The position numbers and the translations under genes are program-made. Under the pieces are notes generated by a model. That model was not told the DNA's origin, searched no databases, and worked only from the letters and a program-made list of their open reading frames with translations. 64,000 nucleotides of DNA, from contig OY282355.1 in assembly GCA_958295525.1 (NCBI GenBank), forward strand, positions 1 to 64,000, given 5' to 3'. The stretch comes from an uncultured Dehalococcoidia bacterium. Its GTDB lineage: Bacteria > Chloroflexota > Dehalococcoidia > Lucifugimonadales > Australimonadaceae. Positions 1 to 64,000 of this stretch are shown piece after piece (within the stretch, counting starts at the first letter, position 1; each line of letters begins with the position of its first letter).

Positions 1-472
1 TTTGAACGAACTCTATTGCGGGAGCGAGGTCGTTGTCCGTTGACATAATGACGCCTACGTCAAATTCCTCCGCCACGGCTAGCGTGACGAAATCAATCGC
101 AAGGGCGACGTCGATGCCCTTCTCCTGCGCCCGCTCATTAGGCCATCCCCTCGGGTATCTGAGGTTGCGCCAAATGACCGTCGCGCCGCCTGCCTCCCAG
201 TCGGCGCATTGCCGCCTATGCGCGGTGTACGTCACCGGGTCTCTGGCGGCGTCTGGACGGCCGGTGTAGATCCGAACCGCCTTCAGCGCGCACGCCGCCC
301 CCGAAGGCCCTCCCCTCGCCTCAATGACTTTCCCCAGTTTCATGGGGTCGAATTGCCCGGCCGCCGCAGGGGCGCCGTCCCCGAAGAAATTCCCTCGCGC
401 GCCTCTGTAGGCGTTCTGCGCGTCCACGAACAGCATTAGCCGGAGCGGGCTTGGCGTTGGGTAAGCGTTCAT
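1..472 (-). CDS. NYN-domain (PIN-like) ribonuclease, 3' end cut by window edge
   Basis: Reading the minus strand from an ATG at 472 gives an open frame to the window edge (about 157 residues, no stop). It has the NYN layout: an N-terminal strand with VDAQNAYRG (first catalytic Asp), a middle GIDVALAIDFV helix with acidic residues, and MSTDNDLAPAI carrying the last acidic pair. NYN domains are PIN-like metal-dependent RNases; the exact target cannot be told. It is divergently transcribed from the DUF1156 methyltransferase, with 133 bp between the starts, so the two may share control. It is distinct from the NYN gene at 24120, which has a different N-terminus. Family assignment is confident; the role in RNA turnover or defence is inference. 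Confidence 0.8.
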   Translation of the reverse strand, partial: MNAYPTPSPLRLMLFVDAQNAYRGARGNFFGDGAPAAAGQFDPMKLGKVIEARGGPSGAACALKAVRIYTGRPDAARDPVTYTAHRRQCADWEAGGATVIWRNLRYPRGWPNERAQEKGIDVALAIDFVTLAVAEEFDVGVIMSTDNDLAPAIEFVQ

Positions 473-566
473 CGTTCAAAGAATAAACCCCGCCGTTGGC
501 CTGCGCCCCGCGAGGCGCAGACGAACGACGGGAGCATTGGCCACAATATACATCGGCGTATCCGCG

Positions 567-591
567 TTGTCAACCCCCCCTGTGCTATACT
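567..591 (+). promoter_or_regulatory. Putative promoter of the DUF1156 gene
   Basis: TATACT at 586-591 is a near-consensus -10 box 14 nt before the ATG at 606. A TTGTCA at 567-572 could be the -35, but the spacer is only 13 nt because of a C-run, so only the -10 is well supported. There is no Shine-Dalgarno sequence before the ATG. Confidence 0.4.
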
Positions 592-605
592 CCCGCCCGA
601 CGCCT

Positions 606-3375
606 ATGACCGCCTTCCGCAAGAAACTCATCGAAGTCGACCTCCCCCTCGTCGCCATCAACGACGCGTCGGCGCGGGAGAAGCACTTGCGGCATGGCCA
701 TCCTTCCACTATGCACCGTTGGTGGGCGCGCCGCCCGCTCGCCGCCTGCCGCGCCGTCCTCTTCGCCTCGATGGTGGACGACCCCTCCGCCCTCCCTGAC
801 GAATTCCCCACCGAAGAGGCGCAGCGCCGGGAACGCTCGCGGCTGCACTCCATCATCAAGCGGCTCGTCGTCTGGGAGAACAGCAACGACGAGGCGCTGC
901 TCGCCGAGGCCAGATACGAAATCGCCCGATCCGTCGCCCGTTCCCGCAACGAAATTTGCCCCGCGTCGCCCGACGGCGTGCTCGCCTATCTGCGCGACTA
1001 CGCCCCGCCCGTCTACGACCCCTTCGCGGGCGGCGGCTCCATCCCGCTGGAGGCGCAGCGCCTCGGCCTCCGCGCCGTCGCGTCCGACCTCAACCCCGTC
1101 GCCGTGCTCATCAACAAAGCGCTCATCGAACTGCCGCCGAAAGTCGCGGGCAAGCCGCCCGTGAACCCGGACGCGCGCAGCGCAGGGGGCGCCGAGTGGC
1201 GCGGCGCCGCCGGCCTCGCCGCCGACGTCCGCTACTACGGGAAGTGGATGCGCGACCAGGCGTTCGAGCGCATCGGCCACCTCTACCCGAAGGCCAAGTT
1301 GCCGGACGGCGGCGAGGCGACCGTCATCGCCTGGCTCTGGGCGCGCACGGTTCCGTGCCCCAACCCAGCCTGCGGCGTGCCGATGCCATTGGTGAGGACG
1401 TTCCAACTCTCCAAGAAAAGCAAGGAGCATTATTGGATGCGCCCGGCATTGAAGCCCGACTCCAAGCGTGTCTCCTTTAGCGTCCAGAATCATGCTGGAG
1501 ACGTTCCTAAAGTTGGAACAGTACACCGCAATGGCGTGCGTTGCGTCGCCTGTGGAGTGACCCAGCGCACTTCCTATGCCCGAGAAGAGTCCAAGGCAGG
1601 CAGGATGGGCGAGCAGATGACCGCCATCGTCGCCGAGGGCGACCGCAAGCGTCTTTTCCTTCCACCGAGCGAGGAGCACGTTGCAATTGCGCGCGCGGCG
1701 GAACCAAAATGGCGAATTTCGCAAAAAATGCCCGCGACCGCTCACCTTGTGAGCGGTCGCGGGTACGGGATCTCCAGATGGAGCGAACTTTTCACTGAGC
1801 GGCAACTCGTCGCACTCACAACCTTCAGCGACCTCGTGAAGGAAGCGCGAGATGAGGTTAGAAAGGATGAAGGCAGCGAGGAATACGCGAACATCGTTGC
1901 AACATACCTAGCTTTGGCTTTCAGCAAAAACACGGAAATGAACTCAAGTTTCTCCACTTGGGAAGCAGATGTTGTTTCTGTTAGAGGCGTATTTGGGCGT
2001 CAGGCAATCCCAATGATCTTTGATTTTGCGGAAGCAAATAGTTTTGCCAACTTGGCTCAGAACTGGTCAATCAGAGTTGAATGGGTAGCCGAGACTGTTG
2101 AACAATTGCCTGTTAGCCTCAATAATGGCGAAACATTCCAAGCAGATGCTGCTGCTACGACGTACTCCGTCATAGAACCAGTTATCGTTACTGATCCTCC
2201 TTACTACGACAACATAAGTTACGCCGAACTCTCCGACTTTTTCTACGTATGGTTGCGAACAACGCTCCGCGATGTCTACCCTGATCTCTTTGCAAGCATG
2301 CTCGTCCCGATAGATGAGGAAATGATCGCTGCTCCTCGCTTTGAGAACTCGATGGAACGTTTTGAACGCCTCTTGCGAAGAGCGCTCGACCTAATTCGCC
2401 AATCCTGCGCTGGCAATGTCCCTTCGGCGTTTTTCTACGCCTATAAGCAACAAGAAGAGGAATTGGGTGGAAAAGCGTCTACAGGCTGGGAGATGATGCT
2501 CTCGGCGCTGATAGGCGCGGGTTTCCAAATCGTGGGCACATGGCCTATGCGTACGGAAGGAAAGGGAAGGCTGAATGCGATGAGCACAAACTCCCTCGCC
2601 ACATCCGTTGTGGCTGGTCTGTCGTCCGCGCGCGGAGAATGCGCCGGTGGGGACGCGGACGCAGTTCCTGCAGGAGTTGGGGCGGGAGTTGCCCGCCGCG
2701 CTCGACCACCTGAGGCATGACGGCCATATTGACCCGGTCGACCTCCGGCAGGCGGCCATCGGCCCCGGGATGCGGGTCTACTCGCGCTACGCCCGCGTCG
2801 AGCGGGTGGACGGCGAGCCGTTCACGGTGCTTGAGGCGCTGCAGGAGATCAACAGGGCAATGGACTTCTACACGGAGCGCGACGAAGGCGAGTTGGATTC
2901 GCCCAGCAGATTCTGCCTCGCATGGCTTCGGACGCACGGCCACGCGAAGCGTCCGTTCGGCGACGCGGAGACGCTCGCCAAATCAATGAACGTGTCGGTC
3001 GAGGCGCTTGCGGACGACGGCTTGCTCGCCGCGGAGCGCGGGGAGGTTCGGCTGCACGAGGTCGGCGACTACTCGCCCGACGAGCCGATGCGCGGCGAGG
3101 TTGGGGCGTGGGAGGGCTGCTTTCGGATGGCGTGGCATTTCCACTCGGGCGCCGAGGGGCGTGAGGGCGTCGTGGGCGCGGCGAAGGTTGCCCTTGCGCT
3201 GAGTCCCGCCGCGCTGGGCGGCGCGGAGCGCCTCGCGCCCATCCTCTACGACGTCTCCGACCGGCGGAGCGACGCCCGCGCCGCCGCCGCGTTCAACGAC
3301 CTCGCCGGCGCCTGGGAGGACGTCCTGCGGAGGGCGGGGGACATCCGCGAGCGCGGCCCGAGGATGCTGCTGTGA
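606..3375 (+). pseudogene. DUF1156 adenine-specific DNA methyltransferase, split by a +1 frameshift
   Basis: The N-terminal frame (606-2720) begins MTAFRKKLIEVDLPLVAIN and carries the SAM-binding motif DPFAGGGSIPLEA near residue 138, a Cys pair CPNPAC near 251 with a later CVACG (Zn ribbon), and the catalytic DPPYYDNISYAEL near 529. This is the DUF1156 family of N6-adenine DNA methylases, usually about 900-1000 residues. The expected continuation after TSVV is LVCRPR, which lies in the next frame (open to 3375). One extra G at 2612-2613 joins the two frames into about 922 residues. The downstream part (PFTVLEALQEINRAMDFY...) is otherwise intact, so this is a recent mutation, an assembly error or programmed slippage. 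GC drops sharply around 1700-2580. The real start is 606, not the upstream in-frame codon at 537. DUF1156 enzymes often sit in restriction or defence loci; here it is flanked by NYN and GIY-YIG proteins. Confidence 0.8.
1731..1763. repeat. Perfect 15-bp inverted repeat inside the methyltransferase gene
   Basis: Arms 1731-1745 and 1749-1763 (CCCGCGACCGCTCAC and its reverse complement) flank a 3-nt CTT loop. The 33-bp element is in frame and encodes PATAHLVSGRG, at the boundary where GC-rich sequence changes to AT-richer sequence. It may be an inserted palindromic element that kept the frame. Confidence 0.7.
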
Positions 3376-3481
3376 GCGGCGCCCCCAGTACTGGGGACGT
3401 CCTTGACCGCGAGCGCGGGAATGACGGTGGGAGGGAGCGCCACGTCCTGACCGCGAAAGCGGGAACTTGCAGGAGCCGAAT

Positions 3482-3850
3482 ATGAACCCCGCGCCCGGCC
3501 CCGCATCGCTGCTGTCCGTGAAGCATCGCCTTCGGCAGGAGAGCGCCCTCAAGCCGTTCACGCCCGCCGAAGTTCGGCGCGTTCCGAAGGATGAGGGCGG
3601 CGTCTACGCGCTATGGCTTCCCTCCGGCGAATGCCTCTACGTCGGGATGTCGGAGGATCGCATCCGCGCCCGCTTGATGGACCACCTCCGCAACGAAACG
3701 AACCCCGGCCTGCTGCGCGACCTGCGAATGTTCTCGAACGCCGTCGCCTTCTCCGCCGTCCATCCGCTCGCGCCGGAGGACATTCGCTACCTCGAGGAGC
3801 GCCTCATCCGCGACTGGAACCCTCGCCACAACCAAACGTTCAACGGCTAA
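3482..3850 (+). CDS. GIY-YIG nuclease-superfamily protein
   Basis: This 122-residue protein has the whole GIY-YIG core: GGVYALW (GIY strand), LYVGMSED (YIG strand), RARLMDHL with the conserved Arg, YLEERLI with the metal-binding Glu, and a closing NPRHN. The domain makes up nearly the whole protein, as in stand-alone members related to UvrC and YhbQ. The ATG at 3482 is preceded by CAGGAG at a good distance, so it is preferred over the TTG at 3467. It follows the broken DUF1156 methylase by about 100 bp on the same strand, and the intervening DNA holds degenerate copies of the dispersed repeat. It could be a nuclease partner of the methylase, but that rests on position only. Confidence 0.75.
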   Translation: MNPAPGPASLLSVKHRLRQESALKPFTPAEVRRVPKDEGGVYALWLPSGECLYVGMSEDRIRARLMDHLRNETNPGLLRDLRMFSNAVAFSAVHPLAPEDIRYLEERLIRDWNPRHNQTFNG

Positions 3851-3884
3851 TCGGTCGGGCAGGGCAGGGGGGCGCCTCGTCCCC

Positions 3885-4040
3885 TTGCCCCGTCATTCCC
3901 GCGCAGGCGGGAATCTCGCCCCCTTGCCCCCGTCATTCCCGCGCAGGCGGGAATCTCGCTCCCTTGCCCCGTCATTCCCGCGCAGGCGGGAATCTCGCCC
4001 CCTTGCCCCGCCGTTCCCGCGCAGGCGGGAATCTCGCCCC
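3885..4040. repeat. Array of four dispersed palindromic repeats
   Basis: Four copies of the family core (ATTCCCGC-GCAG-GCGGGAAT) start near 3892, 3932, 3971 and 4010, with a period of about 39 bp and similar linkers (CTCGCCCCCTTGCCCC). Each core is a hairpin with 8-bp arms and a 4-nt loop. The array lies between the convergent ends of the GIY-YIG gene and aroKB and could act as a two-way terminator. Confidence 0.9.
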
Positions 4041-4042
4041 TC

Positions 4043-5701
4043 TCACTCCCCCAACTCGCGGACGACGCGCTCGACCGCTTCTTGCGGAACGCCCCGGCGG
4101 GAGACGGCGGAGCCGACGCCGTCGAGGAACACCCAAGAGATTTGCCCTGCCGTCGTTTTCTTGTCGCGCGACATCGCATCCAGGATCGCCTCAGGCGCGA
4201 CGTTGGCGTAGGACTGCGGGAGGCCGAATTGCGCGAGCAGCGACGCCTGACGCTCCGCGACGCCTGACGGCGTGACGCCCTCGGCCATTCCGAGGCGGGC
4301 TGCGCCCGTCATTCCGATGGCGACGGCCTCGCCGTGCAGATAGGCGCCGTAGCCCGCCGCCGCCTCGACGCCGTGCCCGATGGTGTGGCCGTAGTTCAGC
4401 AGGCGGCGCAAGCCGCTCGTCTCGCGCTCGTCGGCGCTGACGATTCGCGCCTTGACGGCGGCGTTGCGCGCGACGGCCTCGGTCGTCAGACCGGGATCGA
4501 GAGCGAGCAGCGCGCCGGCGTTGCGCTCGTAGAAGTCCACGAGCGGCGCTTCCAGCGCGAAACCGTGCTTGATCGCCTCCGCCCAACCCTCGCGGAGCGC
4601 GCGCTCCGGCAGCGTTCGCAGGGCGGAGACGTCGGCCAGAACCATTGCGGGGTGATGGAACGCCCCGACCATATTCTTGGCTGCGGGCAGGTCGACGCCC
4701 GTCTTGCCGCCGATTGCGGAGTCCACCATCGCCGTGAGCGAGGTGGGAACCTGCACGAGGCGAACGCCGCGCAGGAAGGTCGCCGCGACGTAGCCCGCGA
4801 GGTCGCCCACGACGCCGCCGCCCACCGCGACGATGACGTCGCCGCGCTCGGCTCTGCATTTGGCGAGCCACTCGCACAGGACGGCCGCAGTCGCCAGGGA
4901 CTTGCTCTCCTCGCCGGCGGGAAAAGTGAACAGCCCCATCTCAATGCCCGCCGCGTGGAGCGAGCGCTGCGCCGCGCGCCCGTAAGGATGGACGACGTTG
5001 CCGTCGCAGATGATGTAGGCGCGTCCGGAGAAGCCGGACTCCGCGAGGCGGCGCCCCAAGTCGGCCTCCAGCGTCTCCCATCCCACGAACACCGGATACG
5101 CGCCGGAATCCACGGTCACGGTCGCGGCGAGCGCGGGGTCGTTCTCCCACGCGGACGGCGCGCCGAACCGCCGCCACGCCCGGACGACCTCGCTCGCCGC
5201 CTGCTCGACGGCGAGGCCGTCGGTGTGGACCGTCCAATGGGCGAGGGCGTAGGCGGCCTGGCGCTCGCGCTTGAGCGACTCGATGCGCCCAAGCGCGTCG
5301 TCGGCCTGCAGCATCGGGCGCACCATCGCCTCCGCGCCCTCGGTTTCGGCGGCGTGCGAAAGGCGGCGGTAGATCGTTTCGGGGCGCGCCTCCAGCGCGA
5401 CGACGAGCCCTGACGCGAGCATGCCGCCGAGCGACTGGTCGTGCATCACGGAGCCCGCGCCGGTGGAGACGACGACGCGCTCCTCGGCGGCGAACTCGGC
5501 GATGACGGCGCGCTCGAGTGCGCGGAAGGCGGGCTCGCCGTCCTCGGCGAATATCCGCTCGACGGGCTTGCCGGCGCGGGCGACGATGCGCTCGTCGGCG
5601 TCGGCGAACGTCCAGCCGAGGAGTTGGGCGGTCCTGCGCCCGACGGCGCTCTTGCCCGCGCCGGAGAAGCCGATGAAGTAGATGCGGTTGCGGGTGGTCA
5701 T
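4043..5701 (-). CDS. aroKB: Bifunctional shikimate kinase / 3-dehydroquinate synthase
   Basis: This 552-residue fusion joins two shikimate-pathway enzymes. Residues 1 to about 175 are shikimate kinase (AroK), with the P-loop GFSGAGKSAVG and shikimate-binding DADERI. From about 190 to the end is 3-dehydroquinate synthase (AroB), starting VTVDSGAYPVFVG, with the NAD-binding GGGVVGDLAGY, the GGKTGVD segment and the metal-site GHTIGHGVEA. AroB makes 3-dehydroquinate from DAHP; AroK phosphorylates shikimate two steps later. The start overlaps the stop of the upstream PIN-like gene by 4 nt, so translation is probably coupled. It is the last gene of the run aroC - small ORF - ATPase - PIN - aroKB. 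Kinase-synthase fusions are known but unusual; all visible active-site motifs are intact. Confidence 0.95.
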   Translation of the reverse strand: MTTRNRIYFIGFSGAGKSAVGRRTAQLLGWTFADADERIVARAGKPVERIFAEDGEPAFRALERAVIAEFAAEERVVVSTGAGSVMHDQSLGGMLASGLVVALEARPETIYRRLSHAAETEGAEAMVRPMLQADDALGRIESLKRERQAAYALAHWTVHTDGLAVEQAASEVVRAWRRFGAPSAWENDPALAATVTVDSGAYPVFVGWETLEADLGRRLAESGFSGRAYIICDGNVVHPYGRAAQRSLHAAGIEMGLFTFPAGEESKSLATAAVLCEWLAKCRAERGDVIVAVGGGVVGDLAGYVAATFLRGVRLVQVPTSLTAMVDSAIGGKTGVDLPAAKNMVGAFHHPAMVLADVSALRTLPERALREGWAEAIKHGFALEAPLVDFYERNAGALLALDPGLTTEAVARNAAVKARIVSADERETSGLRRLLNYGHTIGHGVEAAAGYGAYLHGEAVAIGMTGAARLGMAEGVTPSGVAERQASLLAQFGLPQSYANVAPEAILDAMSRDKKTTAGQISWVFLDGVGSAVSRRGVPQEAVERVVRELGE

Positions 5702-6180
5702 TCAGGCGCTCGTGCGCGCTGCAGCGCGTCCGCAATGGTAGCAGAATCGAACCCCAATGCGCCGCCTGCCGCCGCCGCGAGCACGCCTTCGTCCTCCGTC
5801 ACAAGCATCGCCTGCGTAGCGATTGCGAGGTGGGCGAGATAGCGGTCGTCGTCGGGGAAGGAAGGGAGGGGGTCGGAGGGAGGAACGTGCTCGTATTTGG
5901 AGCGGTCTGGGTTCTTTGTCATCTGAACCAGCAACCGGAAGACATCCACGTCAATCGGCACGCCGCTTGCCTTGAGGTCATCGGTTTTCCGACAGAAGAG
6001 GCGCCACCACTCCTTGCTGTACGCCAGCACGTGTCCGTTCGCTGCGATTGCCCGCACCAACTCTCCGGCCTCTAGGTGGTCGTTTCCAACCTTGTGGTAG
6101 CGGCTTCCAATGGTCTCAAGCGGGCCGCCGCCCGCCAGCGCCCAGAGAAAGACATTCTCGTCCAACACGAAGACCGCCAT
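5698..6180 (-). CDS. PIN-like nuclease, partner of the upstream AAA ATPase
   Basis: This 160-residue protein begins MAVFVLDENVFLWAL, the first acidic strand of a PIN-like fold, and ends with a DDRYLAHLAIATQ helix and a VTEDEGVL strand, matching the later acidic positions. PIN domains are metal-dependent RNases, often toxins. Its ATG overlaps the ATPase stop by 1 nt (TAATG) and its own stop overlaps aroKB by 4 nt. The ATPase and PIN genes therefore look like a coupled pair inserted into the aro operon. No AbrB/MazE-type antitoxin is beside it, so the ATPase may be the controlling partner. The fold is fairly sure; the toxin or defence role is inference. Confidence 0.65.
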   Translation of the reverse strand: MAVFVLDENVFLWALAGGGPLETIGSRYHKVGNDHLEAGELVRAIAANGHVLAYSKEWWRLFCRKTDDLKASGVPIDVDVFRLLVQMTKNPDRSKYEHVPPSDPLPSFPDDDRYLAHLAIATQAMLVTEDEGVLAAAAGGALGFDSATIADALQRARAPE

Positions 6181-7529
6181 TAGGCAACAGGTTCGGAGAG
6201 AGCGGAGATCAACTCTTCCATATCCTTCAGGTCTTCGTCCATAAAGCCAGGGAGTCCGCCGGTGACGCGCCCCATTTCGTCTATCTCGCGCTTCTCGGCG
6301 GTCGCCACGCCATGCTCGTCTTTGTCGAAGGCGTAGACGGCGACGTCCTCCCGCCGCAGAACGCCTTTCGCCACGAGAACGAGCAGGCGCGACACGATGC
6401 GTTCGCTGTGCGTGCTGATGATGAACTGCGTCCCCTGCTTGGCGATGGCCGCTAGCATCTCCACGAAGTTGCGCTGGGCGCGCGGGTGCAGGTGAACCTC
6501 GGGCTCCTCGATGCCGATGGTCGCCTCGTTGCCGACCATCGAGTCGTTAGCCGCGAGCGCGATCTGCAGGAACACTTGGCTCAACTGATTCGCGCCGAAA
6601 CTCTCGTTGTTCGCGCCGATAGGCATCCGTCCGTTCCCATCCCGTGTGGGTAGAAAGGTGATCGAAACGCCCCAGCCTTCGCCTGTCCGCACCAAATCAG
6701 ACCGGATCCGCAGGTCGGCGACGGTTTCCAACCAATCCGATAGTTGCTCCTCCACGCCGCGATTCATCGCCAGCGCAGTGGCGGCGTTGCTGGAGAAATC
6801 GCCGTATCCGGCGGCGGCCAAGTCAAGGCGCGCGTCATCATGCAACGGGAACGTTTGCCCTATGAACCCTCGGCCCGCCGGGACAAGAAAAAAGCGGCAG
6901 AGTTGGATGGGCGAGGCTTTGCCTAGTCGCGCAACGTCTTCCTGAAAATCTTTCATAGCAACGGGATTATCAAACAAAGAACTGAAGAAGCCGGCACGGA
7001 CGATTTCCGCATCGAACCCTCTAAACGGCATTGGATTCTTTGCGCGAATCGTAGCAAGGATATCTTCGTTAGGCGCTTGGACGCGACTTGATCCCGTAGG
7101 CGTTACTCCTATCTGTTCACTGAATGCAGACTCGCCGCGCAACACGCAATGGTAATCAACTCTATTGGGCAACCCACCGAGGATGTAGGTTCTCCAAGAC
7201 TTCTGGTAGTCGGCATACCTGCTGATGGCAGGCCACGGCGTCGGGCCCAGTGCGTCCTGCCGCGCCTCCAGCGTGATGTCGACCGGCAAGGCGATGTCGC
7301 CGCCGTGGACGACCTCCTCGAAACTGCCGAGGTCGGCGATCGCTGGCGCGCCCTCGCGGCCGGTGTAGACCGCCTCGCCCGCGAGCGACGATTGCTTGAG
7401 GAAGGCGAGCGCCTGCAGCGCGGACGATTTGCCTGTGCCGCTACGCCCCACGAACAAGGTGATTGGCGCGAGGTCGAACGACTGGTCGCGGAAGGCTTTG
7501 AAGTTGCGGAGTCCGAGTTTCAGCAGCAT
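6180..7529 (-). CDS. AAA family ATPase (OLD/RecF-like)
   Basis: This 449-residue ABC/SMC-type ATPase has an N-terminal LGLRNFKAFRDQSFDL and P-loop VGRSGTGKSSALQ near residue 27. Late in the protein come IGIEEPEVHLHPRAQ (Walker B with signature context) and FIISTHSERI (H-loop). This matches the single-protein AAA ATPases related to OLD and RecF (AAA_15/AAA_21/DUF3696 type). No TOPRIM domain is visible after the ATPase; the last 60 residues are short and acidic, so it lacks the OLD nuclease. The coupled PIN-like gene downstream could supply a nuclease in trans. Several known anti-phage systems pair such an ATPase with a separate effector, which makes a defence role plausible but unproven. The ATG at 7529 has only a weak GGACGG Shine-Dalgarno. 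Confidence 0.8.
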   Translation of the reverse strand: MLLKLGLRNFKAFRDQSFDLAPITLFVGRSGTGKSSALQALAFLKQSSLAGEAVYTGREGAPAIADLGSFEEVVHGGDIALPVDITLEARQDALGPTPWPAISRYADYQKSWRTYILGGLPNRVDYHCVLRGESAFSEQIGVTPTGSSRVQAPNEDILATIRAKNPMPFRGFDAEIVRAGFFSSLFDNPVAMKDFQEDVARLGKASPIQLCRFFLVPAGRGFIGQTFPLHDDARLDLAAAGYGDFSSNAATALAMNRGVEEQLSDWLETVADLRIRSDLVRTGEGWGVSITFLPTRDGNGRMPIGANNESFGANQLSQVFLQIALAANDSMVGNEATIGIEEPEVHLHPRAQRNFVEMLAAIAKQGTQFIISTHSERIVSRLLVLVAKGVLRREDVAVYAFDKDEHGVATAEKREIDEMGRVTGGLPGFMDEDLKDMEELISALSEPVA

Positions 7530-7567
7530 CGTGTTCCGTCCGTTGGCCGCGCGCGGCCGGAGGCTAT

Positions 7568-7678
7568 CTACGCCCCGTCCGCTATGCTATCACGCTCCCC
7601 CCACAAGCCGCCGTGCGCGGCGATGGCCGCGTCCGCCTCGCCCATCAGCCGGACGGTGTCCCGCAGCGCCTCCGCCAT
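7568..7678 (-). CDS. Small ORF between aroC and the ATPase gene
   Basis: An ATG at 7678 opens a 36-codon frame starting MAEALRDTVRLMGEADAAIA and ending DSIADGA. It begins 13 nt after the aroC stop on the same strand and is preceded by GAGGAG at 7 nt spacing, better than the ATPase's own site. The sequence is predicted mostly helical and I do not recognise it. It may be a true small protein, a leader coupling aroC to the ATPase, or a chance frame. Confidence 0.4.
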   Translation of the reverse strand: MAEALRDTVRLMGEADAAIAAHGGLWGERDSIADGA

Positions 7679-7690
7679 CGCGCCGCTCCT

Positions 7691-8902
7691 CTACGCGCTC
7701 CCGCGCGGGCCGAGGTCGGCGAGGTATGCCTCGTAGTTGCGGCGCGTCTCGGCGATGTGGTCGCCGCCGAACTTCTCGAGGAAGGCGTCCGCGAGCGTGA
7801 ACAGCGTCATCGCCTCCGCAATGACGCCGCAGGTCGGGACGAACGTGACGTCGCTGCGCTCGTAGTGCGCCTGATCGAGTTTCCCCGTCGTCAGGTCAAC
7901 GGAAGGCAGCGGAGTCATCATAGTGGCGATGGGCTTGACGACGGCGCGGATGACGAGGGGCTCGCCGGTGGTCATTCCGCCCTCCAGCCCGCCCGCGTTG
8001 TTGGTGCGGCGGGGCCACGCGCGCGCCCACGAGCCGTCGGCGTTGCGCTCCCACTCCTCTATAGGCTTGATGACGTCGTGCACTTTGGAGCCGCGCAGGT
8101 CGGCGAGCGCGAACCCTTTGCCGATCTCCACGCCCTTGACGGCGTTGACGCTGCCGACGGAGGCCATGAGGCGCGTGCTGAGTTTCGTGTCCCATTGAAT
8201 ATGGGAGCCGAGGCCGATTGGCAGGCTGGTGACGACCACCTCAACGACGCCGCCGAGGCTGTCGCCGGCTTCTTTCGCCGCGTCTATCTCGCGCACCATC
8301 AGCGCGCTCGCGTCCGGGTCGGCGCAGCGAACGGGCGACTCCTCGACGGCGGCCCAGTCCACGGGCTCCGGCGGATGCGCCTGCACGCCGCCGATGTTCG
8401 TGACGTGGCTGTGCGCCGCGACGCCGAATTCGGCCAGGAACGCGCGGCACGCCGCCCCCACGGCGACCCGCGCCGCCGACTCGCGCGCCGAGGAGCGCTC
8501 CAGAATGTTGCGGGCGTCGTCTTGCCGGTATTTGCTGATGCCCGGCGTGTCCGCGTGGCCGGGGCGCAGCCGGTGAATCGGGGTGACCTCGCCGTCCACG
8601 GGCTCCTTCGCCATCGTATGCGTCCACGGCTTGCCGTCCGGCCCGTTGCCCGTGAAATGGTCGCGGTTCTCGATCAGCATCGCAATCGGCGCGCCGGTCG
8701 TGAAGCCGTGCCGCACGCCGGACTGCAGAACGGCGTAGTCCGTCTCGATCTGCATCCGTCCACCGCGCCCGTAACCCATCTGCCTGCGGGCGAGGTCGGC
8801 GCGAATTCGCGCCTCCGACAGCGGCGCGCCTGCGGGAAGCCCTTCGAGAAGCGCGACGAGTCCGGGCCCGTGAGACTCGCCTGCCGTGAGAAATCGCGCC
8901 AA
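7691..8902 (-). CDS. aroC: Chorismate synthase
   Basis: This 403-residue enzyme converts 5-enolpyruvylshikimate 3-phosphate to chorismate using reduced FMN, the last step of the shikimate pathway. It begins MARFLTAGESHGPGL (first signature), continues with RRQMGYGRGGRM, has DDARNILERSSARESA in the middle and GGLEGGMTTGEPL (third signature) later. The length is normal for the family. The start is a TTG at 8902, supported by AGGAGG 9 nt upstream and by the exact fit of MARFLTAGESHG to family N-termini. It opens the minus-strand operon that ends with aroKB. The other shikimate genes (aroA, aroE, aroQ) are not in the window. Confidence 0.96.
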   Translation of the reverse strand: MARFLTAGESHGPGLVALLEGLPAGAPLSEARIRADLARRQMGYGRGGRMQIETDYAVLQSGVRHGFTTGAPIAMLIENRDHFTGNGPDGKPWTHTMAKEPVDGEVTPIHRLRPGHADTPGISKYRQDDARNILERSSARESAARVAVGAACRAFLAEFGVAAHSHVTNIGGVQAHPPEPVDWAAVEESPVRCADPDASALMVREIDAAKEAGDSLGGVVEVVVTSLPIGLGSHIQWDTKLSTRLMASVGSVNAVKGVEIGKGFALADLRGSKVHDVIKPIEEWERNADGSWARAWPRRTNNAGGLEGGMTTGEPLVIRAVVKPIATMMTPLPSVDLTTGKLDQAHYERSDVTFVPTCGVIAEAMTLFTLADAFLEKFGGDHIAETRRNYEAYLADLGPRGSA

Positions 8903-8974
8903 GACTGGGCGCCTCCTATCGTGAATTGGCCTCTATTCTACACGGCTGGAATGGAACAACGGCGCTCATGGGGC

Positions 8975-9090
8975 AAGGGGGCGGGATTCCCGCCTTCGCG
9001 GGAACGACGACAGGGGGCGGGAACCGTCAAGGGGACGAGGTTCCCGCCTGCGCGGGAACGACGGGGCAAGGGGGCGGGAATGACGAGACA
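8975..9090. repeat. Dispersed palindromic repeats between aroC and valS
   Basis: Three or four copies, in reverse orientation to the 3.9-kb array, have cores such as ATTCCCGCCTTCGCGGGAA and TTCCCGCCTGCGCGGGAA. Unlike most clusters, this one lies between two divergent genes, so a pure terminator role cannot explain every copy. Confidence 0.8.
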
Positions 9091-9200
9091 AGGCGCGGAA
9101 CGACCGGAACGACAGGGGCTTCGGACGCCTGCGCCGTTGACCGCGCGCCCTTTGGCCAATAATATCGTTAGCCTACATCCCCGTTCCCGGAGTCCCGCCT

Positions 9201-11897
9201 ATGACGACCGCCCCCGCCCGCGAGCCGCTTCCCAAAGCCTACGACCACGCGCAGGTCGAGAGCAATCTGTACGAATGGTGGGAGCGCTCCGGCTTTTTCA
9301 GAGCGACTCCCGACCCGGCCAAGCAGCCCTTCACGGTCATTATGCCGCCCCCGAACGTCACGGGAGAACTGCATCTCGGCCACGCTCAGCGCGCCGCGAT
9401 AGAGGACGCTCTCGTCCGCTGCCGCCGGATGAAGGGCGACGCCGCGCTGTACCTTCCGGGAACCGACCACGCCGGCATCGCAACGCAGGTCGTCGTCGAG
9501 CGGCGCCTCGCCGACGAGGAACTGACGCGCCACGACATCGGCCGCGAGGCGTTCCTCGAGCGCGTGTGGGACTGGGTGGAGAAGACCGGCGACACGATAG
9601 ACAACCAGCACCGCCGGCTCGGAGCGTCGTGCGACTGGGAGCGCAAGACGTTCACGCTCGACCCCGGGCCCGTCCGCGCCGTCCGCGCGACGTTCAAGAA
9701 CCTCTACGACGAGGGGCTGATTTACCGGGGCGAGCGCATCATCAACTGGTGCGTCAGTTGCCGCACCGCCCTCTCCGACTTGGAGGTCGAGCACGAGGAC
9801 GAGAAGGGCAGCCTCTACTACATTCGCTACCCCTACGAGGACGGCTCCGGCCACGTCACCGTGGCCACCACGCGCCCTGAAACGCTTTTGGGCGACACGG
9901 CCGTCGCGGTCAACCCGAACGACGAACGCTACGCGGGCGCGGCGGGCAAGCGCGCGCGCCTTCCCGTGCTGGGGCGGCTCATTCCCATCATCGCGGACGA
10001 GGCCGTCTCCGCCGAATTCGGCACGGGCGCGCTGAAGATAACCCCGGGGCACGACCCGAACGACTTCGAGATCGGGGAGCGCCACGCCTTGCCCGTCATC
10101 AATGTCCTCAACGAGGACGGAACGCTGAACGGCGAGGCCGGCCCCTACGCCGGAGTCGAGCGTTTCGAGGCGCGGAAGGCGATCGCCGCGCAATTGGAGC
10201 GCGAGGGGCTGCTTGAGAAGGTCGAGCCGCACGCGCATTCCATCGGCCATTGCCAGCGCAGCGGCGACGTAGTGGAGCCCATCGTCTCGATGCAGTGGTT
10301 CGTGAAGATCGGCCCGCTGGCCGAGCCGGCGCTCGCCGCCGTTCGGGACGGGCGCATCCGCGTCGCGCCGGAGCGTTTCGTCCGCGTCTACGAGAACTGG
10401 ATGGAGAACATCCGCGACTGGTGCATATCCCGCCAACTCTGGTGGGGGCACCGCATCCCCGTTTGGTACTGCGGGAAATGCGGCCATCTCACCGTCGCGG
10501 CGGACGACCCCGCCCAATGCGAATCGTGCGGCTCGGACGACCTCGCGCAGGACGAGGACGTGCTGGACACGTGGTTCTCGTCGGCCCTGTGGACGCACTC
10601 CACGCTCGGCTGGCCGGACGCCAACGCCGACTTGGACTATTTCTACCCCACGTCCGTGATGGAGACGGGCTACGACATCCTCTTCTTCTGGGTCGCCCGG
10701 ATGATTATGATGGGGATGAAAAATATGGGCGACGTTCCGTTCCGCTCGGTCTACCTGAGCGGGCTCATCCGCGACGAGCACGGGCAAAAGATGAGCAAGA
10801 CGAAGGGGAACGTCCGCGATCCGTTGGACATCATAGACCGCTACGGCGCGGACGCGCTCCGCTTCGCGCTGACGACGGGGAGCGCCCCCGGCAGCGACGT
10901 CCGCTTCAGCGACGACCGCATCGAGTCCGCGCGCAACTTCGCCAACAAACTCTGGAATATGGGCAGGTTCGTCATCGGCCAGGTCGAGGGACGGGACGGG
11001 CTCGACGGCTGGTACGCCTCGCCGCCGCGCGAGCATCGGCAGGACAGGTGGATGCTCTCCAAAGCGCAGCAGACCGCCGTCCGCGTGAACGACCTCATCG
11101 CCGAATTCCAACTCGGCGAGGCGGAGCGCGTCCTCCACGATTTCCTTTGGAGCGACTTCGCGGACTGGTATATCGAACTCGCCAAAGTCCGGCTGCGCGA
11201 GGGCGACGATCAGCCCCGCCGCGCGCTCGCCCACGTGCTGGAGCGCTCCCTGCGCCTCCTCCATCCGTTTATGCCGTTCGTCACGGAGGAGATCTGGCGG
11301 CGCTTGACCGCCGTCCTTCCGGACGAGGGCTCCCTCCCCGAGTCCATTATGATCGCTCCCTACCCGGATCCGAAGGCGCGCCTTTCCGTCGAGGAACTCG
11401 CCGCCCGCCGCGAGGCGGACGCTCCCGCGTCGGAGGAGGTGGAACTGCTGCTAGACGTCATTCGGGCGATACGGAACGTCCGCGCCGAATTCAAGATCGA
11501 TCCGCGGCTGCCGCTTGACGCGGCCATCGCGGCGCCGCCCGCGACCGCCGCGGCGCTGGAGGCGGAGAGCGGCGCGATTCGGAGTCTCGCCCGCGTCGGC
11601 GCGCTCCGGTTCGGAGAGGCGGACGCGGGGCCGGACACGGCGCGGCTGGTTGTGCGGAACGTCGCTATCGCCCTCGACGTCGGCGACGCGGTGGATTTGC
11701 GCGCCGAGGCGGAGCGGCTGCGCGGAGAAGCGGCGGCGGCGCGGGCGCGTCTCGCGGGGCTGGAGGAGCGCCTCGCCAACCCGCAATTCGTCGAGAAGGC
11801 GCCCCCGGACGTCGTGGAGCGCGAGCGCGCCCGCCTGCGGGACGGCCAAGCGCGGCTGGAGCGCATCGCGGAACTGCTGCGCGAGATAGGAGCGTAA
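9201..11897 (+). CDS. valS: Valyl-tRNA synthetase
   Basis: This 898-residue class I aminoacyl-tRNA synthetase charges tRNA-Val. Visible motifs are PPPNVTGELHLGHA (HIGH box, about residue 55), the editing-domain TTRPETLLGDTAVAVN, a zinc-like CGKCG...CESCG pair near 423, and QKMSKTKGN (KMSKS loop, about 530). The C-terminus is the family's Ala/Arg/Glu-rich coiled coil ending in a leucine-rich helix. The length is normal. The ATG at 9201 has CGGAG about 10 nt upstream. The gene is alone on its strand after a repeat cluster, with an MFS gene 64 bp downstream. Confidence 0.97.
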   Translation: MTTAPAREPLPKAYDHAQVESNLYEWWERSGFFRATPDPAKQPFTVIMPPPNVTGELHLGHAQRAAIEDALVRCRRMKGDAALYLPGTDHAGIATQVVVERRLADEELTRHDIGREAFLERVWDWVEKTGDTIDNQHRRLGASCDWERKTFTLDPGPVRAVRATFKNLYDEGLIYRGERIINWCVSCRTALSDLEVEHEDEKGSLYYIRYPYEDGSGHVTVATTRPETLLGDTAVAVNPNDERYAGAAGKRARLPVLGRLIPIIADEAVSAEFGTGALKITPGHDPNDFEIGERHALPVINVLNEDGTLNGEAGPYAGVERFEARKAIAAQLEREGLLEKVEPHAHSIGHCQRSGDVVEPIVSMQWFVKIGPLAEPALAAVRDGRIRVAPERFVRVYENWMENIRDWCISRQLWWGHRIPVWYCGKCGHLTVAADDPAQCESCGSDDLAQDEDVLDTWFSSALWTHSTLGWPDANADLDYFYPTSVMETGYDILFFWVARMIMMGMKNMGDVPFRSVYLSGLIRDEHGQKMSKTKGNVRDPLDIIDRYGADALRFALTTGSAPGSDVRFSDDRIESARNFANKLWNMGRFVIGQVEGRDGLDGWYASPPREHRQDRWMLSKAQQTAVRVNDLIAEFQLGEAERVLHDFLWSDFADWYIELAKVRLREGDDQPRRALAHVLERSLRLLHPFMPFVTEEIWRRLTAVLPDEGSLPESIMIAPYPDPKARLSVEELAARREADAPASEEVELLLDVIRAIRNVRAEFKIDPRLPLDAAIAAPPATAAALEAESGAIRSLARVGALRFGEADAGPDTARLVVRNVAIALDVGDAVDLRAEAERLRGEAAAARARLAGLEERLANPQFVEKAPPDVVERERARLRDGQARLERIAELLREIGA

Positions 11898-11961
11898 CGC
11901 CATCAGGAGTCTCAATGCAACGCGGGAGGCGGCGCCCCGCATCGCAGGCGGCGCGTAACTG

Positions 11962-13242
11962 ATGCAAGCCGCGCCGTCCTCCGGAATTGCGGCGGGCAAA
12001 CTGCGCCCGGAGTTGATCATCATCGTCGGGGGGCTGATCTCCTCGGCGCACGCCTCGATGATGATCGTGACGCCGGTGATGCCGGATTTCATCGACCTCA
12101 TCGGCGGATCCGTTTTCACGCTGGGGCTGGCGTTCTCGTTCTACGGCGCCGGCCGCTTTCTCACGAACATTCCCGCCGGGGCGCTCTCCGAAAAGGTCGG
12201 GCGGAAGTGGATCATCACCATCGGCGGGCTTGGCGTTGCGGTGTTCGCAACGCTCAGCGGCGTCGCGGACGACATTCCGACGTTCCTCGCTTTCCGCTTC
12301 CTCTGCGGCGTCGCCAGTTCGATGACCATCGTAATTGCGAACGTCGTGGCTGCGGATCTGAGCACCGTGGACAATCGCGGCCGCGTGCTGGGGCTGCTGC
12401 ACGGGATGCAACTGGTGGTCGGCACGGGCAGCCCCGCGCTGGGCGGACTGGTCGGGGAACTCTTCGGGCCGCGGGCGCCGTTCTACGTTTGCGGCGTCGC
12501 GGTGCTCTTGTTCGCGCTGTGGGGAATCGCCCGTCTGCCGGAGACGCGCCCCGCCCCCGGAAGCCCGGACGCGGGGGAGCGCGTCCGGCATAGCGCATCC
12601 CCGCGGGGCGCGCTCTTTCTGCTGCGCGACGCGAGTTTCTTCATCGTGTGCGTAACGGGCTTCACCACGTTCTTCTTGCGCGGAGGAATGGCGACAACGC
12701 TCATCCCGGAGTTCGCCCACGACGTCCTCGAACTCGGGCCCGGGGCGATCGGCTTGCTGTTCACGTTCTCGTCGCTGATGCACGGGGCGCTGATCTATCC
12801 GGCGGGCGCGATGGCGGACAAATTGGGGCGCAAGATCGTCATCATTCCGGCCGGGATTCTCACGGGCGTCTCCATCGCAGCGCTGCCGTTCGCCGACGCC
12901 CTGCCGACGTTCGTTGGAGCGTTCGCGCTGCTGCATATCGCGCAGGGATGGGGCGGGCAGGCGCCCGTGGCGTATGTCGCCGACCTTGCGCCGCATGGAA
13001 TGCGGGGAATGGCCATCGGCCTCTACCGGACGTTCGGGGACGCGGCGGGCTTCATCGGCCCGGTGATCTCCACCAGCCTCGTGGCGCTCTCGTATCACGT
13101 AGCGTTCGGCTTCAACGCCGCGCTGTGGACGCTTTCGATCATCGCGTTCGCCTACGTCGCGGTGGAGACGGCGGGCAAGCATCGCAAGCGCGGCCCCATC
13201 GCCGCGCCGGAAAGCGCGGCGGCGGAGCGCGTCCAAGCGTAG
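11962..13242 (+). CDS. MFS transporter
   Basis: This 426-residue protein has about 12 hydrophobic segments. The major-facilitator loop motif appears as GALSEKVGRKW between segments 2 and 3 (about residue 73) and in half-matching form as GAMADKLGRKI in the second half, so both six-helix halves are complete. A charged linker (about residues 190-215) separates them. The substrate is not evident from sequence; efflux of small molecules is typical. It lies 64 bp after valS on the same strand with no strong Shine-Dalgarno, so it may be co-transcribed. Confidence 0.85.
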   Translation: MQAAPSSGIAAGKLRPELIIIVGGLISSAHASMMIVTPVMPDFIDLIGGSVFTLGLAFSFYGAGRFLTNIPAGALSEKVGRKWIITIGGLGVAVFATLSGVADDIPTFLAFRFLCGVASSMTIVIANVVAADLSTVDNRGRVLGLLHGMQLVVGTGSPALGGLVGELFGPRAPFYVCGVAVLLFALWGIARLPETRPAPGSPDAGERVRHSASPRGALFLLRDASFFIVCVTGFTTFFLRGGMATTLIPEFAHDVLELGPGAIGLLFTFSSLMHGALIYPAGAMADKLGRKIVIIPAGILTGVSIAALPFADALPTFVGAFALLHIAQGWGGQAPVAYVADLAPHGMRGMAIGLYRTFGDAAGFIGPVISTSLVALSYHVAFGFNAALWTLSIIAFAYVAVETAGKHRKRGPIAAPESAAAERVQA

Positions 13243-13355
13243 GGGGGGGCGGACGGCGGCGCGGCTCGCGGGCGCCTGGCGAATTCGCAGGCGCTTGGCG
13301 TCAAGGGCGCGCGGCTCGCGGAACGCTCCGTCAGCCCCGCGACGCGCTGGCGGGG

Positions 13356-14606
13356 CTAGAACGCGAGGTTTACTGACACGCTGGACGCTGGGCGGCTCGT
13401 GTCGTACACGCTTGTAGCGCTGGCCATCCTGCCGCCGGACCAGAACTCCACTCGCGCGTCCTCGTACCCGCCCTCGGGCACATCCACGGGGAAGTCGTAC
13501 TCCCCCCGGGTGGTCGTTGAGAAACAGTCCCAAGCATCAGGTTTGCCCTGCTTGATCAGCCGCGCATAGAGCAGAGAGCCGACCGGAGCGCCTTGCCCGC
13601 CAATCGTCATATTCCCATGGAAAATGACGGGAAATGCAGGGGGTGCGCTCGGCACGCCGTCCGTCCCGCTTGCTTGTTTCGGCGGGCAACCGCTTTGCCC
13701 TCCCCGCAGGATCGGCACCGCAATGCTCCCGACCTCCGCCGAAGCCACGACGTAGACCTCATTCCCCGTGGATATGGCGTTGCGGACAAGGAAGGCTCTG
13801 GGAAGGCGAATTCCCTGGATCTGTCCTATGGCGTTGACGACCAACGCTCCATTGGTCGTGGCGTTGTCGGCGGCCTGTATCTGAAGGTAGTTATACCCGC
13901 TGAAGCCCGGCCTGAAACCGGTTATTCTCGTGTTGAACACGGTGGGCGCGGCGTTCGGCGTGCCGCTGTACTGAACCAGCCCCATAGCCGCGTTCACGGA
14001 GGGCTGGCCGCTCGAGAACGGGAGGAACGGGTATGTCCGAGACGCTCCGACCGGACGAAGGAGCGCCAGCCCTGAATTGTCGTCCCTGCCGGCCACCCAT
14101 GCTTGGCCGGTCGCGCCGTCCGCGAAACGGAATTCCGCCAGCGGGGCGTTGCCCAAGTCCTGCGACGAGGTGATGATCTCGCCCTGGGCGTTGAACGCGA
14201 CGCCCGTCCACGTGTTCCCGCCCGCCTTCAACTCAACGACTGCGCTTCTTGCTAGAGCCAGCGACTCTTGGAACGATGGCGTCGGCGTGATGGTTGGCGT
14301 CGCCGTGGCGGCGGGGGTGGGCGTCGCGGTCGGCTCAGGCGTCGCCGTGGGGGTAGGCGTGGGCTCGGGGGTGGGCGTCGCGGTGGGGGTGGGCGTCGCG
14401 GTGGGGGTGGGAGTCGCCGTGGGCGTAGGGGTAGGCGTCGCCGTGGGCGTAGGGGTCACCGTGGGAGTAGGCGTGGGGGTGGGCGTCGCCGTCGGGCGCG
14501 GCGTCGGCGTGGGAGGCTCGCTCGGTGGCGTTGGGGCCGGCGAACTGCACGCGGCGAAGAGCGCGAGCCCGGCAAGGATGGTTAAAGCAAGCAGGAGCGT
14601 CCGCAT
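13356..14606 (-). CDS. Pro/Thr-stalk lipoprotein with degenerate trypsin-like domain
   Basis: The start at 14606 gives [20 protein letters not shown], a clean lipoprotein signal with its lipobox Cys at residue 20; the longer frame to 14687 only adds non-signal sequence. Residues about 22-110 are a Pro/Thr/Ala stalk. After it comes a trypsin/HtrA-like beta fold ([53 protein letters not shown]). The positions where a protease has His and Ser read SSQDLG and TTNGAL, so the catalytic His and Ser appear lost, while the Asp-containing DDNSGLALL remains. The C-terminal 90 residues form a second beta domain ([20 protein letters not shown]...). It is probably a surface binding protein rather than an active protease. 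It stands alone, convergent with the MFS gene. Confidence 0.75.
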
Positions 14607-14795
14607 TGGCCTCACGTCGAATGTTGAATTCCGGCGCCCGCAAGCGGACGCGCAGACCAGTATAGCCGACGCCCGCAGGCGCTCCAACGCCTTAGCGCCC
14701 CCGTTTCGCGCGGTTTGCGGGCTCCGCGTCGCCCGCCAAGTCAGGGCGTGGCGGGTGGGCGCGCTTGGCGTGGCGTCGAAAAACTGCGCAAGGGC

Positions 14796-14948
14796 TTAGG
14801 AGGGGGGTATGTCCGCTTGGAGCACGTCCAGCAGATCGGAGGCGACGAACAGTTTGCGCTTTCCGGCGGGCTTTTCGCGGAGGATGCCGGCCCTTACGAG
14901 CCGGTCGACGACGCTGCGCGCCCCCGGGTTGCAATAGGTGCAAGAACT
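14796..14948 (-). pseudogene. Remnant of a Fic-family protein (C-terminal end only)
   Basis: The minus strand from about 14948 to a TAA at 14796-14798 reads ...ARSVVDRLVRAGILREK, PAGKRKLFVASDLLDVLQ and a stop. This matches the C-terminal winged-helix tail common to Fic/DOC AMP-transferase proteins, in which a divergent helix-turn-helix is followed by 'FVADELLDIL'. No Fic motif (HPFxxGNGR) or upstream coding sequence remains; the reading frame runs into an AT-richer stretch at about 14945. I infer a gene deleted except for its last 45-50 codons. Confidence 0.55.
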
Positions 14949-15152
14949 GAAACTCCAGTTAGTGTTTGGACGGCAAGTTAAACGAATCGCCCCAAAAGTT
15001 ACAATTCGCCTGAAATCAGTAACTTGCGTTACATTCTCTAGCGCTCGCCGTTTCGGGGGCGGGATTCCCGCCTTCGCGGTCAGGGCGATAGCGCTTGCGC
15101 GCCCCGTCGCGCTCCCCCGCTCCCCTACGCCCCCCGTCGCGCCCCCCGCAGC
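14949..15152. other. Non-coding, AT-richer junction
   Basis: Between the fic remnant and tctB. It contains an inverted pair AAGTTAC (about 14996) / GTAACTT (about 15018) and one dispersed-repeat copy near 15060-15078. No coding frame is credible. Its lower GC than both neighbours suggests it is the scar of the deletion or insertion that removed most of the fic gene. Confidence 0.4.
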
Positions 15153-15794
15153 CTACTCCCGCCCGAAGAACGAATCGTAGACCCCGTGCCAGGCGTTCAC
15201 CGCGGCGTCCCATATCCCGCCGATGATCGGCCAGTCGCGGGCGACCGGCGTGCCCCACTCCGCGATGAGCAGGTAGCCGTAGATGAAGTTGACGACGAGG
15301 AGGATGAATACGGCGGGGATGATCGTCCAATACCACTTCGCCTTGCCGAAAATGATGAGGTAGAGGATGGTGTAGGCGGGCACGGCGATGTGGAAGCCGA
15401 TAATCCACACGCCCAGCAGCAGCAGCGCCGTCGTGCCGAGCAGTTGAACCCAGCGCAGCGCGACCACGGACGAAGCAGCGCCGGCGTCGAGGAAGCCAGT
15501 GTCCATAATCTGTCCCGGCTCGCTCGACGCGCCTGCGCGGAAGAGGGAAATGACGCGCCACACCCAGAAGGGCATTCCGAAGAAGACGGCCATCCGGGGA
15601 AGCAGCCATCCACCGTCGCTCCAGTCCAGCCGCCAAGGCAGCCACGCCAATCCTCCGGCGTCCTTGTCGACGGAATCCCAGTACATATAGATGAAGAACG
15701 CGCCCACGGCCAAGAGGAGGATAACCTCGCCGATGAACTCCGTGGAGGTGAAGCGTTTGCGCGGGTTCGCGCCGTTGCCCGTCGGCGTCGTCAT
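15153..15794 (-). CDS. Tripartite tricarboxylate transporter, small membrane subunit TctB
   Basis: This protein of about 213 residues has four to five hydrophobic segments: FIGEVILLLAVGAFFIYMYW near the N-terminus, then GMPFWVWRVISLF, LLLLGVWIIGFHIAVPAY and FILLVVNFIYGYLL. It follows TctA directly, in the usual place for the poorly conserved TctB subunit of TTT-family secondary transporters, which take up carboxylates using an ion gradient. The ATG at 15794 overlaps the tctA stop (TGATG); a GTG one codon earlier is also possible. Assignment rests on topology and on the gene order tctC-tctA-tctB. Confidence 0.8.
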   Translation of the reverse strand: MTTPTGNGANPRKRFTSTEFIGEVILLLAVGAFFIYMYWDSVDKDAGGLAWLPWRLDWSDGGWLLPRMAVFFGMPFWVWRVISLFRAGASSEPGQIMDTGFLDAGAASSVVALRWVQLLGTTALLLLGVWIIGFHIAVPAYTILYLIIFGKAKWYWTIIPAVFILLVVNFIYGYLLIAEWGTPVARDWPIIGGIWDAAVNAWHGVYDSFFGRE

Positions 15795-17323
15795 CACTCG
15801 AGAACCTCTTGGCGCCCCTCGGCCGGGCCGGGCCGCTGAATGCGCGCCGCGTTCCGCTGCACCCGCATTCCAATCGCCGCGCCGACCACCACTATCACGA
15901 TAATGCCTATGAACTGCCAGCGCTCAAACATCTGCCATCCGTAGGTGTTAACGGCGATCCACAGCCACTTCTCGACGACCTTGCCCAGCACGACGGCGAT
16001 CACGATGGGCGGACGGGGCCAGCCGTAGGCTTTCATAAACAGGCCCAGCACGCCCGCCCCCGCGAACAGCGCCAGGTCGCCCACGGACTGCGACGTTTGG
16101 TACACCCCAATGACGATGACGGCCATCACGAGCGGAAAGAGGACATTGGGCGGAATGACGGTGACTTTTGCGATGAGCGGGGCGAACCGCAGGACGACCG
16201 GCACGACGATGATGTTGGCGAGCACGATCGTCCAGATGAGCGCGATGGTGAGGTCGAGGTGCTGGTTCAGCATCGGGGGGCCCGGCTGAATGCCGACGAG
16301 GATGAGCATCGCTAGAATCAGCGCCATCCCCGGGCTCCCCGGTATCGAGAAGAAGAGCGTCGGCACGAGCACGCCGCCGTCAATCGCGTTGTTCGACGCC
16401 TCCGGCGCGATGACGCCCCGGATGTCGCCTTTGCCGAACGACTCCATCGCGCCTCGCTCGGTCTGCCTCGCCTGCGCGTAAGCGATCCAGTGCGCGGGGA
16501 CGGCGCCCAGCCCGGGCATCATCCCCACGAACGCGCCGATCAGCGATGACCGGGCGATGAGCCACTTGTGGCGCATCGCCTCGCGCATCCCCTTCTTGAC
16601 GTCGCTCCCCGAGCCGGAGAGCACCTCGTCCAGCCGCTCCGTGGCGATCGTCGTGTTGCTCACCACAAGGTTCGCCAGTTCCGGTATGGCGAACAGCCCC
16701 AGCAGCACCGGCACGAGCGGCAATTCGTCCCAGAGGTACGAAATGCCCATATTCGCGCGAACTTCCCCGGTGATGGGGGAGAACCCGATCAGCGAGATGG
16801 CCAGCCCGAAGCCGGCGGTGAGCAGCCCCTTCACCATCGCCCCTGAGCTCAGCAGCGCGACGGTGGCGATGCCGAGCAGCCCGAGCAGGAAGAATTCGGC
16901 GGCTCCGAAGAGTTTGAGCAGTTCCCGCGCCACGGGCAGCACCGCCATCAGCATCGCCGCCCCGATGACGCCGCCGATCAGCGAGGAGACGTAGACCGCG
17001 CCGAGCGCCTCGCCCGCGCGCCCCTGCCGCGCCATCGGATAGCCGTCAATGATCGTCGCTTGCGACCCGCGCGAGCCGGGTATCCCGATGAGGATGGAGG
17101 GTATCGGCTCCGTCGCGTCGTTCGCGGCGGCGTAGAAGACCGCCGCAGGCAGCGCGATGAACGGGTCCAGTTGCGCCGCGAACGACAGCAGCAGAATGAA
17201 CACGGGCACGCCGCCCGCGATCATCACGCCGTTGAACAGCGCGATGGGGGTGATGATCGCGAACGCCAGCAGCGGTCCAGGGCTGAACAACTGCTGAGCG
17301 GCGCTGACGATTGCTTCCCACAT
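15794..17323 (-). CDS. Tripartite tricarboxylate transporter, large membrane subunit TctA
   Basis: This 509-residue protein has about 11-12 membrane segments and the TctA hallmark ILIGIPGSRGSQATIIDGYP near residue 80, followed by MARQGRAGEAL; the matching second-half motif is FFSIPGSPGMALILAML. TctA is the transport channel of the TTT system, taking substrate delivered by the TctC binding protein. The length is typical. It starts with ATG at 17323, 56 bp after the tctC stop, and overlaps tctB at its 3' end, so the three genes form one operon. Confidence 0.92.
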   Translation of the reverse strand: MWEAIVSAAQQLFSPGPLLAFAIITPIALFNGVMIAGGVPVFILLLSFAAQLDPFIALPAAVFYAAANDATEPIPSILIGIPGSRGSQATIIDGYPMARQGRAGEALGAVYVSSLIGGVIGAAMLMAVLPVARELLKLFGAAEFFLLGLLGIATVALLSSGAMVKGLLTAGFGLAISLIGFSPITGEVRANMGISYLWDELPLVPVLLGLFAIPELANLVVSNTTIATERLDEVLSGSGSDVKKGMREAMRHKWLIARSSLIGAFVGMMPGLGAVPAHWIAYAQARQTERGAMESFGKGDIRGVIAPEASNNAIDGGVLVPTLFFSIPGSPGMALILAMLILVGIQPGPPMLNQHLDLTIALIWTIVLANIIVVPVVLRFAPLIAKVTVIPPNVLFPLVMAVIVIGVYQTSQSVGDLALFAGAGVLGLFMKAYGWPRPPIVIAVVLGKVVEKWLWIAVNTYGWQMFERWQFIGIIVIVVVGAAIGMRVQRNAARIQRPGPAEGRQEVLE

Positions 17324-17378
17324 TCGGCCGGCGTCCTTTTCCGGCGGCGGAGCGTTCCCGCCCCGCCGCCATTCGCCT

Positions 17379-18644
17379 CTAGTTGACCGTCAGGCTGCCG
17401 ACGCCGCTCAGTTCGAGCGCGATCGCCCGCGTCTCGTCGTCCGCGGCGCGCACGACGTCCACGATCTCCAGGATGTCCTCGGCCCTGCCGTAGCCGTAAC
17501 TGTCGGCGTACCCGGCGATGTTCAAGCCATTGATGAATCCGGGGTCGACCATCATCTGATCGAACGCGGACTGCCAGTACTGCTTCACGTCCTCCGGCAC
17601 GCCCGGCGGCAGGAAGAACACGCGGGAGATTTCAACGACCAGCAGGTTGATCTCCAGCGCGGCGGCCTGCGCCTCGTTGAAATCTATCCCGGGCAGGTCG
17701 CGGAACGAGGGCAATGGGCCGGTGTGCCCGAGTTGCGCGAGCCACTCGTCGTTGTAGGGCTTCGTCTCGTAGAAGATCGGAACGAGGCGGCCTTCCTCGA
17801 TCCACTCGGGGTAGAGCCGGCCCGCCGTTCCGGGGCTGCAGCGGTTCGTGCCAGTGACCTCCCCGCGGTCGAACGCCGCCATAATCTCGGACGTTCCGCC
17901 GTAGCCGTAGATCAGTTGGAACGGCCCGCCGCTCTGCTGCAGGAACTCCAGGGCGGGCTCGTTCCCCGCCGCCGCCGACCCCACCCTGATCGTGATGCCT
18001 TTGTCCAGCACGTCCTGCCAGGAAGCCGCGACGTTTCTGTCCACGCAGAAGCCGTCCTCGTTGATGGCGAACGTCGGCGAGCCGAGGATGTGGACGGCGT
18101 CAATGTCGAACTTCGGCACGTCGCCCACGAGCAATTGCCGCGCGAACCAGCGCGAGTGCGTGGGGCCGATGGTCAGGCCGTCCGGCTCCGAGTCCAGCAC
18201 GGCGCGCAGCCCGCGGTACTGTCCGGCGCCCGGCAGGTTCTGCACGACGAAGCGCGTGCTCTCAGGGAAGTAATTCTCGGCGGTCGCCGCGACGAGCCTG
18301 CTGAACACGTCGTAGCCGCCGCCCGGGCTCGCCCCGACTTTAATGCGGATCGTCTTGCCGCCGAAGTATTCTTCCGCGTCGAAGCCTGCGGGCGGAGGCA
18401 CCTGCGTCGCCGTCGGGCGCGGCCTCGGCGTCGCCGTCGGCGTCGGGCGCGTCGTCTCTCCGCCGGTGGAGGCGGGCGTTGGAGTGGCCTCCGGCATAGC
18501 CGTAGGAACGGCGGTCGGCTGCGCTGCGGGCGCGCGCGTCGGGGCGGGCGTCGCCGTGGGGTCGTCCCCGCCGCCGCACGCCGCGAAAAGCGCCAGCGTC
18601 AGGGCGGCTGCCGCGCCGAGAGCAATGATCTGGTGGAAGCGCAT
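17379..18644 (-). CDS. Tripartite tricarboxylate transporter substrate-binding lipoprotein (TctC/Bug family)
   Basis: This 421-residue protein has a lipoprotein signal (ALTLALFAAC, Cys at about 22), a Pro/Thr/Ala stalk to about residue 80, then a periplasmic-type Bug fold: GKTIRIKVGASPGGGYDVFS (the substrate-pocket loop), VVQNLPGAGQYRGL and a long alpha/beta remainder. It is the extracytoplasmic receptor for the TctAB channel encoded next. The lipid anchor plus stalk, instead of a free periplasmic protein, fits a single-membrane or unusual envelope. AGGAGG precedes the ATG at 18644. The ligand cannot be told; carboxylates are typical. Confidence 0.88.
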   Translation of the reverse strand: MRFHQIIALGAAAALTLALFAACGGGDDPTATPAPTRAPAAQPTAVPTAMPEATPTPASTGGETTRPTPTATPRPRPTATQVPPPAGFDAEEYFGGKTIRIKVGASPGGGYDVFSRLVAATAENYFPESTRFVVQNLPGAGQYRGLRAVLDSEPDGLTIGPTHSRWFARQLLVGDVPKFDIDAVHILGSPTFAINEDGFCVDRNVAASWQDVLDKGITIRVGSAAAGNEPALEFLQQSGGPFQLIYGYGGTSEIMAAFDRGEVTGTNRCSPGTAGRLYPEWIEEGRLVPIFYETKPYNDEWLAQLGHTGPLPSFRDLPGIDFNEAQAAALEINLLVVEISRVFFLPPGVPEDVKQYWQSAFDQMMVDPGFINGLNIAGYADSYGYGRAEDILEIVDVVRAADDETRAIALELSGVGSLTVN

Positions 18645-18827
18645 CGGTGTCCCTCCTATTGCGGCGCGCTCCTGGAAGCGCCGCCTAGCACGCCTGCGGG
18701 CAGGATTCCGCGCTTGCGCCTGCGGCGCTGCGGAATCCGTTGCGGCGCACGATACCCCTGCGCGGGCGTCAAGTCAACCGCCCCGCGCGGCGCAGGCGGC
18801 CTGCCTATGGCATGCATTCAGCCCCGC

Positions 18828-18940
18828 GCCCCCTTGCCCCGTCATTCCCGCGTAGGCGGGAATCGCGCCCCCTTGCCCCGTCATTCCCGCGTAGGCGGGA
18901 ATCGCGCCCCCCTGTCCGTCATTCCCGCGCAGGTGGAACT
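18828..18940. repeat. Three dispersed palindromic repeats
   Basis: Copies near 18841, 18881 and 18919, the last with a variant core (GCGCAGGTGGAA), sit just after the stop of the TPP-enzyme gene. The rest of 18645-18827 holds the tctC upstream region and GC-rich partial palindromes (GCGGCGCTGCGGAATCCG) but no gene. Confidence 0.85.
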
Positions 18941-18946
18941 CACGCG

Positions 18947-20548
18947 CTACAGCGGCGACGCCACCGGCCCGAACGGAACCTCGATCAGCGTCGGGGCGTC
19001 GTCCGCGGCGGCGGTGCTGCGGAGCGCGGCCTCGAGCGCGGCGGGACTCTCCACGCGGAGGCCGCGCGCGCCGTAAGCCTCCGCGAGTTTCACGAAGTCA
19101 GGGTTGCGGAGGCGCGCCCCCGCGACGCGCCCGTCGAATCGCTCCTCCAAGTCGCGCAGCACGTTGCCGTAGGCGTTGTCGTTGAAAACGACGGCGATGG
19201 CGTTAATGCCGTGCTGAACGGCGGTGGCCAGTTCCTGCGAGTTGAACAGAAAGCCGCCGTCGCCGGAGACCGCGACGACCGCCCGCTGCGGCTGCGCCGC
19301 CTTCGCGCCGATGGCCGTCGGCCAGGCGAACCCGAGGTTGCCGAAATAGGAGGAGTTGAGGTACGTCCCCGGACGCTCGACCGGGTAGAAAAGGCGGCTG
19401 TAGTAGCCCAGTTGCGTCATCCCGGCGACGAAGATCCCGTCGGGCGGGATGGCGGCGCGGACGGCGCGGAGGTAGGAGTCGAGCGGCTCGATGCGGAGCG
19501 CCGGGCCGAACCGCGCCGCGCGCAACTTGTCCAGCATTGCCCGCTTGCTCTCCGCAGGCGGCATAGCGTCCTCGAGGGCGGCGGCGAGTTTTTCGAGCGT
19601 CGCCTTCGCGTCGCCCTGCGCGCCGACCGTGTTGGGGAAGTTGCGGCCAATCTCGTTGGGGTCGACGTCTATCTGCACGACCTGCGCGTTATGCGTGATC
19701 TGCGCGGTTGCGAAGCGCGTGCCGACGGCGAGGAAGACGTCGTGATGGCGCAAGTGAGCGCGGAAGTCGTCGGCGCGGGATTTCAGCGAGCCGGCGCTGA
19801 GGTAGTGGGAGTCGGGAATCGCGCCCTTGCCCTCGTGCGTAGTCATCACGGGCGCCTGCAGATGCTCCGCGACGCGGAGGAGCGCGCCGGACGCGCCCGA
19901 CGAGATCACGCCGCCGCCCGCCCAGACGATGGGCGACTTCGCGCCCGCGAGAATCCGCGCCGCCCGCTCGACCTCGGCGTCGGACGCGGCCTCGCGCCGG
20001 TAGCCGCCGGGCTCCAGCAGGTCAATGTCGGCGGATTCGGCCAGCGCTTCCGGCGGAATCTCGATCTCGACGGGGCGCGGGCGGCCGGTGCGGAGTTCGC
20101 GGAACGCCTCATGCACGGCGGCGGGCACGCTTGCGGCGTCGAGCACGCGGAACGAGGCTTTGGTGATCGGGCGAATGGCGTCCTGCTGATCGTTGACCTC
20201 GTGCAGAATGCCGACGTCCTTCCCAATGAGGTCGCGCTGCACCTGGCCGGAGACGACGAGGATGGGCGAGGATGCGGCGTAGGCCGTGCCGATTGCGGCG
20301 GCGGCGTTCAGCAGCCCCGGGCCGGGGACGACCATCGCGGTTCCCGTTCCGCCGCCCGCGCGGGTGAAGCCGTCGGCCATATACGCCGTCGCCTGCTCGT
20401 GCCGGACGGTGATGAACCGCATTCCGGGCTCGTCGAGGATGGGGTCGACGGCGTGATACATCTGAACGCCCGGGAGGCCGAAGACGACCTCCGCGCCCTC
20501 GCGCCGGAGGGAGCGTATGAGGGCCTGTCCGCCGGTCATTTCAGGCAT
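18947..20548 (-). CDS. TPP-dependent enzyme, acetolactate-synthase-like
   Basis: This 533-residue protein has the three domains of the acetolactate synthase/benzoylformate decarboxylase family. The N-terminal PYR domain has RHEQATAYMADGF with the catalytic Glu, the middle domain is about residues 190-320, and the C-terminal PP domain carries GDGGFLFNSQELAT and NDNAYGN, the Mg-TPP motif. It condenses or cleaves 2-oxo acids; candidates include acetolactate synthase, sulfoacetaldehyde acetyltransferase or oxalyl-CoA-type enzymes, which sequence alone does not separate. No small regulatory subunit (ilvH) is adjacent, which favours a catabolic role. The ATG at 20548 has GGAAGGAAG upstream; the longer frame to 20770 is repeat-derived and rejected. 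It lies upstream of the TTT operon but 300 bp away. Confidence 0.88.
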   Translation of the reverse strand: MPEMTGGQALIRSLRREGAEVVFGLPGVQMYHAVDPILDEPGMRFITVRHEQATAYMADGFTRAGGGTGTAMVVPGPGLLNAAAAIGTAYAASSPILVVSGQVQRDLIGKDVGILHEVNDQQDAIRPITKASFRVLDAASVPAAVHEAFRELRTGRPRPVEIEIPPEALAESADIDLLEPGGYRREAASDAEVERAARILAGAKSPIVWAGGGVISSGASGALLRVAEHLQAPVMTTHEGKGAIPDSHYLSAGSLKSRADDFRAHLRHHDVFLAVGTRFATAQITHNAQVVQIDVDPNEIGRNFPNTVGAQGDAKATLEKLAAALEDAMPPAESKRAMLDKLRAARFGPALRIEPLDSYLRAVRAAIPPDGIFVAGMTQLGYYSRLFYPVERPGTYLNSSYFGNLGFAWPTAIGAKAAQPQRAVVAVSGDGGFLFNSQELATAVQHGINAIAVVFNDNAYGNVLRDLEERFDGRVAGARLRNPDFVKLAEAYGARGLRVESPAALEAALRSTAAADDAPTLIEVPFGPVASPL

Positions 20549-20605
20549 AGGCGACTTCCTTCCGCAGACAAGAGCGCAGACGGCGCGGCGCAAGCGCGGC
20601 GCAGA

Positions 20606-20641
20606 GCGCACGATAGCAGACGGGCGCACGATAGCAGACGG
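20606..20641. repeat. 18-bp tandem duplication
   Basis: GCGCACGATAGCAGACGG occurs twice head to tail (20606-20623, 20624-20641) upstream of the TPP-enzyme gene. It may be a local slip duplication or a regulator site; no gene is present. Confidence 0.7.
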
Positions 20642-20739
20642 AGCGGCGTTGCGCCATCGGGCGCCTGCTCGCGTTGCGTTGCGTAGGAGACGTTGCGCCC
20701 CCTCCCCTTGCCTTCGCCCTTCCTCCTCCTTCGCCCTGC

Positions 20740-20862
20740 CCGCGTAGGCGGGAATCCAGTCGGCGCGCAAGCGCCAAATTCCCCCCTGCCGTCATTCCCG
20801 CGTAGGCGGGAATCCCGCCCCTTGTTCCGTCATTCCCGCGAAGGCGGGAATCTCGCCCCCGC
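20740..20862. repeat. Three dispersed palindromic repeats
   Basis: Copies near 20740, 20791 and 20829 (cores with GTAG, GTAG and GAAG loops). They lie between the TPP-enzyme start and the 3' end of the propeller cluster. The region 20642-20739 shows nothing coding. Confidence 0.85.
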
Positions 20863-20868
20863 CCCCGC

Positions 20869-20949
20869 CTAGCAATCGGCGAGGGCGCGCAGACGGTGCA
20901 GGTCGTGCGCCGCCGCTGCCCGCATACACTGAATTGCGCTGATGCTCAT
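20869..20949 (-). pseudogene. Relic start of a third small lipoprotein gene
   Basis: An ATG overlapping the upstream propeller stop (ATGA, 20946-20949) opens a 26-codon frame, MSISAIQCMRAAAAHDLHRL to a stop at 20869. Its first codons match the start of the small lipoprotein at 22339 (MSIPIISILRTAAAAALLL), including the DNA string around GCGG-CAGCGGCGGCG. The lipobox and the conserved tail are gone. I read it as the truncated head of another lipoprotein-propeller module. Confidence 0.45.
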
Positions 20950-22142
20950 TGGGAAACCTCCGTCCATACGAATCCGCCGAACCCGTCGGGCAATGGCTTG
21001 GCCTTTGCCGCTATCCAAGGGACTCCTACTGCGTTACGATCATTTGACGTGTTGCGCTCCACGAGAACACGCTTGTCCGAGCCGTTGGCGTTCATCGTGA
21101 AAAGCCTCACGCCTGTAAGACTATCAGGAAGATACGCTGCGATTCTATCGCCGTTCGGAGACCAACCGGCTAGCGCCCCAGGCTCCGTGTCCATGATACG
21201 CAATTTCGATCCATCTGCGGCAACCTCCACGAAAGGATTTTGATGGCCGCGAATAGTAGACCCGTCTTCCGACCAAGACAGGCTTCCCCACGGAGCGTGC
21301 CAGCCGACAGTAGGCCCTATGCGCTCCGGCAGTATGCCGGGAAAGGACGCTATCTCTTCCAAACCTGTTCCGTCAGGTTTGATGGTGTGGATTGAAAGTA
21401 TGTTGTTTGTACTTCGCGCGAACGCGATGCGCTCGCCGTCGGGAGACCAAGCGGGCCGTGCGGCCGTTTCCGACAAACACCGGAGATTGGTTCCATCTGT
21501 GTTTACAGTGTAAATCATCTGAGTGTCTTCATCAGCAGCGACAAATGCAAGAGCATGCCCATCAGGCGACCATTCAGGAGGTATTAATCGTGTAGAAAAA
21601 GGTCTGCCTGCTGAACTGAAAACGAATTCATACGTAAGGCTTTCTATTTCGATTATAGCCAATTCGAACGAAACCGTAAGGAAAAGCGCAAGTTTTGAAC
21701 CATCTGGCGACCATATAGGCTGAACAGCGTTAAATGAAAAATCTTTCGTTATCTGATTCAATTCTTGCCCATCGAAGGAGGCGGTTTTTACTTCCAGTAA
21801 TGAAGACTTATTGTGAGCGAACGCGACTATTCCTTCTGGTGAAACGTCCATCGCATGGTTCAAAGATTTTGCATTTCTCTCGTCTATGGGAAAGGAAATC
21901 GAGCGTAAACGCACGCCACTGGCGTCGATAAAATGCAATGCTGCGTCCGCATTAAACGCAATGTGCGCTCCATCCGGACTCCACAAAGGATGCGCAGGGT
22001 ATTGCGCCGCTTTGATAGATCTTCCGGGATCGGAATATCCCCAACCGAACGAGAAATCTAAGTCGACCGTGACCCAAAACAACCAAATTACTGCCAGCGT
22101 CGCAAGCAACCCACCAATGAAAAGTCCTGCGCAGAACTTCAT
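20946..22142 (-). CDS. Membrane-anchored PD40/TolB-like beta-propeller protein (copy A)
   Basis: This 398-residue protein has one N-terminal membrane segment (LFIGGLLATLAVIWLFWVTV) followed by at least six WD40-like PD40 repeats, each with the signature W-S-P-D-G-x-x-I-A-F (PLWSPDGAHIAF, PIWSPDGSKLAL, PEWSPDGHALAF, PAWSPDGERIAF, LSWSEDGSTIR, AGWSPNGDRIAA). Such propellers are extracytoplasmic and bind peptides, glycans or partner proteins; a catalytic role is unlikely. Its start overlaps the stop of the small lipoprotein gene by 1 nt (TAATG). It is paralogous to the propeller at 22336-23646. Base composition is clearly poorer in GC than the surroundings. Confidence 0.8.
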   Translation of the reverse strand: MKFCAGLFIGGLLATLAVIWLFWVTVDLDFSFGWGYSDPGRSIKAAQYPAHPLWSPDGAHIAFNADAALHFIDASGVRLRSISFPIDERNAKSLNHAMDVSPEGIVAFAHNKSSLLEVKTASFDGQELNQITKDFSFNAVQPIWSPDGSKLALFLTVSFELAIIEIESLTYEFVFSSAGRPFSTRLIPPEWSPDGHALAFVAADEDTQMIYTVNTDGTNLRCLSETAARPAWSPDGERIAFARSTNNILSIHTIKPDGTGLEEIASFPGILPERIGPTVGWHAPWGSLSWSEDGSTIRGHQNPFVEVAADGSKLRIMDTEPGALAGWSPNGDRIAAYLPDSLTGVRLFTMNANGSDKRVLVERNTSNDRNAVGVPWIAAKAKPLPDGFGGFVWTEVSQ

Positions 22143-22339
22143 TAGTTAACACTCTGATACAGAGCATATATCGCCATTATGTCAAACAGGTGCGGTGAGC
22201 AATCCGCCTCCCCGCTTTCGCACGTCGGAGGCGGCTTGGGCGTGGGCGTCGGCGTAGGAGAGGCGCAAGCGAGCGCCGCCGCCAGCAGGAGCGCCGCCGC
22301 CGCCGCTGTCCGCAAGATTGAGATGATAGGTATGCTCAT
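22142..22339 (-). CDS. Small lipoprotein paired with propeller A
   Basis: This 65-residue protein has a signal AALLLAAALAC with lipobox Cys near 25, a short Pro/Thr spacer, and a conserved tail CESGEADCSPHLFDIMAIYA followed by LYQSVN. The tail is almost the same in the small protein at 23643 (CESGEPDCSPHPFDIMAIYA). Two Cys bracket six residues and could form a disulfide. It overlaps propeller B by 4 nt upstream and propeller A by 1 nt downstream, so the lipoprotein and propeller are made together. I do not recognise the family; a surface complex with the propeller is my inference. Confidence 0.7.
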   Translation of the reverse strand: MSIPIISILRTAAAAALLLAAALACASPTPTPTPKPPPTCESGEADCSPHLFDIMAIYALYQSVN

Positions 22340-23646
22340 CGTTCCGCCTTTGGGGAAGGATACGGCTCCCAGTCAAATCCGTCTATATCCAGGGGCCTGC
22401 GGTCGACCACGAATTCCTGCGCGTCGTTATCCCACCGGACAAGAGATTGCTTGTTCGATCCGTCGGGCGCCATCGTGAAGAGCCGGGTCGCGTGGCCGGG
22501 CAGATAGACCGCGATCTGGGACTCGTCGGGCGACCATGACGCGAGAGCATCCGGCCGGCCGCGCATAATGCGAAGGTTCGATCCGTCGGCGTTGACGACG
22601 ACGAACGGACTTTGATGCAGGTGAATTTCAGAACCATCGGACGACCACGAGACGTGCCCGCGGGGAAGTCGGTTGGGGCCGCCAAGGGGGTAGCTTATCC
22701 CTGTGCCTTTCAACTTCGGCAAGGCGTCAGGGAAAGAGGCTATCTCTCGCAAATTCGCTCCATTGGCTTTCACTGTGTATATTGTGGAAACGTTGTCTTT
22801 GTGCTCCACGAAGGCTATGCGGTTGTCGTCCGGCGACCAGGCGGGAATACTCGAAGTAGGCTGTATTTTTATGATGCTTGCATCACTGGAATCGGCAACT
22901 ACAATAAATGGACGTTCAGGAGTATCGACTTGAATCTCATTGCCGATAAACGCAATTTTCTTGCCGTCAAAAGACCAAGCCGGTGGATGATATTGGGCAA
23001 CTATATCAGATACGTAAGCATGGATGCCCGATCCATTTCGATCTGCTATATGGAGAAATAGGTACTGATCAGCCCGAACACCTGCGCCGATTCTGACGAA
23101 GTTGTCTTGAACTGTCGAATATACGGATTTATCCATGAGATATGCTATATGCTCCCCGCTGGGCGACCAGACAGGGTGATAAGCATTAAAGTGATAAACA
23201 TTATCGCCATCAATTCTCTGGTTAGCAGGTAGCAATTGATGATTCAAACCATCGACGTCAATGGTCGCAATTTGGAATCTACGGTCCGCTGTAATCCGCT
23301 CAAACGGATGATTGCGTTGAACCATAGCGATGGTTCCATCGGGCGACAAACTTGCTGCATATTCGAGCGAAAGCTCATGTGCAGGACGAAACGAGTTCAC
23401 GGAAGATGAATCTATCGCTACTGCATGCATGCGAAAACCGTCATTGAAAACCACTCGTTCTCCGTCCTTGCTCCACATAGGAGGCACAGGGTATTGGGCG
23501 AATCTAATTCCGCTGTATGCGTATCCAGGGTCATTTTTCCAACTGTAAAGCCCCTCAAAGCGGCCGCCAAGAATGTATAGGCCCCAAAGCAAGAGCCCCA
23601 CCACCACTATGCAGGTAAATGCTGCTAACCACATGCAGGTCTTCAT
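22336..23646 (-). CDS. Membrane-anchored PD40/TolB-like beta-propeller protein (copy B)
   Basis: This 436-residue protein has an N-terminal membrane segment (WLAAFTCIVVVGLLLWGLYI) and about seven PD40 blades (PMWSKDGERVVF, ASLSPDGTIAMV, PVWSPSGEHIAY, PAWSFDGKKIAF, PAWSPDDNRIAF, VSWSSDGSEIHL, ASWSPDESQIAV). It shares architecture and many blade positions with copy A (notably AQYP near the first blade and RLFTMAPDGSNK against RLFTMNANGSDK near the end), so the two arose by duplication. Both flanking small lipoprotein genes overlap it. GC is lower than in neighbouring genes, which may mean transfer or relaxed selection. Likely an envelope binding protein. Confidence 0.8.
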   Translation of the reverse strand: MKTCMWLAAFTCIVVVGLLLWGLYILGGRFEGLYSWKNDPGYAYSGIRFAQYPVPPMWSKDGERVVFNDGFRMHAVAIDSSSVNSFRPAHELSLEYAASLSPDGTIAMVQRNHPFERITADRRFQIATIDVDGLNHQLLPANQRIDGDNVYHFNAYHPVWSPSGEHIAYLMDKSVYSTVQDNFVRIGAGVRADQYLFLHIADRNGSGIHAYVSDIVAQYHPPAWSFDGKKIAFIGNEIQVDTPERPFIVVADSSDASIIKIQPTSSIPAWSPDDNRIAFVEHKDNVSTIYTVKANGANLREIASFPDALPKLKGTGISYPLGGPNRLPRGHVSWSSDGSEIHLHQSPFVVVNADGSNLRIMRGRPDALASWSPDESQIAVYLPGHATRLFTMAPDGSNKQSLVRWDNDAQEFVVDRRPLDIDGFDWEPYPSPKAER

Positions 23647-23924
23647 CGGTCCACCGTTTGGTATAACGCGTAAATTGCCATAATGTCGAACGGGTGCGGC
23701 GAGCAGTCAGGCTCCCCGCTTTCGCACGCCGTCCTTATGCGCCGAACCGCGCCAGCCGACTGATAGCGCGCGATGCGGGCTGCCCGCCGCTCCGCCTCCC
23801 CGCCGCCCTCTTGCGCCGACGCCGGGGCCGGGCCGACGATGAGGAGCAGCGCGCCCGCGAAGGCGCGCTCGCCGGCCAGCGCGGCGATTCCCGCAATCCG
23901 CTTCCGCATAAGGAGCGCGCTCAT
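23643..23924 (-). CDS. Small secreted protein/lipoprotein paired with propeller B
   Basis: From ATG 23924 this 93-residue frame reads MSALLMRKRIAGIAALAG, a hydrophobic segment GALLLIVGPAPASAQ (signal peptide with an A-S-A-Q cleavage site rather than a lipobox), then EAERRAARIARYQS and the conserved tail CESGEPDCSPHPFDIMAIYA. An in-frame ATG at 23909 is an alternative start. The tail is shared with the protein at 22142. It heads the four-gene run small B - propeller B - small A - propeller A, each overlapping the next. The family is not recognised. Confidence 0.65.
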   Translation of the reverse strand: MSALLMRKRIAGIAALAGERAFAGALLLIVGPAPASAQEGGGEAERRAARIARYQSAGAVRRIRTACESGEPDCSPHPFDIMAIYALYQTVDR

Positions 23925-24053
23925 AGCGCAACCATAGGCGTCGCGGCGGCGCAAGTCAATCGCGCGGGGCGGGGCGCAGCATCGTGGGCGCAGTAGAGGC
24001 GGGCGCGGGGCGCGGGTCGGGCGAGGCCCCCTTGCGCGGCTGGGCGCTTGGGG

Positions 24054-24059
24054 TAGAAT
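24054..24059 (+). promoter_or_regulatory. -10 box of the NYN gene
   Basis: TAGAAT 61 nt before the ATG at 24120, in the divergent region shared with the propeller cluster. No convincing -35 is seen. Confidence 0.35.
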
Positions 24060-24119
24060 ATGCCCAACTCTGAGAGCCTCGGCATGGAATCCGCCGGGCG
24101 AGTGAAGGAGAGTCGCAGT

Positions 24120-24929
24120 ATGGCTGACGAAGTGGCTGTGTTCATCGATCTGGAGAATCTGCGCTACGGGCTGCTGAACCACTACGGGGTGGAGCCGGAC
24201 TTCCGGCAGATCGTGGAGAAGGCGCAGAAGTACGGAAGGCCGACCGTGATGCGCGCCTACGCCGACTTCAGCGAGCACCCCGCCGAGATCACGCGCCAAC
24301 TCTCGATGTGCGGGATCGAGGCGATCAACATTCCCGTCAAACGCTCGCTGGTCACGAAGAACGGCCATCAGGTGGAGCGCGTGAAGAACGCCGCCGATAT
24401 GGCGCTCTCCCTGGATATGCTCATCGAAGCCTTCGACGCCGACACGAACGACAAGGAGAAGGCGTTCCTGATGGTGTCGGGCGACGCGGACTATATGCGC
24501 CTCGTCACGCAGGTGCGGAACCGCTTCGGCCAGCGCGTCGTCATCGTCAGCGTGCCGGAGAGCGTGAGCAACGACCTCGTCGCCGCCGCCGGAGGCGAGG
24601 AAGACCACTACGACACGCCGGAGATCGAGAGCGTCGACCCGCATCTGCTGCGCGCCCACGTCGTCGCGATGGTGCAGCGCGGGCCGGCTCCGCTGCACTA
24701 CTGGAGCCTCCGCATCATTGACTCGTGGTGCCAAGACCCCCGGCAGGCGATTCCCGGAACGGCGAAAGAGAAGCGCGACGCTATCGGCGACCTCCTCGAC
24801 GAGGGCGTGTTCTACCGCCAGCCCTTCCAAGACGAGCGCTCAGGTCGGCAGGTGTCCGAGGCGCTGCTTGACGAGGACCGCGCCATCGAGTTGGGCTACC
24901 TGAAGTACGACGGCTCGGCGCTGGTGTGA
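24120..24929 (+). CDS. NYN-domain protein (LabA/DUF88-like)
   Basis: This 269-residue protein begins MADEVAVFIDLENLRYGLLN with the first NYN acidic motif (FIDLENL), has AADMALSLDMLIEAF in the middle and MVSGDADYMRLVTQVR with the closing acidic pair near residue 118; this is the LabA/DUF88 branch of PIN-like nucleases. The C-terminal 110 residues (from VDPHLLRAHVVAMVQ) resemble a winged-helix OST-HTH/LOTUS-type RNA-binding module, a known partner of this domain. The ATG at 24120 is chosen over 24060 because AAGGAG lies just upstream and homologues start at the first strand. The CMD-family gene follows after 2 nt, so they form an operon. Role: RNA processing or decay, target unknown. Confidence 0.85.
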   Translation: MADEVAVFIDLENLRYGLLNHYGVEPDFRQIVEKAQKYGRPTVMRAYADFSEHPAEITRQLSMCGIEAINIPVKRSLVTKNGHQVERVKNAADMALSLDMLIEAFDADTNDKEKAFLMVSGDADYMRLVTQVRNRFGQRVVIVSVPESVSNDLVAAAGGEEDHYDTPEIESVDPHLLRAHVVAMVQRGPAPLHYWSLRIIDSWCQDPRQAIPGTAKEKRDAIGDLLDEGVFYRQPFQDERSGRQVSEALLDEDRAIELGYLKYDGSALV

Positions 24930-24931
24930 CG

Positions 24932-25492
24932 ATGGCGCGCCTGCCGCAGATCGCCGAACGCGAGAGCCTCCCGCCGGAGGCGCGGGCGCACTTCGACTAC
25001 ATCGCGGGCAGCCGCGGGCGCGTCGTCGGGCCGTTCACCGCGCTCCTCAACAGCCCCGACCTCGCGGAGCGCGTCGCCCACGTCGGCAGTTACGTCCGGT
25101 TCGAGAACACGCTTCCGCCCGCCCTGCGCGAGTTGGCGATACTGACCGTCGCGCGCGAGTGGAACTGCCAGTTCGAGTGGACGGCGCACGAGCCGATAGC
25201 GGAAGGCGAGGGGCTGAGCGCGGAGGCGGTCGCCGCCGTGCGCGACCGGCGCGCCCCGGACGGCCTCTCCGCTGACGAGTCGCTCGTGTTCCGCTATGTG
25301 AGCGCGCTGCTGCGGAATGGGCGCGTCCCCGGCGATGTGTTCGCGCAGGCGAAAGAGCGGTTCGGCGTCCGCGTGGTCACCGACCTGACGGCGACGGCCG
25401 GGTACTACTCGATGCTGGCCTGCGTCCTCAACGCCGCCGAGGTTCTCCCCGAGCCGGGAACGCCCCATCTGCTGCCGGATGCGGAGTACTAG
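24932..25492 (+). CDS. Carboxymuconolactone decarboxylase (CMD) family protein
   Basis: This 186-residue protein has the CMD/AhpD helical core RELAILTVAREWNCQFEW followed by TAHEPIAEGEGL. The sequence has a single Cys, so the AhpD CxxC peroxidase centre is absent. This subgroup occurs widely in actinobacteria and Chloroflexota beside catabolic genes; its substrate is unknown. ATG 24932 is two bases after the NYN stop; an overlapping GTG at 24926 is the alternative. Function beyond the family name cannot be given. Confidence 0.8.
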   Translation: MARLPQIAERESLPPEARAHFDYIAGSRGRVVGPFTALLNSPDLAERVAHVGSYVRFENTLPPALRELAILTVAREWNCQFEWTAHEPIAEGEGLSAEAVAAVRDRRAPDGLSADESLVFRYVSALLRNGRVPGDVFAQAKERFGVRVVTDLTATAGYYSMLACVLNAAEVLPEPGTPHLLPDAEY

Positions 25493-25507
25493 GCGTTTGC
25501 ATAACTT

Positions 25508-25750
25508 GCCGGCCTGACCGCGTAGGCGGGAACCCCGCCTTGCCCCGTCATTCCCGCGTAGGCGGGAATCCACCCCTTGCCCCCGTCATTCCCGCGTAGG
25601 CGGGAATCTCGCCCTCATGCCCGTCATTCCCGCGAAGGCGGGAATCTCGCCCCCGGACGGAGCGCGCAGCGCATCGTCGTCCCCCTCATCGTCATTCCCG
25701 CGTAGGCGGGAATCTCGCCCCCCTGCCCCGTCATTCCCGCGTAGCGGAGC
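25508..25750. repeat. Six to seven dispersed palindromic repeats, mixed orientation
   Basis: Copies near 25515, 25546, 25585, 25622, 25692 and 25729, the last truncated at GCGTAGCGGAG. Between two of them lies a second motif, GGAGCGCGCAGCGCATCGTC, also seen near 26565, 29005 and 39817. The cluster is downstream of the CMD gene and directly upstream of the toxin-antitoxin promoter. Confidence 0.9.
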
Positions 25751-25767
25751 GGTTGCGCTATACGCCC

Positions 25768-25812
25768 TTGACAAACCCCTAATGCATTGATAGAGTAGGG
25801 ATGCATTGGAGG
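25768..25812 (+). promoter_or_regulatory. Promoter, repeat operator and RBS of the AbrB/PIN pair
   Basis: TTGACA (25768-25773), a 17-nt spacer and TAGAGT (25791-25796) form the best sigma-70-type promoter in the window. ATGCATTG occurs twice, at 25782-25789 over the spacer and at 25801-25808 near the transcription start, 19 nt apart; ATGCAT is itself palindromic. This is a likely operator for antitoxin autoregulation. GGAGG at 25808-25812 is a strong RBS for the ATG at 25818. Confidence 0.75.
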
Positions 25813-25817
25813 CCGCT

Positions 25818-26087
25818 ATGATCAAGGAAGTCACCGTCGCCGTCACCCAGCGCAGCCAGGTCACCATTCCCGTGGACGCGCTGCGGGCGTTGGGCGTCAA
25901 GCCGCCCGGCAAGGTGGTGTTCGCCATCGAGGGCGGCGCCGTGCGCCTTGCCCCCGTCTCGTTCACCTTGGAATCGGCGTTCGGGTCCGTGAAGCCCGCC
26001 GAGCGCCCAACCGACTTCGACGCGCTCGTCCGCGCCGCGAAAGACGACAAGGCCGGGGAGACGATGCGGAAACTCCGCGCCGTATGA
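25818..26087 (+). CDS. AbrB/MazE-type antitoxin
   Basis: This 89-residue protein starts MIKEVTVAVTQRSQVTIPVD, the swapped-hairpin AbrB DNA-binding fold (VTQRSQVTIPVDALRALGVK, then PGKVVFAIEGGAVRLAPV). The C-terminal tail (residues 52-89) is the usual toxin-binding region. It binds its own promoter and neutralises the PIN toxin downstream, as in VapBC-type modules. Its stop overlaps the toxin start (ATGA, 4 nt). The start at 25818 is fixed by the GGAGG box; the in-frame ATG at 25806 lies before it. Confidence 0.88.
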   Translation: MIKEVTVAVTQRSQVTIPVDALRALGVKPPGKVVFAIEGGAVRLAPVSFTLESAFGSVKPAERPTDFDALVRAAKDDKAGETMRKLRAV

Positions 26088-26497
26088 GGTTCCTGGACAC
26101 CAACGTCATCCTGCGTTACCTGACCAACGACGACGAAGCGAAGGCGCGGAACTGCTACGAACTCTTCCAGCGCGCGCGGCGCGGAGAAGAAGACCTTTTC
26201 ACTTGCGAGGCCGTCGTCGCGGAGTGCGCCTACGTTCTCTCTTCGTCGCGCCTTCCCTACCGGCTGACGCACGAAGAGGTCAGGGCCCGCCTTATGCCCG
26301 TGCTCTCGCTACGGAGCGTCCATATCCATGAGAAGCGCGTCGCGCTGCGCGCGCTGGACGTCTACGCCGCCTACGAATTCCTCGATTTCGAAGACGCGCT
26401 CGCCGTAGCCCATATCGAGCGAGGGGACGCCGCGGACATCCTCAGTTACGACCGCGATTTTGATCGCGTCCCGGACGTGCGACGCGTCGAGCCGTGA
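26084..26497 (+). CDS. PIN-domain toxin (VapC-like)
   Basis: This 137-residue toxin has the full set of PIN acidic residues: MRFLDTNVILRYL (first Asp), VVAECAYVL (Glu), LDFEDALAVAHIER (Asp) and LSYDRDFDRVP (last Asp). VapC-type toxins cut RNA, often tRNA or rRNA, when their antitoxin is degraded. It overlaps the AbrB antitoxin by 4 nt, so production is coupled. Length and motif order are normal, and nothing indicates inactivation. Confidence 0.9.
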   Translation: MRFLDTNVILRYLTNDDEAKARNCYELFQRARRGEEDLFTCEAVVAECAYVLSSSRLPYRLTHEEVRARLMPVLSLRSVHIHEKRVALRALDVYAAYEFLDFEDALAVAHIERGDAADILSYDRDFDRVPDVRRVEP

Positions 26498-26504
26498 CTC
26501 CCGT

Positions 26505-26675
26505 TCCGCGTAGGCGGACGGTCGGCTAGGCGAGGTTCCCGCCTGCGCGGAACCTCGCCCCCGGACGAGGCGCGTAGCGCATCGTCTCCAAACCAACCCA
26601 CGCGCCACGTCATTCCTGCGAAAGCAGGAACCTACTGAACCCGTCGTTCCCACGCACGCGGGAACCTCGCCCCCT
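26505..26675. repeat. Dispersed repeats including a long composite copy
   Basis: From 26505 there are degenerate cores, then at about 26560-26640 a composite unit (GGACGAGGCGCGTAGCGCAT, CGTCTCCAAA, CACGTCATTCCTGCGAAAGC, AGGAACCTACTG) that is nearly the same as the one at about 29003-29080. A last degenerate core lies at 26645-26670. Confidence 0.8.
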
Positions 26676-26685
26676 CACCCTCTGC

Positions 26686-26691
26686 TACACT
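26686..26691 (+). promoter_or_regulatory. -10 box of pyrF, seven nt from the start codon
   Basis: TACACT is followed by only 7 nt before the pyrF ATG at 26699, with no Shine-Dalgarno between them. Transcription would start at or next to the A of the ATG, giving a leaderless mRNA. Confidence 0.55.
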
Positions 26692-26698
26692 CACGCCT

Positions 26699-27529
26699 AT
26701 GCCGACCTTCTCCCAACGATTGGACGCCGCCGCCGAGCGCAACCGCAGCCTCCTGTGCGTCGGCCTCGACCCGTGGCGCCCCTCGATGCCCATCGCCGAC
26801 ATCGCCGCGTTCAACCGCGCGATCATCGAGGCCACGAGCGACCTGGTCTGCGCCTACAAACCGCAGTGGGCGTTCTACGAATCCGAAGGAATCGCCGGAC
26901 TGCGCGCGCTGGAAGCGACGATCGAGGCCGTTCCCAACGGCGTGCCCGTCATCCTCGACGCCAAGCGCGGCGACCTCGGCAATACGTCCGTCGCCTACGC
27001 CAAAGCCGCGTTCGAGATATGGGGCGCGGACGCGGTCACGGTGAATCCGTACCTGGGCCGCGACTCCCTGCAGCCGTTCCTGGACTACGCGGACAAAGGC
27101 GTGTTCGTGCTCACGCGAACGTCCAACCCCGGCGGCGCGGACTTCCAGGAACTCGCCGTGCGGAGCGCAGACGGCGAAGAGCGCCCGCTCTACGAAGAGG
27201 TCGCCCGTCAAGCCGTGTCGTGGAACGAACGCGGCAACGTGGGGCTCGTCGCGGGCGCGACCGCGCCGGAGGAACTCGCCCGCGTGCGCGCCGCCGCAGG
27301 CGCAATGCCCATCCTCATCCCGGGAATCGGCGCGCAAGGCGGCGACTTGGAGAGCGCGGCGCGAAACGGAGCGGACGCGAACGGGCGCCGTGCAATCATC
27401 ACCGCATCCCGCAGCGTGCTCTACGCCTCGAGCGGCCCTGATTTCGCGGAGGCCGCGCGCGCGGAGGCTGCCCGTCTGCGCGGCGCGATCAACGCCGAAC
27501 TAGAGCGGATGGGCAAGCAATGGCAGTGA
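26699..27529 (+). CDS. pyrF: Orotidine 5'-phosphate decarboxylase (type 2)
   Basis: This 276-residue enzyme makes UMP from orotidine monophosphate, the last step of de novo pyrimidine synthesis. It begins FSQRLDAAAERNRSLLCVG, contains LDAKRGDLGNTSVAYAKAA with the catalytic K-x-x-D tetrad (DAKRGD near residue 92), and has IPGIGAQGGD near the phosphate site. The length and N-terminus fit the longer PyrF type 2 group of actinobacteria and Chloroflexota. The DUF951 gene overlaps its end by 10 nt. No other pyr gene is nearby. Confidence 0.95.
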   Translation: MPTFSQRLDAAAERNRSLLCVGLDPWRPSMPIADIAAFNRAIIEATSDLVCAYKPQWAFYESEGIAGLRALEATIEAVPNGVPVILDAKRGDLGNTSVAYAKAAFEIWGADAVTVNPYLGRDSLQPFLDYADKGVFVLTRTSNPGGADFQELAVRSADGEERPLYEEVARQAVSWNERGNVGLVAGATAPEELARVRAAAGAMPILIPGIGAQGGDLESAARNGADANGRRAIITASRSVLYASSGPDFAEAARAEAARLRGAINAELERMGKQWQ

Positions 27530-27729
27530 CGTTGCAACTCGGCGCGCTGGTTACGCTGCGGAAGAAGCATCCCTGCGGCGGCGCGGAGTGGCGAGTCGAG
27601 CGGCTCGGCGCGGACATCGGCGTCCGCTGCCTCACCTGCGGCCGCTACACGCTTACGCCCCGCCGCAAACTGGAGCGCGCCGCCAAATCGAGCGCGCCGC
27701 CCGCGTCCCAGCAGCCGACGGACGCCTGA
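27520..27729 (+). CDS. DUF951 small zinc-type protein
   Basis: This 69-residue protein has the DUF951 pattern KKHPCGGAEWRVERLGADIG followed by RCLTCGRYT; the HPCG and CxxC groups probably bind zinc. Homologues in Firmicutes and Chloroflexota are small and often sit beside mechanosensitive-channel or nucleotide genes; their function is not known. It overlaps pyrF by 10 nt and is surely co-transcribed with it. Confidence 0.85.
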   Translation: MAVTLQLGALVTLRKKHPCGGAEWRVERLGADIGVRCLTCGRYTLTPRRKLERAAKSSAPPASQQPTDA

Positions 27730-27754
27730 CCCCGCATCGCTGTTCCTGCCCCTT

Positions 27755-27835
27755 ACCGTCATTCCCGCGAAAGCGGGAACCTACTGGAAGCCACGTCGTT
27801 CCCGCGTAGGCGGGAATCTCGCCCCCCCGCCCCCT
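27755..27835. repeat. Two dispersed palindromic repeats (one of each subtype)
   Basis: At about 27757-27785 is the CGAAAG-loop subtype ending GGGAACCTACTGG; at about 27800-27825 the GTAG-loop subtype. They follow the DUF951 stop. Confidence 0.85.
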
Positions 27836-27917
27836 TGTGCGACATCCGCCCCTTGCGCGCTCGCGCAGTCGCTTTCTAGGATGCGTTTGCGCTACACTAG
27901 GCGCAGGAGGCAAGGCG

Positions 27918-28520
27918 ATGACAATGCCGGCAGTTGAGATGACGCAGCCGACCGACGGAATTGAGGAGCGGGTGAGCCTGCTGGAGGGCAGCGTCGCGCA
28001 GATGAGTCTGCGGGTGGGCGAACTCATGGGCACGGTCAACGCCAACCATGCCGAGCAGACGGCTGCGATGAGAGCGCTGGAGGAGAGCCTCCGCGCCGAA
28101 ATGAACGTCAAGTTCGCGGAGCAGCGCGCCGAGACGAACGCCAAGTTCGCCGACGTGAACGCCAAGTTCGCCGACGTGAGCGCGCAGATGAGAGCGCTGG
28201 AGGAGAGCCTCCGCGCCGAAATGAACGCGCGGTTCGGCGAAATGAACGCGCGGTTCGGCGAGGTGAACGTGAAGTTCGGCGAGGTGAGCGCGCAGATGAA
28301 GGCGCTAGAGGAGCGCCTCCGCGCCGAAATGAAGGCGCAAGAGGCGAGCCTACGCGCCGAGACGAAGGCGCAAGGGGAGAGCATCCGCGTCGAAATGAAC
28401 GCGCGGTTCGGCGAGGTGAACAGTCGCATCAACACGTTGACAGTGGTTATGGTGACGGCGCTCGTCGCCCAGTTCAGCGCGATCATCGGCGGAACCATCG
28501 CCATCCTGACGAGGCTGTAG
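27918..28520 (+). CDS. Coiled-coil protein with C-terminal membrane anchor
   Basis: This 200-residue protein is a long coiled coil built from internal repeats (ALEESLRAEMN three times; NAKFADV/NARFGEM/NVKFGEV heptads) and ends in one hydrophobic segment (VVMVTALVAQFSAIIGGTIA). The architecture recalls DUF1640/CCDC90-like tail-anchored coiled coils; the repeat unit is visible in DNA too, so length may vary between strains. AGGAGG 7 nt before the ATG at 27918 fixes the start, and TACACT about 20 bp upstream of it may be the -10. Function unknown; a cytoplasmic or envelope spacer is possible. Confidence 0.75.
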   Translation: MTMPAVEMTQPTDGIEERVSLLEGSVAQMSLRVGELMGTVNANHAEQTAAMRALEESLRAEMNVKFAEQRAETNAKFADVNAKFADVSAQMRALEESLRAEMNARFGEMNARFGEVNVKFGEVSAQMKALEERLRAEMKAQEASLRAETKAQGESIRVEMNARFGEVNSRINTLTVVMVTALVAQFSAIIGGTIAILTRL

Positions 28521-28547
28521 GCGTTATGGCCATCGGCGCGCCCTCTA

Positions 28548-28570
28548 CCCCCCCCCCCCCCCCCCCCCCC
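28548..28570. repeat. Run of 23 C
   Basis: An uninterrupted C tract starts after ACCCTCTA-like sequence and ends before GTAAAATTGTC. Its exact length may be a sequencing or assembly estimate. Long mononucleotide tracts change length easily, and this one stands 27 bp after the coiled-coil gene and 30 bp before the 75-bp tandem repeat. Confidence 0.8.
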
Positions 28571-28600
28571 GTAAAATTGTCGCCAATGCGTCATTAATGC

Positions 28601-28972
28601 GACGCGCCGCCTTGCCCGCCACGTCTGGGCTGCGAGATTCCCGCCTACGCGGGAATGACGGTAAGGGGAGGGAACGACGCGCCGCCTCTCCCGCCACGTC
28701 TGGGCTGCGAGATTCCCGCCTACGCGGGAATGACGGTAAGGGGAGGGAACGACGCGCCGCCTTGCCCGCCACGTCTGGGCTGCGAGATTCCCGCCTACGC
28801 GGGAATGACGGTAAGGGGAGGGAACGACGCGCCGCCTCTCCCGCCACGTCTGGGCTGCGAGATTCCCGCCTACGCGGGAATGACGGTAAGGGGAGGGAAC
28901 GACGCGCCGCCTTGCCCGCCACGTCTGGGCTGCGAGATTCCCGCCTACGCGGGAATGACGGTAAGGGGAGGG
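28601..28972. repeat. Five-copy 75-bp tandem repeat (VNTR) carrying the dispersed palindrome
   Basis: Units start at 28601, 28676, 28751, 28826 and 28901. Each holds ACGTCTGGGCTGCGAGATTC plus one palindromic core. Copies 1, 3 and 5 read CCTTGCCCGCC and copies 2 and 4 read CCTCTCCCGCC, so the array is A-B-A-B-A, grown by copying a 150-bp pair. Because 75 is divisible by 3, open frames run through it in several frames on both strands; none looks like a real protein. Confidence 0.95.
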
Positions 28973-29195
28973 CTTCGCTCTGCCCGCGCATGCGGGAATC
29001 CCCCCGGACGATGCGCGCAGCGCATCGTCTCCAAATCGCCCCGGGCGCCACGTCATTCCCGCGAAAGCGGGAACCTACTGAGGAGCCCCCCCATGTCCCG
29101 TCATTCCCGCGTAGGCGGGAATCCCGCCCCCCGTCATTCCCGCGTAGGCGGGAATCTCGCCCCCCGCATTCCCGCGCAGGCGGGAATGCCCCCCC
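28973..29195. repeat. Further dispersed repeats next to the VNTR
   Basis: A degenerate core (CCCGCGCATGCGGGAA), the composite unit (GGACGATGCGCGCAGCGCAT through GGGAACCTACTG, about 29003-29080) and three ordinary cores near 29098, 29131 and 29165. Confidence 0.85.
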
Positions 29196-29239
29196 GCCGC
29201 CGCGCCCTGCGAATCGCCGTATGCGTTTGCGAAAAGCGC

Positions 29240-29268
29240 TTGCGCGGGGTTGCGCTCATCGGTATAGT
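29240..29268 (+). promoter_or_regulatory. Promoter candidate for the giant surface protein
   Basis: TTGCGC (29240-29245), 17 nt, TATAGT (29263-29268), about 150 nt before the start codon. A second possible -10, TATAAC, lies at 29377-29382. Between them nothing else is evident. Confidence 0.4.
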
Positions 29269-29417
29269 ACTCCCCGATTGCGCGCCGAAGGCGGCTTGTC
29301 CGCTTGCGCCGCGCAGAACGCGGGCCCCCCGGCCTCGTGATCAATTCAGACCGGGGCACGGGCGCGCCGCGTTGCGTATAACATAAGGATCGCGCTGTCG
29401 CGCTGCGAGGACGTTGG

Positions 29418-32400
29418 ATGACTTACGCGCGGAACCTCATAGGAACCACTCTCGCGGAGGGCGCGCCTCTGCGCGGCTTGCTTCGCGTCCCCCCCCTGCA
29501 GGGCGCCCTGCGGCGCGGCGCGCTTCGCCTCTTGCTGGCCGCCGCAGCCCTGGCCGCCGCCGCGGCGCTGCTCGTCGGGCCGTCGGCCTTCGCCCAGTCC
29601 TCCTCCGCCGACCTCACGAGCATCGCATTCCAAAACAACGCCGCCGCCGCCACCGGCATCACCATCTCCGGCCAGAGCGAAGGGGTTGCGCTAACGGGCT
29701 CGCCCATCTCCGCCGACTCCGAATACGCCGTCTTCATTCCCCTCGCCGCCACCCTCCCATCCGGCCACCTCAGAATTGTGCCTACCGCGTCCGCCGACGC
29801 GACCGTCACCTACTGGACATCCCCCGAATCCACGGGGACGGCCATCGCCGACGTTACGCCCCTGACCACCAACGAGTTCGAAATCGCTCTCACATCCGGA
29901 ACCGCCCGGACGTTCATCGTGCGCGTCACGGCGCAGGACACGACGACGATCAAGGACTACGTCTTCCACGCCATCTACGGCATCGCCGACTACGACAGCG
30001 ACGACGACGGCTACATCGACGTTTGGACGCGCCCCCAGTTGGAGGCCATCTACCCCGACGCGCTCTACGGCGCCGACGGCGACGGCTCCCTCGGTACTCG
30101 ACCCGGCAACGCCGTTCAGGCTGCGGCATGGACCACTTGGTTCAACCAGTACGAGGCCGCGTTCCCCGGCGCATCCCCGACCGGCGGCGCCACCGACGGC
30201 GACTTCGTGCTCGGCTGCTCCCCCTCCTGCAGCGGCTACGAGTTGCGGCGCGACATTGACCTCGACCTGAACAACGAGGACGCTACCACGCGGGCCTGGC
30301 TGGCAGGGAGAACCTCCACCGGCACGTCCTACAGTTCGACGCTCTTGGGCAACGGCTTCGCCATCAAAGATATGACCTCCACGCTGCGCGGCATGTTCAG
30401 CAGCCTGGACTATCCCGGCCGCATCGAGAACCTGCGCCTCGAGAATGTGAACGTGTCCGGGCCCACCTCGTCCACTCCGGTCGGCGGGCTGGTCGCCCGG
30501 AACAACGGGGGCGTGATCCGCTTCGTTCACGTCGACGGGACGGTCGGCTCGACCACCTCGGCCGGCGACCAACCCATCGGCGGGCTCGCCGGCGTCAACC
30601 AGGGCTCCGGAACCGCCCTCGGCGGCGACTACGCGCCCGGGCTCATCGAGTCGTCCTCCTTCGTCGGGACGGTCAACGGCAGATGCGACCGCGTCGGCGG
30701 CTTGGTCGGCGAAAACGTCATCTCCGGCGCCCGGCCCGGGACGGACTCGGTCATCGTGGCGAGTTACGCGCGCGCCGAAGTCGTCTCGGATTGCAGCGGC
30801 GCGACCAGCCGGCGCCGCGTCGGCGGGCTCGTCGGCGCCAACATCAACGGCAACATCATCGCCTCCTACGCCGCCGGCACGGTCGACGCCAAGCGCGGCG
30901 GCGAGGCCGGAGGGCTCGTCGGCCAGAACTCAGGCCGGGTCATCAACAGTTACGCCGCCGTCCGCGTCACCCGGATGAACACCGGCGGAACCGCCGTCGA
31001 CACGACGTCGCCCTACCTCGGCGCGCTCATCGGCCGCGTGGACTCGACCTCCGCCGTCACCGCCAGTTACTTTGACAGCGGCCTGACGTCCGACACGCGG
31101 ACCGGCACAGAGAACGGCGTGACGCTCAGCGACAGCAACAGAGGCGAGGCCAAGACCCGGACGGAACTCGTCAATCAGACGGGCTACGCCGGCCCCTACG
31201 CCGCGTGGAACACCGCCGTCAACGTCCAGGTGCCCCAAGACATTACCGCCCCTGCGGGCACGATGGTCGCGCTCACGGCGCCCGCGTCCGTCGCGTGGAA
31301 TTTCTTCCGCGACACCACGACCGGGACCGGCGACTACCCCGTCCTCACCCGGGGCTTCGCGCCCGAGCAGGTCACGGCGCAACTGAATGGGCAGAAGTCG
31401 TGGCTCGCGGCGGCGCCGACGCTCACCTACAAGGACGGCGCCAACACCCTCACGCTCCCGTCGTTCGCCACATCCACCTACGCCTACGCCGTCGCCGGCG
31501 TCTACACGCGCGGCTCTCCGATCACCCTCGTGACCGGCGAGCTCAGCCCCGGCGCGGACATCATCAGCATCTCCCCCGCCGACGCGGACCCGCCCCCGAG
31601 CGGCGCGGTCGGCCACCAGATCGACGTCAGCAACGACGCCGTCGACCCCGTCGTCACCATCACCGTCGGTCAGGACGCCGGATCCGGCTTCCTCCGCGAG
31701 TACGCCATCACGCTGAACACCGAATCTGCGCGCGCGCCCCTCCCGCCCGCGAGCCTCAACGCGACCGCAGGCGCCGGCACGATCACCCTCACCTGGCCCG
31801 ACGTCAGCGCCGACGACGCGACCATCACCGGCTACCAAATTTGCTACGCCACGACCGCCAACGCCGCGTGCGGAACCGCCGGAACCCGCGGCGACCCCAG
31901 CGTGTGGGGCAACACGATAGTCATCGCGGACCTCACGAAAAACGTCGTGGACGGGACCTACTCCTCCATTTTCGACGCCACCACCGCCGGCTTGAGTTCG
32001 GCGACCACCTACTACTTCAAAGTGCGCGCCGTCAACGCAACGCCCACCCCTGACCTCTTCAGCGGCGTGTCGCCGGAACACAGCATTAGCCCCCTCGACG
32101 ACCTCCTCCCGATGTTCGGGGACGACCTCGACCCTCAGTCCTACTTAGACGACGCCGACCTGGTCACCATTACGCTCCCTGCCGTCACCGGCGGAGACGG
32201 AACGCTGACCTACGAGATCACGGCGCCCACGACCGGAACGGGGGCCGGCATCTTCTCCCTCGTGGACACCACGCCGACCGAAGAAGCCGAGATCACAGGA
32301 AGGATCCCCACCCTCACAACCCCCGACGGTCAGGAGACGCCGGCCACGCAGTCGTGGGTCATCACGGTGAGCGTGACGGACAGCGACACGAACAACCCGG

Positions 32401-35400
32401 ACTCCGACACGACGAACGTCACCATCAACGTCACCGACGACCTCACTCCAACCCTCGAGTCCCAAAACGACGTGACGTTCCTCGAGCAGCAGACGATCAC
32501 GGCGTTCACCGTCGCAGGGTCGGGCGGGAACGGGACGCTGACCTACAGCGCGGGGACCACCCTGCCGCCCGGCCTCTCGATCGATTCCTCGGACGGGGAA
32601 ATCTCCGGCACGCTCACCGGCTCCGTCACCACCGACAGGGATTACAACGTAGTGGTGACGGTCGAGGACAACGACGGCGACACGGACACCGAGTCGTTCA
32701 CCATCAAGATCGCCAACGACGACGTCCCCGGCTTCTCGTCGGGCGACAACGTAGGCGACCAGACCTTCGTCTCAGGCGGCGTCTACAGCGTCGATATGCC
32801 TGTGGTGACCGACCGCGGCAACGCCGCAGTCCTCACTGATTCGCTGGCGGCGAACGCCCACACCTACTCCCTCGCCCCGTCGGCGGGCGGCGCGCTGCCC
32901 ACCGGCGTCTCCCTTGTCGTCAGCTCCGGCACCCCTCCGACCCGGGAGTTGAGAATCGAGAACACGGCGGCGGAGGCGTCGGCGTTCGAAGTCACCTACC
33001 GCGCGCACGACGCCGACTCCAACACCGCCGCCACCGACTCCGGCGCGTTCACGTTCGACATCGAAATCGTGGCCAACCGAGTTCCCTCCGTCACGAACCC
33101 CGGAGCCCAGACTTATCTCCAGGGCGCGGAGATCGCGCCGCTGACCCTATCGGCGACCGGCGGCAACGGGGCGCTGACTTACAGCGTGAGCACACTGCCG
33201 ACTGGCCTCTCGTTCAACCCCGCAAACAGGCAAATAACGGGCACGCCCACCGTCGCCGCCCCCGCTACCAGCGTGATGATCACCGTGAGCGACGCCGACC
33301 CGATCACCGGGTCGGGCGACCAGGGCACGGCGACCTTCACCATCACTATCGAGGAGGACGTGTCCCCCTCCTTCGCGACGACCGCTAGCGCCCAGACGTT
33401 CACGAAGGGCGTCGAACTCACTAGCGCCTCCGCCGTCGCGCTCCCTGTCGCAACGGCCGGCAACGGAACGACCACCTACGCCGTCAGCACGGATCTTTCG
33501 GCGGGCAACTTCGCGGACGGAATGCTGCCCGACGGCGAAACCGCCGGGGCGTTGCCTGCCGGCCTCTCCTTCGACGCGGATGCGCGCAAGATCAGCGGAA
33601 CGCCTGCGAACGCCCTCTCCGCCATCACCGTCACTTACACCGCCACCGACGCGGACGACGACACGGCGACGCTGACGTTCAAACTGAATGTCGGCGAGAT
33701 CGTCATTAACAATTTGTCGCTGAACGTCCCCGAGGGAAACCAGAGGATTTACTTCGTGAATCTCGGCTCGGCGCCGACGGGCGGCTCCGTGACGCTGACC
33801 ATTAGGGTTGACCCCACCACCGTCGGCCTGCATCTCAGAGACACTGCGGGCGGCGCGAACGCCACCTCGATCACCCGGACGTTCTCCACGACGAACTGGA
33901 GCACTGGCCAGGCTGTCTTCGTCTACGCTGCGGGCGACTCCAACACCGCCAACGAAAACGCCGAGCTCATCCACACCGCGTCCGGCGCGGACTACACAGG
34001 CGTCGCTCGGACGAGCCAGGTGAACGCCCAGGACGACGACTCGCCCCAACTCGCCTTCTTCGCGGACAGCGACCCGGCCACCAACGACTCGATCTCCACC
34101 ATTACGTTCGACGAGGGGGGCACGACCAATTTCGACGTCGCGCTGGCGTTCCTGCCGACCGCCGACGTGACGGTGTCCATCGACGGCGGAACCACCGGCT
34201 TCATATTCCGCGACGCCGCGAGCGGAGGCTCCGCGTTCTCCCACATCTTCGAGGCGGCGGAAAGGCACTGGGCGACCTCCACGACGGTCTACGTGACGGC
34301 CAGCCCCAGCGACGACGACGCGCGGGACGAAGAGGACGAATTCTTCACGTTCACCGTGACCGGCGGCAACTACTCGAGCCTCAACGCGACGGCGCGGCAA
34401 TTGGCCTACACCATCACCGACGACGACACCGCCGGCGTCAAGACGACCTCCGACAGCGGGGGCGTGACCGACATCACGTCGCTCGACGTGACGGAGGGGA
34501 CGGCGACCTCCTACTACCTCAAACTCACTTCGGAGCCGGTGAACAACGTGACCGTCCGCGTGACGCCGGAAGGCGATGGCCTGACGTTTAGGTCGGACGC
34601 GGACTTCACTATGGGGAACGCCTATTTCGACTTCACCGGAGGCTCCTCAGGCAACTGGGACACCGAGCAGCGGGTCTACGTCAAGGCGGATGAGGACGAC
34701 GACGGCGACGACCCGGCGAACGCCACGATCACGCACGAAGGGGCGGTGTCGGGAGGAACCGACGCCCAGTACACCGGCGCGCTCTCCGGCGGCGACATCG
34801 TGGCGACCATCACGGACAACGACGTGGAGGGCCTCGCGATCGACGCGGACCCCGACACGTCGGGCGTTCAGACCGGCCCCTTGGACGTAGACGAGGGCGG
34901 CACGGCGACGTTCAACGTCGCGCTGACGACGAGGCCGTCCGGCGAGGTGAAAGTCGAGCTCCGCTTCAGCCCGTCGAACACGGACATCGCCTTCGTTCCC
35001 GACCCCGTCGGCGCCCCCAACACCAAGACCTCCACGCACACGCTGACGTTCACGGGAGGCGCGACGAGCAACTTCGCCGCGGCGCAGACGGTGACGGTCG
35101 CCGCCGCCGAGGATGACGACGCCGACGCGGACACGGCCACGGTCGCGTTCCGCCTCACGGCGAGCACGGACACGGTTTACAAGGCGATCACCAGCGGGCT
35201 GCCGACGCTCGCCGTCCAAAGCGACGAAAACGAAACGCACGGCGTCGCGGTGTCTCCCGCCGCCCGCACCGTTGTCGAAGGCGAAACCGGAAACTACGAA
35301 CTGACGCTCACGAGCCAGCCGACCCACAGCGTCACGGTGACGCCGTCCGGCCTCGGCCTGACCTTCAGCCCGGCTTCCGCCACGTTCACGCGCTCCAACT

Positions 35401-38400
35401 GGGACGATGACCAGATCATCACCATCACCGCGACCGACAACGACACGGTCGACTCGGCGCGGACGCCCGCCGTCACGCACGCGACCGTCAGCACGGACCC
35501 CGGCTACTCCGCGCAGTCGTTCTCCACCGGCGGCGCCGCCCTCATCGTGACCATCACCGAGGACGACGAGGCGGGGCTGGCCTTCGGCGGCTACACCGGC
35601 GCGACGGAGGACCCGCCCCAACCGTTCCGCATCGATGAAGACACCCCCGGGGAGGAGTACACCGTCGTCCTCACGTCGGAGCCGCAGGCGTCAACGAACG
35701 TGGTCGTCACGCCGTCCGCCACGGGCCTGACCTTCACGTTCGACACGAGCGGGGCGACTTCGCTCACCTTCACGCCCGCGAACTGGAACGTTCCCCAGAG
35801 CGTCTACGCCACCTCGGACGACGCCAACGCGAACAACGAGTCGGGGGACATCACGCACACGCTGACCTCGAGCACGGACACGGACTACGCCGCGCTCACG
35901 GCGCCCACGCTGGCGTACAACGCCTTTGACGACGACGAGCCCGGCGTCGTGGCGAGCCCGACCGCGTTTATGGCGACGGAAGGGCTCACGGGAACCTACA
36001 CCGTCGTTCTCAGCGCGCCGCCCGCCGCGGGCGCGACCGTCCGCGTTGCGCCGCGCCTGGTTCTGACCGCGGATCAGTCGGGCGAGGAAACGAGCCTCGA
36101 ATTCTACGGATCCGACTGCACGAGCGAGCTCGCCGCCGACTTCACGCCCACGAATTTCGCCACGCCGCAGACCGTCTGCGTGGAGGTCGGCGAGGACGCC
36201 GACACGGTCGTCGAAACGCTCGAGATCAAGCACCGGACGACCGTGACGGCTGGCGCGGACACGGCTTACTCGCTCCGTGACTTCACGACCGTCCAACTGA
36301 CCACGCGGGACAACGACACGCCGGGCTCCGCGTTCTCGGTCGCCGAACTCGTCATTGACGAAACCGACGCAACCGAGCCGGAGACGGGAACCTACACCGT
36401 CGTCCTCAACCAACTGCCCACCGACGACGTCACCGTCACCCTCTCCTTCGCGAGCGGCTCCGACCCCAACGTCCGGTTCGTGACGGCCGCGGGCCCGCCC
36501 GCCGTCCTCGCCGAAACGATCTCGCTCACCTTCACTTCGGCGGACGGGCTGACCCCGCAGACCGTCACCGTCGGGCTCGTCGCCGACGCCGACGCGGCGG
36601 ACGACACGGCGACCATCGTCCACGCCTTCAGCGGCGACGCGGGCTACGCGGCGCTCCCCAACGCCCGGCTGTCCGTCAAGTCGAACGACGACGAAGAGGA
36701 CGGCGTGACGGTTTCGACCGCCACTCTCGCCGTGACCGAGCAGTCGACCGCGACGTACACCGTCGTGCTCACCGCGGAGCCCACCGGCCCCGTCACGGTC
36801 ACGCAGTCCGTCGCCCCGTCGGTGGCGGACAAGATCAGCGTCTCCCCTCCGTCCGTCTCCTTCAGCCCCACGGACTGGGAAACGCCCAAGACGTTCACCG
36901 TGTCCGGCGACGCGGACGACAATTCGAGCGACGAAGACGGGCTGGCGATCAGCCACACGGCGACGGGCCCCGGCTACACGGGCGTCGTCAACGTCGACAA
37001 CGTCACGGTCAACGTGACGGACGACGACCTGCCCGGCGTGAAGTTCTACGCCAGCGCGTCGGCGGGCACGACGCTCCCAAGCAACGCGCTCACGATCAAC
37101 GAGGTTCCCGGCCCGGCGGGCGCGTACTGGGTCCAACTCGGCGCCGAGCCGACGTCGCAGACCGCGATCATCACCGTGACGCCGCCTACGGTGTCGGGCA
37201 TGTCCTTCGCCCCGCCGTCCCTCGCGTTCACGAAGGCGAACTGGAACACGCGCCAAAAGTTCACGATCAGCACGACCTCCGACGGCAACGAGATCGACTC
37301 AGTGAACGCCCTGGCGATAGCGCTCGTCCACCGCTCGTTCTCCGCCGACGAAGCCGACTACGCGACGAGCCCCGGCATCGCCAACACCCTCACGCTGAGC
37401 GTGCTCGACCGCCCCGTCGTCACCGGCGTCGCGATCTCCTCGACCCCGCTCGGCGGCTCCGACGACACCTACACGCGCGGCGAGCGCATCACCGTCGAGG
37501 CGACCTTCGACCGCGCGGTCGACGTCGACGTGACGGGCGGCGCCCCGCAACTGCGGATCGGCGTCGGAACCGGAACCCGCTCCGCCTCCTTCGACGCCGC
37601 GGAGTCCACCTCGACCGTCCTCAAGTTCAACTACGACGTCCTGCAAGCCGACGCCGACGCGACGGACGGAATCAGCATTCCGGCCAACGCCATTAGTCTC
37701 AACGGCGCCACCATCAAGGAAGCGGCGATGACGGCCACGGCCCAGAGCCGCACGGCCCGGGACGCCGGCCTCCTCCACGCGGAGGTCGCCGACGACGCCG
37801 ACCACAAGGTTGACGGCGCCACGCTCCTCACGCCCGAACTCACGGGCTACTCCGTTCAGGGCGCCGCCCGAACCATCGGCTTCGGCGAAACGCTCGTCGT
37901 CCACGCCGCTTTCAACATCCCCGTCACGGTCACGGGCGCGCCCACGCTCGCCATCGCCGTCGGCGGCAACTCCCGCGAAGCGGTCTGCGCCGCTGGCGAG
38001 CGGCTCGCGGAAGTCGCCTGCTCCTACGTCGTGGCCGCCGACGACCTGGACGAGGACGGAAGCACGGCTGGAATCAGCATCGCCGCCGGAGCCTTCACGC
38101 TCGGCGACGGCGTCTCGATCAGGCACCCCGACGGAACCGCCGCCGCCAACGCCGCCGACCTCTCGCCCGCCACGCCCGTAACGCTCGCCGACGCCACCGA
38201 CTACCCGGTCGACGGGAGGACCTCCAACCTGACCGCGCTCAATTGGACGCCAGTCGTCCAGACCGTCCCGGGCACGGGCGTCGATTTGCCCCTCGCGCAA
38301 GCCGCGCACCGCATCGTGCTCGACCCGGACACGCAGGCGGACGTGGACACGGTCGTCGTGGAATACACCGGCCCCGGCGGAACCGTCACCGGGCCGGCCG

Positions 38401-39800
38401 ATGCCCCCGCGGTCAGCGTTGACCCCGCGTCCCCGCAGTTGCTGACGCTCGCCGTCGGCGAAAACCGCTTCACCATCGTCTCCAGAGGCGCAGGAAACGA
38501 CGCCGTCGCCCGAACCTACACCGTCGTCATCGTCAAGCCCGGCGCCACGAACGCCGACTTGCGGACCATCGAAGTCGCGACGACGGACGGCGGGATGAAC
38601 CTCGTCGGCCCGCTGCCCGGACAGGACGTCACGCTGGCGGAGCGCACCCACGTCGTGCGCTACTCCCCGGCCAACGCCGAATTCCCGCGCTCCCAGGCGC
38701 AAGTCTTCCTCACGCTGCGCCCAAGCGACACCGGCGGCGACGACCCCCACCGGCGCGTCACCGTCCGCCGCGTGAACGCGCAAGGCCGGACGGTCGGCAC
38801 GACCACCTACACGCCCGACGCCAACTACAAAGTCACGCTGCCGCTCTCCGCGGGAGACAACTACTACCGCGTGACGGTCAGGGCGCGCGACGGCTCGACG
38901 ACGAAGCAGTACCGCCTCGACTTCGACCGCGCGGGCGATCCCGTCTACCTCACCGGCCTCGCCGTGACCGGCGGCGCCTTCGTAATGCAAGGCGGCGGCA
39001 GCGGCTTCAGACCCGCGACGACCAGTTACACGGTCACCGCCGGCAGCAACGTGACCTCCGCCATCGTGACCGCAACGGCGGCGGCCGGGAACACGATCAC
39101 AATCAACGGGCGCGCCGCCGTCAGCGGCCGGGGCGTTCGCATCCCCCTGATCGTCGGCGCCAACACCATCACAATCGTCGTCTCAGGCGGCGCGGAAACC
39201 GACCCCTCCACCTACACGGTCGTCGTGACCCGCGCCCGCGCGTCCGCCCCGACCGGCGGCGGCGGCGGCGGCGGCGGATTCACCCCGCCCCCGCCCGTGA
39301 CGACCCCCACGCCGACGCCGACGCCTACCCCGACGCCGACTCCTACGCCGACGCCGACGCCCACCCCCGCGCCTACGCCGTCGCCGACTCCGGCGCCCAC
39401 GCCTGAGCCCACGCCGTCGCCGACTCCGGCGCCGACGCCTGAGCCCACGCCTGCCCCGACGCCGGTTCCGCCGACGCCGCAGCCCACGATGCCGCCTCCG
39501 CCCACCGCGCCGCCGCCCACGCCGACGCCCGCGCCCGCGCCAACCCTCGCGCCTCCCGTCTACGTGCCCACGGCGACGCCCAAGCCCACGGCGACTCCCA
39601 CCCCTGCGCCTACGGCCACGCCCGTGCCCGCCACGCCCACCCCGCGTCCGACGGCCACCGCCACCCCGGTGATGCCGCCGCCCGCGACCCCCGTCCCTGA
39701 AACGCCCGGCGGCGCGAGCGCCCTCTGGATAGCCATCGGCGTCATCGCCGCCCTCGTCATCGTAGGCGGCGGCGCCGCCCTCGTGATGCGCCGCCGCTAG
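29418..39800 (+). CDS. Giant multidomain cell-surface protein (adhesin-like, 3,460 residues)
   Basis: The N-terminus is a signal peptide ([20 protein letters not shown], cleavage near AFAQ, residue 60). In order follow: a cadherin-like beta-sandwich segment; GLUG-type repeats ([22 protein letters not shown]; about 350-540); an FN3 domain near 775; putative Ig/cadherin-like domains (about 900-1430); ten Calx-beta-like modules ([17 protein letters not shown] and relatives; about 1430-2665); a SwmB-like region (to about 2930); three more beta-sandwich units; a poly-Gly linker; a Pro/Thr stalk of about 130 residues; and a C-terminal membrane helix ([20 protein letters not shown]) before MRRR. DxD-rich loops in the Calx-beta modules suggest calcium binding. 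The whole is outside the cell, anchored by its C-terminus, probably for adhesion. There is no enzyme domain. One uninterrupted frame; GAGG stands before the ATG. Confidence 0.9.
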
Positions 39801-39816
39801 GCCGGCGCATCACGGA

Positions 39817-39922
39817 ACGATGCGCTGCGCGCATCGTCGTTCCCGCGAAGGCGGGAACCTCGCCCCTAACGGGGCGCCGCGAACGAGAACGAAAGGGGCG
39901 GGGCGCGCAAGCGCCCCGCCCC
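39817..39922. terminator. Three successive hairpins after the giant gene
   Basis: 39817-39837 is ACGATGCGC-TGC-GCGCATCGT; next comes a dispersed core (TTCCCGCGAAGGCGGGAA); then 39895-39922 is a perfect 12-bp stem GGGGCGGGGCGC closed by a GCAA tetraloop. No T-run follows, so they are not a classical rho-independent terminator, but they would block RNA 3' decay and may end transcription. Confidence 0.5.
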
Positions 39923-39972
39923 CCGCATAGCGTAAAATGAATGCGGATGTCCCCGGAAGGATTCGCGCCGCT

Positions 39973-40410
39973 ATGGACGAAATGGAGCATGCCGCGCCCC
40001 GCGCCGCGCATAACGTTCACTCCAACACGCTGCTGCGCCACGCCCAAGAGATGATTGACAAGGGCGACCGGCTGCAAGCCTCCGAGAAAATCTGGGGCGC
40101 GGTGGCGCACAAAATGCGGGGGCTCGCCCGAAAGCGGGGCTGGGTTTGGACAACCCACAAAGGCTACGACCGCTATGCCCAATACCTCCGCCAGCAAACC
40201 GGCGACCAGGACATCGCCACGCTCACGCGAAGCCTCAACCAGTTCCACAACAACTTCTACGACGACCACATGGAAGATGACGCTTTGCCTGACGGGTTGC
40301 GGGAAGCGAAGCGCCTCATACGCCTGCTGGAGGAAGCGGACGCGTCGCTCGGCGACAACCCGCCCGATCCCCCGGGCATACGCCGCCTGAAGCGAACGAG
40401 GACGGGTTAG
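39973..40410 (+). CDS. PaREP1/HEPN-like protein, copy 1
   Basis: This 145-residue helical protein has HAQEMIDKGDRLQASEKIWG early, then a basic stretch, LTRSLNQFHNNFYDD and a C-terminal LREAKRLIRLLEEAD helix. The pattern 'A-x-E-x-x-x-K-G-D-x-x-Q-A-S-E-K' is that of PaREP1 (HEPN-related) families, first seen as multicopy genes in Pyrobaculum; HEPN-like proteins often work with nucleotidyltransferases or as RNases, but no R-x4-6-H motif is evident. The ATG at 39973 is preferred to 39937, which overlaps a TAAAAT -10 box and gives an N-terminus longer than the paralogue's. A paralogue lies at 51457. Function unknown. Confidence 0.6.
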   Translation: MDEMEHAAPRAAHNVHSNTLLRHAQEMIDKGDRLQASEKIWGAVAHKMRGLARKRGWVWTTHKGYDRYAQYLRQQTGDQDIATLTRSLNQFHNNFYDDHMEDDALPDGLREAKRLIRLLEEADASLGDNPPDPPGIRRLKRTRTG

Positions 40411-40424
40411 CCGCCCGCCCCCCT

Positions 40425-40652
40425 TGCCCCGTCATTCCCGCGCAGGCGGGAACCCCGCCCCCCTGCCGTCATTCCCGCGTAGGCGAGAATCCCGCCCCCC
40501 TGCCCGTCATTCCCGCGTAGGCGGGAATCCCGCCCCCTGCCCCGTCATTCCCGCGTAGGCGGGAATCCCGCCCCCTTGCCGTCATTCCCGCGTAGGCGGG
40601 AATCCCGCCCCCTTTGCCCCGTCATTCCCGCGTAGGCGGGAACCTCGCCTCC
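40425..40652. repeat. Array of six dispersed palindromic repeats
   Basis: Starts near 40431, 40468, 40505, 40543, 40581 and 40620, period about 37-40 bp. Linkers are nearly constant (CCCGCCCCCTTGCC), so this is not a CRISPR array. It separates convergent genes. Confidence 0.92.
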
Positions 40653-40662
40653 GTCGCCCGCG

Positions 40663-41511
40663 CTAAACCCCCAACTCGTCGGCGAACGAGAAGATCGCCG
40701 CGGCGGTCGCCTCCGGCTGCTGCTCCTGAACGTAGTGCGCGCTGCCCTCGATAGGCCAGCCGCGAACGTCGTCCGCCGCTTGCCGCCACAGCCCCAGGAC
40801 GTCCGCGCCCGCCGAGGGGCCGGAGGCGCCCCAAATCGCTAGCGTCGGAACGCGGACCCGGCGCCCCGCCTCCAACTCCGCCCGCCAGTAGGCGGGATCC
40901 TCCTCCAGCGCGAGGCGGTAGTCCTGAATCACCGCGTCCGCGACGCCCGGGCGCGAGTACGACGCGACATAGAACGCGCGCTCCTCCGGCGTCAGATGCG
41001 GGTTGCGGTCGAGGAAGAGGCCGAAGAACAGTTCGGGTATCGCGTTGACGATCCGCTCGGCCACGCCGCGCTGCCGGAAGAAATCGAAGTACCACTGCCG
41101 CCCGCCGGGGTCGCGCCGCTCCTCGCCGACGCCCTGCGGCGCCGCGTCTATCTGAACCATCCCCGCGACGCGCTCCGGCAAGTCGGCGGCGACGCGGCGA
41201 GCCGTCGGCGCGCCCTTGTCGTGCCCCGCCACGATGAACCGCTGATGTCCGAGGCTGTCCATCAGCCCGGCCGCGTCCGCCGCCATATCGGCGAGCCCGT
41301 AGGCGGCCGGGTCGGCGGGGCGCTCGGAGTCGCCGTAGCCCCGGCGGTCGGGCGCGACGACGGTGAAGCGTTTGGCGAGCGCGGGCGCGACCTTCTCCCA
41401 CGTGCGGCGCGTGCGGGGAAAGCCGTGCAACAGCAGCAGCGGAAAGCCGCCGCCCGACGTCTCGTACCCTGCGCGAACGCCGTTGACCGTTGCGAACCGC
41501 GTCTCGCCCAC
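40663..41511 (-). CDS. Alpha/beta-hydrolase, haloacetate dehalogenase/epoxide hydrolase type
   Basis: This 282-residue protein has LLLLHGFPRTRRTWEKVAPA (oxyanion region), the nucleophile elbow VAGHDKGAPTARR with Asp in place of Ser, and the catalytic His in IEGSAHYVQEQQPE. Asp nucleophiles in a G-H-D-x-G elbow are typical of haloacetate dehalogenases and epoxide hydrolases, which hydrolyse C-halogen or epoxide bonds; the exact substrate is open. The start is GTG at 41511. A 41-residue membrane protein gene precedes it by 8 nt on the same strand, suggesting co-transcription. Confidence 0.85.
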   Translation of the reverse strand: MGETRFATVNGVRAGYETSGGGFPLLLLHGFPRTRRTWEKVAPALAKRFTVVAPDRRGYGDSERPADPAAYGLADMAADAAGLMDSLGHQRFIVAGHDKGAPTARRVAADLPERVAGMVQIDAAPQGVGEERRDPGGRQWYFDFFRQRGVAERIVNAIPELFFGLFLDRNPHLTPEERAFYVASYSRPGVADAVIQDYRLALEEDPAYWRAELEAGRRVRVPTLAIWGASGPSAGADVLGLWRQAADDVRGWPIEGSAHYVQEQQPEATAAAIFSFADELGV

Positions 41512-41519
41512 GCCCGCGC

Positions 41520-41645
41520 CTACGGCCAGACGAAACTGAGGACGATCAGCAGCGCGCCGAGGCTGATCACGCCTCCGGCGGCCACTGGCCAGAGAATGTA
41601 GCCGATGTCCTCGGCTTGGCCGAACGGCCAGATGAGGTCTTTCAC
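41520..41645 (-). CDS. Single-pass small membrane protein (41 residues)
   Basis: From GTG 41645 the frame encodes VKDLIWPFGQAEDIGYILWP followed by a hydrophobic helix (AAGGVISLGALLIVLSFVWP). GGGGGAG lies 6 nt before the GTG. It sits 8 nt before the hydrolase start. The start codon and the RBS make it a credible small gene; the role is unknown. Confidence 0.6.
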   Translation of the reverse strand: MKDLIWPFGQAEDIGYILWPVAAGGVISLGALLIVLSFVWP

Positions 41646-41787
41646 GAGCGCTCCCCCTATCCTAAATAGTCTGCGCGGCCTGGTCGTCAATCCCGCGCAG
41701 GCGGGAACCCAGAGGACGTCACGCAAGGCTCCTTACGCGGCGCAGGCGCCAATGATAGCGCCATCCCCCACACCTCTCGCCGTCCGC

Positions 41788-43026
41788 CTAATCGCGCCTC
41801 TCCCGCTCCTCAGGCGGGCGCACGTTTTTGAACATCGCCCACAGCAAGAGCACGTAGGCGGTTTTCAGCAAGGCGGAACCCACGAGCGGCGCGCTGAAGG
41901 CGGCGGCCTGCAGAACGCCCGCGGAGAGCGTGGGGCCCACCGTCCCCGCGGCGGAGCGGCCAAGTATGTGGATGCTCCCCATCGCCACGCGCTCGTGGGA
42001 GCCGACGACCGCCATTATGTAGGAGTCGCGCGCGGGAACGTCCATTTGGTCGAACAGCGACCTCGCCAGCAGCAGCGCGACCGCGAGCCACGCCCACGGC
42101 GAAAACGCCACCCCGAGCAGCAGCAGGGCCGACGGCAAGTGCGCCCACGTCATCGTGTTGATCAGGCCGATGCGCTTGGCGACCTTCCCCGCCATCCAGA
42201 GCGAGGCGACGGAGACGACCTGCGCGCCGAAGAAGAGCGCGGCCAGCGACGCCAAGTCGAGACCGAAACGCTCGCTGAACCACAAGGCGAGCAGCCCGCG
42301 CACGATGATCGCTCCGGCGAGGTGGTCGAGGCTGAAGAGTCCGGTGAGCGTGAATATCCTGCGGCGCGAGGGGAGGCGCAAGGGATTCACCCACTCGCGC
42401 CGTTCGCGGGCGGCCTCGACCTCGCCGGAGAGGAGCGCGAAGAGGACGGCTATGCCCAGCCGCAGCCCGACCAGCAACGCCAGCACGAGGCGCAGCGAAG
42501 CGAGTTCGCTCATTCCCGCCCACGACTGCAGCGCGACGGGCAGCCCGGCGGCGAGCGCGCCGAGGGCGGCGGCGACTGCGGCGGCGACGCGGTAGAGCGC
42601 GAACAACTCCGTCCGCCGCGAGGGAGGGGCGACTCCGGCGAGCGCGGCCTGCTCCAGCGATTGCGTCGGCCCGACGTTGCCCGCCGCGCCGGTGAACGCT
42701 CCCGCAAACGCGACCGCCAGCAGAACGAGCGGGTCGCCGGAGGCCGCGAGCGCGACGCCGGCGAGCGCGGCGAGCCCGGTGTACGCCGTCAGCAGCCCCC
42801 GCCGCCCGACGCGCTCGCTCGCCAGCGCGGAGACGAACGACAGCGCCGCCGTCCCCGCGAATCCGAGGCTGAAGAACAGCCCCACTTGAAACGGAGAGAG
42901 CCCCGACGCCGCGAGGTAGACGCCCAGCAGCACCGCCAGCGCGCCTTGCGCGAACGTGTGCAGCGCCCGCGCCGCGATGATCAGCGCCGCGTCCCGCGCC
43001 ACCCAATCCGGCAGGGCCGCCGCCAC
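41788..43026 (-). CDS. MFS transporter
   Basis: This 412-residue protein has about 12 membrane segments. The loop motif after helix 2 is SALASERVGRRGLLTAY, and the second half begins at about residue 215 (RRRIFTLTGLFSLDHLAGAI). It starts with GTG at 43026, 12 bp after the amidohydrolase stop, and the two are probably one operon, so it may move the amidohydrolase's substrate or product. The substrate is unknown. It is not closely alike to the MFS proteins at 11962 or 58142 by eye. Confidence 0.82.
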   Translation of the reverse strand: MAAALPDWVARDAALIIAARALHTFAQGALAVLLGVYLAASGLSPFQVGLFFSLGFAGTAALSFVSALASERVGRRGLLTAYTGLAALAGVALAASGDPLVLLAVAFAGAFTGAAGNVGPTQSLEQAALAGVAPPSRRTELFALYRVAAAVAAALGALAAGLPVALQSWAGMSELASLRLVLALLVGLRLGIAVLFALLSGEVEAARERREWVNPLRLPSRRRIFTLTGLFSLDHLAGAIIVRGLLALWFSERFGLDLASLAALFFGAQVVSVASLWMAGKVAKRIGLINTMTWAHLPSALLLLGVAFSPWAWLAVALLLARSLFDQMDVPARDSYIMAVVGSHERVAMGSIHILGRSAAGTVGPTLSAGVLQAAAFSAPLVGSALLKTAYVLLLWAMFKNVRPPEERERRD

Positions 43027-43038
43027 GCCTGCGCCTCC

Positions 43039-44163
43039 CTACTCGAGCGCGTAGAGCCTGGCGCAGTTGTCCCAAAGGATGGCGCGCTTCGCCTCGTCCG
43101 TCAGATCGTCGTGGCGCAGGAACTCGTTGACCGATTCGGGGAACTCCGAGTCGTGGTGGGGATAGTCCGAGGAGAAAACGACGTTGCGCCCGCCGCCCGC
43201 GTCCACCGTGTAGCGCAACTCCGCCTCGTCCGCCTCCGTGCCGACGTAGCAGTTGCGGGCGAAGTATTCGCTGGGCGGGCGCGTGAGAAACGGCGCGTCC
43301 CACTCGCGATAGAGGGCGTAGTCGCGGTCCATCCGCCCCAGCCAGAACGGAACCCAGCCCGCGTTCGCCTCCAGGTATGCCGCCCGCAACCCGGGGAACG
43401 ATTCGAACACTCCGCCGCAGATCATGCTGATCATCGCTTTCATCATTCCGATGGGGTGGGAGCAGGCGTGCAGCATCAGCCGGTTGTCCCCGAACTCCGA
43501 GCCGTCCTGCCGGTAGGCCGCCCCGGTTCCCTCGTGAAAGCCGACGGGAACGTTGAGTTCCTCGAGCGCCGCCCACAGTTCGGCGTAGTCGGCGCTGTGG
43601 AACGCGACGCCGTTCACGAAGTTCGGACGCATATGCGCGGCGACGGCGCCGAGTTCGTGGACGGCGCGGCGCGCCTCGCGGGCGGCTTCCTTCGGATCGT
43701 GCTGCGGCAGCATCGCCGCGACTTTCATCCGCGCCGGGTCCGTTTGGCAGAGGTCGTAGAGCCAGTTGTTGTAGGCGCGGCACACCGCCGCCGAGAGCGG
43801 GCCGTCCACGCCGTCCAGCCCGTTCGGCACGTAGAGGCAGACGGTGGGGTACATCACGGCGACGTCGATGCCCTCCATGTCCATCGCCTCCAACTGCGAC
43901 GGGCCGTCGTAGCCGCGCTCGCGCATCGGGCGGGTCGCCTCGTCCGTCCGCCCGCTCATTCCGTACATCCGGTGCGGATTGTCGACGTCGCAGGCGGGCA
44001 AGCGGCGCCCCTCGAACAGGAACACGCCGCCGCGCTTGCCCGGCGCTCGGGAGATGCGCGGGGCCCGGTCGGCGAACCGCGCGTCGAGATACCGCTCGAA
44101 CAAGTCCGCCGGTTCGATGACGTGCATATCCGAATCCATCACCTTGTAGCCGTTGCGGGACAT
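43039..44163 (-). CDS. Amidohydrolase-2 family (ACMSD-like) metal-dependent hydrolase
   Basis: This 374-residue TIM-barrel enzyme begins YKVMDSDMHVIEPADLFERY, where the usual D-x-H of the family is D-M-H. It has HMRPNFVNGVAFHSADYAEL, VGFHEGTG with a metal His, LMLHACSHP, and the closing VVFSSDYPHHDSEFPES with the catalytic Asp. Relatives (ACMSD, gamma-resorcylate decarboxylase) remove carboxylates or hydrolyse C-C or C-N bonds in aromatic catabolism. It is followed by an MFS gene at 12 bp. The real substrate cannot be named. Confidence 0.85.
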   Translation of the reverse strand: MSRNGYKVMDSDMHVIEPADLFERYLDARFADRAPRISRAPGKRGGVFLFEGRRLPACDVDNPHRMYGMSGRTDEATRPMRERGYDGPSQLEAMDMEGIDVAVMYPTVCLYVPNGLDGVDGPLSAAVCRAYNNWLYDLCQTDPARMKVAAMLPQHDPKEAAREARRAVHELGAVAAHMRPNFVNGVAFHSADYAELWAALEELNVPVGFHEGTGAAYRQDGSEFGDNRLMLHACSHPIGMMKAMISMICGGVFESFPGLRAAYLEANAGWVPFWLGRMDRDYALYREWDAPFLTRPPSEYFARNCYVGTEADEAELRYTVDAGGGRNVVFSSDYPHHDSEFPESVNEFLRHDDLTDEAKRAILWDNCARLYALE

Positions 44164-44399
44164 TTCGGGGATGCTCCTTTGCGTTGCGTTCGGGGCGCGC
44201 CTACGGGCAGCGCTTTTTCGTATGGAGTTCCTACTCTATCACTCGGCGCCGGCGCGCGAGTGAGCGGACGGCGGGCGCGTTGAAGGCTTACGCGGGCGGG
44301 CGAATGCGACACTTGCCCATTGCGCGGCGGGAAACCTTGACGCGAGACTTGGCCTGCGCGGTCGCCGGGCCGCGCGCAATCCCGAACGCGAGGGAGGCT

Positions 44400-44876
44400 A
44401 TGCCGCCTAACGAGACGCACCTGGAAGAGATACGCCAAAGCGACCGCAGGGAGTCCATCTGGAGCGTGAACGAGCGGTGGAGGTGGCTCTACTTCACCTT
44501 CTTCCTGCTTCTGATGGGCGCAGGGTCGGCGTTCGTCGTTTGGCGCGAGGCGTTCGGCCGGGGCGCGGGCGGAGACGTGGTACAATCATTCGTGGACTTC
44601 TTCATCGGCGAGGCGGCGGCGTCCGTCGCGTCGGCGGGGATGGCCTTGTGGATAACGGAGGTCGTGATGCTCTCCACCATGATCGGCAGGAAACTCGACG
44701 AGCGCAAGGCGCGCATCCTCAGCGAAGGCCGCCGCGAGGGACAGCGCGAAGGCCGCGCGGCAAGGGACGCCGAGTGGCGCGCCTGGCACGGGCGGATGCG
44801 GGAGGCTCAGGCGCGGGGCGAGGAGTTCACGGAGCCTCCGCCGTCCCTGCGGGCGAACGACGCCAACGGCGCCTAG
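44400..44876 (+). CDS. Two-helix membrane protein with charged coiled-coil tail
   Basis: This 158-residue protein has two hydrophobic segments (WLYFTFFLLLMGAGSAFVVW and an Ala-rich ASVASAGMALWITEVVML) and then a strongly charged helix (GRREGQREGRAARDAEWRAW...). AGGGAGG is directly upstream of the ATG at 44400 (spacing unusually short). It ends 4 bp from the convergent NurA gene. I do not recognise the family; it is similar in design to the coiled-coil anchor protein at 27918, with the membrane part at the other end. Confidence 0.6.
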   Translation: MPPNETHLEEIRQSDRRESIWSVNERWRWLYFTFFLLLMGAGSAFVVWREAFGRGAGGDVVQSFVDFFIGEAAASVASAGMALWITEVVMLSTMIGRKLDERKARILSEGRREGQREGRAARDAEWRAWHGRMREAQARGEEFTEPPPSLRANDANGA

Positions 44877-44880
44877 CGCG

Positions 44881-46077
44881 CTACACGAAACGGGTGCGTT
44901 TGCTCTGCGCCTTCTGCGAGGTGGGGGCGGGAAGGCGCTCTTCCGACATCGTTTCGTAGAGGAGACGGGCGAAGTCGCGCCGGTCGGGGCCGGTTACGAC
45001 GGCTTGCTCATGCGCCTCTTGCAGCGCCAGCGGATAGCCGCGCCCTTTCTCCGTCTGCGCGAGCAGCGCGGCGTGCGCCAGGCCAACGCCTTCCGCGCTC
45101 GTCCACGACGGCATCTCCAGGCGGGCGACCTCTTCTCCGGCGTTCACGTAGAAGAAGAGCACGCCGTGCTCGCCGTAGGACTCCTCGACAATGCCGGACG
45201 CGCTGAGGAAGGTTTGCGAGCGCTCCCCCGGCGCGAGCGTCCGGGCAAAGAGCGCGGCGTCGGTCACCCCCGCCACGACGTCGCAGTTGCGTTCGCCGGC
45301 CGGGATCTGACCGCAGTTGGCGTCGCAGTTCACTTGCTCCCAGCGGCAGACGTTTCGGGAGATGCGGACGGCGTTCATCACCTCGTTGCTGCGCGGACGG
45401 CTGATGTGGCTTGCGACGGCGAGCGGGCGGCGCTCGGCTTCGGCTCGGAGCCTTCCCATCGCGTTCTTGAAGCGGCGGTCGATCAACTCGCGGCGCGCGA
45501 AGTCGGGCCCGCCGCTGAGCCCCCAGAGGACGAGCGTTCCGTCCAAAAGCGCGAGCGTGGGCAACCCTTCCGGGGCGCGCTCCGCCTCGTCCGCCAGGGC
45601 CTCGATCTCGGCGATTGCCCGGTGCATTCCCAGCAGCGCGCCCTCGACCGCCTGCTCGCGGACGCCGTAGGGATCGCGTAGGAAGAGGGAGCGGTCGTCG
45701 GCGCAGAGGGCGGGCTCGCTTCGCAGGTCGGCGTCGGGAATCTCGCCGTAGCGCAGCGCGGCGACGCCGATGTTGATCAGGAAGCAGCGCGCCGCCGCGT
45801 GGCGGTCGACGTCTATGTGGGAGCCGTCCACCGCGACGACGATATGGTCGGGAGGGAGCGCGGGAGGCGGGAACGCGCCGGCGACGCCGTTTTCCACGCG
45901 GGCGGCGAGCCAAGTCGTCTTGCCTTGAGCGCGCCGCGCCTCCGTATCGAGCGCGTCGACGTCGGCGCAGCGTTCGAGCGCAACGCCGAGGGCGTCGTTA
46001 TGCTCGCGCCACTGCCCGCGCATCTCCGGAAGCGCCGCGTAGAGTTGCCCGGCGGTCTTGGCGAGGTCGAGGGTCAT
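44881..46077 (-). CDS. NurA-domain nuclease
   Basis: This 398-residue protein has the NurA pattern: VVAVDGSHIDVDRHAAARCF (first catalytic Asp) near residue 75, ALLDGTLVLWG (second Asp) around 200, SRPRSNEVMNAVR, and a C-terminal GYPLALQEAHEQAVVTGPDR. NurA is a 5'-3' nuclease that usually works with the HerA helicase in DNA-end resection or defence. No herA is in the window. Its ATG at 46077 overlaps the stop of a 64-residue gene upstream (TAATG), so the two are coupled. Longer N-terminal frames are discarded because this ATG is at the overlap. Confidence 0.8.
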   Translation of the reverse strand: MTLDLAKTAGQLYAALPEMRGQWREHNDALGVALERCADVDALDTEARRAQGKTTWLAARVENGVAGAFPPPALPPDHIVVAVDGSHIDVDRHAAARCFLINIGVAALRYGEIPDADLRSEPALCADDRSLFLRDPYGVREQAVEGALLGMHRAIAEIEALADEAERAPEGLPTLALLDGTLVLWGLSGGPDFARRELIDRRFKNAMGRLRAEAERRPLAVASHISRPRSNEVMNAVRISRNVCRWEQVNCDANCGQIPAGERNCDVVAGVTDAALFARTLAPGERSQTFLSASGIVEESYGEHGVLFFYVNAGEEVARLEMPSWTSAEGVGLAHAALLAQTEKGRGYPLALQEAHEQAVVTGPDRRDFARLLYETMSEERLPAPTSQKAQSKRTRFV

Positions 46078-46271
46078 TACAAGTCGAGCGTCCGCGACTC
46101 CTCGGCGGCCTCGAACAGCGAGCGGGAGGGGGTTTCCGGCTCGCCGACGCTGTAGGTTTGGCCGTCGCCGCCGATCTCCCACTCTTTCGGACGCCGCTCC
46201 GCCATTGTCCGCCGGAAGTAGTCTTGGGGCGCCTCTTCCACGCCGCCGCCGCTCACGAGCGATTCCGCCAT
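46077..46271 (-). CDS. Small acidic protein coupled to NurA
   Basis: This 64-residue protein (MAESLVSGGGVEEAPQDYFR...) has AAGGAGGAG 6 nt before its ATG at 46271, one of the best RBSs here, and its stop overlaps the NurA start by 1 nt. It has no recognised domain; there is a cluster of Arg/Glu around FRRTMAERRPKEWE. A structural or regulatory partner of NurA is the simplest reading, but it is inference. Confidence 0.65.
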   Translation of the reverse strand: MAESLVSGGGVEEAPQDYFRRTMAERRPKEWEIGGDGQTYSVGEPETPSRSLFEAAEESRTLDL

Positions 46272-46362
46272 GCGTTCTCCTCCTTGCAGTCCATTGATGG
46301 GCTCAGCGCATAGGTTACACTGCCCGCCGAGGATAAAGACCGCCGCCTTCTCCCTCTCATAC

Positions 46363-48228
46363 TCACTCCCGCAGAAGCGTTCGCTCGTCGCCTGAGCGGC
46401 GGGTGACTTTGCGGTCGTCCATCTCCTCCAAGAGCGCGAGCGTGTACTTGCGCGACGTTCCCAGCAGGTCGCGCGCCTCCGCCACCGTCACCTTGCCGCT
46501 GGCGCGCAGCCGCGCCGTAACCGCCCCTTCGATCCGCTCGTAGGTCGCGGCGTCGAACACGACGCCCTGCGACGCGCGGACGACGCGCCCCCGCTCCGCG
46601 AGCAGCGCGAGCAATTCCGGGGCGAGCGCGGGCGTTTCGGCGGGGAACGGGTCGCGCTCCAGCGCCGCGACGAAAGCGTCCATCGCCGCTTGCTGCTCCT
46701 TCGTGACCGCGACGGCGTGCTCCGGGAGCTGCATCGCGCCGCCCGCCTCAACCGCGGCGCCGTCCGCCGCGAGCCTGTCGAGCGCAGCTTGCGCCGCGTT
46801 CCCGCGCAGGCGCAGCCTGCTCCGCAATTCCTCCCGCGTCATTCCCTCGCGCAAGGGGTTGCGGCGGTGGAAGTCCGCGAGCGTTCGGACGGCGGCGGCG
46901 CGGAGACGCGCCCAGCCCTCCGCCGTGTACAGCGGCGTGTCAGGCGCAACCGCGCCGTTGCCCATAGCGACCGCCGACCCTTCGGCGACGGCGTTCCGCG
47001 CGAGCGAAACCGCGTCGTCTAGGGAGAGGTTGGCGCGGCTGGCGAGCGACGCGGGGCTCGCGGGCTCGCGCCCCTCCAGCGCCGAAAGGAGTTGCGCCGC
47101 CGGACTGCCCTCGGCGAGGCTCGCCAAGCGATTCAGCACGGGGACGCGCCGCCTGCGGTGACGCTTCACGTCGACGTCGACGACCGTCCCTCCGCCGAGC
47201 GTGGCGTCCGCTGAGCGCAGCACGAAACGGTCGCCGCGCGCGAGCGCGACGGGCTGCTCCAGCGCGATCTGCGCCCAGCCCTCCTCGCCGGGGGCGAGCG
47301 TGTCCGCGTCGAGCAGGCGCGCCTTCGCGGGCGATTCCGCCGCGAAAGCGTGGAACGTCACCGGCAGGTTGTGGCGCACGCCGTGAGGGGCGTCCGCGAG
47401 CGCCGTCAGGCGGACGTCGACCGCTGAAGTGGCGCGCAGCCAGCCGGGCGACGCCACGACTTGCCCCCGCGAGATTTCGCCTGCGCTCACGCCGCTCAGG
47501 TTGACCGCCACGCGGTTGCCCGGCGCGGCGGTCTCCACTTTTCGCCGGTGCGTCTGCAACCCGCGAATCCGCGCCTCGCGTCCGCCGGGCACGACCTCCA
47601 CCGCTTGCCCGACTCGCAGCGCGCCGTCCAGCAGCGCGCCGGTGACCACCGCTCCGAATCCCGCAACCGAAAACGCGCGGTCTATGGAGAGGCGCGGACG
47701 CCCTACGTCGCGCCGCTGCTCCGTCTCATCCAGCGCGGCGTCCATAGCGGCCAGCAGTTCGGGCAGCCCGGCGCCCGTCACAGCGGAGACCGCAAGCATA
47801 GGCGATCCTGCAAGCGTCGTGCCCTCCAGCGCCTCCTCAACTTCCAACTGCGTGAGCGCGAGCATATCCGCGTCCGCGAGGTCGGCTTTCGTGATGACGG
47901 CGACGCCGCGCCGCACGTCCAGCAGATCGAGGATGGCGAGATGCTCCCGTGTTTGCGGCATCACCGATTCGTCAGCCGCGACGACGAGCAGCGCGAGATC
48001 GAGGCCGCCGACGCCCGCGAGCATATTCTTGATGAAACGCTCGTGCCCTGGCACGTCCACGATGCTGACCTCGCGTCCGCTGGGCAGCGCCGCCCAAGCG
48101 AAGCCGAGGTCTATGGTCATTCCGCGCCGCTTCTCCTCCGCGAGCCGGTCGGGGTCTATCCCCGTGATCGCCTGCACGAGCGCGGATTTCCCATGATCCA
48201 CGTGGCCTGCCGTGCCGATGACGTACAT
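46363..48228 (-). CDS. selB: Selenocysteine-specific elongation factor SelB
   Basis: This 621-residue GTPase delivers Sec-tRNA to UGA codons followed by a SECIS hairpin. The N-terminal G domain has GTAGHVDHGKSALVQAITG (G1), RRGMTIDLGFAW (G2), DVPGHERFIKNML (G3) and ITKADLAD (G4). Barrel domains follow to about residue 345, then a C-terminal row of winged helices (VTREELRSRLRLRG-like, ending LLGTSRKYTLALLEEMDDRK) that bind the SECIS. EF-Tu lacks this tail. Length is normal. selA, selD and tRNA-Sec are not in the window and no selenoprotein is evident. It is divergent from the Rieske gene. Confidence 0.95.
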   Translation of the reverse strand: MYVIGTAGHVDHGKSALVQAITGIDPDRLAEEKRRGMTIDLGFAWAALPSGREVSIVDVPGHERFIKNMLAGVGGLDLALLVVAADESVMPQTREHLAILDLLDVRRGVAVITKADLADADMLALTQLEVEEALEGTTLAGSPMLAVSAVTGAGLPELLAAMDAALDETEQRRDVGRPRLSIDRAFSVAGFGAVVTGALLDGALRVGQAVEVVPGGREARIRGLQTHRRKVETAAPGNRVAVNLSGVSAGEISRGQVVASPGWLRATSAVDVRLTALADAPHGVRHNLPVTFHAFAAESPAKARLLDADTLAPGEEGWAQIALEQPVALARGDRFVLRSADATLGGGTVVDVDVKRHRRRRVPVLNRLASLAEGSPAAQLLSALEGREPASPASLASRANLSLDDAVSLARNAVAEGSAVAMGNGAVAPDTPLYTAEGWARLRAAAVRTLADFHRRNPLREGMTREELRSRLRLRGNAAQAALDRLAADGAAVEAGGAMQLPEHAVAVTKEQQAAMDAFVAALERDPFPAETPALAPELLALLAERGRVVRASQGVVFDAATYERIEGAVTARLRASGKVTVAEARDLLGTSRKYTLALLEEMDDRKVTRRSGDERTLLRE

Positions 48229-48442
48229 AGCGCGAGGATAACAGGGCGAGGAGCGAGCAGAGCCTCCTCCTAATCCCGCGCCGCCCCTCCCTCTACCCTG
48301 ACGCGCCTAGGAACGCGGGATGGACGACGAATGATGGGAATCTCCGTCGGGACTTGAGTTGCGAATTTGACGAAAGGCGTAGAATAGGCGGAGCGTCGCG
48401 GAGCGAGTCCGGGCGGACGCGGAAGAGAGAGGAGGGCGAGGG

Positions 48443-49711
48443 ATGCTTTCCACGGAGAACAACGAACTGATCACGCGGGTCGGGCCGGGGACGCCCATGG
48501 GCGACGCGATGCGCCGCTACTGGATCCCCGCGCTGATGGACTTCGAGTTGCCCGAGCCCGACTGCGACCCCGTGCGCGCGCGGCTGCTCGGCGAGAACCT
48601 CGTCGCCTTCCGCGACTCCAAAGGCCGGGTCGGGCTGCTGCCCGACGCCTGCCCCCACCGGCGCGTTAGCCTCTACTTCGGCAGGAACGAGGAGGAGGGC
48701 CTGCGCTGCGTCTACCACGGCTGGAAGTTCAACGTGGACGGCGAGTGCGTGGATCAGCCCAACGAGCCCGACGCAAGCAACTTCAAGCACAAGGTGCGGA
48801 CGCGCGCCTACAAGACGTGGGAGGGCGGCAACGTCATCTGGGCGTACCTCGGCCCGCCCGACCAGGTTCCGCCTCCGCCGGAATTCGAATGGACGACCGT
48901 GCCGGACTCCCACCGGGGCGTCACCAAACTCGTCCAGACCTGCAACTGGGTGCAGGCCGTCGAGGGCGGCATAGACACCTCCCACTCCTCGTTCCTGCAC
49001 AACAACGACCTCTCCGACAAGACGCTCCTGCGCTCCCGCTCGACCGCGCCCCACCTCGAGGTCGAGCAGACGGATTACGGCTACACCTACAGTTCCGTGC
49101 GCCCGCTCTCCGAAGAGGAAGGCAACTACGTCCGCACCTACCACTACGTGCTGCCGTTCCATCAGATCCGCGCCGGGCAAGTGGGGCGCAGCGGCGAGAC
49201 GGTGCAACCGCGCAGTTCCGGCCATTGCTGGGTTCCGGTAGACGACGAGAACACGATGGTCTTCAACTGGACGTTCACCTGGGACGACAACCCCCTCTCC
49301 GACAAGGACAGGCGGCTCGCAGGCACCGGCAACGAGTGGGACGTGGACATAGACCGCCAGACGTTCGCCACGCGGCGCAACAAGGGCAACGACTGGCTGC
49401 TCGACCGGCAAATGCAGCGGACGCAAAACTTCACGGGCATCGTCGGAGTGAACACCCAAGACCGCGCCCTCCAGGAGACGATGGGCACGATAGCCGACCG
49501 CAGCCAGGAGCGCCTTGGCACGAGCGACCGCGCCATCATCGCAATGCGGAAACTCCTGCAGGAGGCGGTCCGCGTCAACGCCGACGGCGGAGCGCCGCGA
49601 GGCTCCCGGGGCGAGTTCCGAGGCGTCCGCGCGATAGACCGCATCCTGCCCGCCGATCAGCCGTGGACGGTCCTCAAGCCCGATATGTACCCCGTAGGAG
49701 CCGGACGCTAG
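48443..49711 (+). CDS. Rieske [2Fe-2S] ring-hydroxylating oxygenase, alpha subunit
   Basis: This 422-residue protein has a Rieske centre CPHRR (about residue 70) plus CVYHGWKF (about 90) and the mononuclear-iron region EGGIDTSHSSFLH (about 173), as in phthalate 4,5-dioxygenase-type oxygenases that hydroxylate or demethylate aromatic rings. A separate reductase is needed and is not adjacent. AGGAGG precedes the ATG at 48443, and TAGAAT (about 48378) is a likely -10. The substrate is unknown; neighbours (amidohydrolase, hydrolase, Ldh-type dehydrogenase) fit a catabolic lifestyle. Confidence 0.93.
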   Translation: MLSTENNELITRVGPGTPMGDAMRRYWIPALMDFELPEPDCDPVRARLLGENLVAFRDSKGRVGLLPDACPHRRVSLYFGRNEEEGLRCVYHGWKFNVDGECVDQPNEPDASNFKHKVRTRAYKTWEGGNVIWAYLGPPDQVPPPPEFEWTTVPDSHRGVTKLVQTCNWVQAVEGGIDTSHSSFLHNNDLSDKTLLRSRSTAPHLEVEQTDYGYTYSSVRPLSEEEGNYVRTYHYVLPFHQIRAGQVGRSGETVQPRSSGHCWVPVDDENTMVFNWTFTWDDNPLSDKDRRLAGTGNEWDVDIDRQTFATRRNKGNDWLLDRQMQRTQNFTGIVGVNTQDRALQETMGTIADRSQERLGTSDRAIIAMRKLLQEAVRVNADGGAPRGSRGEFRGVRAIDRILPADQPWTVLKPDMYPVGAGR

Positions 49712-49920
49712 CCGCTCCCTCCTGCGTTCCTTAACTGAACAGACGCCGAGGTCCTGCAGGAATTGAGCCATCGCTATCGCATGTTGCGTTGGCGGGGCTT
49801 GGGAAGCGAGTTGGCTAGGGAGTTCGCGGAACTGCAGGAAGGCGCATCGTCACGCGTAGGAAACGAGCGCCGCCGCCGTTTGACCGCCCGCCCCGGCCGT
49901 GCTACGCTATTAACTGGCGC

Positions 49921-49997
49921 AGGAGTGTAGCTCAGTCCGGTAGAGCAGCGGTCTCCAAAACCGCCGGTCGAGGGTTCGAATCCTTCCACTCCTGCCA
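49921..49997 (+). tRNA. trnW: tRNA-Trp (anticodon CCA)
   Basis: The cloverleaf is complete: acceptor AGGAGTG/CACTCCT, D-arm GCTC/GAGC, anticodon stem GCGGT/ACCGC around CTCCAAA (CCA at positions 34-36), T-arm with TTCGAAT, discriminator G and encoded CCA at 49995-49997. Confidence 0.95.
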
Positions 49998-50041
49998 TCC
50001 TCCCTTGCCTTTGGGCGGCGCCCGCGCCGCTTGGCAAGGAT

Positions 50042-50067
50042 GAGGACGAGGCTCTAGCATCGTCCTC
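50042..50067. terminator. Hairpin between the two tRNA genes
   Basis: GAGGACGA (50042-50049) pairs with TCGTCCTC (50060-50067) around a 10-nt loop. It ends 7 nt before tRNA-Leu, so it may be a processing signal or attenuator as much as a terminator. Confidence 0.35.
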
Positions 50068-50074
50068 GCTGGGC

Positions 50075-50161
50075 GCGCAGGTGGTGGAATCGGTAGACAC
50101 GCTGTCTTGAGGGGGCAGTGGGAGCAGTCCCGTAAGAGTTCAAATCTCTTCCTGCGCACCA
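50075..50161 (+). tRNA. trnL: tRNA-Leu (anticodon GAG)
   Basis: Class II tRNA: acceptor GCGCAGG/CCTGCGC, anticodon stem CTGTC/GGCAG with loop TTGAGGG (GAG), long variable arm TGGGAGCAGTCCCGT, T-loop TTCAAAT and encoded CCA ending at 50161. Confidence 0.95.
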
Positions 50162-50227
50162 ACCTTCCCGAATCCCGTCTTCCCCAACGCCCTTCCGCCG
50201 CGACGCGGAAGGCTACGGAGCGCTCCA

Positions 50228-51280
50228 ATGCCAACCGTCCCCCACGACCGCTTGCGAACCATCGCCGACCTCCTGCTGCAGCGCGCCGGCGCGAGCGCGG
50301 AAGAGGCGGAGACCGTCGCCCGCCACGTCGTCGGCGCGAACCTCGCCGGCCACGATTCGCACGGCGTCATCCAAGTTCCCACGTACATCGACCGCGTGAA
50401 GCGCGGACACATCGTCCCGGGCGCGCCGTTCGACGTCGTGAGCGAAACCCCGGCCACGCTCGTCGCCGACGGCCACTGGGGATTCGGCTACGCCGTCTCC
50501 GAGCGCGCGATGCGGCTCGTCATCGAAAAGGCGAAAAGCCAGGGCGCGGCGGCGGCGACCGTTTATCGCCAAAGCCACGTCGGGCGCGTCGCCGACTACC
50601 CCCTCATGGCCGCCCGCGAGGGGATGATCGGCCTGATGACCGCCGACTCCGGCAGAACGAGCAAGGCCGTCGCCCCCTTCGGCGGACGCGAGCCGCGCCT
50701 CGGCACAAACCCGATCTGCGTCGCCGTCCCCAGCAACTTGGACGGCCCCTTGTTCATAGATATGGCGACGAGCGCGGTCGCGGCGGGCAAGGTGGAACTC
50801 GCGGCGGCGCGCGGCCTCCCCATCCCCGAGGGGTGGGTCGTGGACGCCGACGGCAACCCCGCGACCGACCCCGACGCGCTGCGCGGGCAGGGCGGCGCGC
50901 TGCTGCCGCTCGGCGGCTCCGAGGGCTACAAAGGCTACGGACTCTCCGTGATCATCGAAATTCTCTCCGGCGTGCTCACGGGCTTGGGCTTCGGCCACGA
51001 TCCGCGCGGCTTCCACAACGACGGCTGCTTTATGGCCGTGTTCGACGTGGCCGCGTTCCGCCCGCCGGACGCATTCAAGGAGCAGGTCACCGAACTTGCG
51101 GGCTACCTCAAAGCGTCCAAGCGCGCGGCGGGCTTCGACGAGATACTCTACCCGGGCGAGATCGAGCACAGGAACACGCAGCGCCGCTTGCAAGAGGGCA
51201 TCTTCGTCGAGGACTCGACTTGGGGGAAACTCGCCGCCCTCGCCGAGGAGTACGGCGTCAGCGCCGAGTTGGGGTTTTAA
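50228..51280 (+). CDS. Ldh/malate-dehydrogenase family oxidoreductase (AllD-like)
   Basis: This 350-residue NAD(P)-dependent enzyme belongs to the Ldh_2 family (malate/L-lactate, ureidoglycolate and similar 2-hydroxyacid dehydrogenases), which does not use a Rossmann fold. Signatures are ANLAGHDSHGVIQVP near residue 40, YRQSHVGRVADYP (catalytic His) near 120, LGTNPICVAVP and GYKGYGLSVIIEILSGVLTG. It lies 66 bp after tRNA-Leu. The true substrate among 2-hydroxy acids cannot be told. Confidence 0.9.
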   Translation: MPTVPHDRLRTIADLLLQRAGASAEEAETVARHVVGANLAGHDSHGVIQVPTYIDRVKRGHIVPGAPFDVVSETPATLVADGHWGFGYAVSERAMRLVIEKAKSQGAAAATVYRQSHVGRVADYPLMAAREGMIGLMTADSGRTSKAVAPFGGREPRLGTNPICVAVPSNLDGPLFIDMATSAVAAGKVELAAARGLPIPEGWVVDADGNPATDPDALRGQGGALLPLGGSEGYKGYGLSVIIEILSGVLTGLGFGHDPRGFHNDGCFMAVFDVAAFRPPDAFKEQVTELAGYLKASKRAAGFDEILYPGEIEHRNTQRRLQEGIFVEDSTWGKLAALAEEYGVSAELGF

Positions 51281-51456
51281 GGCGCCGCTTCGCCTTCCAG
51301 AGCGCAGGATTCCGCAGCGGTCTCTGGCGGCCGGACGGCGAGGAACGGCAAACGCCTCGTCCCCGTCGGCGGCTGGATGGCGCGGAGCGTCTAGCGCGCT
51401 GCGCGCGGCGCCAGCGCATTGACAAGCCTACGCCCCGGCGGGATGATGACGAGGAT

Positions 51457-51882
51457 ATGGTCACGCAATTGGACATAGCCCCTCCGCGCGCGCCGCATGC
51501 CGACCATTCGGCGAGGTTGCTGGCGCACGCGCAAGAGATGATCGACAAGGGCGACCGCTTGCAAGCCTCGGAGAAAATATGGGGCGCCGTCGCGCGCAAG
51601 ATGAAGGAAATCGCGCGCCGCCGCAGGTGGGGGTGGCGACGGCATAGGGGGTTCGAATCCTTCGCTCATTACTTGAGGGCGCAAACCGACAACCCCGAAA
51701 TTACGACGTTGACGCGGAGCCTCGGTCGCTTTCACGCCAACTTCTACGACGACACGCTAACGGATGGGGAACTCCAAGACGGGCTCGCCGAAGCCAAGAC
51801 GCTAATCCGCCTGTTGGAAGAGGCCGACAAGAAGTTGCCGGAGCAGGCCGGCCTCCCGCAAGGGCTGCGCCCGCTCAGGTAA
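51457..51882 (+). CDS. PaREP1/HEPN-like protein, copy 2
   Basis: This 141-residue protein shares HAQEMIDKGDRLQASEKIWG with copy 1 at 39973, followed by GAVA-x-KM, with similar layouts afterwards (LTRSLGRFHANFYDD; AKTLIRLLEEADKK). Conservation extends to the DNA, showing a duplication of 11 kb separation. GACGAGG precedes the ATG at 51457; a TTGACA at 51419-51424 may be its -35. It ends 92 bp from the convergent polA. Function is unknown, as for copy 1. Confidence 0.65.
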   Translation: MVTQLDIAPPRAPHADHSARLLAHAQEMIDKGDRLQASEKIWGAVARKMKEIARRRRWGWRRHRGFESFAHYLRAQTDNPEITTLTRSLGRFHANFYDDTLTDGELQDGLAEAKTLIRLLEEADKKLPEQAGLPQGLRPLR

Positions 51883-51907
51883 GGGGGCGCAGCATCCCGC
51901 CCCGCTG

Positions 51908-51972
51908 TCCCGTCATTCCCGCGTAGGCGGGAATCCAGTCGTCGCCCGCGCCCCCTATCCCCCCCCCCCCCC
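51908..51972. repeat. Single dispersed repeat plus a 14-C run
   Basis: One GTAG-loop core (about 51911-51935), then a C tract from 51959 to 51972 at the convergent boundary with polA. The layout of repeat plus C tract recalls the much longer C run at 28548. Confidence 0.75.
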
Positions 51973-51973
51973 G

Positions 51974-54937
51974 CTACTCCCCGTACGTCATCGCCGCCCA
52001 GTTCGGGCCGGTCTTGACGTCTATCCGAAGCGGAACGCTCATCTCAATTGCGTTCGGCATCTCCTCGCGGAGCATTGCGATCAGCGCATCTTCCTCCTCG
52101 ACGGGCGTCTCGAAGAGGAGTTCGTCGTGCACTTGCAGCAGCATCCGGCTGCGGAAGCCGTCGGCGTCGAGGCGGCGCTGCACGGCGATCATCGCCTCGT
52201 TGATGACGTCGGCGGACGTCCCCTGCACGGGCATATTGAGCGCGATGCGCTCGCCCGCCTGCCGCACGGGATATTGAGGGGAGCGCAGTTCGTGGATGTA
52301 GCGGCGGCGGCCGAGCAGCGTCTCCGCGTAGCCGTCGGCCTTGGCGCGCTCGACCGTGTCGTCCAGGTACGCCTTGACTGTGGGGTAGGTGCCGAAGTAC
52401 GACTCGATGAAGGCCGCGCCCTCCTCGCGGGTCAGTTCCGTCTGCTGCGCGATGCCGAACGCGCTGAGGCCGTAGGCGACGCCGAAGTTCATCACTTTGG
52501 CGAGCCGCCGCATATCGCGCGTCACCTCGTCGAGCGGAACGCCGTAGATGAGCGAGGCCGTGGAGGCGTGAATATCCTCGCCGCGCTCGAACGCGGCCAG
52601 CAGCGCGGGGTCTTGCGAGAGGTGCGCCAAGACGCGCAGGTCTATCTGCGAATAGTCGGCGCTGAGCAGCGTCCACGCGGGGCGCTCTTGCGCGATGAAC
52701 GCCTCGCGCACCCGCAGGCCGAGCGGCGTCCGAATGGGGATGTTCTGCAGGTTGGGGTCGGAACTCGCCAGCCGTCCGGTCGCCGACCCCGCTTGGTTGT
52801 AGGTCGTGTGGATGCGCCCCGTGCGCGGATTCACTTGCTGCGGCAGCGTCTCGACGTAGGTGGACTTCAATTTCGCCAGTTCGCGGTAGCGCAGCACGTG
52901 CCCGACGACAGGGTGATGGTCGCGCAGGTTCTCCAGAATGGATGCGTCCGTCGAGTAGCCGGTTTGCGTGCGGCGCCCCGACGGCAACTTGAGTTCCTTG
53001 AACAGGAGGTCGCCTAGTTGCGGCGGCGAGTTGATGTTGAACTCGTGCCCGACCGCGTCGTAGGCGGCGCGCTCCTCGACCGCGACCTCCGAGGCGATTT
53101 CGGCGTCCAGCGCGGCGAGGGCATCGCTGTCTATGGCGACGCCGTGCGTCTGCATCGCCGCGAGCACGGGAACGAGCGGCATTGCGCGGGCGTCGTGGTA
53201 CTCGGCGAGGCCGTCGCGCTCCATATCCTCGCGCAAGGCGGAGGCGAGCCGGAGCGCCGCGTCCGCGCAAGCGCCCGCGTAAGCGCTCGCGTCCGCTATC
53301 GGCGCCTCGCCGAACGGGATCTGCTTGCGCCCCGTCCCCGTGAGGTCGGCGAGCATAGGAACTTCCAAATTCAGGCGGTTGAACGCGAGCGGCTTGAGCG
53401 CCAGCGTCTGCTGCCCCGCGAGATGCGCCGCGATCATCGCGTCGAACTCGACCCGGACGGCCATCGGCGGGAGGCCGTAGTTGGAGAGGAGCGTGAGCGT
53501 GTAGTTGAGGTTGTGGCCGGAGAGCGGCTTTTCCAGGAGGATCGGAAGCAAAGCGCTCAGCGCGTCGTCCCGCCCGAGTTGCGCTCCCGATGCGTGGCCG
53601 AGCGGAACGTACCACGCCTCGCCCGGCTCCGTTGCGAACGCGAGCGCGACAAGATCGTCCTCCATCGCCCTCCGCGAGGAGCCGTGCGCCTCGACGACGA
53701 ACGTCTCCGCAGCGCGCAAGCGCTCCGCGAGGTCGGCGAGCGCGGCGGGCGTGTCCACGACGGCCACGCTTACGGCGCCGGCGGCGGGCGGCGCGTCTGC
53801 AATCGCCTCGCCTGCGGCGTCCGCCTCGCCCGGTGGCGCGGGGATTCGGGCGACGAGGCTGCTGAACTCCAACTCGCGGAAAACGTCCAGCACGTCGTCG
53901 CGGGAGAACAGGCCGAACCGCGCCTCGTCCAGATCGAATGCGGCGGGCGCGTCGACGGCGATGGTCACGAGCCGCTTGCTCGCCGCGATCTGATCAGCGC
54001 GCTCCCGCACCAAGTTTTGGATTCGGGCCGGCGCCACCTCGTCCACGCGCCGCGTCAACTCCTCGACGCCGCCGAACGCGCTGATGAGTTTCACCGCCGT
54101 CTTCAGGCCGATGCCGGGGACGCCGGGCACGTTGTCGGACGTATCGCCGGTGAGCGCTTTCACGTCGCGCTGCTGAACGGGCTCGAGGCCGCCGTACCTC
54201 TCGCGCACCGCCTGCTCGTCGTAGACCTTCGTCTCGCCGAAGCCGGTCGTGAGGAGCACGCGGACGCGCGGGGAGACGAGTTGCAGCGTGTCGGTGTCGC
54301 CCGTTGCAATGAGCGTGTCAACGCCGCGCTCCGACGCCCACGCCGCGACCGCGCCGAGAACGTCGTCCGCCTCGTAGCCCGGCGTCTCGATGACGGGCAC
54401 GCGGAACGCCTGCATCACCTGCTTGACGCGCTCCACGTTGCGGATGAGTTCCGGGGGCGCCGGAGGGCGCGTCGCCTTGTAATCCGCGAACTCCTCGTGG
54501 CGGAACGTCGGGCCGGGCGGATCGAACGCGATCGCGGCGTGCGTCGGGTTGTGGTCGGCGAGCGTCTTGAAGAAAGTCGTCGTGAAGGAGTAGACGCCGC
54601 GCACGTCCTCGCCCGTGGCGCGGACGGTGAGGGGGCGCGCCTGCTGCAAGGCGAACCATGCGCGGTAGACCATCGCGTGGCCGTCCATCAGCAGAAGAAG
54701 CGGAGCGCCGCGCTCGCTTTCCTGTCCCTCGTTCCGTTCGCCGTCTCCGGACGCCCCGACGAGGGGAGCCGCGCTCGCTGCGTCCTCCGGCCTGCCGCCG
54801 CCCCGTTCGCCGTCTCCGGTCGCCCCGGCGAGGGGAGCCGCGCTCGCCGTGTCCCTCTCCCCCGACGAGTCGACGGACGGAAGGCCGTCGGGCGGGAAGG
54901 AGAGCGGCGCGGACGCGGAGGCGGACTTGCGCGGCAT
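51974..54937 (-). CDS. polA: DNA polymerase I, proofreading domain degenerate
   Basis: This 987-residue protein repairs gaps and removes primers. Residues about 80-380 are the 5' nuclease (LLLLMDGHAMVYRAWFALQQ, GYEADDVLGAV, GDTSDNVPGVPGIGLKT). The 3'-5' exonuclease region is present, but its acidic motif reads FVVEAHGSSRR instead of D-x-E, and the next reads GHNLNYTLTLL where an Asp is expected, so proofreading is probably lost. The polymerase domain is intact: SADYSQIDLR (A), KVMNFGVAYGLS (B), QVHDELLFE (C). The first 80 residues are low-complexity, with ASAAPLAGATGDGER almost repeated (SAAPLVGASGDGER); no homologue I know has this. The ATG at 54937 is two bases after the preceding gene; the frame open to 55351 is shadow. 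Confidence 0.93.
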   Translation of the reverse strand: MPRKSASASAPLSFPPDGLPSVDSSGERDTASAAPLAGATGDGERGGGRPEDAASAAPLVGASGDGERNEGQESERGAPLLLLMDGHAMVYRAWFALQQARPLTVRATGEDVRGVYSFTTTFFKTLADHNPTHAAIAFDPPGPTFRHEEFADYKATRPPAPPELIRNVERVKQVMQAFRVPVIETPGYEADDVLGAVAAWASERGVDTLIATGDTDTLQLVSPRVRVLLTTGFGETKVYDEQAVRERYGGLEPVQQRDVKALTGDTSDNVPGVPGIGLKTAVKLISAFGGVEELTRRVDEVAPARIQNLVRERADQIAASKRLVTIAVDAPAAFDLDEARFGLFSRDDVLDVFRELEFSSLVARIPAPPGEADAAGEAIADAPPAAGAVSVAVVDTPAALADLAERLRAAETFVVEAHGSSRRAMEDDLVALAFATEPGEAWYVPLGHASGAQLGRDDALSALLPILLEKPLSGHNLNYTLTLLSNYGLPPMAVRVEFDAMIAAHLAGQQTLALKPLAFNRLNLEVPMLADLTGTGRKQIPFGEAPIADASAYAGACADAALRLASALREDMERDGLAEYHDARAMPLVPVLAAMQTHGVAIDSDALAALDAEIASEVAVEERAAYDAVGHEFNINSPPQLGDLLFKELKLPSGRRTQTGYSTDASILENLRDHHPVVGHVLRYRELAKLKSTYVETLPQQVNPRTGRIHTTYNQAGSATGRLASSDPNLQNIPIRTPLGLRVREAFIAQERPAWTLLSADYSQIDLRVLAHLSQDPALLAAFERGEDIHASTASLIYGVPLDEVTRDMRRLAKVMNFGVAYGLSAFGIAQQTELTREEGAAFIESYFGTYPTVKAYLDDTVERAKADGYAETLLGRRRYIHELRSPQYPVRQAGERIALNMPVQGTSADVINEAMIAVQRRLDADGFRSRMLLQVHDELLFETPVEEEDALIAMLREEMPNAIEMSVPLRIDVKTGPNWAAMTYGE

Positions 54938-54939
54938 CG

Positions 54940-55293
54940 CTACCCGCTCCTCAGCGGCTTGAAGAAACTGTGCAGGAAGTTCCGCTGATGCGCCCAGCGG
55001 TGCGTTCGGCGGACGGCCTCGTCCGAGAGGACGCCGTCCGCCGTCGTAACCTTGATCGCCTTGTAGCCTTTCGCCGGAAGGAGCGGGGCGTCGTCGGAGA
55101 CGCTGACGGCGTAGCCCTGCCCGCGGAGCCAGTCGCGCAGGGGTTCGTAGCCCTTCGCCTTGCGGTTCGGCGTCACGTAGACGTAGAAGTCTTGGGAGCC
55201 CGCCACCTCGTGAAAGTGCTCGTCGGCGACCTCGCTCCCCTTGCCGGAGCCCTCCCGCAACTTGGCGCGGCTCATTCCCTGCCGGTAGACCAT
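54940..55293 (-). CDS. Unknown 117-residue protein upstream of polA
   Basis: The protein reads MVYRQGMSRAKLREGSGKGS, then a mixed alpha/beta region (DFYVYVTPNRKAKGYEPLRD, YAVSVSDDAPLLPAKGYKAI) and a basic end (RRTHRWAHQRNFLHSFF). I do not recognise the family. Its stop is 2 bp from the polA start, so the pair is one operon. TACAAT lies six bases before the ATG at 55293, which would make a leaderless transcript; the ATG at 55275, preceded by AGGG, is an alternative start. Confidence 0.6.
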   Translation of the reverse strand: MVYRQGMSRAKLREGSGKGSEVADEHFHEVAGSQDFYVYVTPNRKAKGYEPLRDWLRGQGYAVSVSDDAPLLPAKGYKAIKVTTADGVLSDEAVRRTHRWAHQRNFLHSFFKPLRSG

Positions 55294-55299
55294 GCGCGG

Positions 55300-55305
55300 A
55301 TTGTA
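55300..55305 (-). promoter_or_regulatory. -10 box upstream of the polA operon
   Basis: TACAAT on the minus strand, 6 nt before the ATG at 55293. The -35 is weak. The divergent gene at 55375 has its own TATCAT at 55346-55351. Confidence 0.5.
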
Positions 55306-55374
55306 GCAGGGAGCGAGATAGGCGGCGAAGCAGGATGGGCAGGCGTATCATTGGCGGAGCAAGGAGGCGCAGCG

Positions 55375-56265
55375 ATGGCTAACCCCACGAAACTCAGCCT
55401 CATCACGTTCGGCGAGAGTGCCGCGGTCGCGCTCGCTCGCGCCGGAGGGTTTTTCGAGCAGCGGGGCGTCGAGGTGGAGGTCACCCGGACGCCCAGTTCG
55501 ACGGAGCAGATGCGCGGACTGATCGAGAACCGCTGGCAGATCGCCTCGACCGCGTTCGACAATGTGCTCGCTTGGTCGGCGCGGGACGGCGGGCCGCGGA
55601 TCATGGCCGTGGCGCGGGCGAGCGCGGGCGTGGACTTGCCGGTCTACGTTCGCCCTGAGATCGCGTCGTGGGACGACCTGCGGGGCAAGCCTCTCGCGGT
55701 GGACGCGGTGGACACGGCCTACGGCCTCGTGCTGCGGCGCATTCTGCAGGAGCGCGGGCTGGAACTCGACCGCGATTACACGTTCGTCCCGGCGGGCGCG
55801 ACGGGCTACCGCCTAGAGGCGATGGAGAAAGGCGAGGCGTTCGCAGCCGTGCTGAATCCTCCGTGGAACGCCCGCGCGGAGGAGTCGGGAATGCGGCTGA
55901 TGGCGCGCCACTCCGACGTCGTTCCGGGCTATCCGGGCGGAGTCTTCGCAGTGAGCCGCCCCTGGGCGGAGGCGCATCGAGAGGAGGTCGCCGGCTTTCT
56001 GCGGGGGCTGCTGGACGCGACGCGCTGGGCTCGCTCGCCGGACCGCAAGGCGAGCGCCGCCGCGCTCACGGCGAGCGCGATGGGCGTAACGCAGGAGCAA
56101 GCGGCGCGGGCGCTCGACCGCCTGCCGGAGCCGCTGCGCTCCGACCCCGCCGCGTTCGCCATCCCATTGGAAATTCGGCTGCGGTTCGGCTTCGCGCCGC
56201 CGAACGGAACGGAAATCGCAGCGTACCTGGACGCCTCGCATCTTGAGGAAGCGGAGAGCGAGTGA
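55375..56265 (+). CDS. NMT1/THI5-like ABC transporter substrate-binding protein
   Basis: This 296-residue protein has the SsuA/NMT1 layout: LITFGESAAVALARAGGFFE, GLIENRWQIASTAFDNVLAW, the hinge WDDLRGKPLAVDAVDTAYGL and GFLRGLLDATRWA. Such proteins bind thiamine precursors, alkanesulfonates, taurine or nitrate-like compounds. It has no signal peptide or lipobox, and no permease or ATPase gene is nearby, so it is either secreted by other means or a cytoplasmic sensor-like member. AAGGAGG precedes the ATG at 55375. Confidence 0.8.
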   Translation: MANPTKLSLITFGESAAVALARAGGFFEQRGVEVEVTRTPSSTEQMRGLIENRWQIASTAFDNVLAWSARDGGPRIMAVARASAGVDLPVYVRPEIASWDDLRGKPLAVDAVDTAYGLVLRRILQERGLELDRDYTFVPAGATGYRLEAMEKGEAFAAVLNPPWNARAEESGMRLMARHSDVVPGYPGGVFAVSRPWAEAHREEVAGFLRGLLDATRWARSPDRKASAAALTASAMGVTQEQAARALDRLPEPLRSDPAAFAIPLEIRLRFGFAPPNGTEIAAYLDASHLEEAESE

Positions 56266-56458
56266 GGTTCCTGCCTTCGCGGGAATCTCCTTGCGGCAAG
56301 TTGACGCCCGTGTCCGGCGCGCCGCAAATACCGCATATCTCCCCGGCGGATCCGCCGCTCAGCGCGCGGGACTTCCAGTGGCAATACACAGCCGGCAGGT
56401 CGGCGCCGTTGGGCAACTCCTCCCATCGCGCGTACTGCGTCAGGAATCGCGCATCGCG
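56266..56458 (-). other. In-frame extension after the stop of the next gene, ended by a repeat
   Basis: After the TAG at 56459-56461 the same frame continues with plausible protein: RFLTQYARWEELPNGADLPA, VYCHWKSRALSGGS, GEICGICGAPDTG (a CxxC pair), and then runs into dispersed-repeat sequence (CGCGAAGGCAGGAACC, about 56268-56290). It has no start codon of its own with an RBS. It looks like the former C-terminus of the gene at 56459. Confidence 0.4.
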
Positions 56459-56890
56459 CTAGGGCGCGCCGTCTTCCATCAGCAGGTTGTGGTCCGCAGG
56501 CGGCGTTCCCGGGACGCAACTGTACGGCCCCGGCTCGCGGCGAGTCCCGTCCGCTTCCGTAATCACCCAGTAGTGGCTGGCGGGCGCGACCTCTTGGCAG
56601 CGTTCTATTCTCGCCGTCCTGCAGCAGACGCCGTCCAAAACGCGCGGCTTGGCGGCGACCGCCTTGCCCAACGTCTCGCCGGCGGCGATGCGGTTGACGG
56701 CGGCCATGCCCATCGCCAAATGCTTATCCAGCGCGTCGTCCCACGGTTTCTCGTAGACGTTTTCGGCGTCGATGATCCGGTAGCAGAGGCTCATTTCGAC
56801 GACGTGCCCTTCGACGATGACTTTCTCCAAGCGCACTCTGACGCCGCGTATCTCCGCATCGCTGGTTACGACTTCCCGCTCCGGCGCCAC
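56459..56890 (-). CDS. Unknown 143-residue protein, possibly truncated by a TAG
   Basis: From GTG 56890 (GAGGA 5 nt before) it reads MAPEREVVTSDAEIRGVRVR, EMSLCYRIIDAENVYEKPWD, VCCRTARIERCQEV and ends MEDGAP. It is rich in Cys (five), has no membrane segment, and I do not recognise the family. It follows the DUF309 gene by 18 bp. The continuation of the same frame past the TAG (56266-56458) suggests a nonsense mutation in a longer gene. The stop is TAG, so selenocysteine is not the explanation despite selB in the window. Confidence 0.6.
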   Translation of the reverse strand: MAPEREVVTSDAEIRGVRVRLEKVIVEGHVVEMSLCYRIIDAENVYEKPWDDALDKHLAMGMAAVNRIAAGETLGKAVAAKPRVLDGVCCRTARIERCQEVAPASHYWVITEADGTRREPGPYSCVPGTPPADHNLLMEDGAP

Positions 56891-56908
56891 GTCTTCCTCG
56901 GCCCCCTG

Positions 56909-57376
56909 TTACGCCGCGTCTTCAATCGCCGGATAGGGCGGCCCGAAGTCGCCAACACGCGACCGCTGCGCGGCCCAGGCGCCAACGTCGGCGGCGAGCC
57001 TCGCGGTGTCCAGTCCCGCGTAGGCGGGGGCGAACGCGCCCAGGAAGCGGACGGCGTCGGCCAGTTGGCCGCTCATTCCTTTGGGGTTGCGCCGCCGGGC
57101 ATGCGCGAACCCTGCGCCCAGTTTGGCGAGCGCGAGCAGGAAGAGCCGCTCCGGGTAGACGGCGCTTATCCAGCGCTCTTCCCACGTTTCGTGGCTCGCG
57201 TGAAACCTGCCCTCGTTGAACTCCGCGACGCCCCGCGCGACGGCTTCCAATTGGGCGGGCGCGAGGCCGCCGACGTCGCCCGTCTCCGTCGCGTAGGCCA
57301 GCCACAGGGCGTCGAGGGCGCGCCGGCCTCCGGGCGCGAACGTCTGCGGAGGACGCCGGGTCGGAGCCTGGGCCAT
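56909..57376 (-). CDS. DUF309 family protein
   Basis: This 155-residue helical protein has the DUF309 signature FNEGRFHASHETWEERWISA, with the paired His/Glu that bind a metal in related structures, then LFLLALAKLGAGFAHARRRN. Function is unknown in all members. The ATG at 57376 overlaps the ccmE stop (TGATG), so it is translated together with ccmE. Confidence 0.88.
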   Translation of the reverse strand: MAQAPTRRPPQTFAPGGRRALDALWLAYATETGDVGGLAPAQLEAVARGVAEFNEGRFHASHETWEERWISAVYPERLFLLALAKLGAGFAHARRRNPKGMSGQLADAVRFLGAFAPAYAGLDTARLAADVGAWAAQRSRVGDFGPPYPAIEDAA

Positions 57377-57882
57377 CAGACCCCCGCGCCGGAAACGGAG
57401 GGGTTCTCGTATTCGTAGGGATTCTCGACGTCGAGCGACTGATATTTGGAGGGGCACTTGACCCAATAGCGGTGGGCGGCGAACACGCCTCCCGGCCGGT
57501 ACACGCCCTCCAGCACGATTTCCGAATGCGGATTGAAGAAGAGGTCGGGCAGCACGCCGTCGTAACTCGCCGCGATCTCCGCTCCGTTTTCGTGGAGCGC
57601 GAACGTCGCTAGGGTGTTCTCGGTGCTCGCCCGGGCGAAACTCCCTTCGACGAGCGCGCCTTTGACGCGCACGGACTCTCCGGCGAGGCTGTCTTCCTGC
57701 ACCAATTCGTCCACGGTGACGTAGAACGAGGTCGCGGACTGGAACGCGGTGAACCCGAAGTAGCCGAACGCCGCGAGCAGAACGGCGCCCAAGACGATGA
57801 GCCTGCGCCGCCGCGTGAAGACGGACGCGAGTCCGCTCGCGGGGGGCTGGGGCGGCGGCTGTTCTGCGGGGGTGTACTGCAT
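57376..57882 (-). CDS. ccmE: Cytochrome c maturation protein CcmE, CXXXY variant
   Basis: This 168-residue heme chaperone has an N-terminal membrane helix (RRLIVLGAVLLAAFGYFGFT, about residues 26-45) and an OB-fold domain: SFYVTVDELVQE, ESVRVKGALVEGSF, YDGVLPDLFFNPHSEIVLEG and HRYWVKCPSKYQSLD. In the usual form heme binds His in H-x-x-x-Y; here the place reads C-P-S-K-Y, matching the CXXXY variant known from some sulfate reducers and archaea. The Pro-rich start is cytoplasmic. No other ccm gene is in the window. It heads the run ccmE - DUF309 - unknown. Confidence 0.88.
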   Translation of the reverse strand: MQYTPAEQPPPQPPASGLASVFTRRRRLIVLGAVLLAAFGYFGFTAFQSATSFYVTVDELVQEDSLAGESVRVKGALVEGSFARASTENTLATFALHENGAEIAASYDGVLPDLFFNPHSEIVLEGVYRPGGVFAAHRYWVKCPSKYQSLDVENPYEYENPSVSGAGV

Positions 57883-57924
57883 AGCGGCGCGCCCATTATA
57901 GCAGGCACGGGGGCGATGAGACAG

Positions 57925-58035
57925 GGGGCGAGGCTCCCGCCTACGCGGGAACGACGGATCCCAGGGGAGGCGCTCCCGGTAGGTTCCGCTTTCGCAGGAA
58001 TGACGAAGAGGGCGGGAACGACGGGACAAGGGGGA
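57925..58035. repeat. Dispersed palindromic repeats upstream of ccmE
   Basis: Two complete cores near 57935-57955 and a CGAAAG-type core near 57980-58002, in reverse orientation, followed by a degenerate piece. The rest of 58036-58141 shows no gene. Confidence 0.8.
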
Positions 58036-58141
58036 TAGGAAGGGCGATGCGATGCGCGCTTTGTTCGGCTGCCCCGCCCCGCTCGCTGTCGGATTTGTTG
58101 GAAGCGCTCCGATCCTCAGATGCGCCTGCGCGCGCTTGGCG

Positions 58142-59374
58142 TCAAGGGGATGATGGGCGCGGCGGGCGCGGGGCGCGGCGTCCGTAGTCGTAGAGGAGTT
58201 GGGAGAGGAGGCCGACCGCCGTCGCGAAGGCGCCGAAGATGTAGATGGCGGCGTGGAGGCTCGTGGCCTCGGCTATGAAGCCGAAGAGAAGCGGCGAGAG
58301 GAAGATGCCGATGGCCCAGTAGAGACCGACGACGGAGAGGGCCATCGCGCGCTGGTTCGGCTCGCTGTTCTCCGCCGCGAGCGTGGGGTAAAGCGAGCGC
58401 AAACCGCCGAACGTCATTCCGGTGATCGTCATAAAGACGACGGGGACGACGGGGACGTTTCCGGTGAGGCCGACGCCGACGGCGAGCGCGCCGGTGAGCG
58501 TGATGCCGAGCGTCGCGGTGCGCCGGCTGCCGAAGCGGATGAGGAGCGCGCCGAAGAAGAAGGCGAGCGCGCTGGTGCCGACGCTGTTGAGGCGTATGAC
58601 GAGCGCGGTGCCCGCTTCGGCGTAGCCCGCGTCGCGGAAGAAGGCGACGAAGAGGCCCATCACGAGGCCGATGTAGGCGGCGCTGACGAAGGCGACGAGG
58701 TGGGCGTGGAGAAGCGATCGCCGGAAGAGCATCGTTTTGACGGGGGCGAGGCTTGCGGCGAGGCTCCGCGCCTGGTCTTTGCGCGGCAGCGCGGGGAGAG
58801 AGGTGGTGATGAGGAAGCCGACGAAGGTCGCGCCCGCCGTCATCAGGAAGGCTTCGGCGTAGCCGTATTGCTGGGCGACGACGCCGGCGGCGACGCCTCC
58901 AAGCAGCCCTCCGCCGGACTCGAAACTCAATTGGCGGCCCATCACTTTTCCGGCCTCGCCTTCGGCGCTCCGGCTGATGTAGGACTGCGCGGCGGACCAG
59001 TAGACGGAGCGGGACGCGCCGTTGAAGAGTTGGGCGACGGTGAGGGGAAGCAGCGCGGCGGAGTTGGCGGCGACGACGGACGCGCCGGTGACGGTGGCGA
59101 AACTGAACCAGAGGATGATTTTTTCGCCGAAGCGGTCGGAGACGGCGCCGCCTATGAGGCGGAGGAGGATCATTGCGATGCCGGGGGCGGCGACGATGAA
59201 GCCCTGCGTCGAGAGGTCGAATTCGAGGCTGATGGCGTAGAGGGGGAAGAGGATAGTGGAGGCGCCCATTCCGTAGCCGTAGACGAAGCCGTTGAGGTAG
59301 CCGAGGTGCGTGGGGCGGCTGCGCGGGCGGCGGGCGAACGCGGCGAGCAGGGAGAGGTTGGCGAGCAGGTTCAC
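58142..59374 (-). CDS. MFS transporter
   Basis: This 410-residue protein has about 12 membrane segments with the loop motif GGAVSDRFGEKIILWFS after helix 2 and LLIRFGSRRTATLG in the second half. It starts with GTG at 59374, 31 bp after the DUF1932 gene's stop. It may share an operon with the DUF1932 dehydrogenase and aldo/keto reductase upstream. The substrate cannot be told from sequence. Confidence 0.83.
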   Translation of the reverse strand: MNLLANLSLLAAFARRPRSRPTHLGYLNGFVYGYGMGASTILFPLYAISLEFDLSTQGFIVAAPGIAMILLRLIGGAVSDRFGEKIILWFSFATVTGASVVAANSAALLPLTVAQLFNGASRSVYWSAAQSYISRSAEGEAGKVMGRQLSFESGGGLLGGVAAGVVAQQYGYAEAFLMTAGATFVGFLITTSLPALPRKDQARSLAASLAPVKTMLFRRSLLHAHLVAFVSAAYIGLVMGLFVAFFRDAGYAEAGTALVIRLNSVGTSALAFFFGALLIRFGSRRTATLGITLTGALAVGVGLTGNVPVVPVVFMTITGMTFGGLRSLYPTLAAENSEPNQRAMALSVVGLYWAIGIFLSPLLFGFIAEATSLHAAIYIFGAFATAVGLLSQLLYDYGRRAPRPPRPSSP

Positions 59375-59405
59375 GCCCGCAACCTACGCCCTTCGGGGCG
59401 GCGCG

Positions 59406-60281
59406 TCAAATCGCGCCTGAGGCCGCTCTGTCCGCGAGGAGGCGGAGCATCGCCCGCAATTCCGGGTCGGGCTCGCGGGAGGTTTGGCCGGCGAGGGGCG
59501 TTTCGGCGGCGAGGCGGAACATATCCGCCGCGCCGAGGAGGATGCGGGGCGTGAGGCCGAGCGCCTCGAAGGTCGCGGCGATCTCCTCCATTTCGCCGAT
59601 CCAGCGGCGGGCGCGGCGCGGCATTTCGGTTACGGATTTGACGGCGCGCGCCGGGCCGGGGGCGTCTCCGAACTCGGCGAGAAGAGCGTCCGTGAGCCCC
59701 ATCGCCTCCGCCGCCGCGAGCAGTTCCGTCCAGACGGCGGTCGTTCCTTTCGTGGATGCGGCGTAGACCATTTTGAGGCCGGACGCTTGGCCGACGCGCG
59801 GGCCGACGCGCCGCACGTCCAGCCCGTATTCGCGGAGCGCCTCGAGGGGGGCGGTGTCCGGCCCGGAGCAGTAGATGCGCGTGGGGGAGCCGGGGGCGGG
59901 CGGAGGGCCGATGACGCCCGCGTCGATCACGGGGGCGCCGGCGTCGCCGATGAGCGTTGCGACGCGCTCGGCGGTGCGCGGCGCGACGGCGTTGCACTCG
60001 GCGAAGACGGGGCGCGCGCCGGTTTGGGCCATCGCGTCCGCGACCTCCTCCGCGACGCTCACGGCGCTCGCGGGCGGGATGACGGAAAGCAGCAGGCCGG
60101 ACTGCTCGACGAGCGCGGGGACGCCGCCCGCGTCGCGCAACCCTGCTTCGGCGGCGCGGGTTCGCGTGAGCGCGCTGCGTCCGGCGAGGCTGACGGCGGC
60201 GTCAACGCCGTTCGCGGCGAGCATGGCGCCGATGGCGGCGCCCATATCGCCCGCGCTGATGACGCCTATGGTCGGGGGCAT
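59406..60281 (-). CDS. NAD-binding 6-phosphogluconate dehydrogenase-like, DUF1932
   Basis: This 291-residue protein has a Rossmann N-terminus (IGVISAGDMGAAIGAMLAAN), the beta-hydroxyacid dehydrogenase loop LIGDAGAPVIDAGVIGPPP, and SGLKMVYAASTKGTTAVWTE, where the Lys is the catalytic position. The C-terminal part (WIGEMEEIAATFEALGLTP) is DUF1932, which replaces the usual all-helical domain. Probably an imine or 2-hydroxyacid oxidoreductase. It starts 3 bp from the aldo/keto reductase stop (co-transcribed). Confidence 0.85.
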   Translation of the reverse strand: MPPTIGVISAGDMGAAIGAMLAANGVDAAVSLAGRSALTRTRAAEAGLRDAGGVPALVEQSGLLLSVIPPASAVSVAEEVADAMAQTGARPVFAECNAVAPRTAERVATLIGDAGAPVIDAGVIGPPPAPGSPTRIYCSGPDTAPLEALREYGLDVRRVGPRVGQASGLKMVYAASTKGTTAVWTELLAAAEAMGLTDALLAEFGDAPGPARAVKSVTEMPRRARRWIGEMEEIAATFEALGLTPRILLGAADMFRLAAETPLAGQTSREPDPELRAMLRLLADRAASGAI

Positions 60282-60284
60282 CGT

Positions 60285-61217
60285 CTACGCGGCGGGGGAT
60301 GCGCCCGCGGCGTCGAGGCGGCGCTTCGCCTCCGCGTAGACGTCCGGAGGGAGCGGGCCCTTGGCGGCGGCCTCCACGTTGGCGCGGAGATGATCCGGGT
60401 TGATCGTGCCCGCGATGTTGGTGTGCATTCCGGGGTGCGTCTGGGTGAAGCGAATGACGAATTCCATCCGCGACTGGCCGTCCTCGAGGAGTCCGTCGAG
60501 TTCCGCCTTCTCCCAAACGTCCAGCAGTTCCGGGTTGCGGCGGGCGGCGCGCTCCGCCCCGCCGGGAGCGCCGCGCGCGGCGCCGCCTCGGATGATCGTT
60601 CCGGCCCCGGCGTCGGCGGCCGCGGCGACGAGGCTCTCGTGCTCGCGCTGGGCCGCGGAGTAGGGAATTTGGAAGGCGTCGAAGGCGTCCATTTCGATGT
60701 GGCCGGCGAGGTTCGGAATCGTGCCGGACATGCCGAGGAAGCGTATCTTGCCTTGCGCCTGCAACTCGCGCATCGTCTCGACGACGCCGTTCTCCTCCAG
60801 CGTTTGGCGGGAGGGCGTCATATGGACTTGGAGGAGGTCGAGGTGGTCGGCGCGCAGGCGGCGGAGGCTCTGCTCCACGCCGGCGGCGATGTTCTCTTTG
60901 GTGTAGACGTGGGGGCCGCCGCGGTCTTGTCCGGGCTCCGGCTCCCAACCGACGAGGCAGCCGCACTTGCTGGCGAGGAAGTACTCGCCGCGCCGGTGGG
61001 CGATATGCCTGCCGATGCGCTCCTCGCTGACGCCGTAGTCTATGGAGGTGTCGATGAAGTTGACCCCCAGGTCGAGGACGGCGTTGAGGATATTGCCGGC
61101 GTCGTCCTCGGTGATTTCGCGTCCGCGCGGGTGGCCGCGCAGTTCCATCGCGCCGTAGCCGAGGACGGTGACGTCCATTCCGGTGCGGCCGAGCGTTCGC
61201 TTCTCGAGGTTGGCCAT
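60285..61217 (-). CDS. Aldo/keto reductase
   Basis: This 310-residue (alpha/beta)8 enzyme has the family pieces: TLGRTGMDVTVLGYGAMEL, NFIDTSIDYGVSEERIG with catalytic Asp and Tyr, YFLASKCG with Lys (about 86), and LLQVHM with the His pocket position. The tail (TINPDHLRANVEAA) fits the NADPH-binding end. It reduces aldehydes, ketones or sugars; the substrate is unknown. It heads the operon aldo/keto reductase - DUF1932 - MFS. Confidence 0.9.
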   Translation of the reverse strand: MANLEKRTLGRTGMDVTVLGYGAMELRGHPRGREITEDDAGNILNAVLDLGVNFIDTSIDYGVSEERIGRHIAHRRGEYFLASKCGCLVGWEPEPGQDRGGPHVYTKENIAAGVEQSLRRLRADHLDLLQVHMTPSRQTLEENGVVETMRELQAQGKIRFLGMSGTIPNLAGHIEMDAFDAFQIPYSAAQREHESLVAAAADAGAGTIIRGGAARGAPGGAERAARRNPELLDVWEKAELDGLLEDGQSRMEFVIRFTQTHPGMHTNIAGTINPDHLRANVEAAAKGPLPPDVYAEAKRRLDAAGASPAA

Positions 61218-61339
61218 TCGTTCTCCTTTGCGCCCTTGCGCTCGTTCGATTCTCTCGCAGCAGCCTTGCGTACCCTACCGCTCTGCCCGCACGAACACGG
61301 CCAGTCCCCACGGGAGCGCGCCGCCCCAACTGAGGCGCA

Positions 61340-61560
61340 GCCCCAAGAGCGCGGCTCGGGGTTGGGCGGCGATTGTCGTTCGCCGGCTCATCGTTGGGGG
61401 AGTATACGCCTTTCTTACGAAGCGGGGGTGGGGGTAGGCGCAGATGGCCGCATGCGGCCCGGAGGGGAGCCCGCAGGCGCGCCTGATTGCCGTCGTTCGC
61501 TTGCTCATCGCGCGGGGGAGTATACCTCTTTCCCACAAGGAAGCGGATGCAGGAATAGGA
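61340..61560 (-). repeat. Duplicated promoter-and-start block
   Basis: Two related segments of about 60 bp lie 118 bp apart. On the minus strand each holds TATACT (61401-61406; 61519-61524), a C/G run, ACGATGAG or GCGATGAG, and the start of a frame MSRRTT or MSKRTT. The first copy encodes MSRRTTIAAQPRAALLGLRL and a short rest (38 residues to a stop near 61275). This whole 61218-61564 interval has no other gene. Confidence 0.45.
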
Positions 61561-61564
61561 AAGT

Positions 61565-62293
61565 TCAGCCAATCTTTCGCCTCGCTCGAAACCATCCCTC
61601 AAGCGCGCCTAGTTGCCCGAAGGACGTCGCGATAGAAAGCATCATTACTGCGAAGAAAATCACAGATTCTCCATAGAAAGAAGCGTAGGGTTGGCTCAAT
61701 AGGTTGACCCCTCCCCAGAGAAATAGGAGCATTGCAATGATGAGTCCCGGCGCCGTTCCGCACAATGCGCATTTCGTAACGCCGTTCTCTTGTAGACGCA
61801 TCCATGCGCCTCGAACGACTTCTCTTATACCGTGCTCTTCGCCTAAACGACGCATGTCGACTAAACGACGCATGTCTCCTCGGTGCGTGAATATCCATCC
61901 CACGAACGCCCCCAACGATACGCCAATGGTCATAGAAGCGAACGCGACGACGAGCAAAAGCACGTCGCCAAAGCAATGCAGTACCCAATAGGCGCATCCT
62001 CCCTGCAAGACAAATACCAATGGGGAACCTATGGCTCCGGGGAGCGCTCCTGCGAGCGCGCCAATGAGCACGCGCAGGCGTCCGTTCAACGCCAAGAGCG
62101 CGCCTCCAACAACCCATATGCACCCCATTGGCGTGATCAGATAGAGGATGATATTCGCCATCGGGTCCAAGTCATGGCCGTAAGGGTGTATTCCGTCTTG
62201 TCTCGCAATCCCGACGCCAACGCCGCAAATCACAGCAGGCAACGCTCCGGCGAGCGCGCCAACCAAGACTCGGCGCCACTTGCTGACGCCCAT
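61565..62293 (-). CDS. Multi-pass membrane protein with internal duplication
   Basis: This 242-residue protein has about six membrane segments. A repeated unit is plain: RVLVGALAGALPAVICGVGV near the start and RVLIGALAGALPGAIGSPLV around residue 73. A short second duplication (RRLVDMRRLG) sits in a hydrophilic loop, matching two nearly the same ACGACGCATGTC-type DNA stretches near 61850-61875. I know no family. The start overlaps the lipoprotein gene upstream (two ATGs at 62293 and 62296 are possible). Sequence is poorer in GC than most of the window. Confidence 0.55.
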   Translation of the reverse strand: MGVSKWRRVLVGALAGALPAVICGVGVGIARQDGIHPYGHDLDPMANIILYLITPMGCIWVVGGALLALNGRLRVLIGALAGALPGAIGSPLVFVLQGGCAYWVLHCFGDVLLLVVAFASMTIGVSLGAFVGWIFTHRGDMRRLVDMRRLGEEHGIREVVRGAWMRLQENGVTKCALCGTAPGLIIAMLLFLWGGVNLLSQPYASFYGESVIFFAVMMLSIATSFGQLGALEGWFRARRKIG

Positions 62294-62988
62294 CATTGAA
62301 CCTCCGGCATTTGACGATCAGCCTGTATAACGAGTTTCAGCATTTTCAAACCATTATTCTCCAGAGGGATTCTCCATATATCATCCGTGACGATGGCATC
62401 CAAATGTGGACGCTCCACCATGCGTAGCCCTTCGGCTTGCTTTGCGCACTTTTCCAGATAGCAAACTTCCGTCTCAGTGCGTACTCTTGGAGCATTGATC
62501 CTCTTCGGAAATTCATACAACGAAGCGAGGAGAGGAGTTATGCCGTCAGGGGAAATGTATGCATTGGATTCATACGTCTCTGTTGATATGACATCCGTGA
62601 CGGAGTCGTAAGCCCTGTAGGCCAAGCCTTGTTGCTCCTCCCACGACCCGGCGGCGCTGAACTCGCCGTAAGGCGTTGTCATAGAATCCGCATCTAGCGT
62701 TTCAATACGCCAATCATCAAGGGCAGCCCATCGGATTTTCTTGACCTCGCCCTCGTATTCATAAGTCGCCTCGAACGAAGGCCACTTGACGAGATCGAGG
62801 CACGCTCCTCCCTGGCAACCAGGTATCCGCTGAGGCTTCTGCCCTGTAGGCGTCTCGACGCTTATGAGAGTCGCCGTAGGCGCTGCGCTAGGCGTTAGGG
62901 TTGCGCTGGGCGTAGTCGGCGCCTCCCCGCATGCGGCGAGCGCGGCGCCCACGATGGCCAGCGCCAATATGATGCGGAGCGCAGTCAT
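62293..62988 (-). CDS. Lipoprotein of unknown function (tandem family, copy 2)
   Basis: This 231-residue protein begins MTALRIILALAIVGAALAAC, a lipoprotein signal with Cys at 20, then a short Thr/Pro spacer and TATLISVETPTG. A beta-rich body (YEGEVKKIRWAALDDWRIET, SEEQQG-like segments) ends in TDDIWRIPLENNGLKMLKLV. Its first 20 residues are almost the same as those of the upstream gene at 63752 and TATLISVETP is shared, so the two came from one gene. It overlaps both neighbours by 1-4 nt. Function unknown; LolA/LppX-like lipoprotein carriers are a weak possibility. Confidence 0.65.
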   Translation of the reverse strand: MTALRIILALAIVGAALAACGEAPTTPSATLTPSAAPTATLISVETPTGQKPQRIPGCQGGACLDLVKWPSFEATYEYEGEVKKIRWAALDDWRIETLDADSMTTPYGEFSAAGSWEEQQGLAYRAYDSVTDVISTETYESNAYISPDGITPLLASLYEFPKRINAPRVRTETEVCYLEKCAKQAEGLRMVERPHLDAIVTDDIWRIPLENNGLKMLKLVIQADRQMPEVQ

Positions 62989-63752
62989 GGCGCAGCCGTC
63001 GGGGTAGGGCTAGGAGTAGGCAGCACAGGCGCGGTGATGACGTTGGGCTCGCCGTAGCCGGAATAGGTCTCGTTAATGACAATCTGCGTAGGCGCCTCGT
63101 TCGTGGCTGCCCCGCTCGCTCCACCAAGTTGGCTTTCACCCGACGTGTCGTAAGTGTAGGTCGTGCGTCCACGAACAGGCCGTCCATCCCGGTTGATCCA
63201 CAATTCACGTAATACTGTCTCACCGGGAATTTCAGGTTGAGTCAAAGTGGAGGAGTAACGGCGTTCGGACGACGAACTACTTTGATCCATTCCACTCACA
63301 AAAGACTCTGGCGCGAAACAAGGAAGAGGTTCTGCTGGCGGCATGTCGCGTCCTATAATTTGCCAATCCCCTAGAATGTGCGGAGCGCTTTCGATGCTTT
63401 CTCGTGAATACAGGATTCCATCTATGCGGATTGCTTCCGCACGAGCAATTATCGCGCCGTTAGTTGTCATTCCCGTGTATACTTCATGGCTTTCCCCATC
63501 AGAAACACGGGCTTGTATGCTCATGCTTCCCTCAGGATTTACTGCAGTATAGGTGACATCGTAGTCTGAGGCAACCATGACTTCGCATGCGCGGTTCAAG
63601 GCCTCTTGCGCGTTGATAGGCGTCTCGACGCTTATGAGAGTCGCTGTCGGCGCTGCGCTAGGCGTCGCCGCAGGCGTAGCCGACGCATCCCCGCACGCGG
63701 CGAGCGCGACGCCCACGACGGCCAACGCCAATATGATGCGGAGCGCGGTCAT
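62985..63752 (-). CDS. Lipoprotein of unknown function (tandem family, copy 1)
   Basis: This 255-residue protein has the signal MTALRIILALAVVGVALAAC and TATLISVETPINAQEALNRA. The body reads DYDVTYTAVNPEGSMSIQAR, IRIDGILYSRESIESAPHIL and ELWINRDGRPVRGRTTYTYD, an alternating-strand pattern as in LolA/LppX/LpqN-type lipoproteins that carry lipids or act on envelope. The end is a Pro/Thr tail. It overlaps the partial gene upstream (ATGA) and the lipoprotein gene downstream (ATGA). Confidence 0.7.
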   Translation of the reverse strand: MTALRIILALAVVGVALAACGDASATPAATPSAAPTATLISVETPINAQEALNRACEVMVASDYDVTYTAVNPEGSMSIQARVSDGESHEVYTGMTTNGAIIARAEAIRIDGILYSRESIESAPHILGDWQIIGRDMPPAEPLPCFAPESFVSGMDQSSSSSERRYSSTLTQPEIPGETVLRELWINRDGRPVRGRTTYTYDTSGESQLGGASGAATNEAPTQIVINETYSGYGEPNVITAPVLPTPSPTPTAAP

Positions 63753-64000
63753 GGCGCAGCCGCCGGAGTGAGGATGGAGGCAGGCGTAGGCGGGACAGCG
63801 AGAGATTCCGCCTCCTTCAGATAGGCTATGGCTTTTTCAGGCGAAGCGTCTATCTTGGGAGACCCGGTTAATTCGATTTCAACGGCGGCGACCGCAGCCC
63901 TTGAAGCCTTGAACAGCTCGGCGTTGGCGGCATTGAAGTCACTGGGGGCGACTCCCATACGCTCGTAGGATGCCCGCAAGTATTTGCCAATCAGCAAATT
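63749..64000 (-). CDS. 3' end of a further gene, cut by the window edge
   Basis: The open frame enters from outside: ...LIGKYLRASYERMGVAPSDF, ANAELFKASRAAVAAVEIEL and a Pro/Ala tail ending TPAAAP. The missing N-terminus lies beyond position 64000. Its stop overlaps the next lipoprotein start by 4 nt, so it is the next member of the same operon. The C-terminal Pro/Ala tail resembles that of the gene after it. Confidence 0.6.
   Translation of the reverse strand, partial: NLLIGKYLRASYERMGVAPSDFNAANAELFKASRAAVAAVEIELTGSPKIDASPEKAIAYLKEAESLAVPPTPASILTPAAAP

Follow-up and report, generated by a model that had tools for sequence, protein, structure and literature searches.

Small genes overlapping PD40 propeller genes in a Dehalococcoidia genome read as retained ends of secreted metzincin proteases

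What are the very small exported proteins whose genes run into those of PD40 propellers in an uncultured Dehalococcoidia bacterium, and what keeps them there? A sequence-only reading of the DNA analyzed here, a stretch of 64,000 nucleotides of contig OY282355.1 (hereafter the window), had described two overlapping pairs of a small gene and a PD40 gene together with a truncated third start, and all of these are present on the minus strand. Small gene A (23643..23924, minus strand, as are all features of the unit) encodes 93 amino acids, comprising a signal peptide, a spacer and a tail (23646-23726; CESGEPDCSPHPFDIMAIYALYQTVDR) that we assign below to the C-terminus of a metzincin. It overlaps the gene for propeller 1 (22336..23646; 436 aa, PD40/TolB-like, with an N-terminal signal/anchor helix) by the four nucleotides ATGA. 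The start of small gene B (22142..22339; 65 aa) in turn overlaps the stop codon of propeller 1; its product combines a lipoprotein-like signal, a TP-rich linker and a metzincin tail (22145-22222; CESGEADCSPHLFDIMAIYALYQSVN), and it is joined to propeller 2 (20946..22142; 398 aa, PD40/TolB-like) by the one-nucleotide overlap TAATG. A third small ORF (20869..20949), whose start overlaps the stop of propeller 2 by ATGA, consists of 26 codons (MSISAIQCMRAAAAHDLHRLRALADC, then stop) and lies within a 3′ constant end common to three loci of the genome. The differences between these loci are mostly nonsynonymous, as judged by eye, and the ORF looks like a relic, not a functional gene. At the other side, a 38-bp 5′ constant end (23922..23959) carries the promoter-like arrangement TTGACT-17-TATGGT. 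Directly behind the unit, positions 20739-20860 hold interspersed-repeat copies of the CGTCATTCCCGCG(T/A)AGGCGGGAATC type, and similar sequence recurs in other parts of the window as well as at both of the other loci. The window also contains AbrB-like and PIN-domain-like genes with a 4-nt overlap (25806-26497), named from sequence alone, which are probably a toxin-antitoxin pair.

Both larger proteins exceeded the cut-off of the Pfam family PD40 (PF07676; 20.9 bits) with 53.2 bits for propeller 1 and 56.6 bits for propeller 2, and both stayed below the NCBIfam TolB equivalog cut-off of 343.15 bits, with 58.3 and 121.8 bits, respectively. The predicted model of propeller 1 (pLDDT 75) matched S9-peptidase and TolB propellers in Foldseek. 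The proteins therefore resemble TolB/PD40 propeller lipoproteins in their PD40 repeats, their predicted export and their profile and structure matches. In contrast to TolB lipoproteins, they score far under the TolB cut-off and are predicted to be coupled with a protease or with its tail, and the propellers of some relatives carry added LRR-like sequence, which would be consistent with a role in recognition. The propeller genes have a GC content of 51-52 % (51.7 % for propeller 1) and a GC3 of 50-54 %, compared with 67 % GC for the window and a GC3 of about 89 % for three neighbouring genes. Small gene A and the relic are GC-rich, unlike the propellers between them.

A search of the 2.51-Mb genome for the tail yielded exactly four matches (E 3e-7 to 7e-16), and there are likewise four propellers of the window type, each directly behind one of these tails. 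Hence, the similarity of the tails goes beyond chance, and the genome holds four pairs at three loci, namely the window, L005 (883.5-885 kb) and L006 (768.5-770 kb). The proposed coupling-type pairing, growing in copy number, also held: the -4/-1 overlaps of the ATGA and TAATG type are kept in all four copies, including copy F at L006, where the tail is eroded (AVSVLRQTEV) and the start codon has changed to GTG.

Simple tandem duplication, which the sequence-only reading had suggested, does not account for the growth in number. Propellers 1 and 2 are 36 % identical. In the tree, the four propellers form one clade (support 100/98), within which each window propeller has a copy at another locus as its sister; this tree and the saturated synonymous sites both led us to reject a recent tandem duplication as the source of propellers 1 and 2. 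Moreover, the cores are foreign in composition, and ends and cores have separate histories: the 5′ and 3′ ends of the three loci are near-identical, whereas the propeller cores are saturated. The 38-bp 5′ end is identical at all three loci except for one base and occurs nowhere else in the genome, and a search with its first 33 bp, allowing up to 3 mismatches, did not find it in five congeners.

The origin of the small proteins is indicated by relatives from other families of the same order, in which large exported proteins carry the tail, EPDCSPHPFDxMAIYALYQ, at their end or close to it. These ORFs of 567-2039 aa contain HEAGHALGL...HPTIPDSVMNYD...EPDCSPHPFDVMAIYALYQ or a variant thereof; the order of motifs in intact relatives is HExxHxxG, a downstream His, the Met-turn and the tail. 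A profile built from the tails of the window genome recovers those of the relatives with E values down to 8e-17. The profile of the metzincin domain matches MMPs in the PDB (best MMP-13, E 5e-5), and Pfam M10 was matched by all six intact domains (best 2e-6), with none of the whole proteins reaching the M10 cut-off. Furthermore, a profile from HExxH to the tail aligns onto alkaline protease 1akl via the Met-turn (E 0.03) and places the tail in register with the closing helix of the serralysin, P..DDIAAIQKLYG. AlphaFold modelled the metzincin domain poorly (pLDDT 43), and with this model set aside, the assignment of the fold rests on sequence profiles. Intact relatives thus combine HExxH, a downstream His, the Met-turn (MNY) and the M10 profile, the latter with weak scores; in contrast to MMPs, a longer loop of variable length separates HExxHxxG from their third ligand candidate (HP), placing the latter farther away.

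The tail is consequently the C-terminal helix with which the catalytic domain closes in a matrixin/serralysin-like metzincin that is secreted. The zinc motif HExxHxxG is absent from small proteins A and B and from the copies at L005 and L006, and the Met-turn is absent from the window small proteins; for small gene A, a motif check returned neither HExxH nor the Met-turn. What the window proteins share with the metzincins (PF00413, Peptidase_M10) is a tail homologous to the C-terminal helix of intact relatives; unlike these, they are devoid of any catalytic motif. Since the profile runs from HExxH over the Met-turn to the closing helix that forms the tail, the small genes are decapitated proteases, in which the last 20-27 residues are kept behind a signal peptide and a linker. 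Because their products lack the metzincin motifs and the propellers lie under the TolB cut-off, we filed the window proteins under neither family. The idea of an independent family of small exported proteins was accordingly rejected in view of the intact protease relatives and the profile alignments, and orphan small exported ORFs gain an origin as protease ends. The suggested C-x(6)-C tail motif survives in part, in that its second Cys is conserved and its first varies within the family. A C-terminal sorting tag of the PEP-CTERM type was likewise rejected, given that the tail is part of the catalytic domain and is internal in L061 and L068, where 93 and 49 residues follow it, respectively.

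We then asked whether the tail is paired with a PD40 protein elsewhere, in a sample of 247 genomes of the order and 400 genomes of the phylum; the relatives are mostly metagenome assemblies, in which some frame breaks may be errors. In a first set of loci, an exported PD40 protein is encoded directly downstream of 30 of 41 tail ORFs, mostly overlapping the tail ORF or a few nucleotides away. The other 11 comprise the ORFs of L133-L136 and two ORFs of L058, which are followed by a different exported lipoprotein, L081 at a contig end, and L070, L074, L075 and L141, for which the profile detected no downstream PD40. In a second Chloroflexota class (families f74 and f85; its loci L167 and L175 are on the same contigs as L081 and L079 of the first set), a PD40 lipoprotein gene lies downstream of 25 of 29 tail genes, and the remaining four are located at the end of the sequence covered, so that pairing holds for 25 of the 25 tail genes whose downstream sequence is long enough, in most cases at -4 nt. 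A downstream start was present for 27 of the tail genes in this class, and 19 of these share 4 or 1 nt with it. Among all loci, gaps of +19 to +44 nt take the place of an overlap at L062, L069 and L170. The sequence-only reading had named small proteins without propellers as a refutation, and in distant members the tail indeed stands without this kind of propeller (L133-L136, with another exported lipoprotein, and L070, for which none was detected); within the main family, pairing of tail and propeller is the rule. In line with the claim that such a pairing had not been described, a search of the literature on metalloproteases and PD40 gave one PDZ-domain paper and no description of a metzincin-PD40 pair, and one on WD40 proteins of SAR202 in sponges yielded no paper. 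The putatively coupled pair extends across two Chloroflexota classes, including genomes titled SAR202 and Dehalococcoidia. The loci L133 (4254-8293), L134, L135 and L136 encode distant metzincins, one of them in a congener, followed by another family of exported lipoproteins (HIVVRGTYLPGTERC...), whose genes mostly overlap that of the metzincin by -4.

Decapitated units were found in several families, often beside intact pairs, and form tandem arrays; at L169, L170, L173 and L176 of the second class, genes reduced to the tail, each with a propeller of its own, stand behind intact pairs or in alternation with them. Some decapitated units (L057, L062, L065 and L064) have no signal peptide or obvious start, and export of the tail is therefore not universal. 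In the window genome, one unbroken alignment spans the signal peptide, linker and tail of copies B, E (L005) and F (L006). Together with the single propeller clade, this suggests that decapitation probably predates the divergence of these copies, an order that recombination of the 5′ ends makes uncertain.

The window unit itself is an insertion between the genes for a TPP enzyme and an NYN-domain protein, both conserved, which enclose a stretch at 20552..24118 (no strand assigned). In four congeners, the aligned parts of the TPP and NYN genes are about 180-240 bp apart, and a fifth, G002 (L155), has a different gene between them. The gap may be an insertion hotspot. By its sequence, the G002 gene reads like an exported substrate-binding lipoprotein.

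As to how such units move, no tRNA was found near the copies in the window, L005 and L006, and no recombinase among the ORFs around them, which were read by eye. A tRNA junction and a recombinase-like fragment, as of an integrative element, are present in relatives, where L062:3905-5990 and L069:4046-5970 carry a near-identical unit in G047 and G036, two genomes of different families. The tRNA genes beside it differ (Ala-TGC and Met-CAT), the unit starting in each case at the 3′ CCA end, and behind it lies an opposite-strand fragment that resembles the N-terminus of a serine recombinase (named by eye). This fragment also neighbours a tail at L070, and at L133, in a congener, a longer gene related to it lies next to the protease. 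The L062/L069 unit may be a small element that targets tRNA genes. In G054, a second copy (L058/L073) begins within about a codon of the tail start, with 95 % identity running into the propeller. Ends that are more similar than the diverged core between them recur among copies in G054, G426 and G134, although what stays constant on the 3′ side is, for some of these copies, the last blade or an LRR-like domain. The entity that is copied, moved and recombined is, as far as these boundaries indicate, the unit of tail plus propeller.

Such mobility could mean that the tails are mere pseudogene ends, with breakpoints falling in the conserved tail, and that coupling and peptide are irrelevant. The copied unit of G054 that begins at the tail would fit, as would the truncated 5′ end of the tRNA-adjacent copies, the frame-broken proteases upstream of some copies (e.g., L060, L063 and L066) and the decaying third relic of the window. 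However, nearly all copies retain frame and stop, signal peptides share the frame of the tail both in the window genome and at L140, from another family, and the tail is under selection, as described next. We therefore regard this explanation as improbable.

The units of the G134 array (L057) have their decapitation junction in common, close to the Met-turn (clearest for units 1-3), which implies that duplication followed decapitation. By a minimum-spanning count over few copies, the tail frame of this array accumulated 9 synonymous and 3 nonsynonymous changes, where about 36 nonsynonymous changes would be expected under neutrality (P 7e-5). Units 1-3 alone gave 4 synonymous and 1 nonsynonymous change (P 0.007), and the other two frames, serving as controls, displayed no such constraint. 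The tail copies of the window genome, counted likewise, differ by 20 synonymous and 11 nonsynonymous changes (P 2e-7), a constraint that could partly date from the intact-protease stage. In intact pairs of the other class, the tails are 90-100 % identical, compared with 54-73 % for the entire catalytic C-terminus and 51-62 % for the propeller core; the tail seems more constrained than its place in the protease fold alone predicts. These substitution patterns show that purifying selection at the protein level continues to act on the tail once the protease has been decapitated, and this conservation makes an interaction between tail and propeller plausible.

The selection bears on the alternative that the small ORF is kept just as a leader, providing a Shine-Dalgarno sequence and a stop for reinitiation at the propeller gene, and that its peptide has no function. 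Overlaps of 4 and 1 nt couple translation tightly (PMC6728339, PMC10666635), and in E. coli the last 15 nt of the upstream gene are enough (PMC10666635). The persistence of the overlaps in all four window-genome copies, in spite of the erosion and GTG start at L006, and the many decapitated units that retain the tail alone agree with this alternative. Coupling through about 15 nt would account for an in-frame remnant, yet it leaves about 20 conserved codons unexplained, and purifying selection acts at the protein level on tails of copies that arose after decapitation. On balance, a pure leader is rather unlikely.

We instead favor, with slightly more belief than doubt, an explanation that joins descent from a two-gene operon, loss of the protease, and a remnant acting as both coupling leader and docking tail. 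The ancestor would have been an operon in which the gene for a matrixin/serralysin-like, secreted metzincin preceded that for an exported PD40 propeller lipoprotein resembling TolB, with a 4-nt or 1-nt overlap. In the window genome, the body of the protease was lost in frame, leaving signal peptide, linker and the last 20-27 residues. The mini-gene would still be translated, and its stop would pass the ribosome to the propeller start by termination-reinitiation. The -4/-1 overlaps are those of known termination-reinitiation systems (PMC6728339, PMC10666635); unlike there, what stands upstream here is a remnant whose peptide is conserved, and coupling in the window unit is predicted from the overlaps. 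Since the amino acids of the tail are conserved after decapitation, the mini-protein, if exported as its signal peptide predicts, most likely also docks with its tail on the propeller, as the C-terminus of the protease may likewise do in intact pairs. If the propeller outlives the protease, and the last helix with it, the last helix is the likely contact. A SecM-like arrest peptide, suggested by an exported leader with a conserved C-terminal motif in front of a coupled gene, is a weak possibility, as the motif is already accounted for as a protease helix.

A reading compatible with this explanation is that the propeller is an immunity-like orphan partner, the inhibitor or anchor of the metzincin, kept against the proteases of neighbours. 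Nearly all intact pairs have the partner gene directly downstream, and arrays of fragment plus partner stand behind intact pairs (L173, L169). There is also precedent in Pseudomonas aeruginosa, where, according to PMC4334185, the product of the gene adjacent to that of the secreted metzincin Mep72, BamI, binds the protease in a complex and relieves its toxicity; by this analogy, a propeller acting as protease partner or inhibitor is reasonable. The likeness, drawn from the published description, lies in a secreted metzincin with an adjacent gene; in contrast to our loci, decapitated arrays are not mentioned in the abstract of that paper. Orphan cdiA-CT/cdiI and rhs-CT/rhsI modules (PMC3150448) offer a second precedent, being mobile arrays of a 5′-truncated fragment and a downstream partner beside an intact pair. 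Unlike in those modules, the fragment here carries no effector or toxin domain and consists of the last helix (about 20-27 residues of the protease), and the diverse member is the partner. The arrays of tail plus propeller thus look like orphan effector/immunity modules but retain another part of the effector. Against immunity, nothing toxic or catalytic is left in the retained fragment, the propeller core varies at least as much as the protease does, which suits recognition as much as inhibition, and the distant members L133-L136 have unrelated partner lipoproteins. We consider immunity as the reason for retention unlikely.

Finally, the tail coding sequence might serve both as the protease docking helix and as a recombination joint for variable propellers. 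Propellers would then be stored in decapitated arrays of tail plus propeller and swapped behind a protease or a mini-lipoprotein; such propeller switching seems doubtful to us. At L085:7238-11461 (G134), an exported protein of 1407 aa is encoded behind four units of tail plus propeller with a -4 overlap; it contains stretches that look like fibronectin, cadherin and LRR types, and in its N-terminal part it is similar to the proteases.
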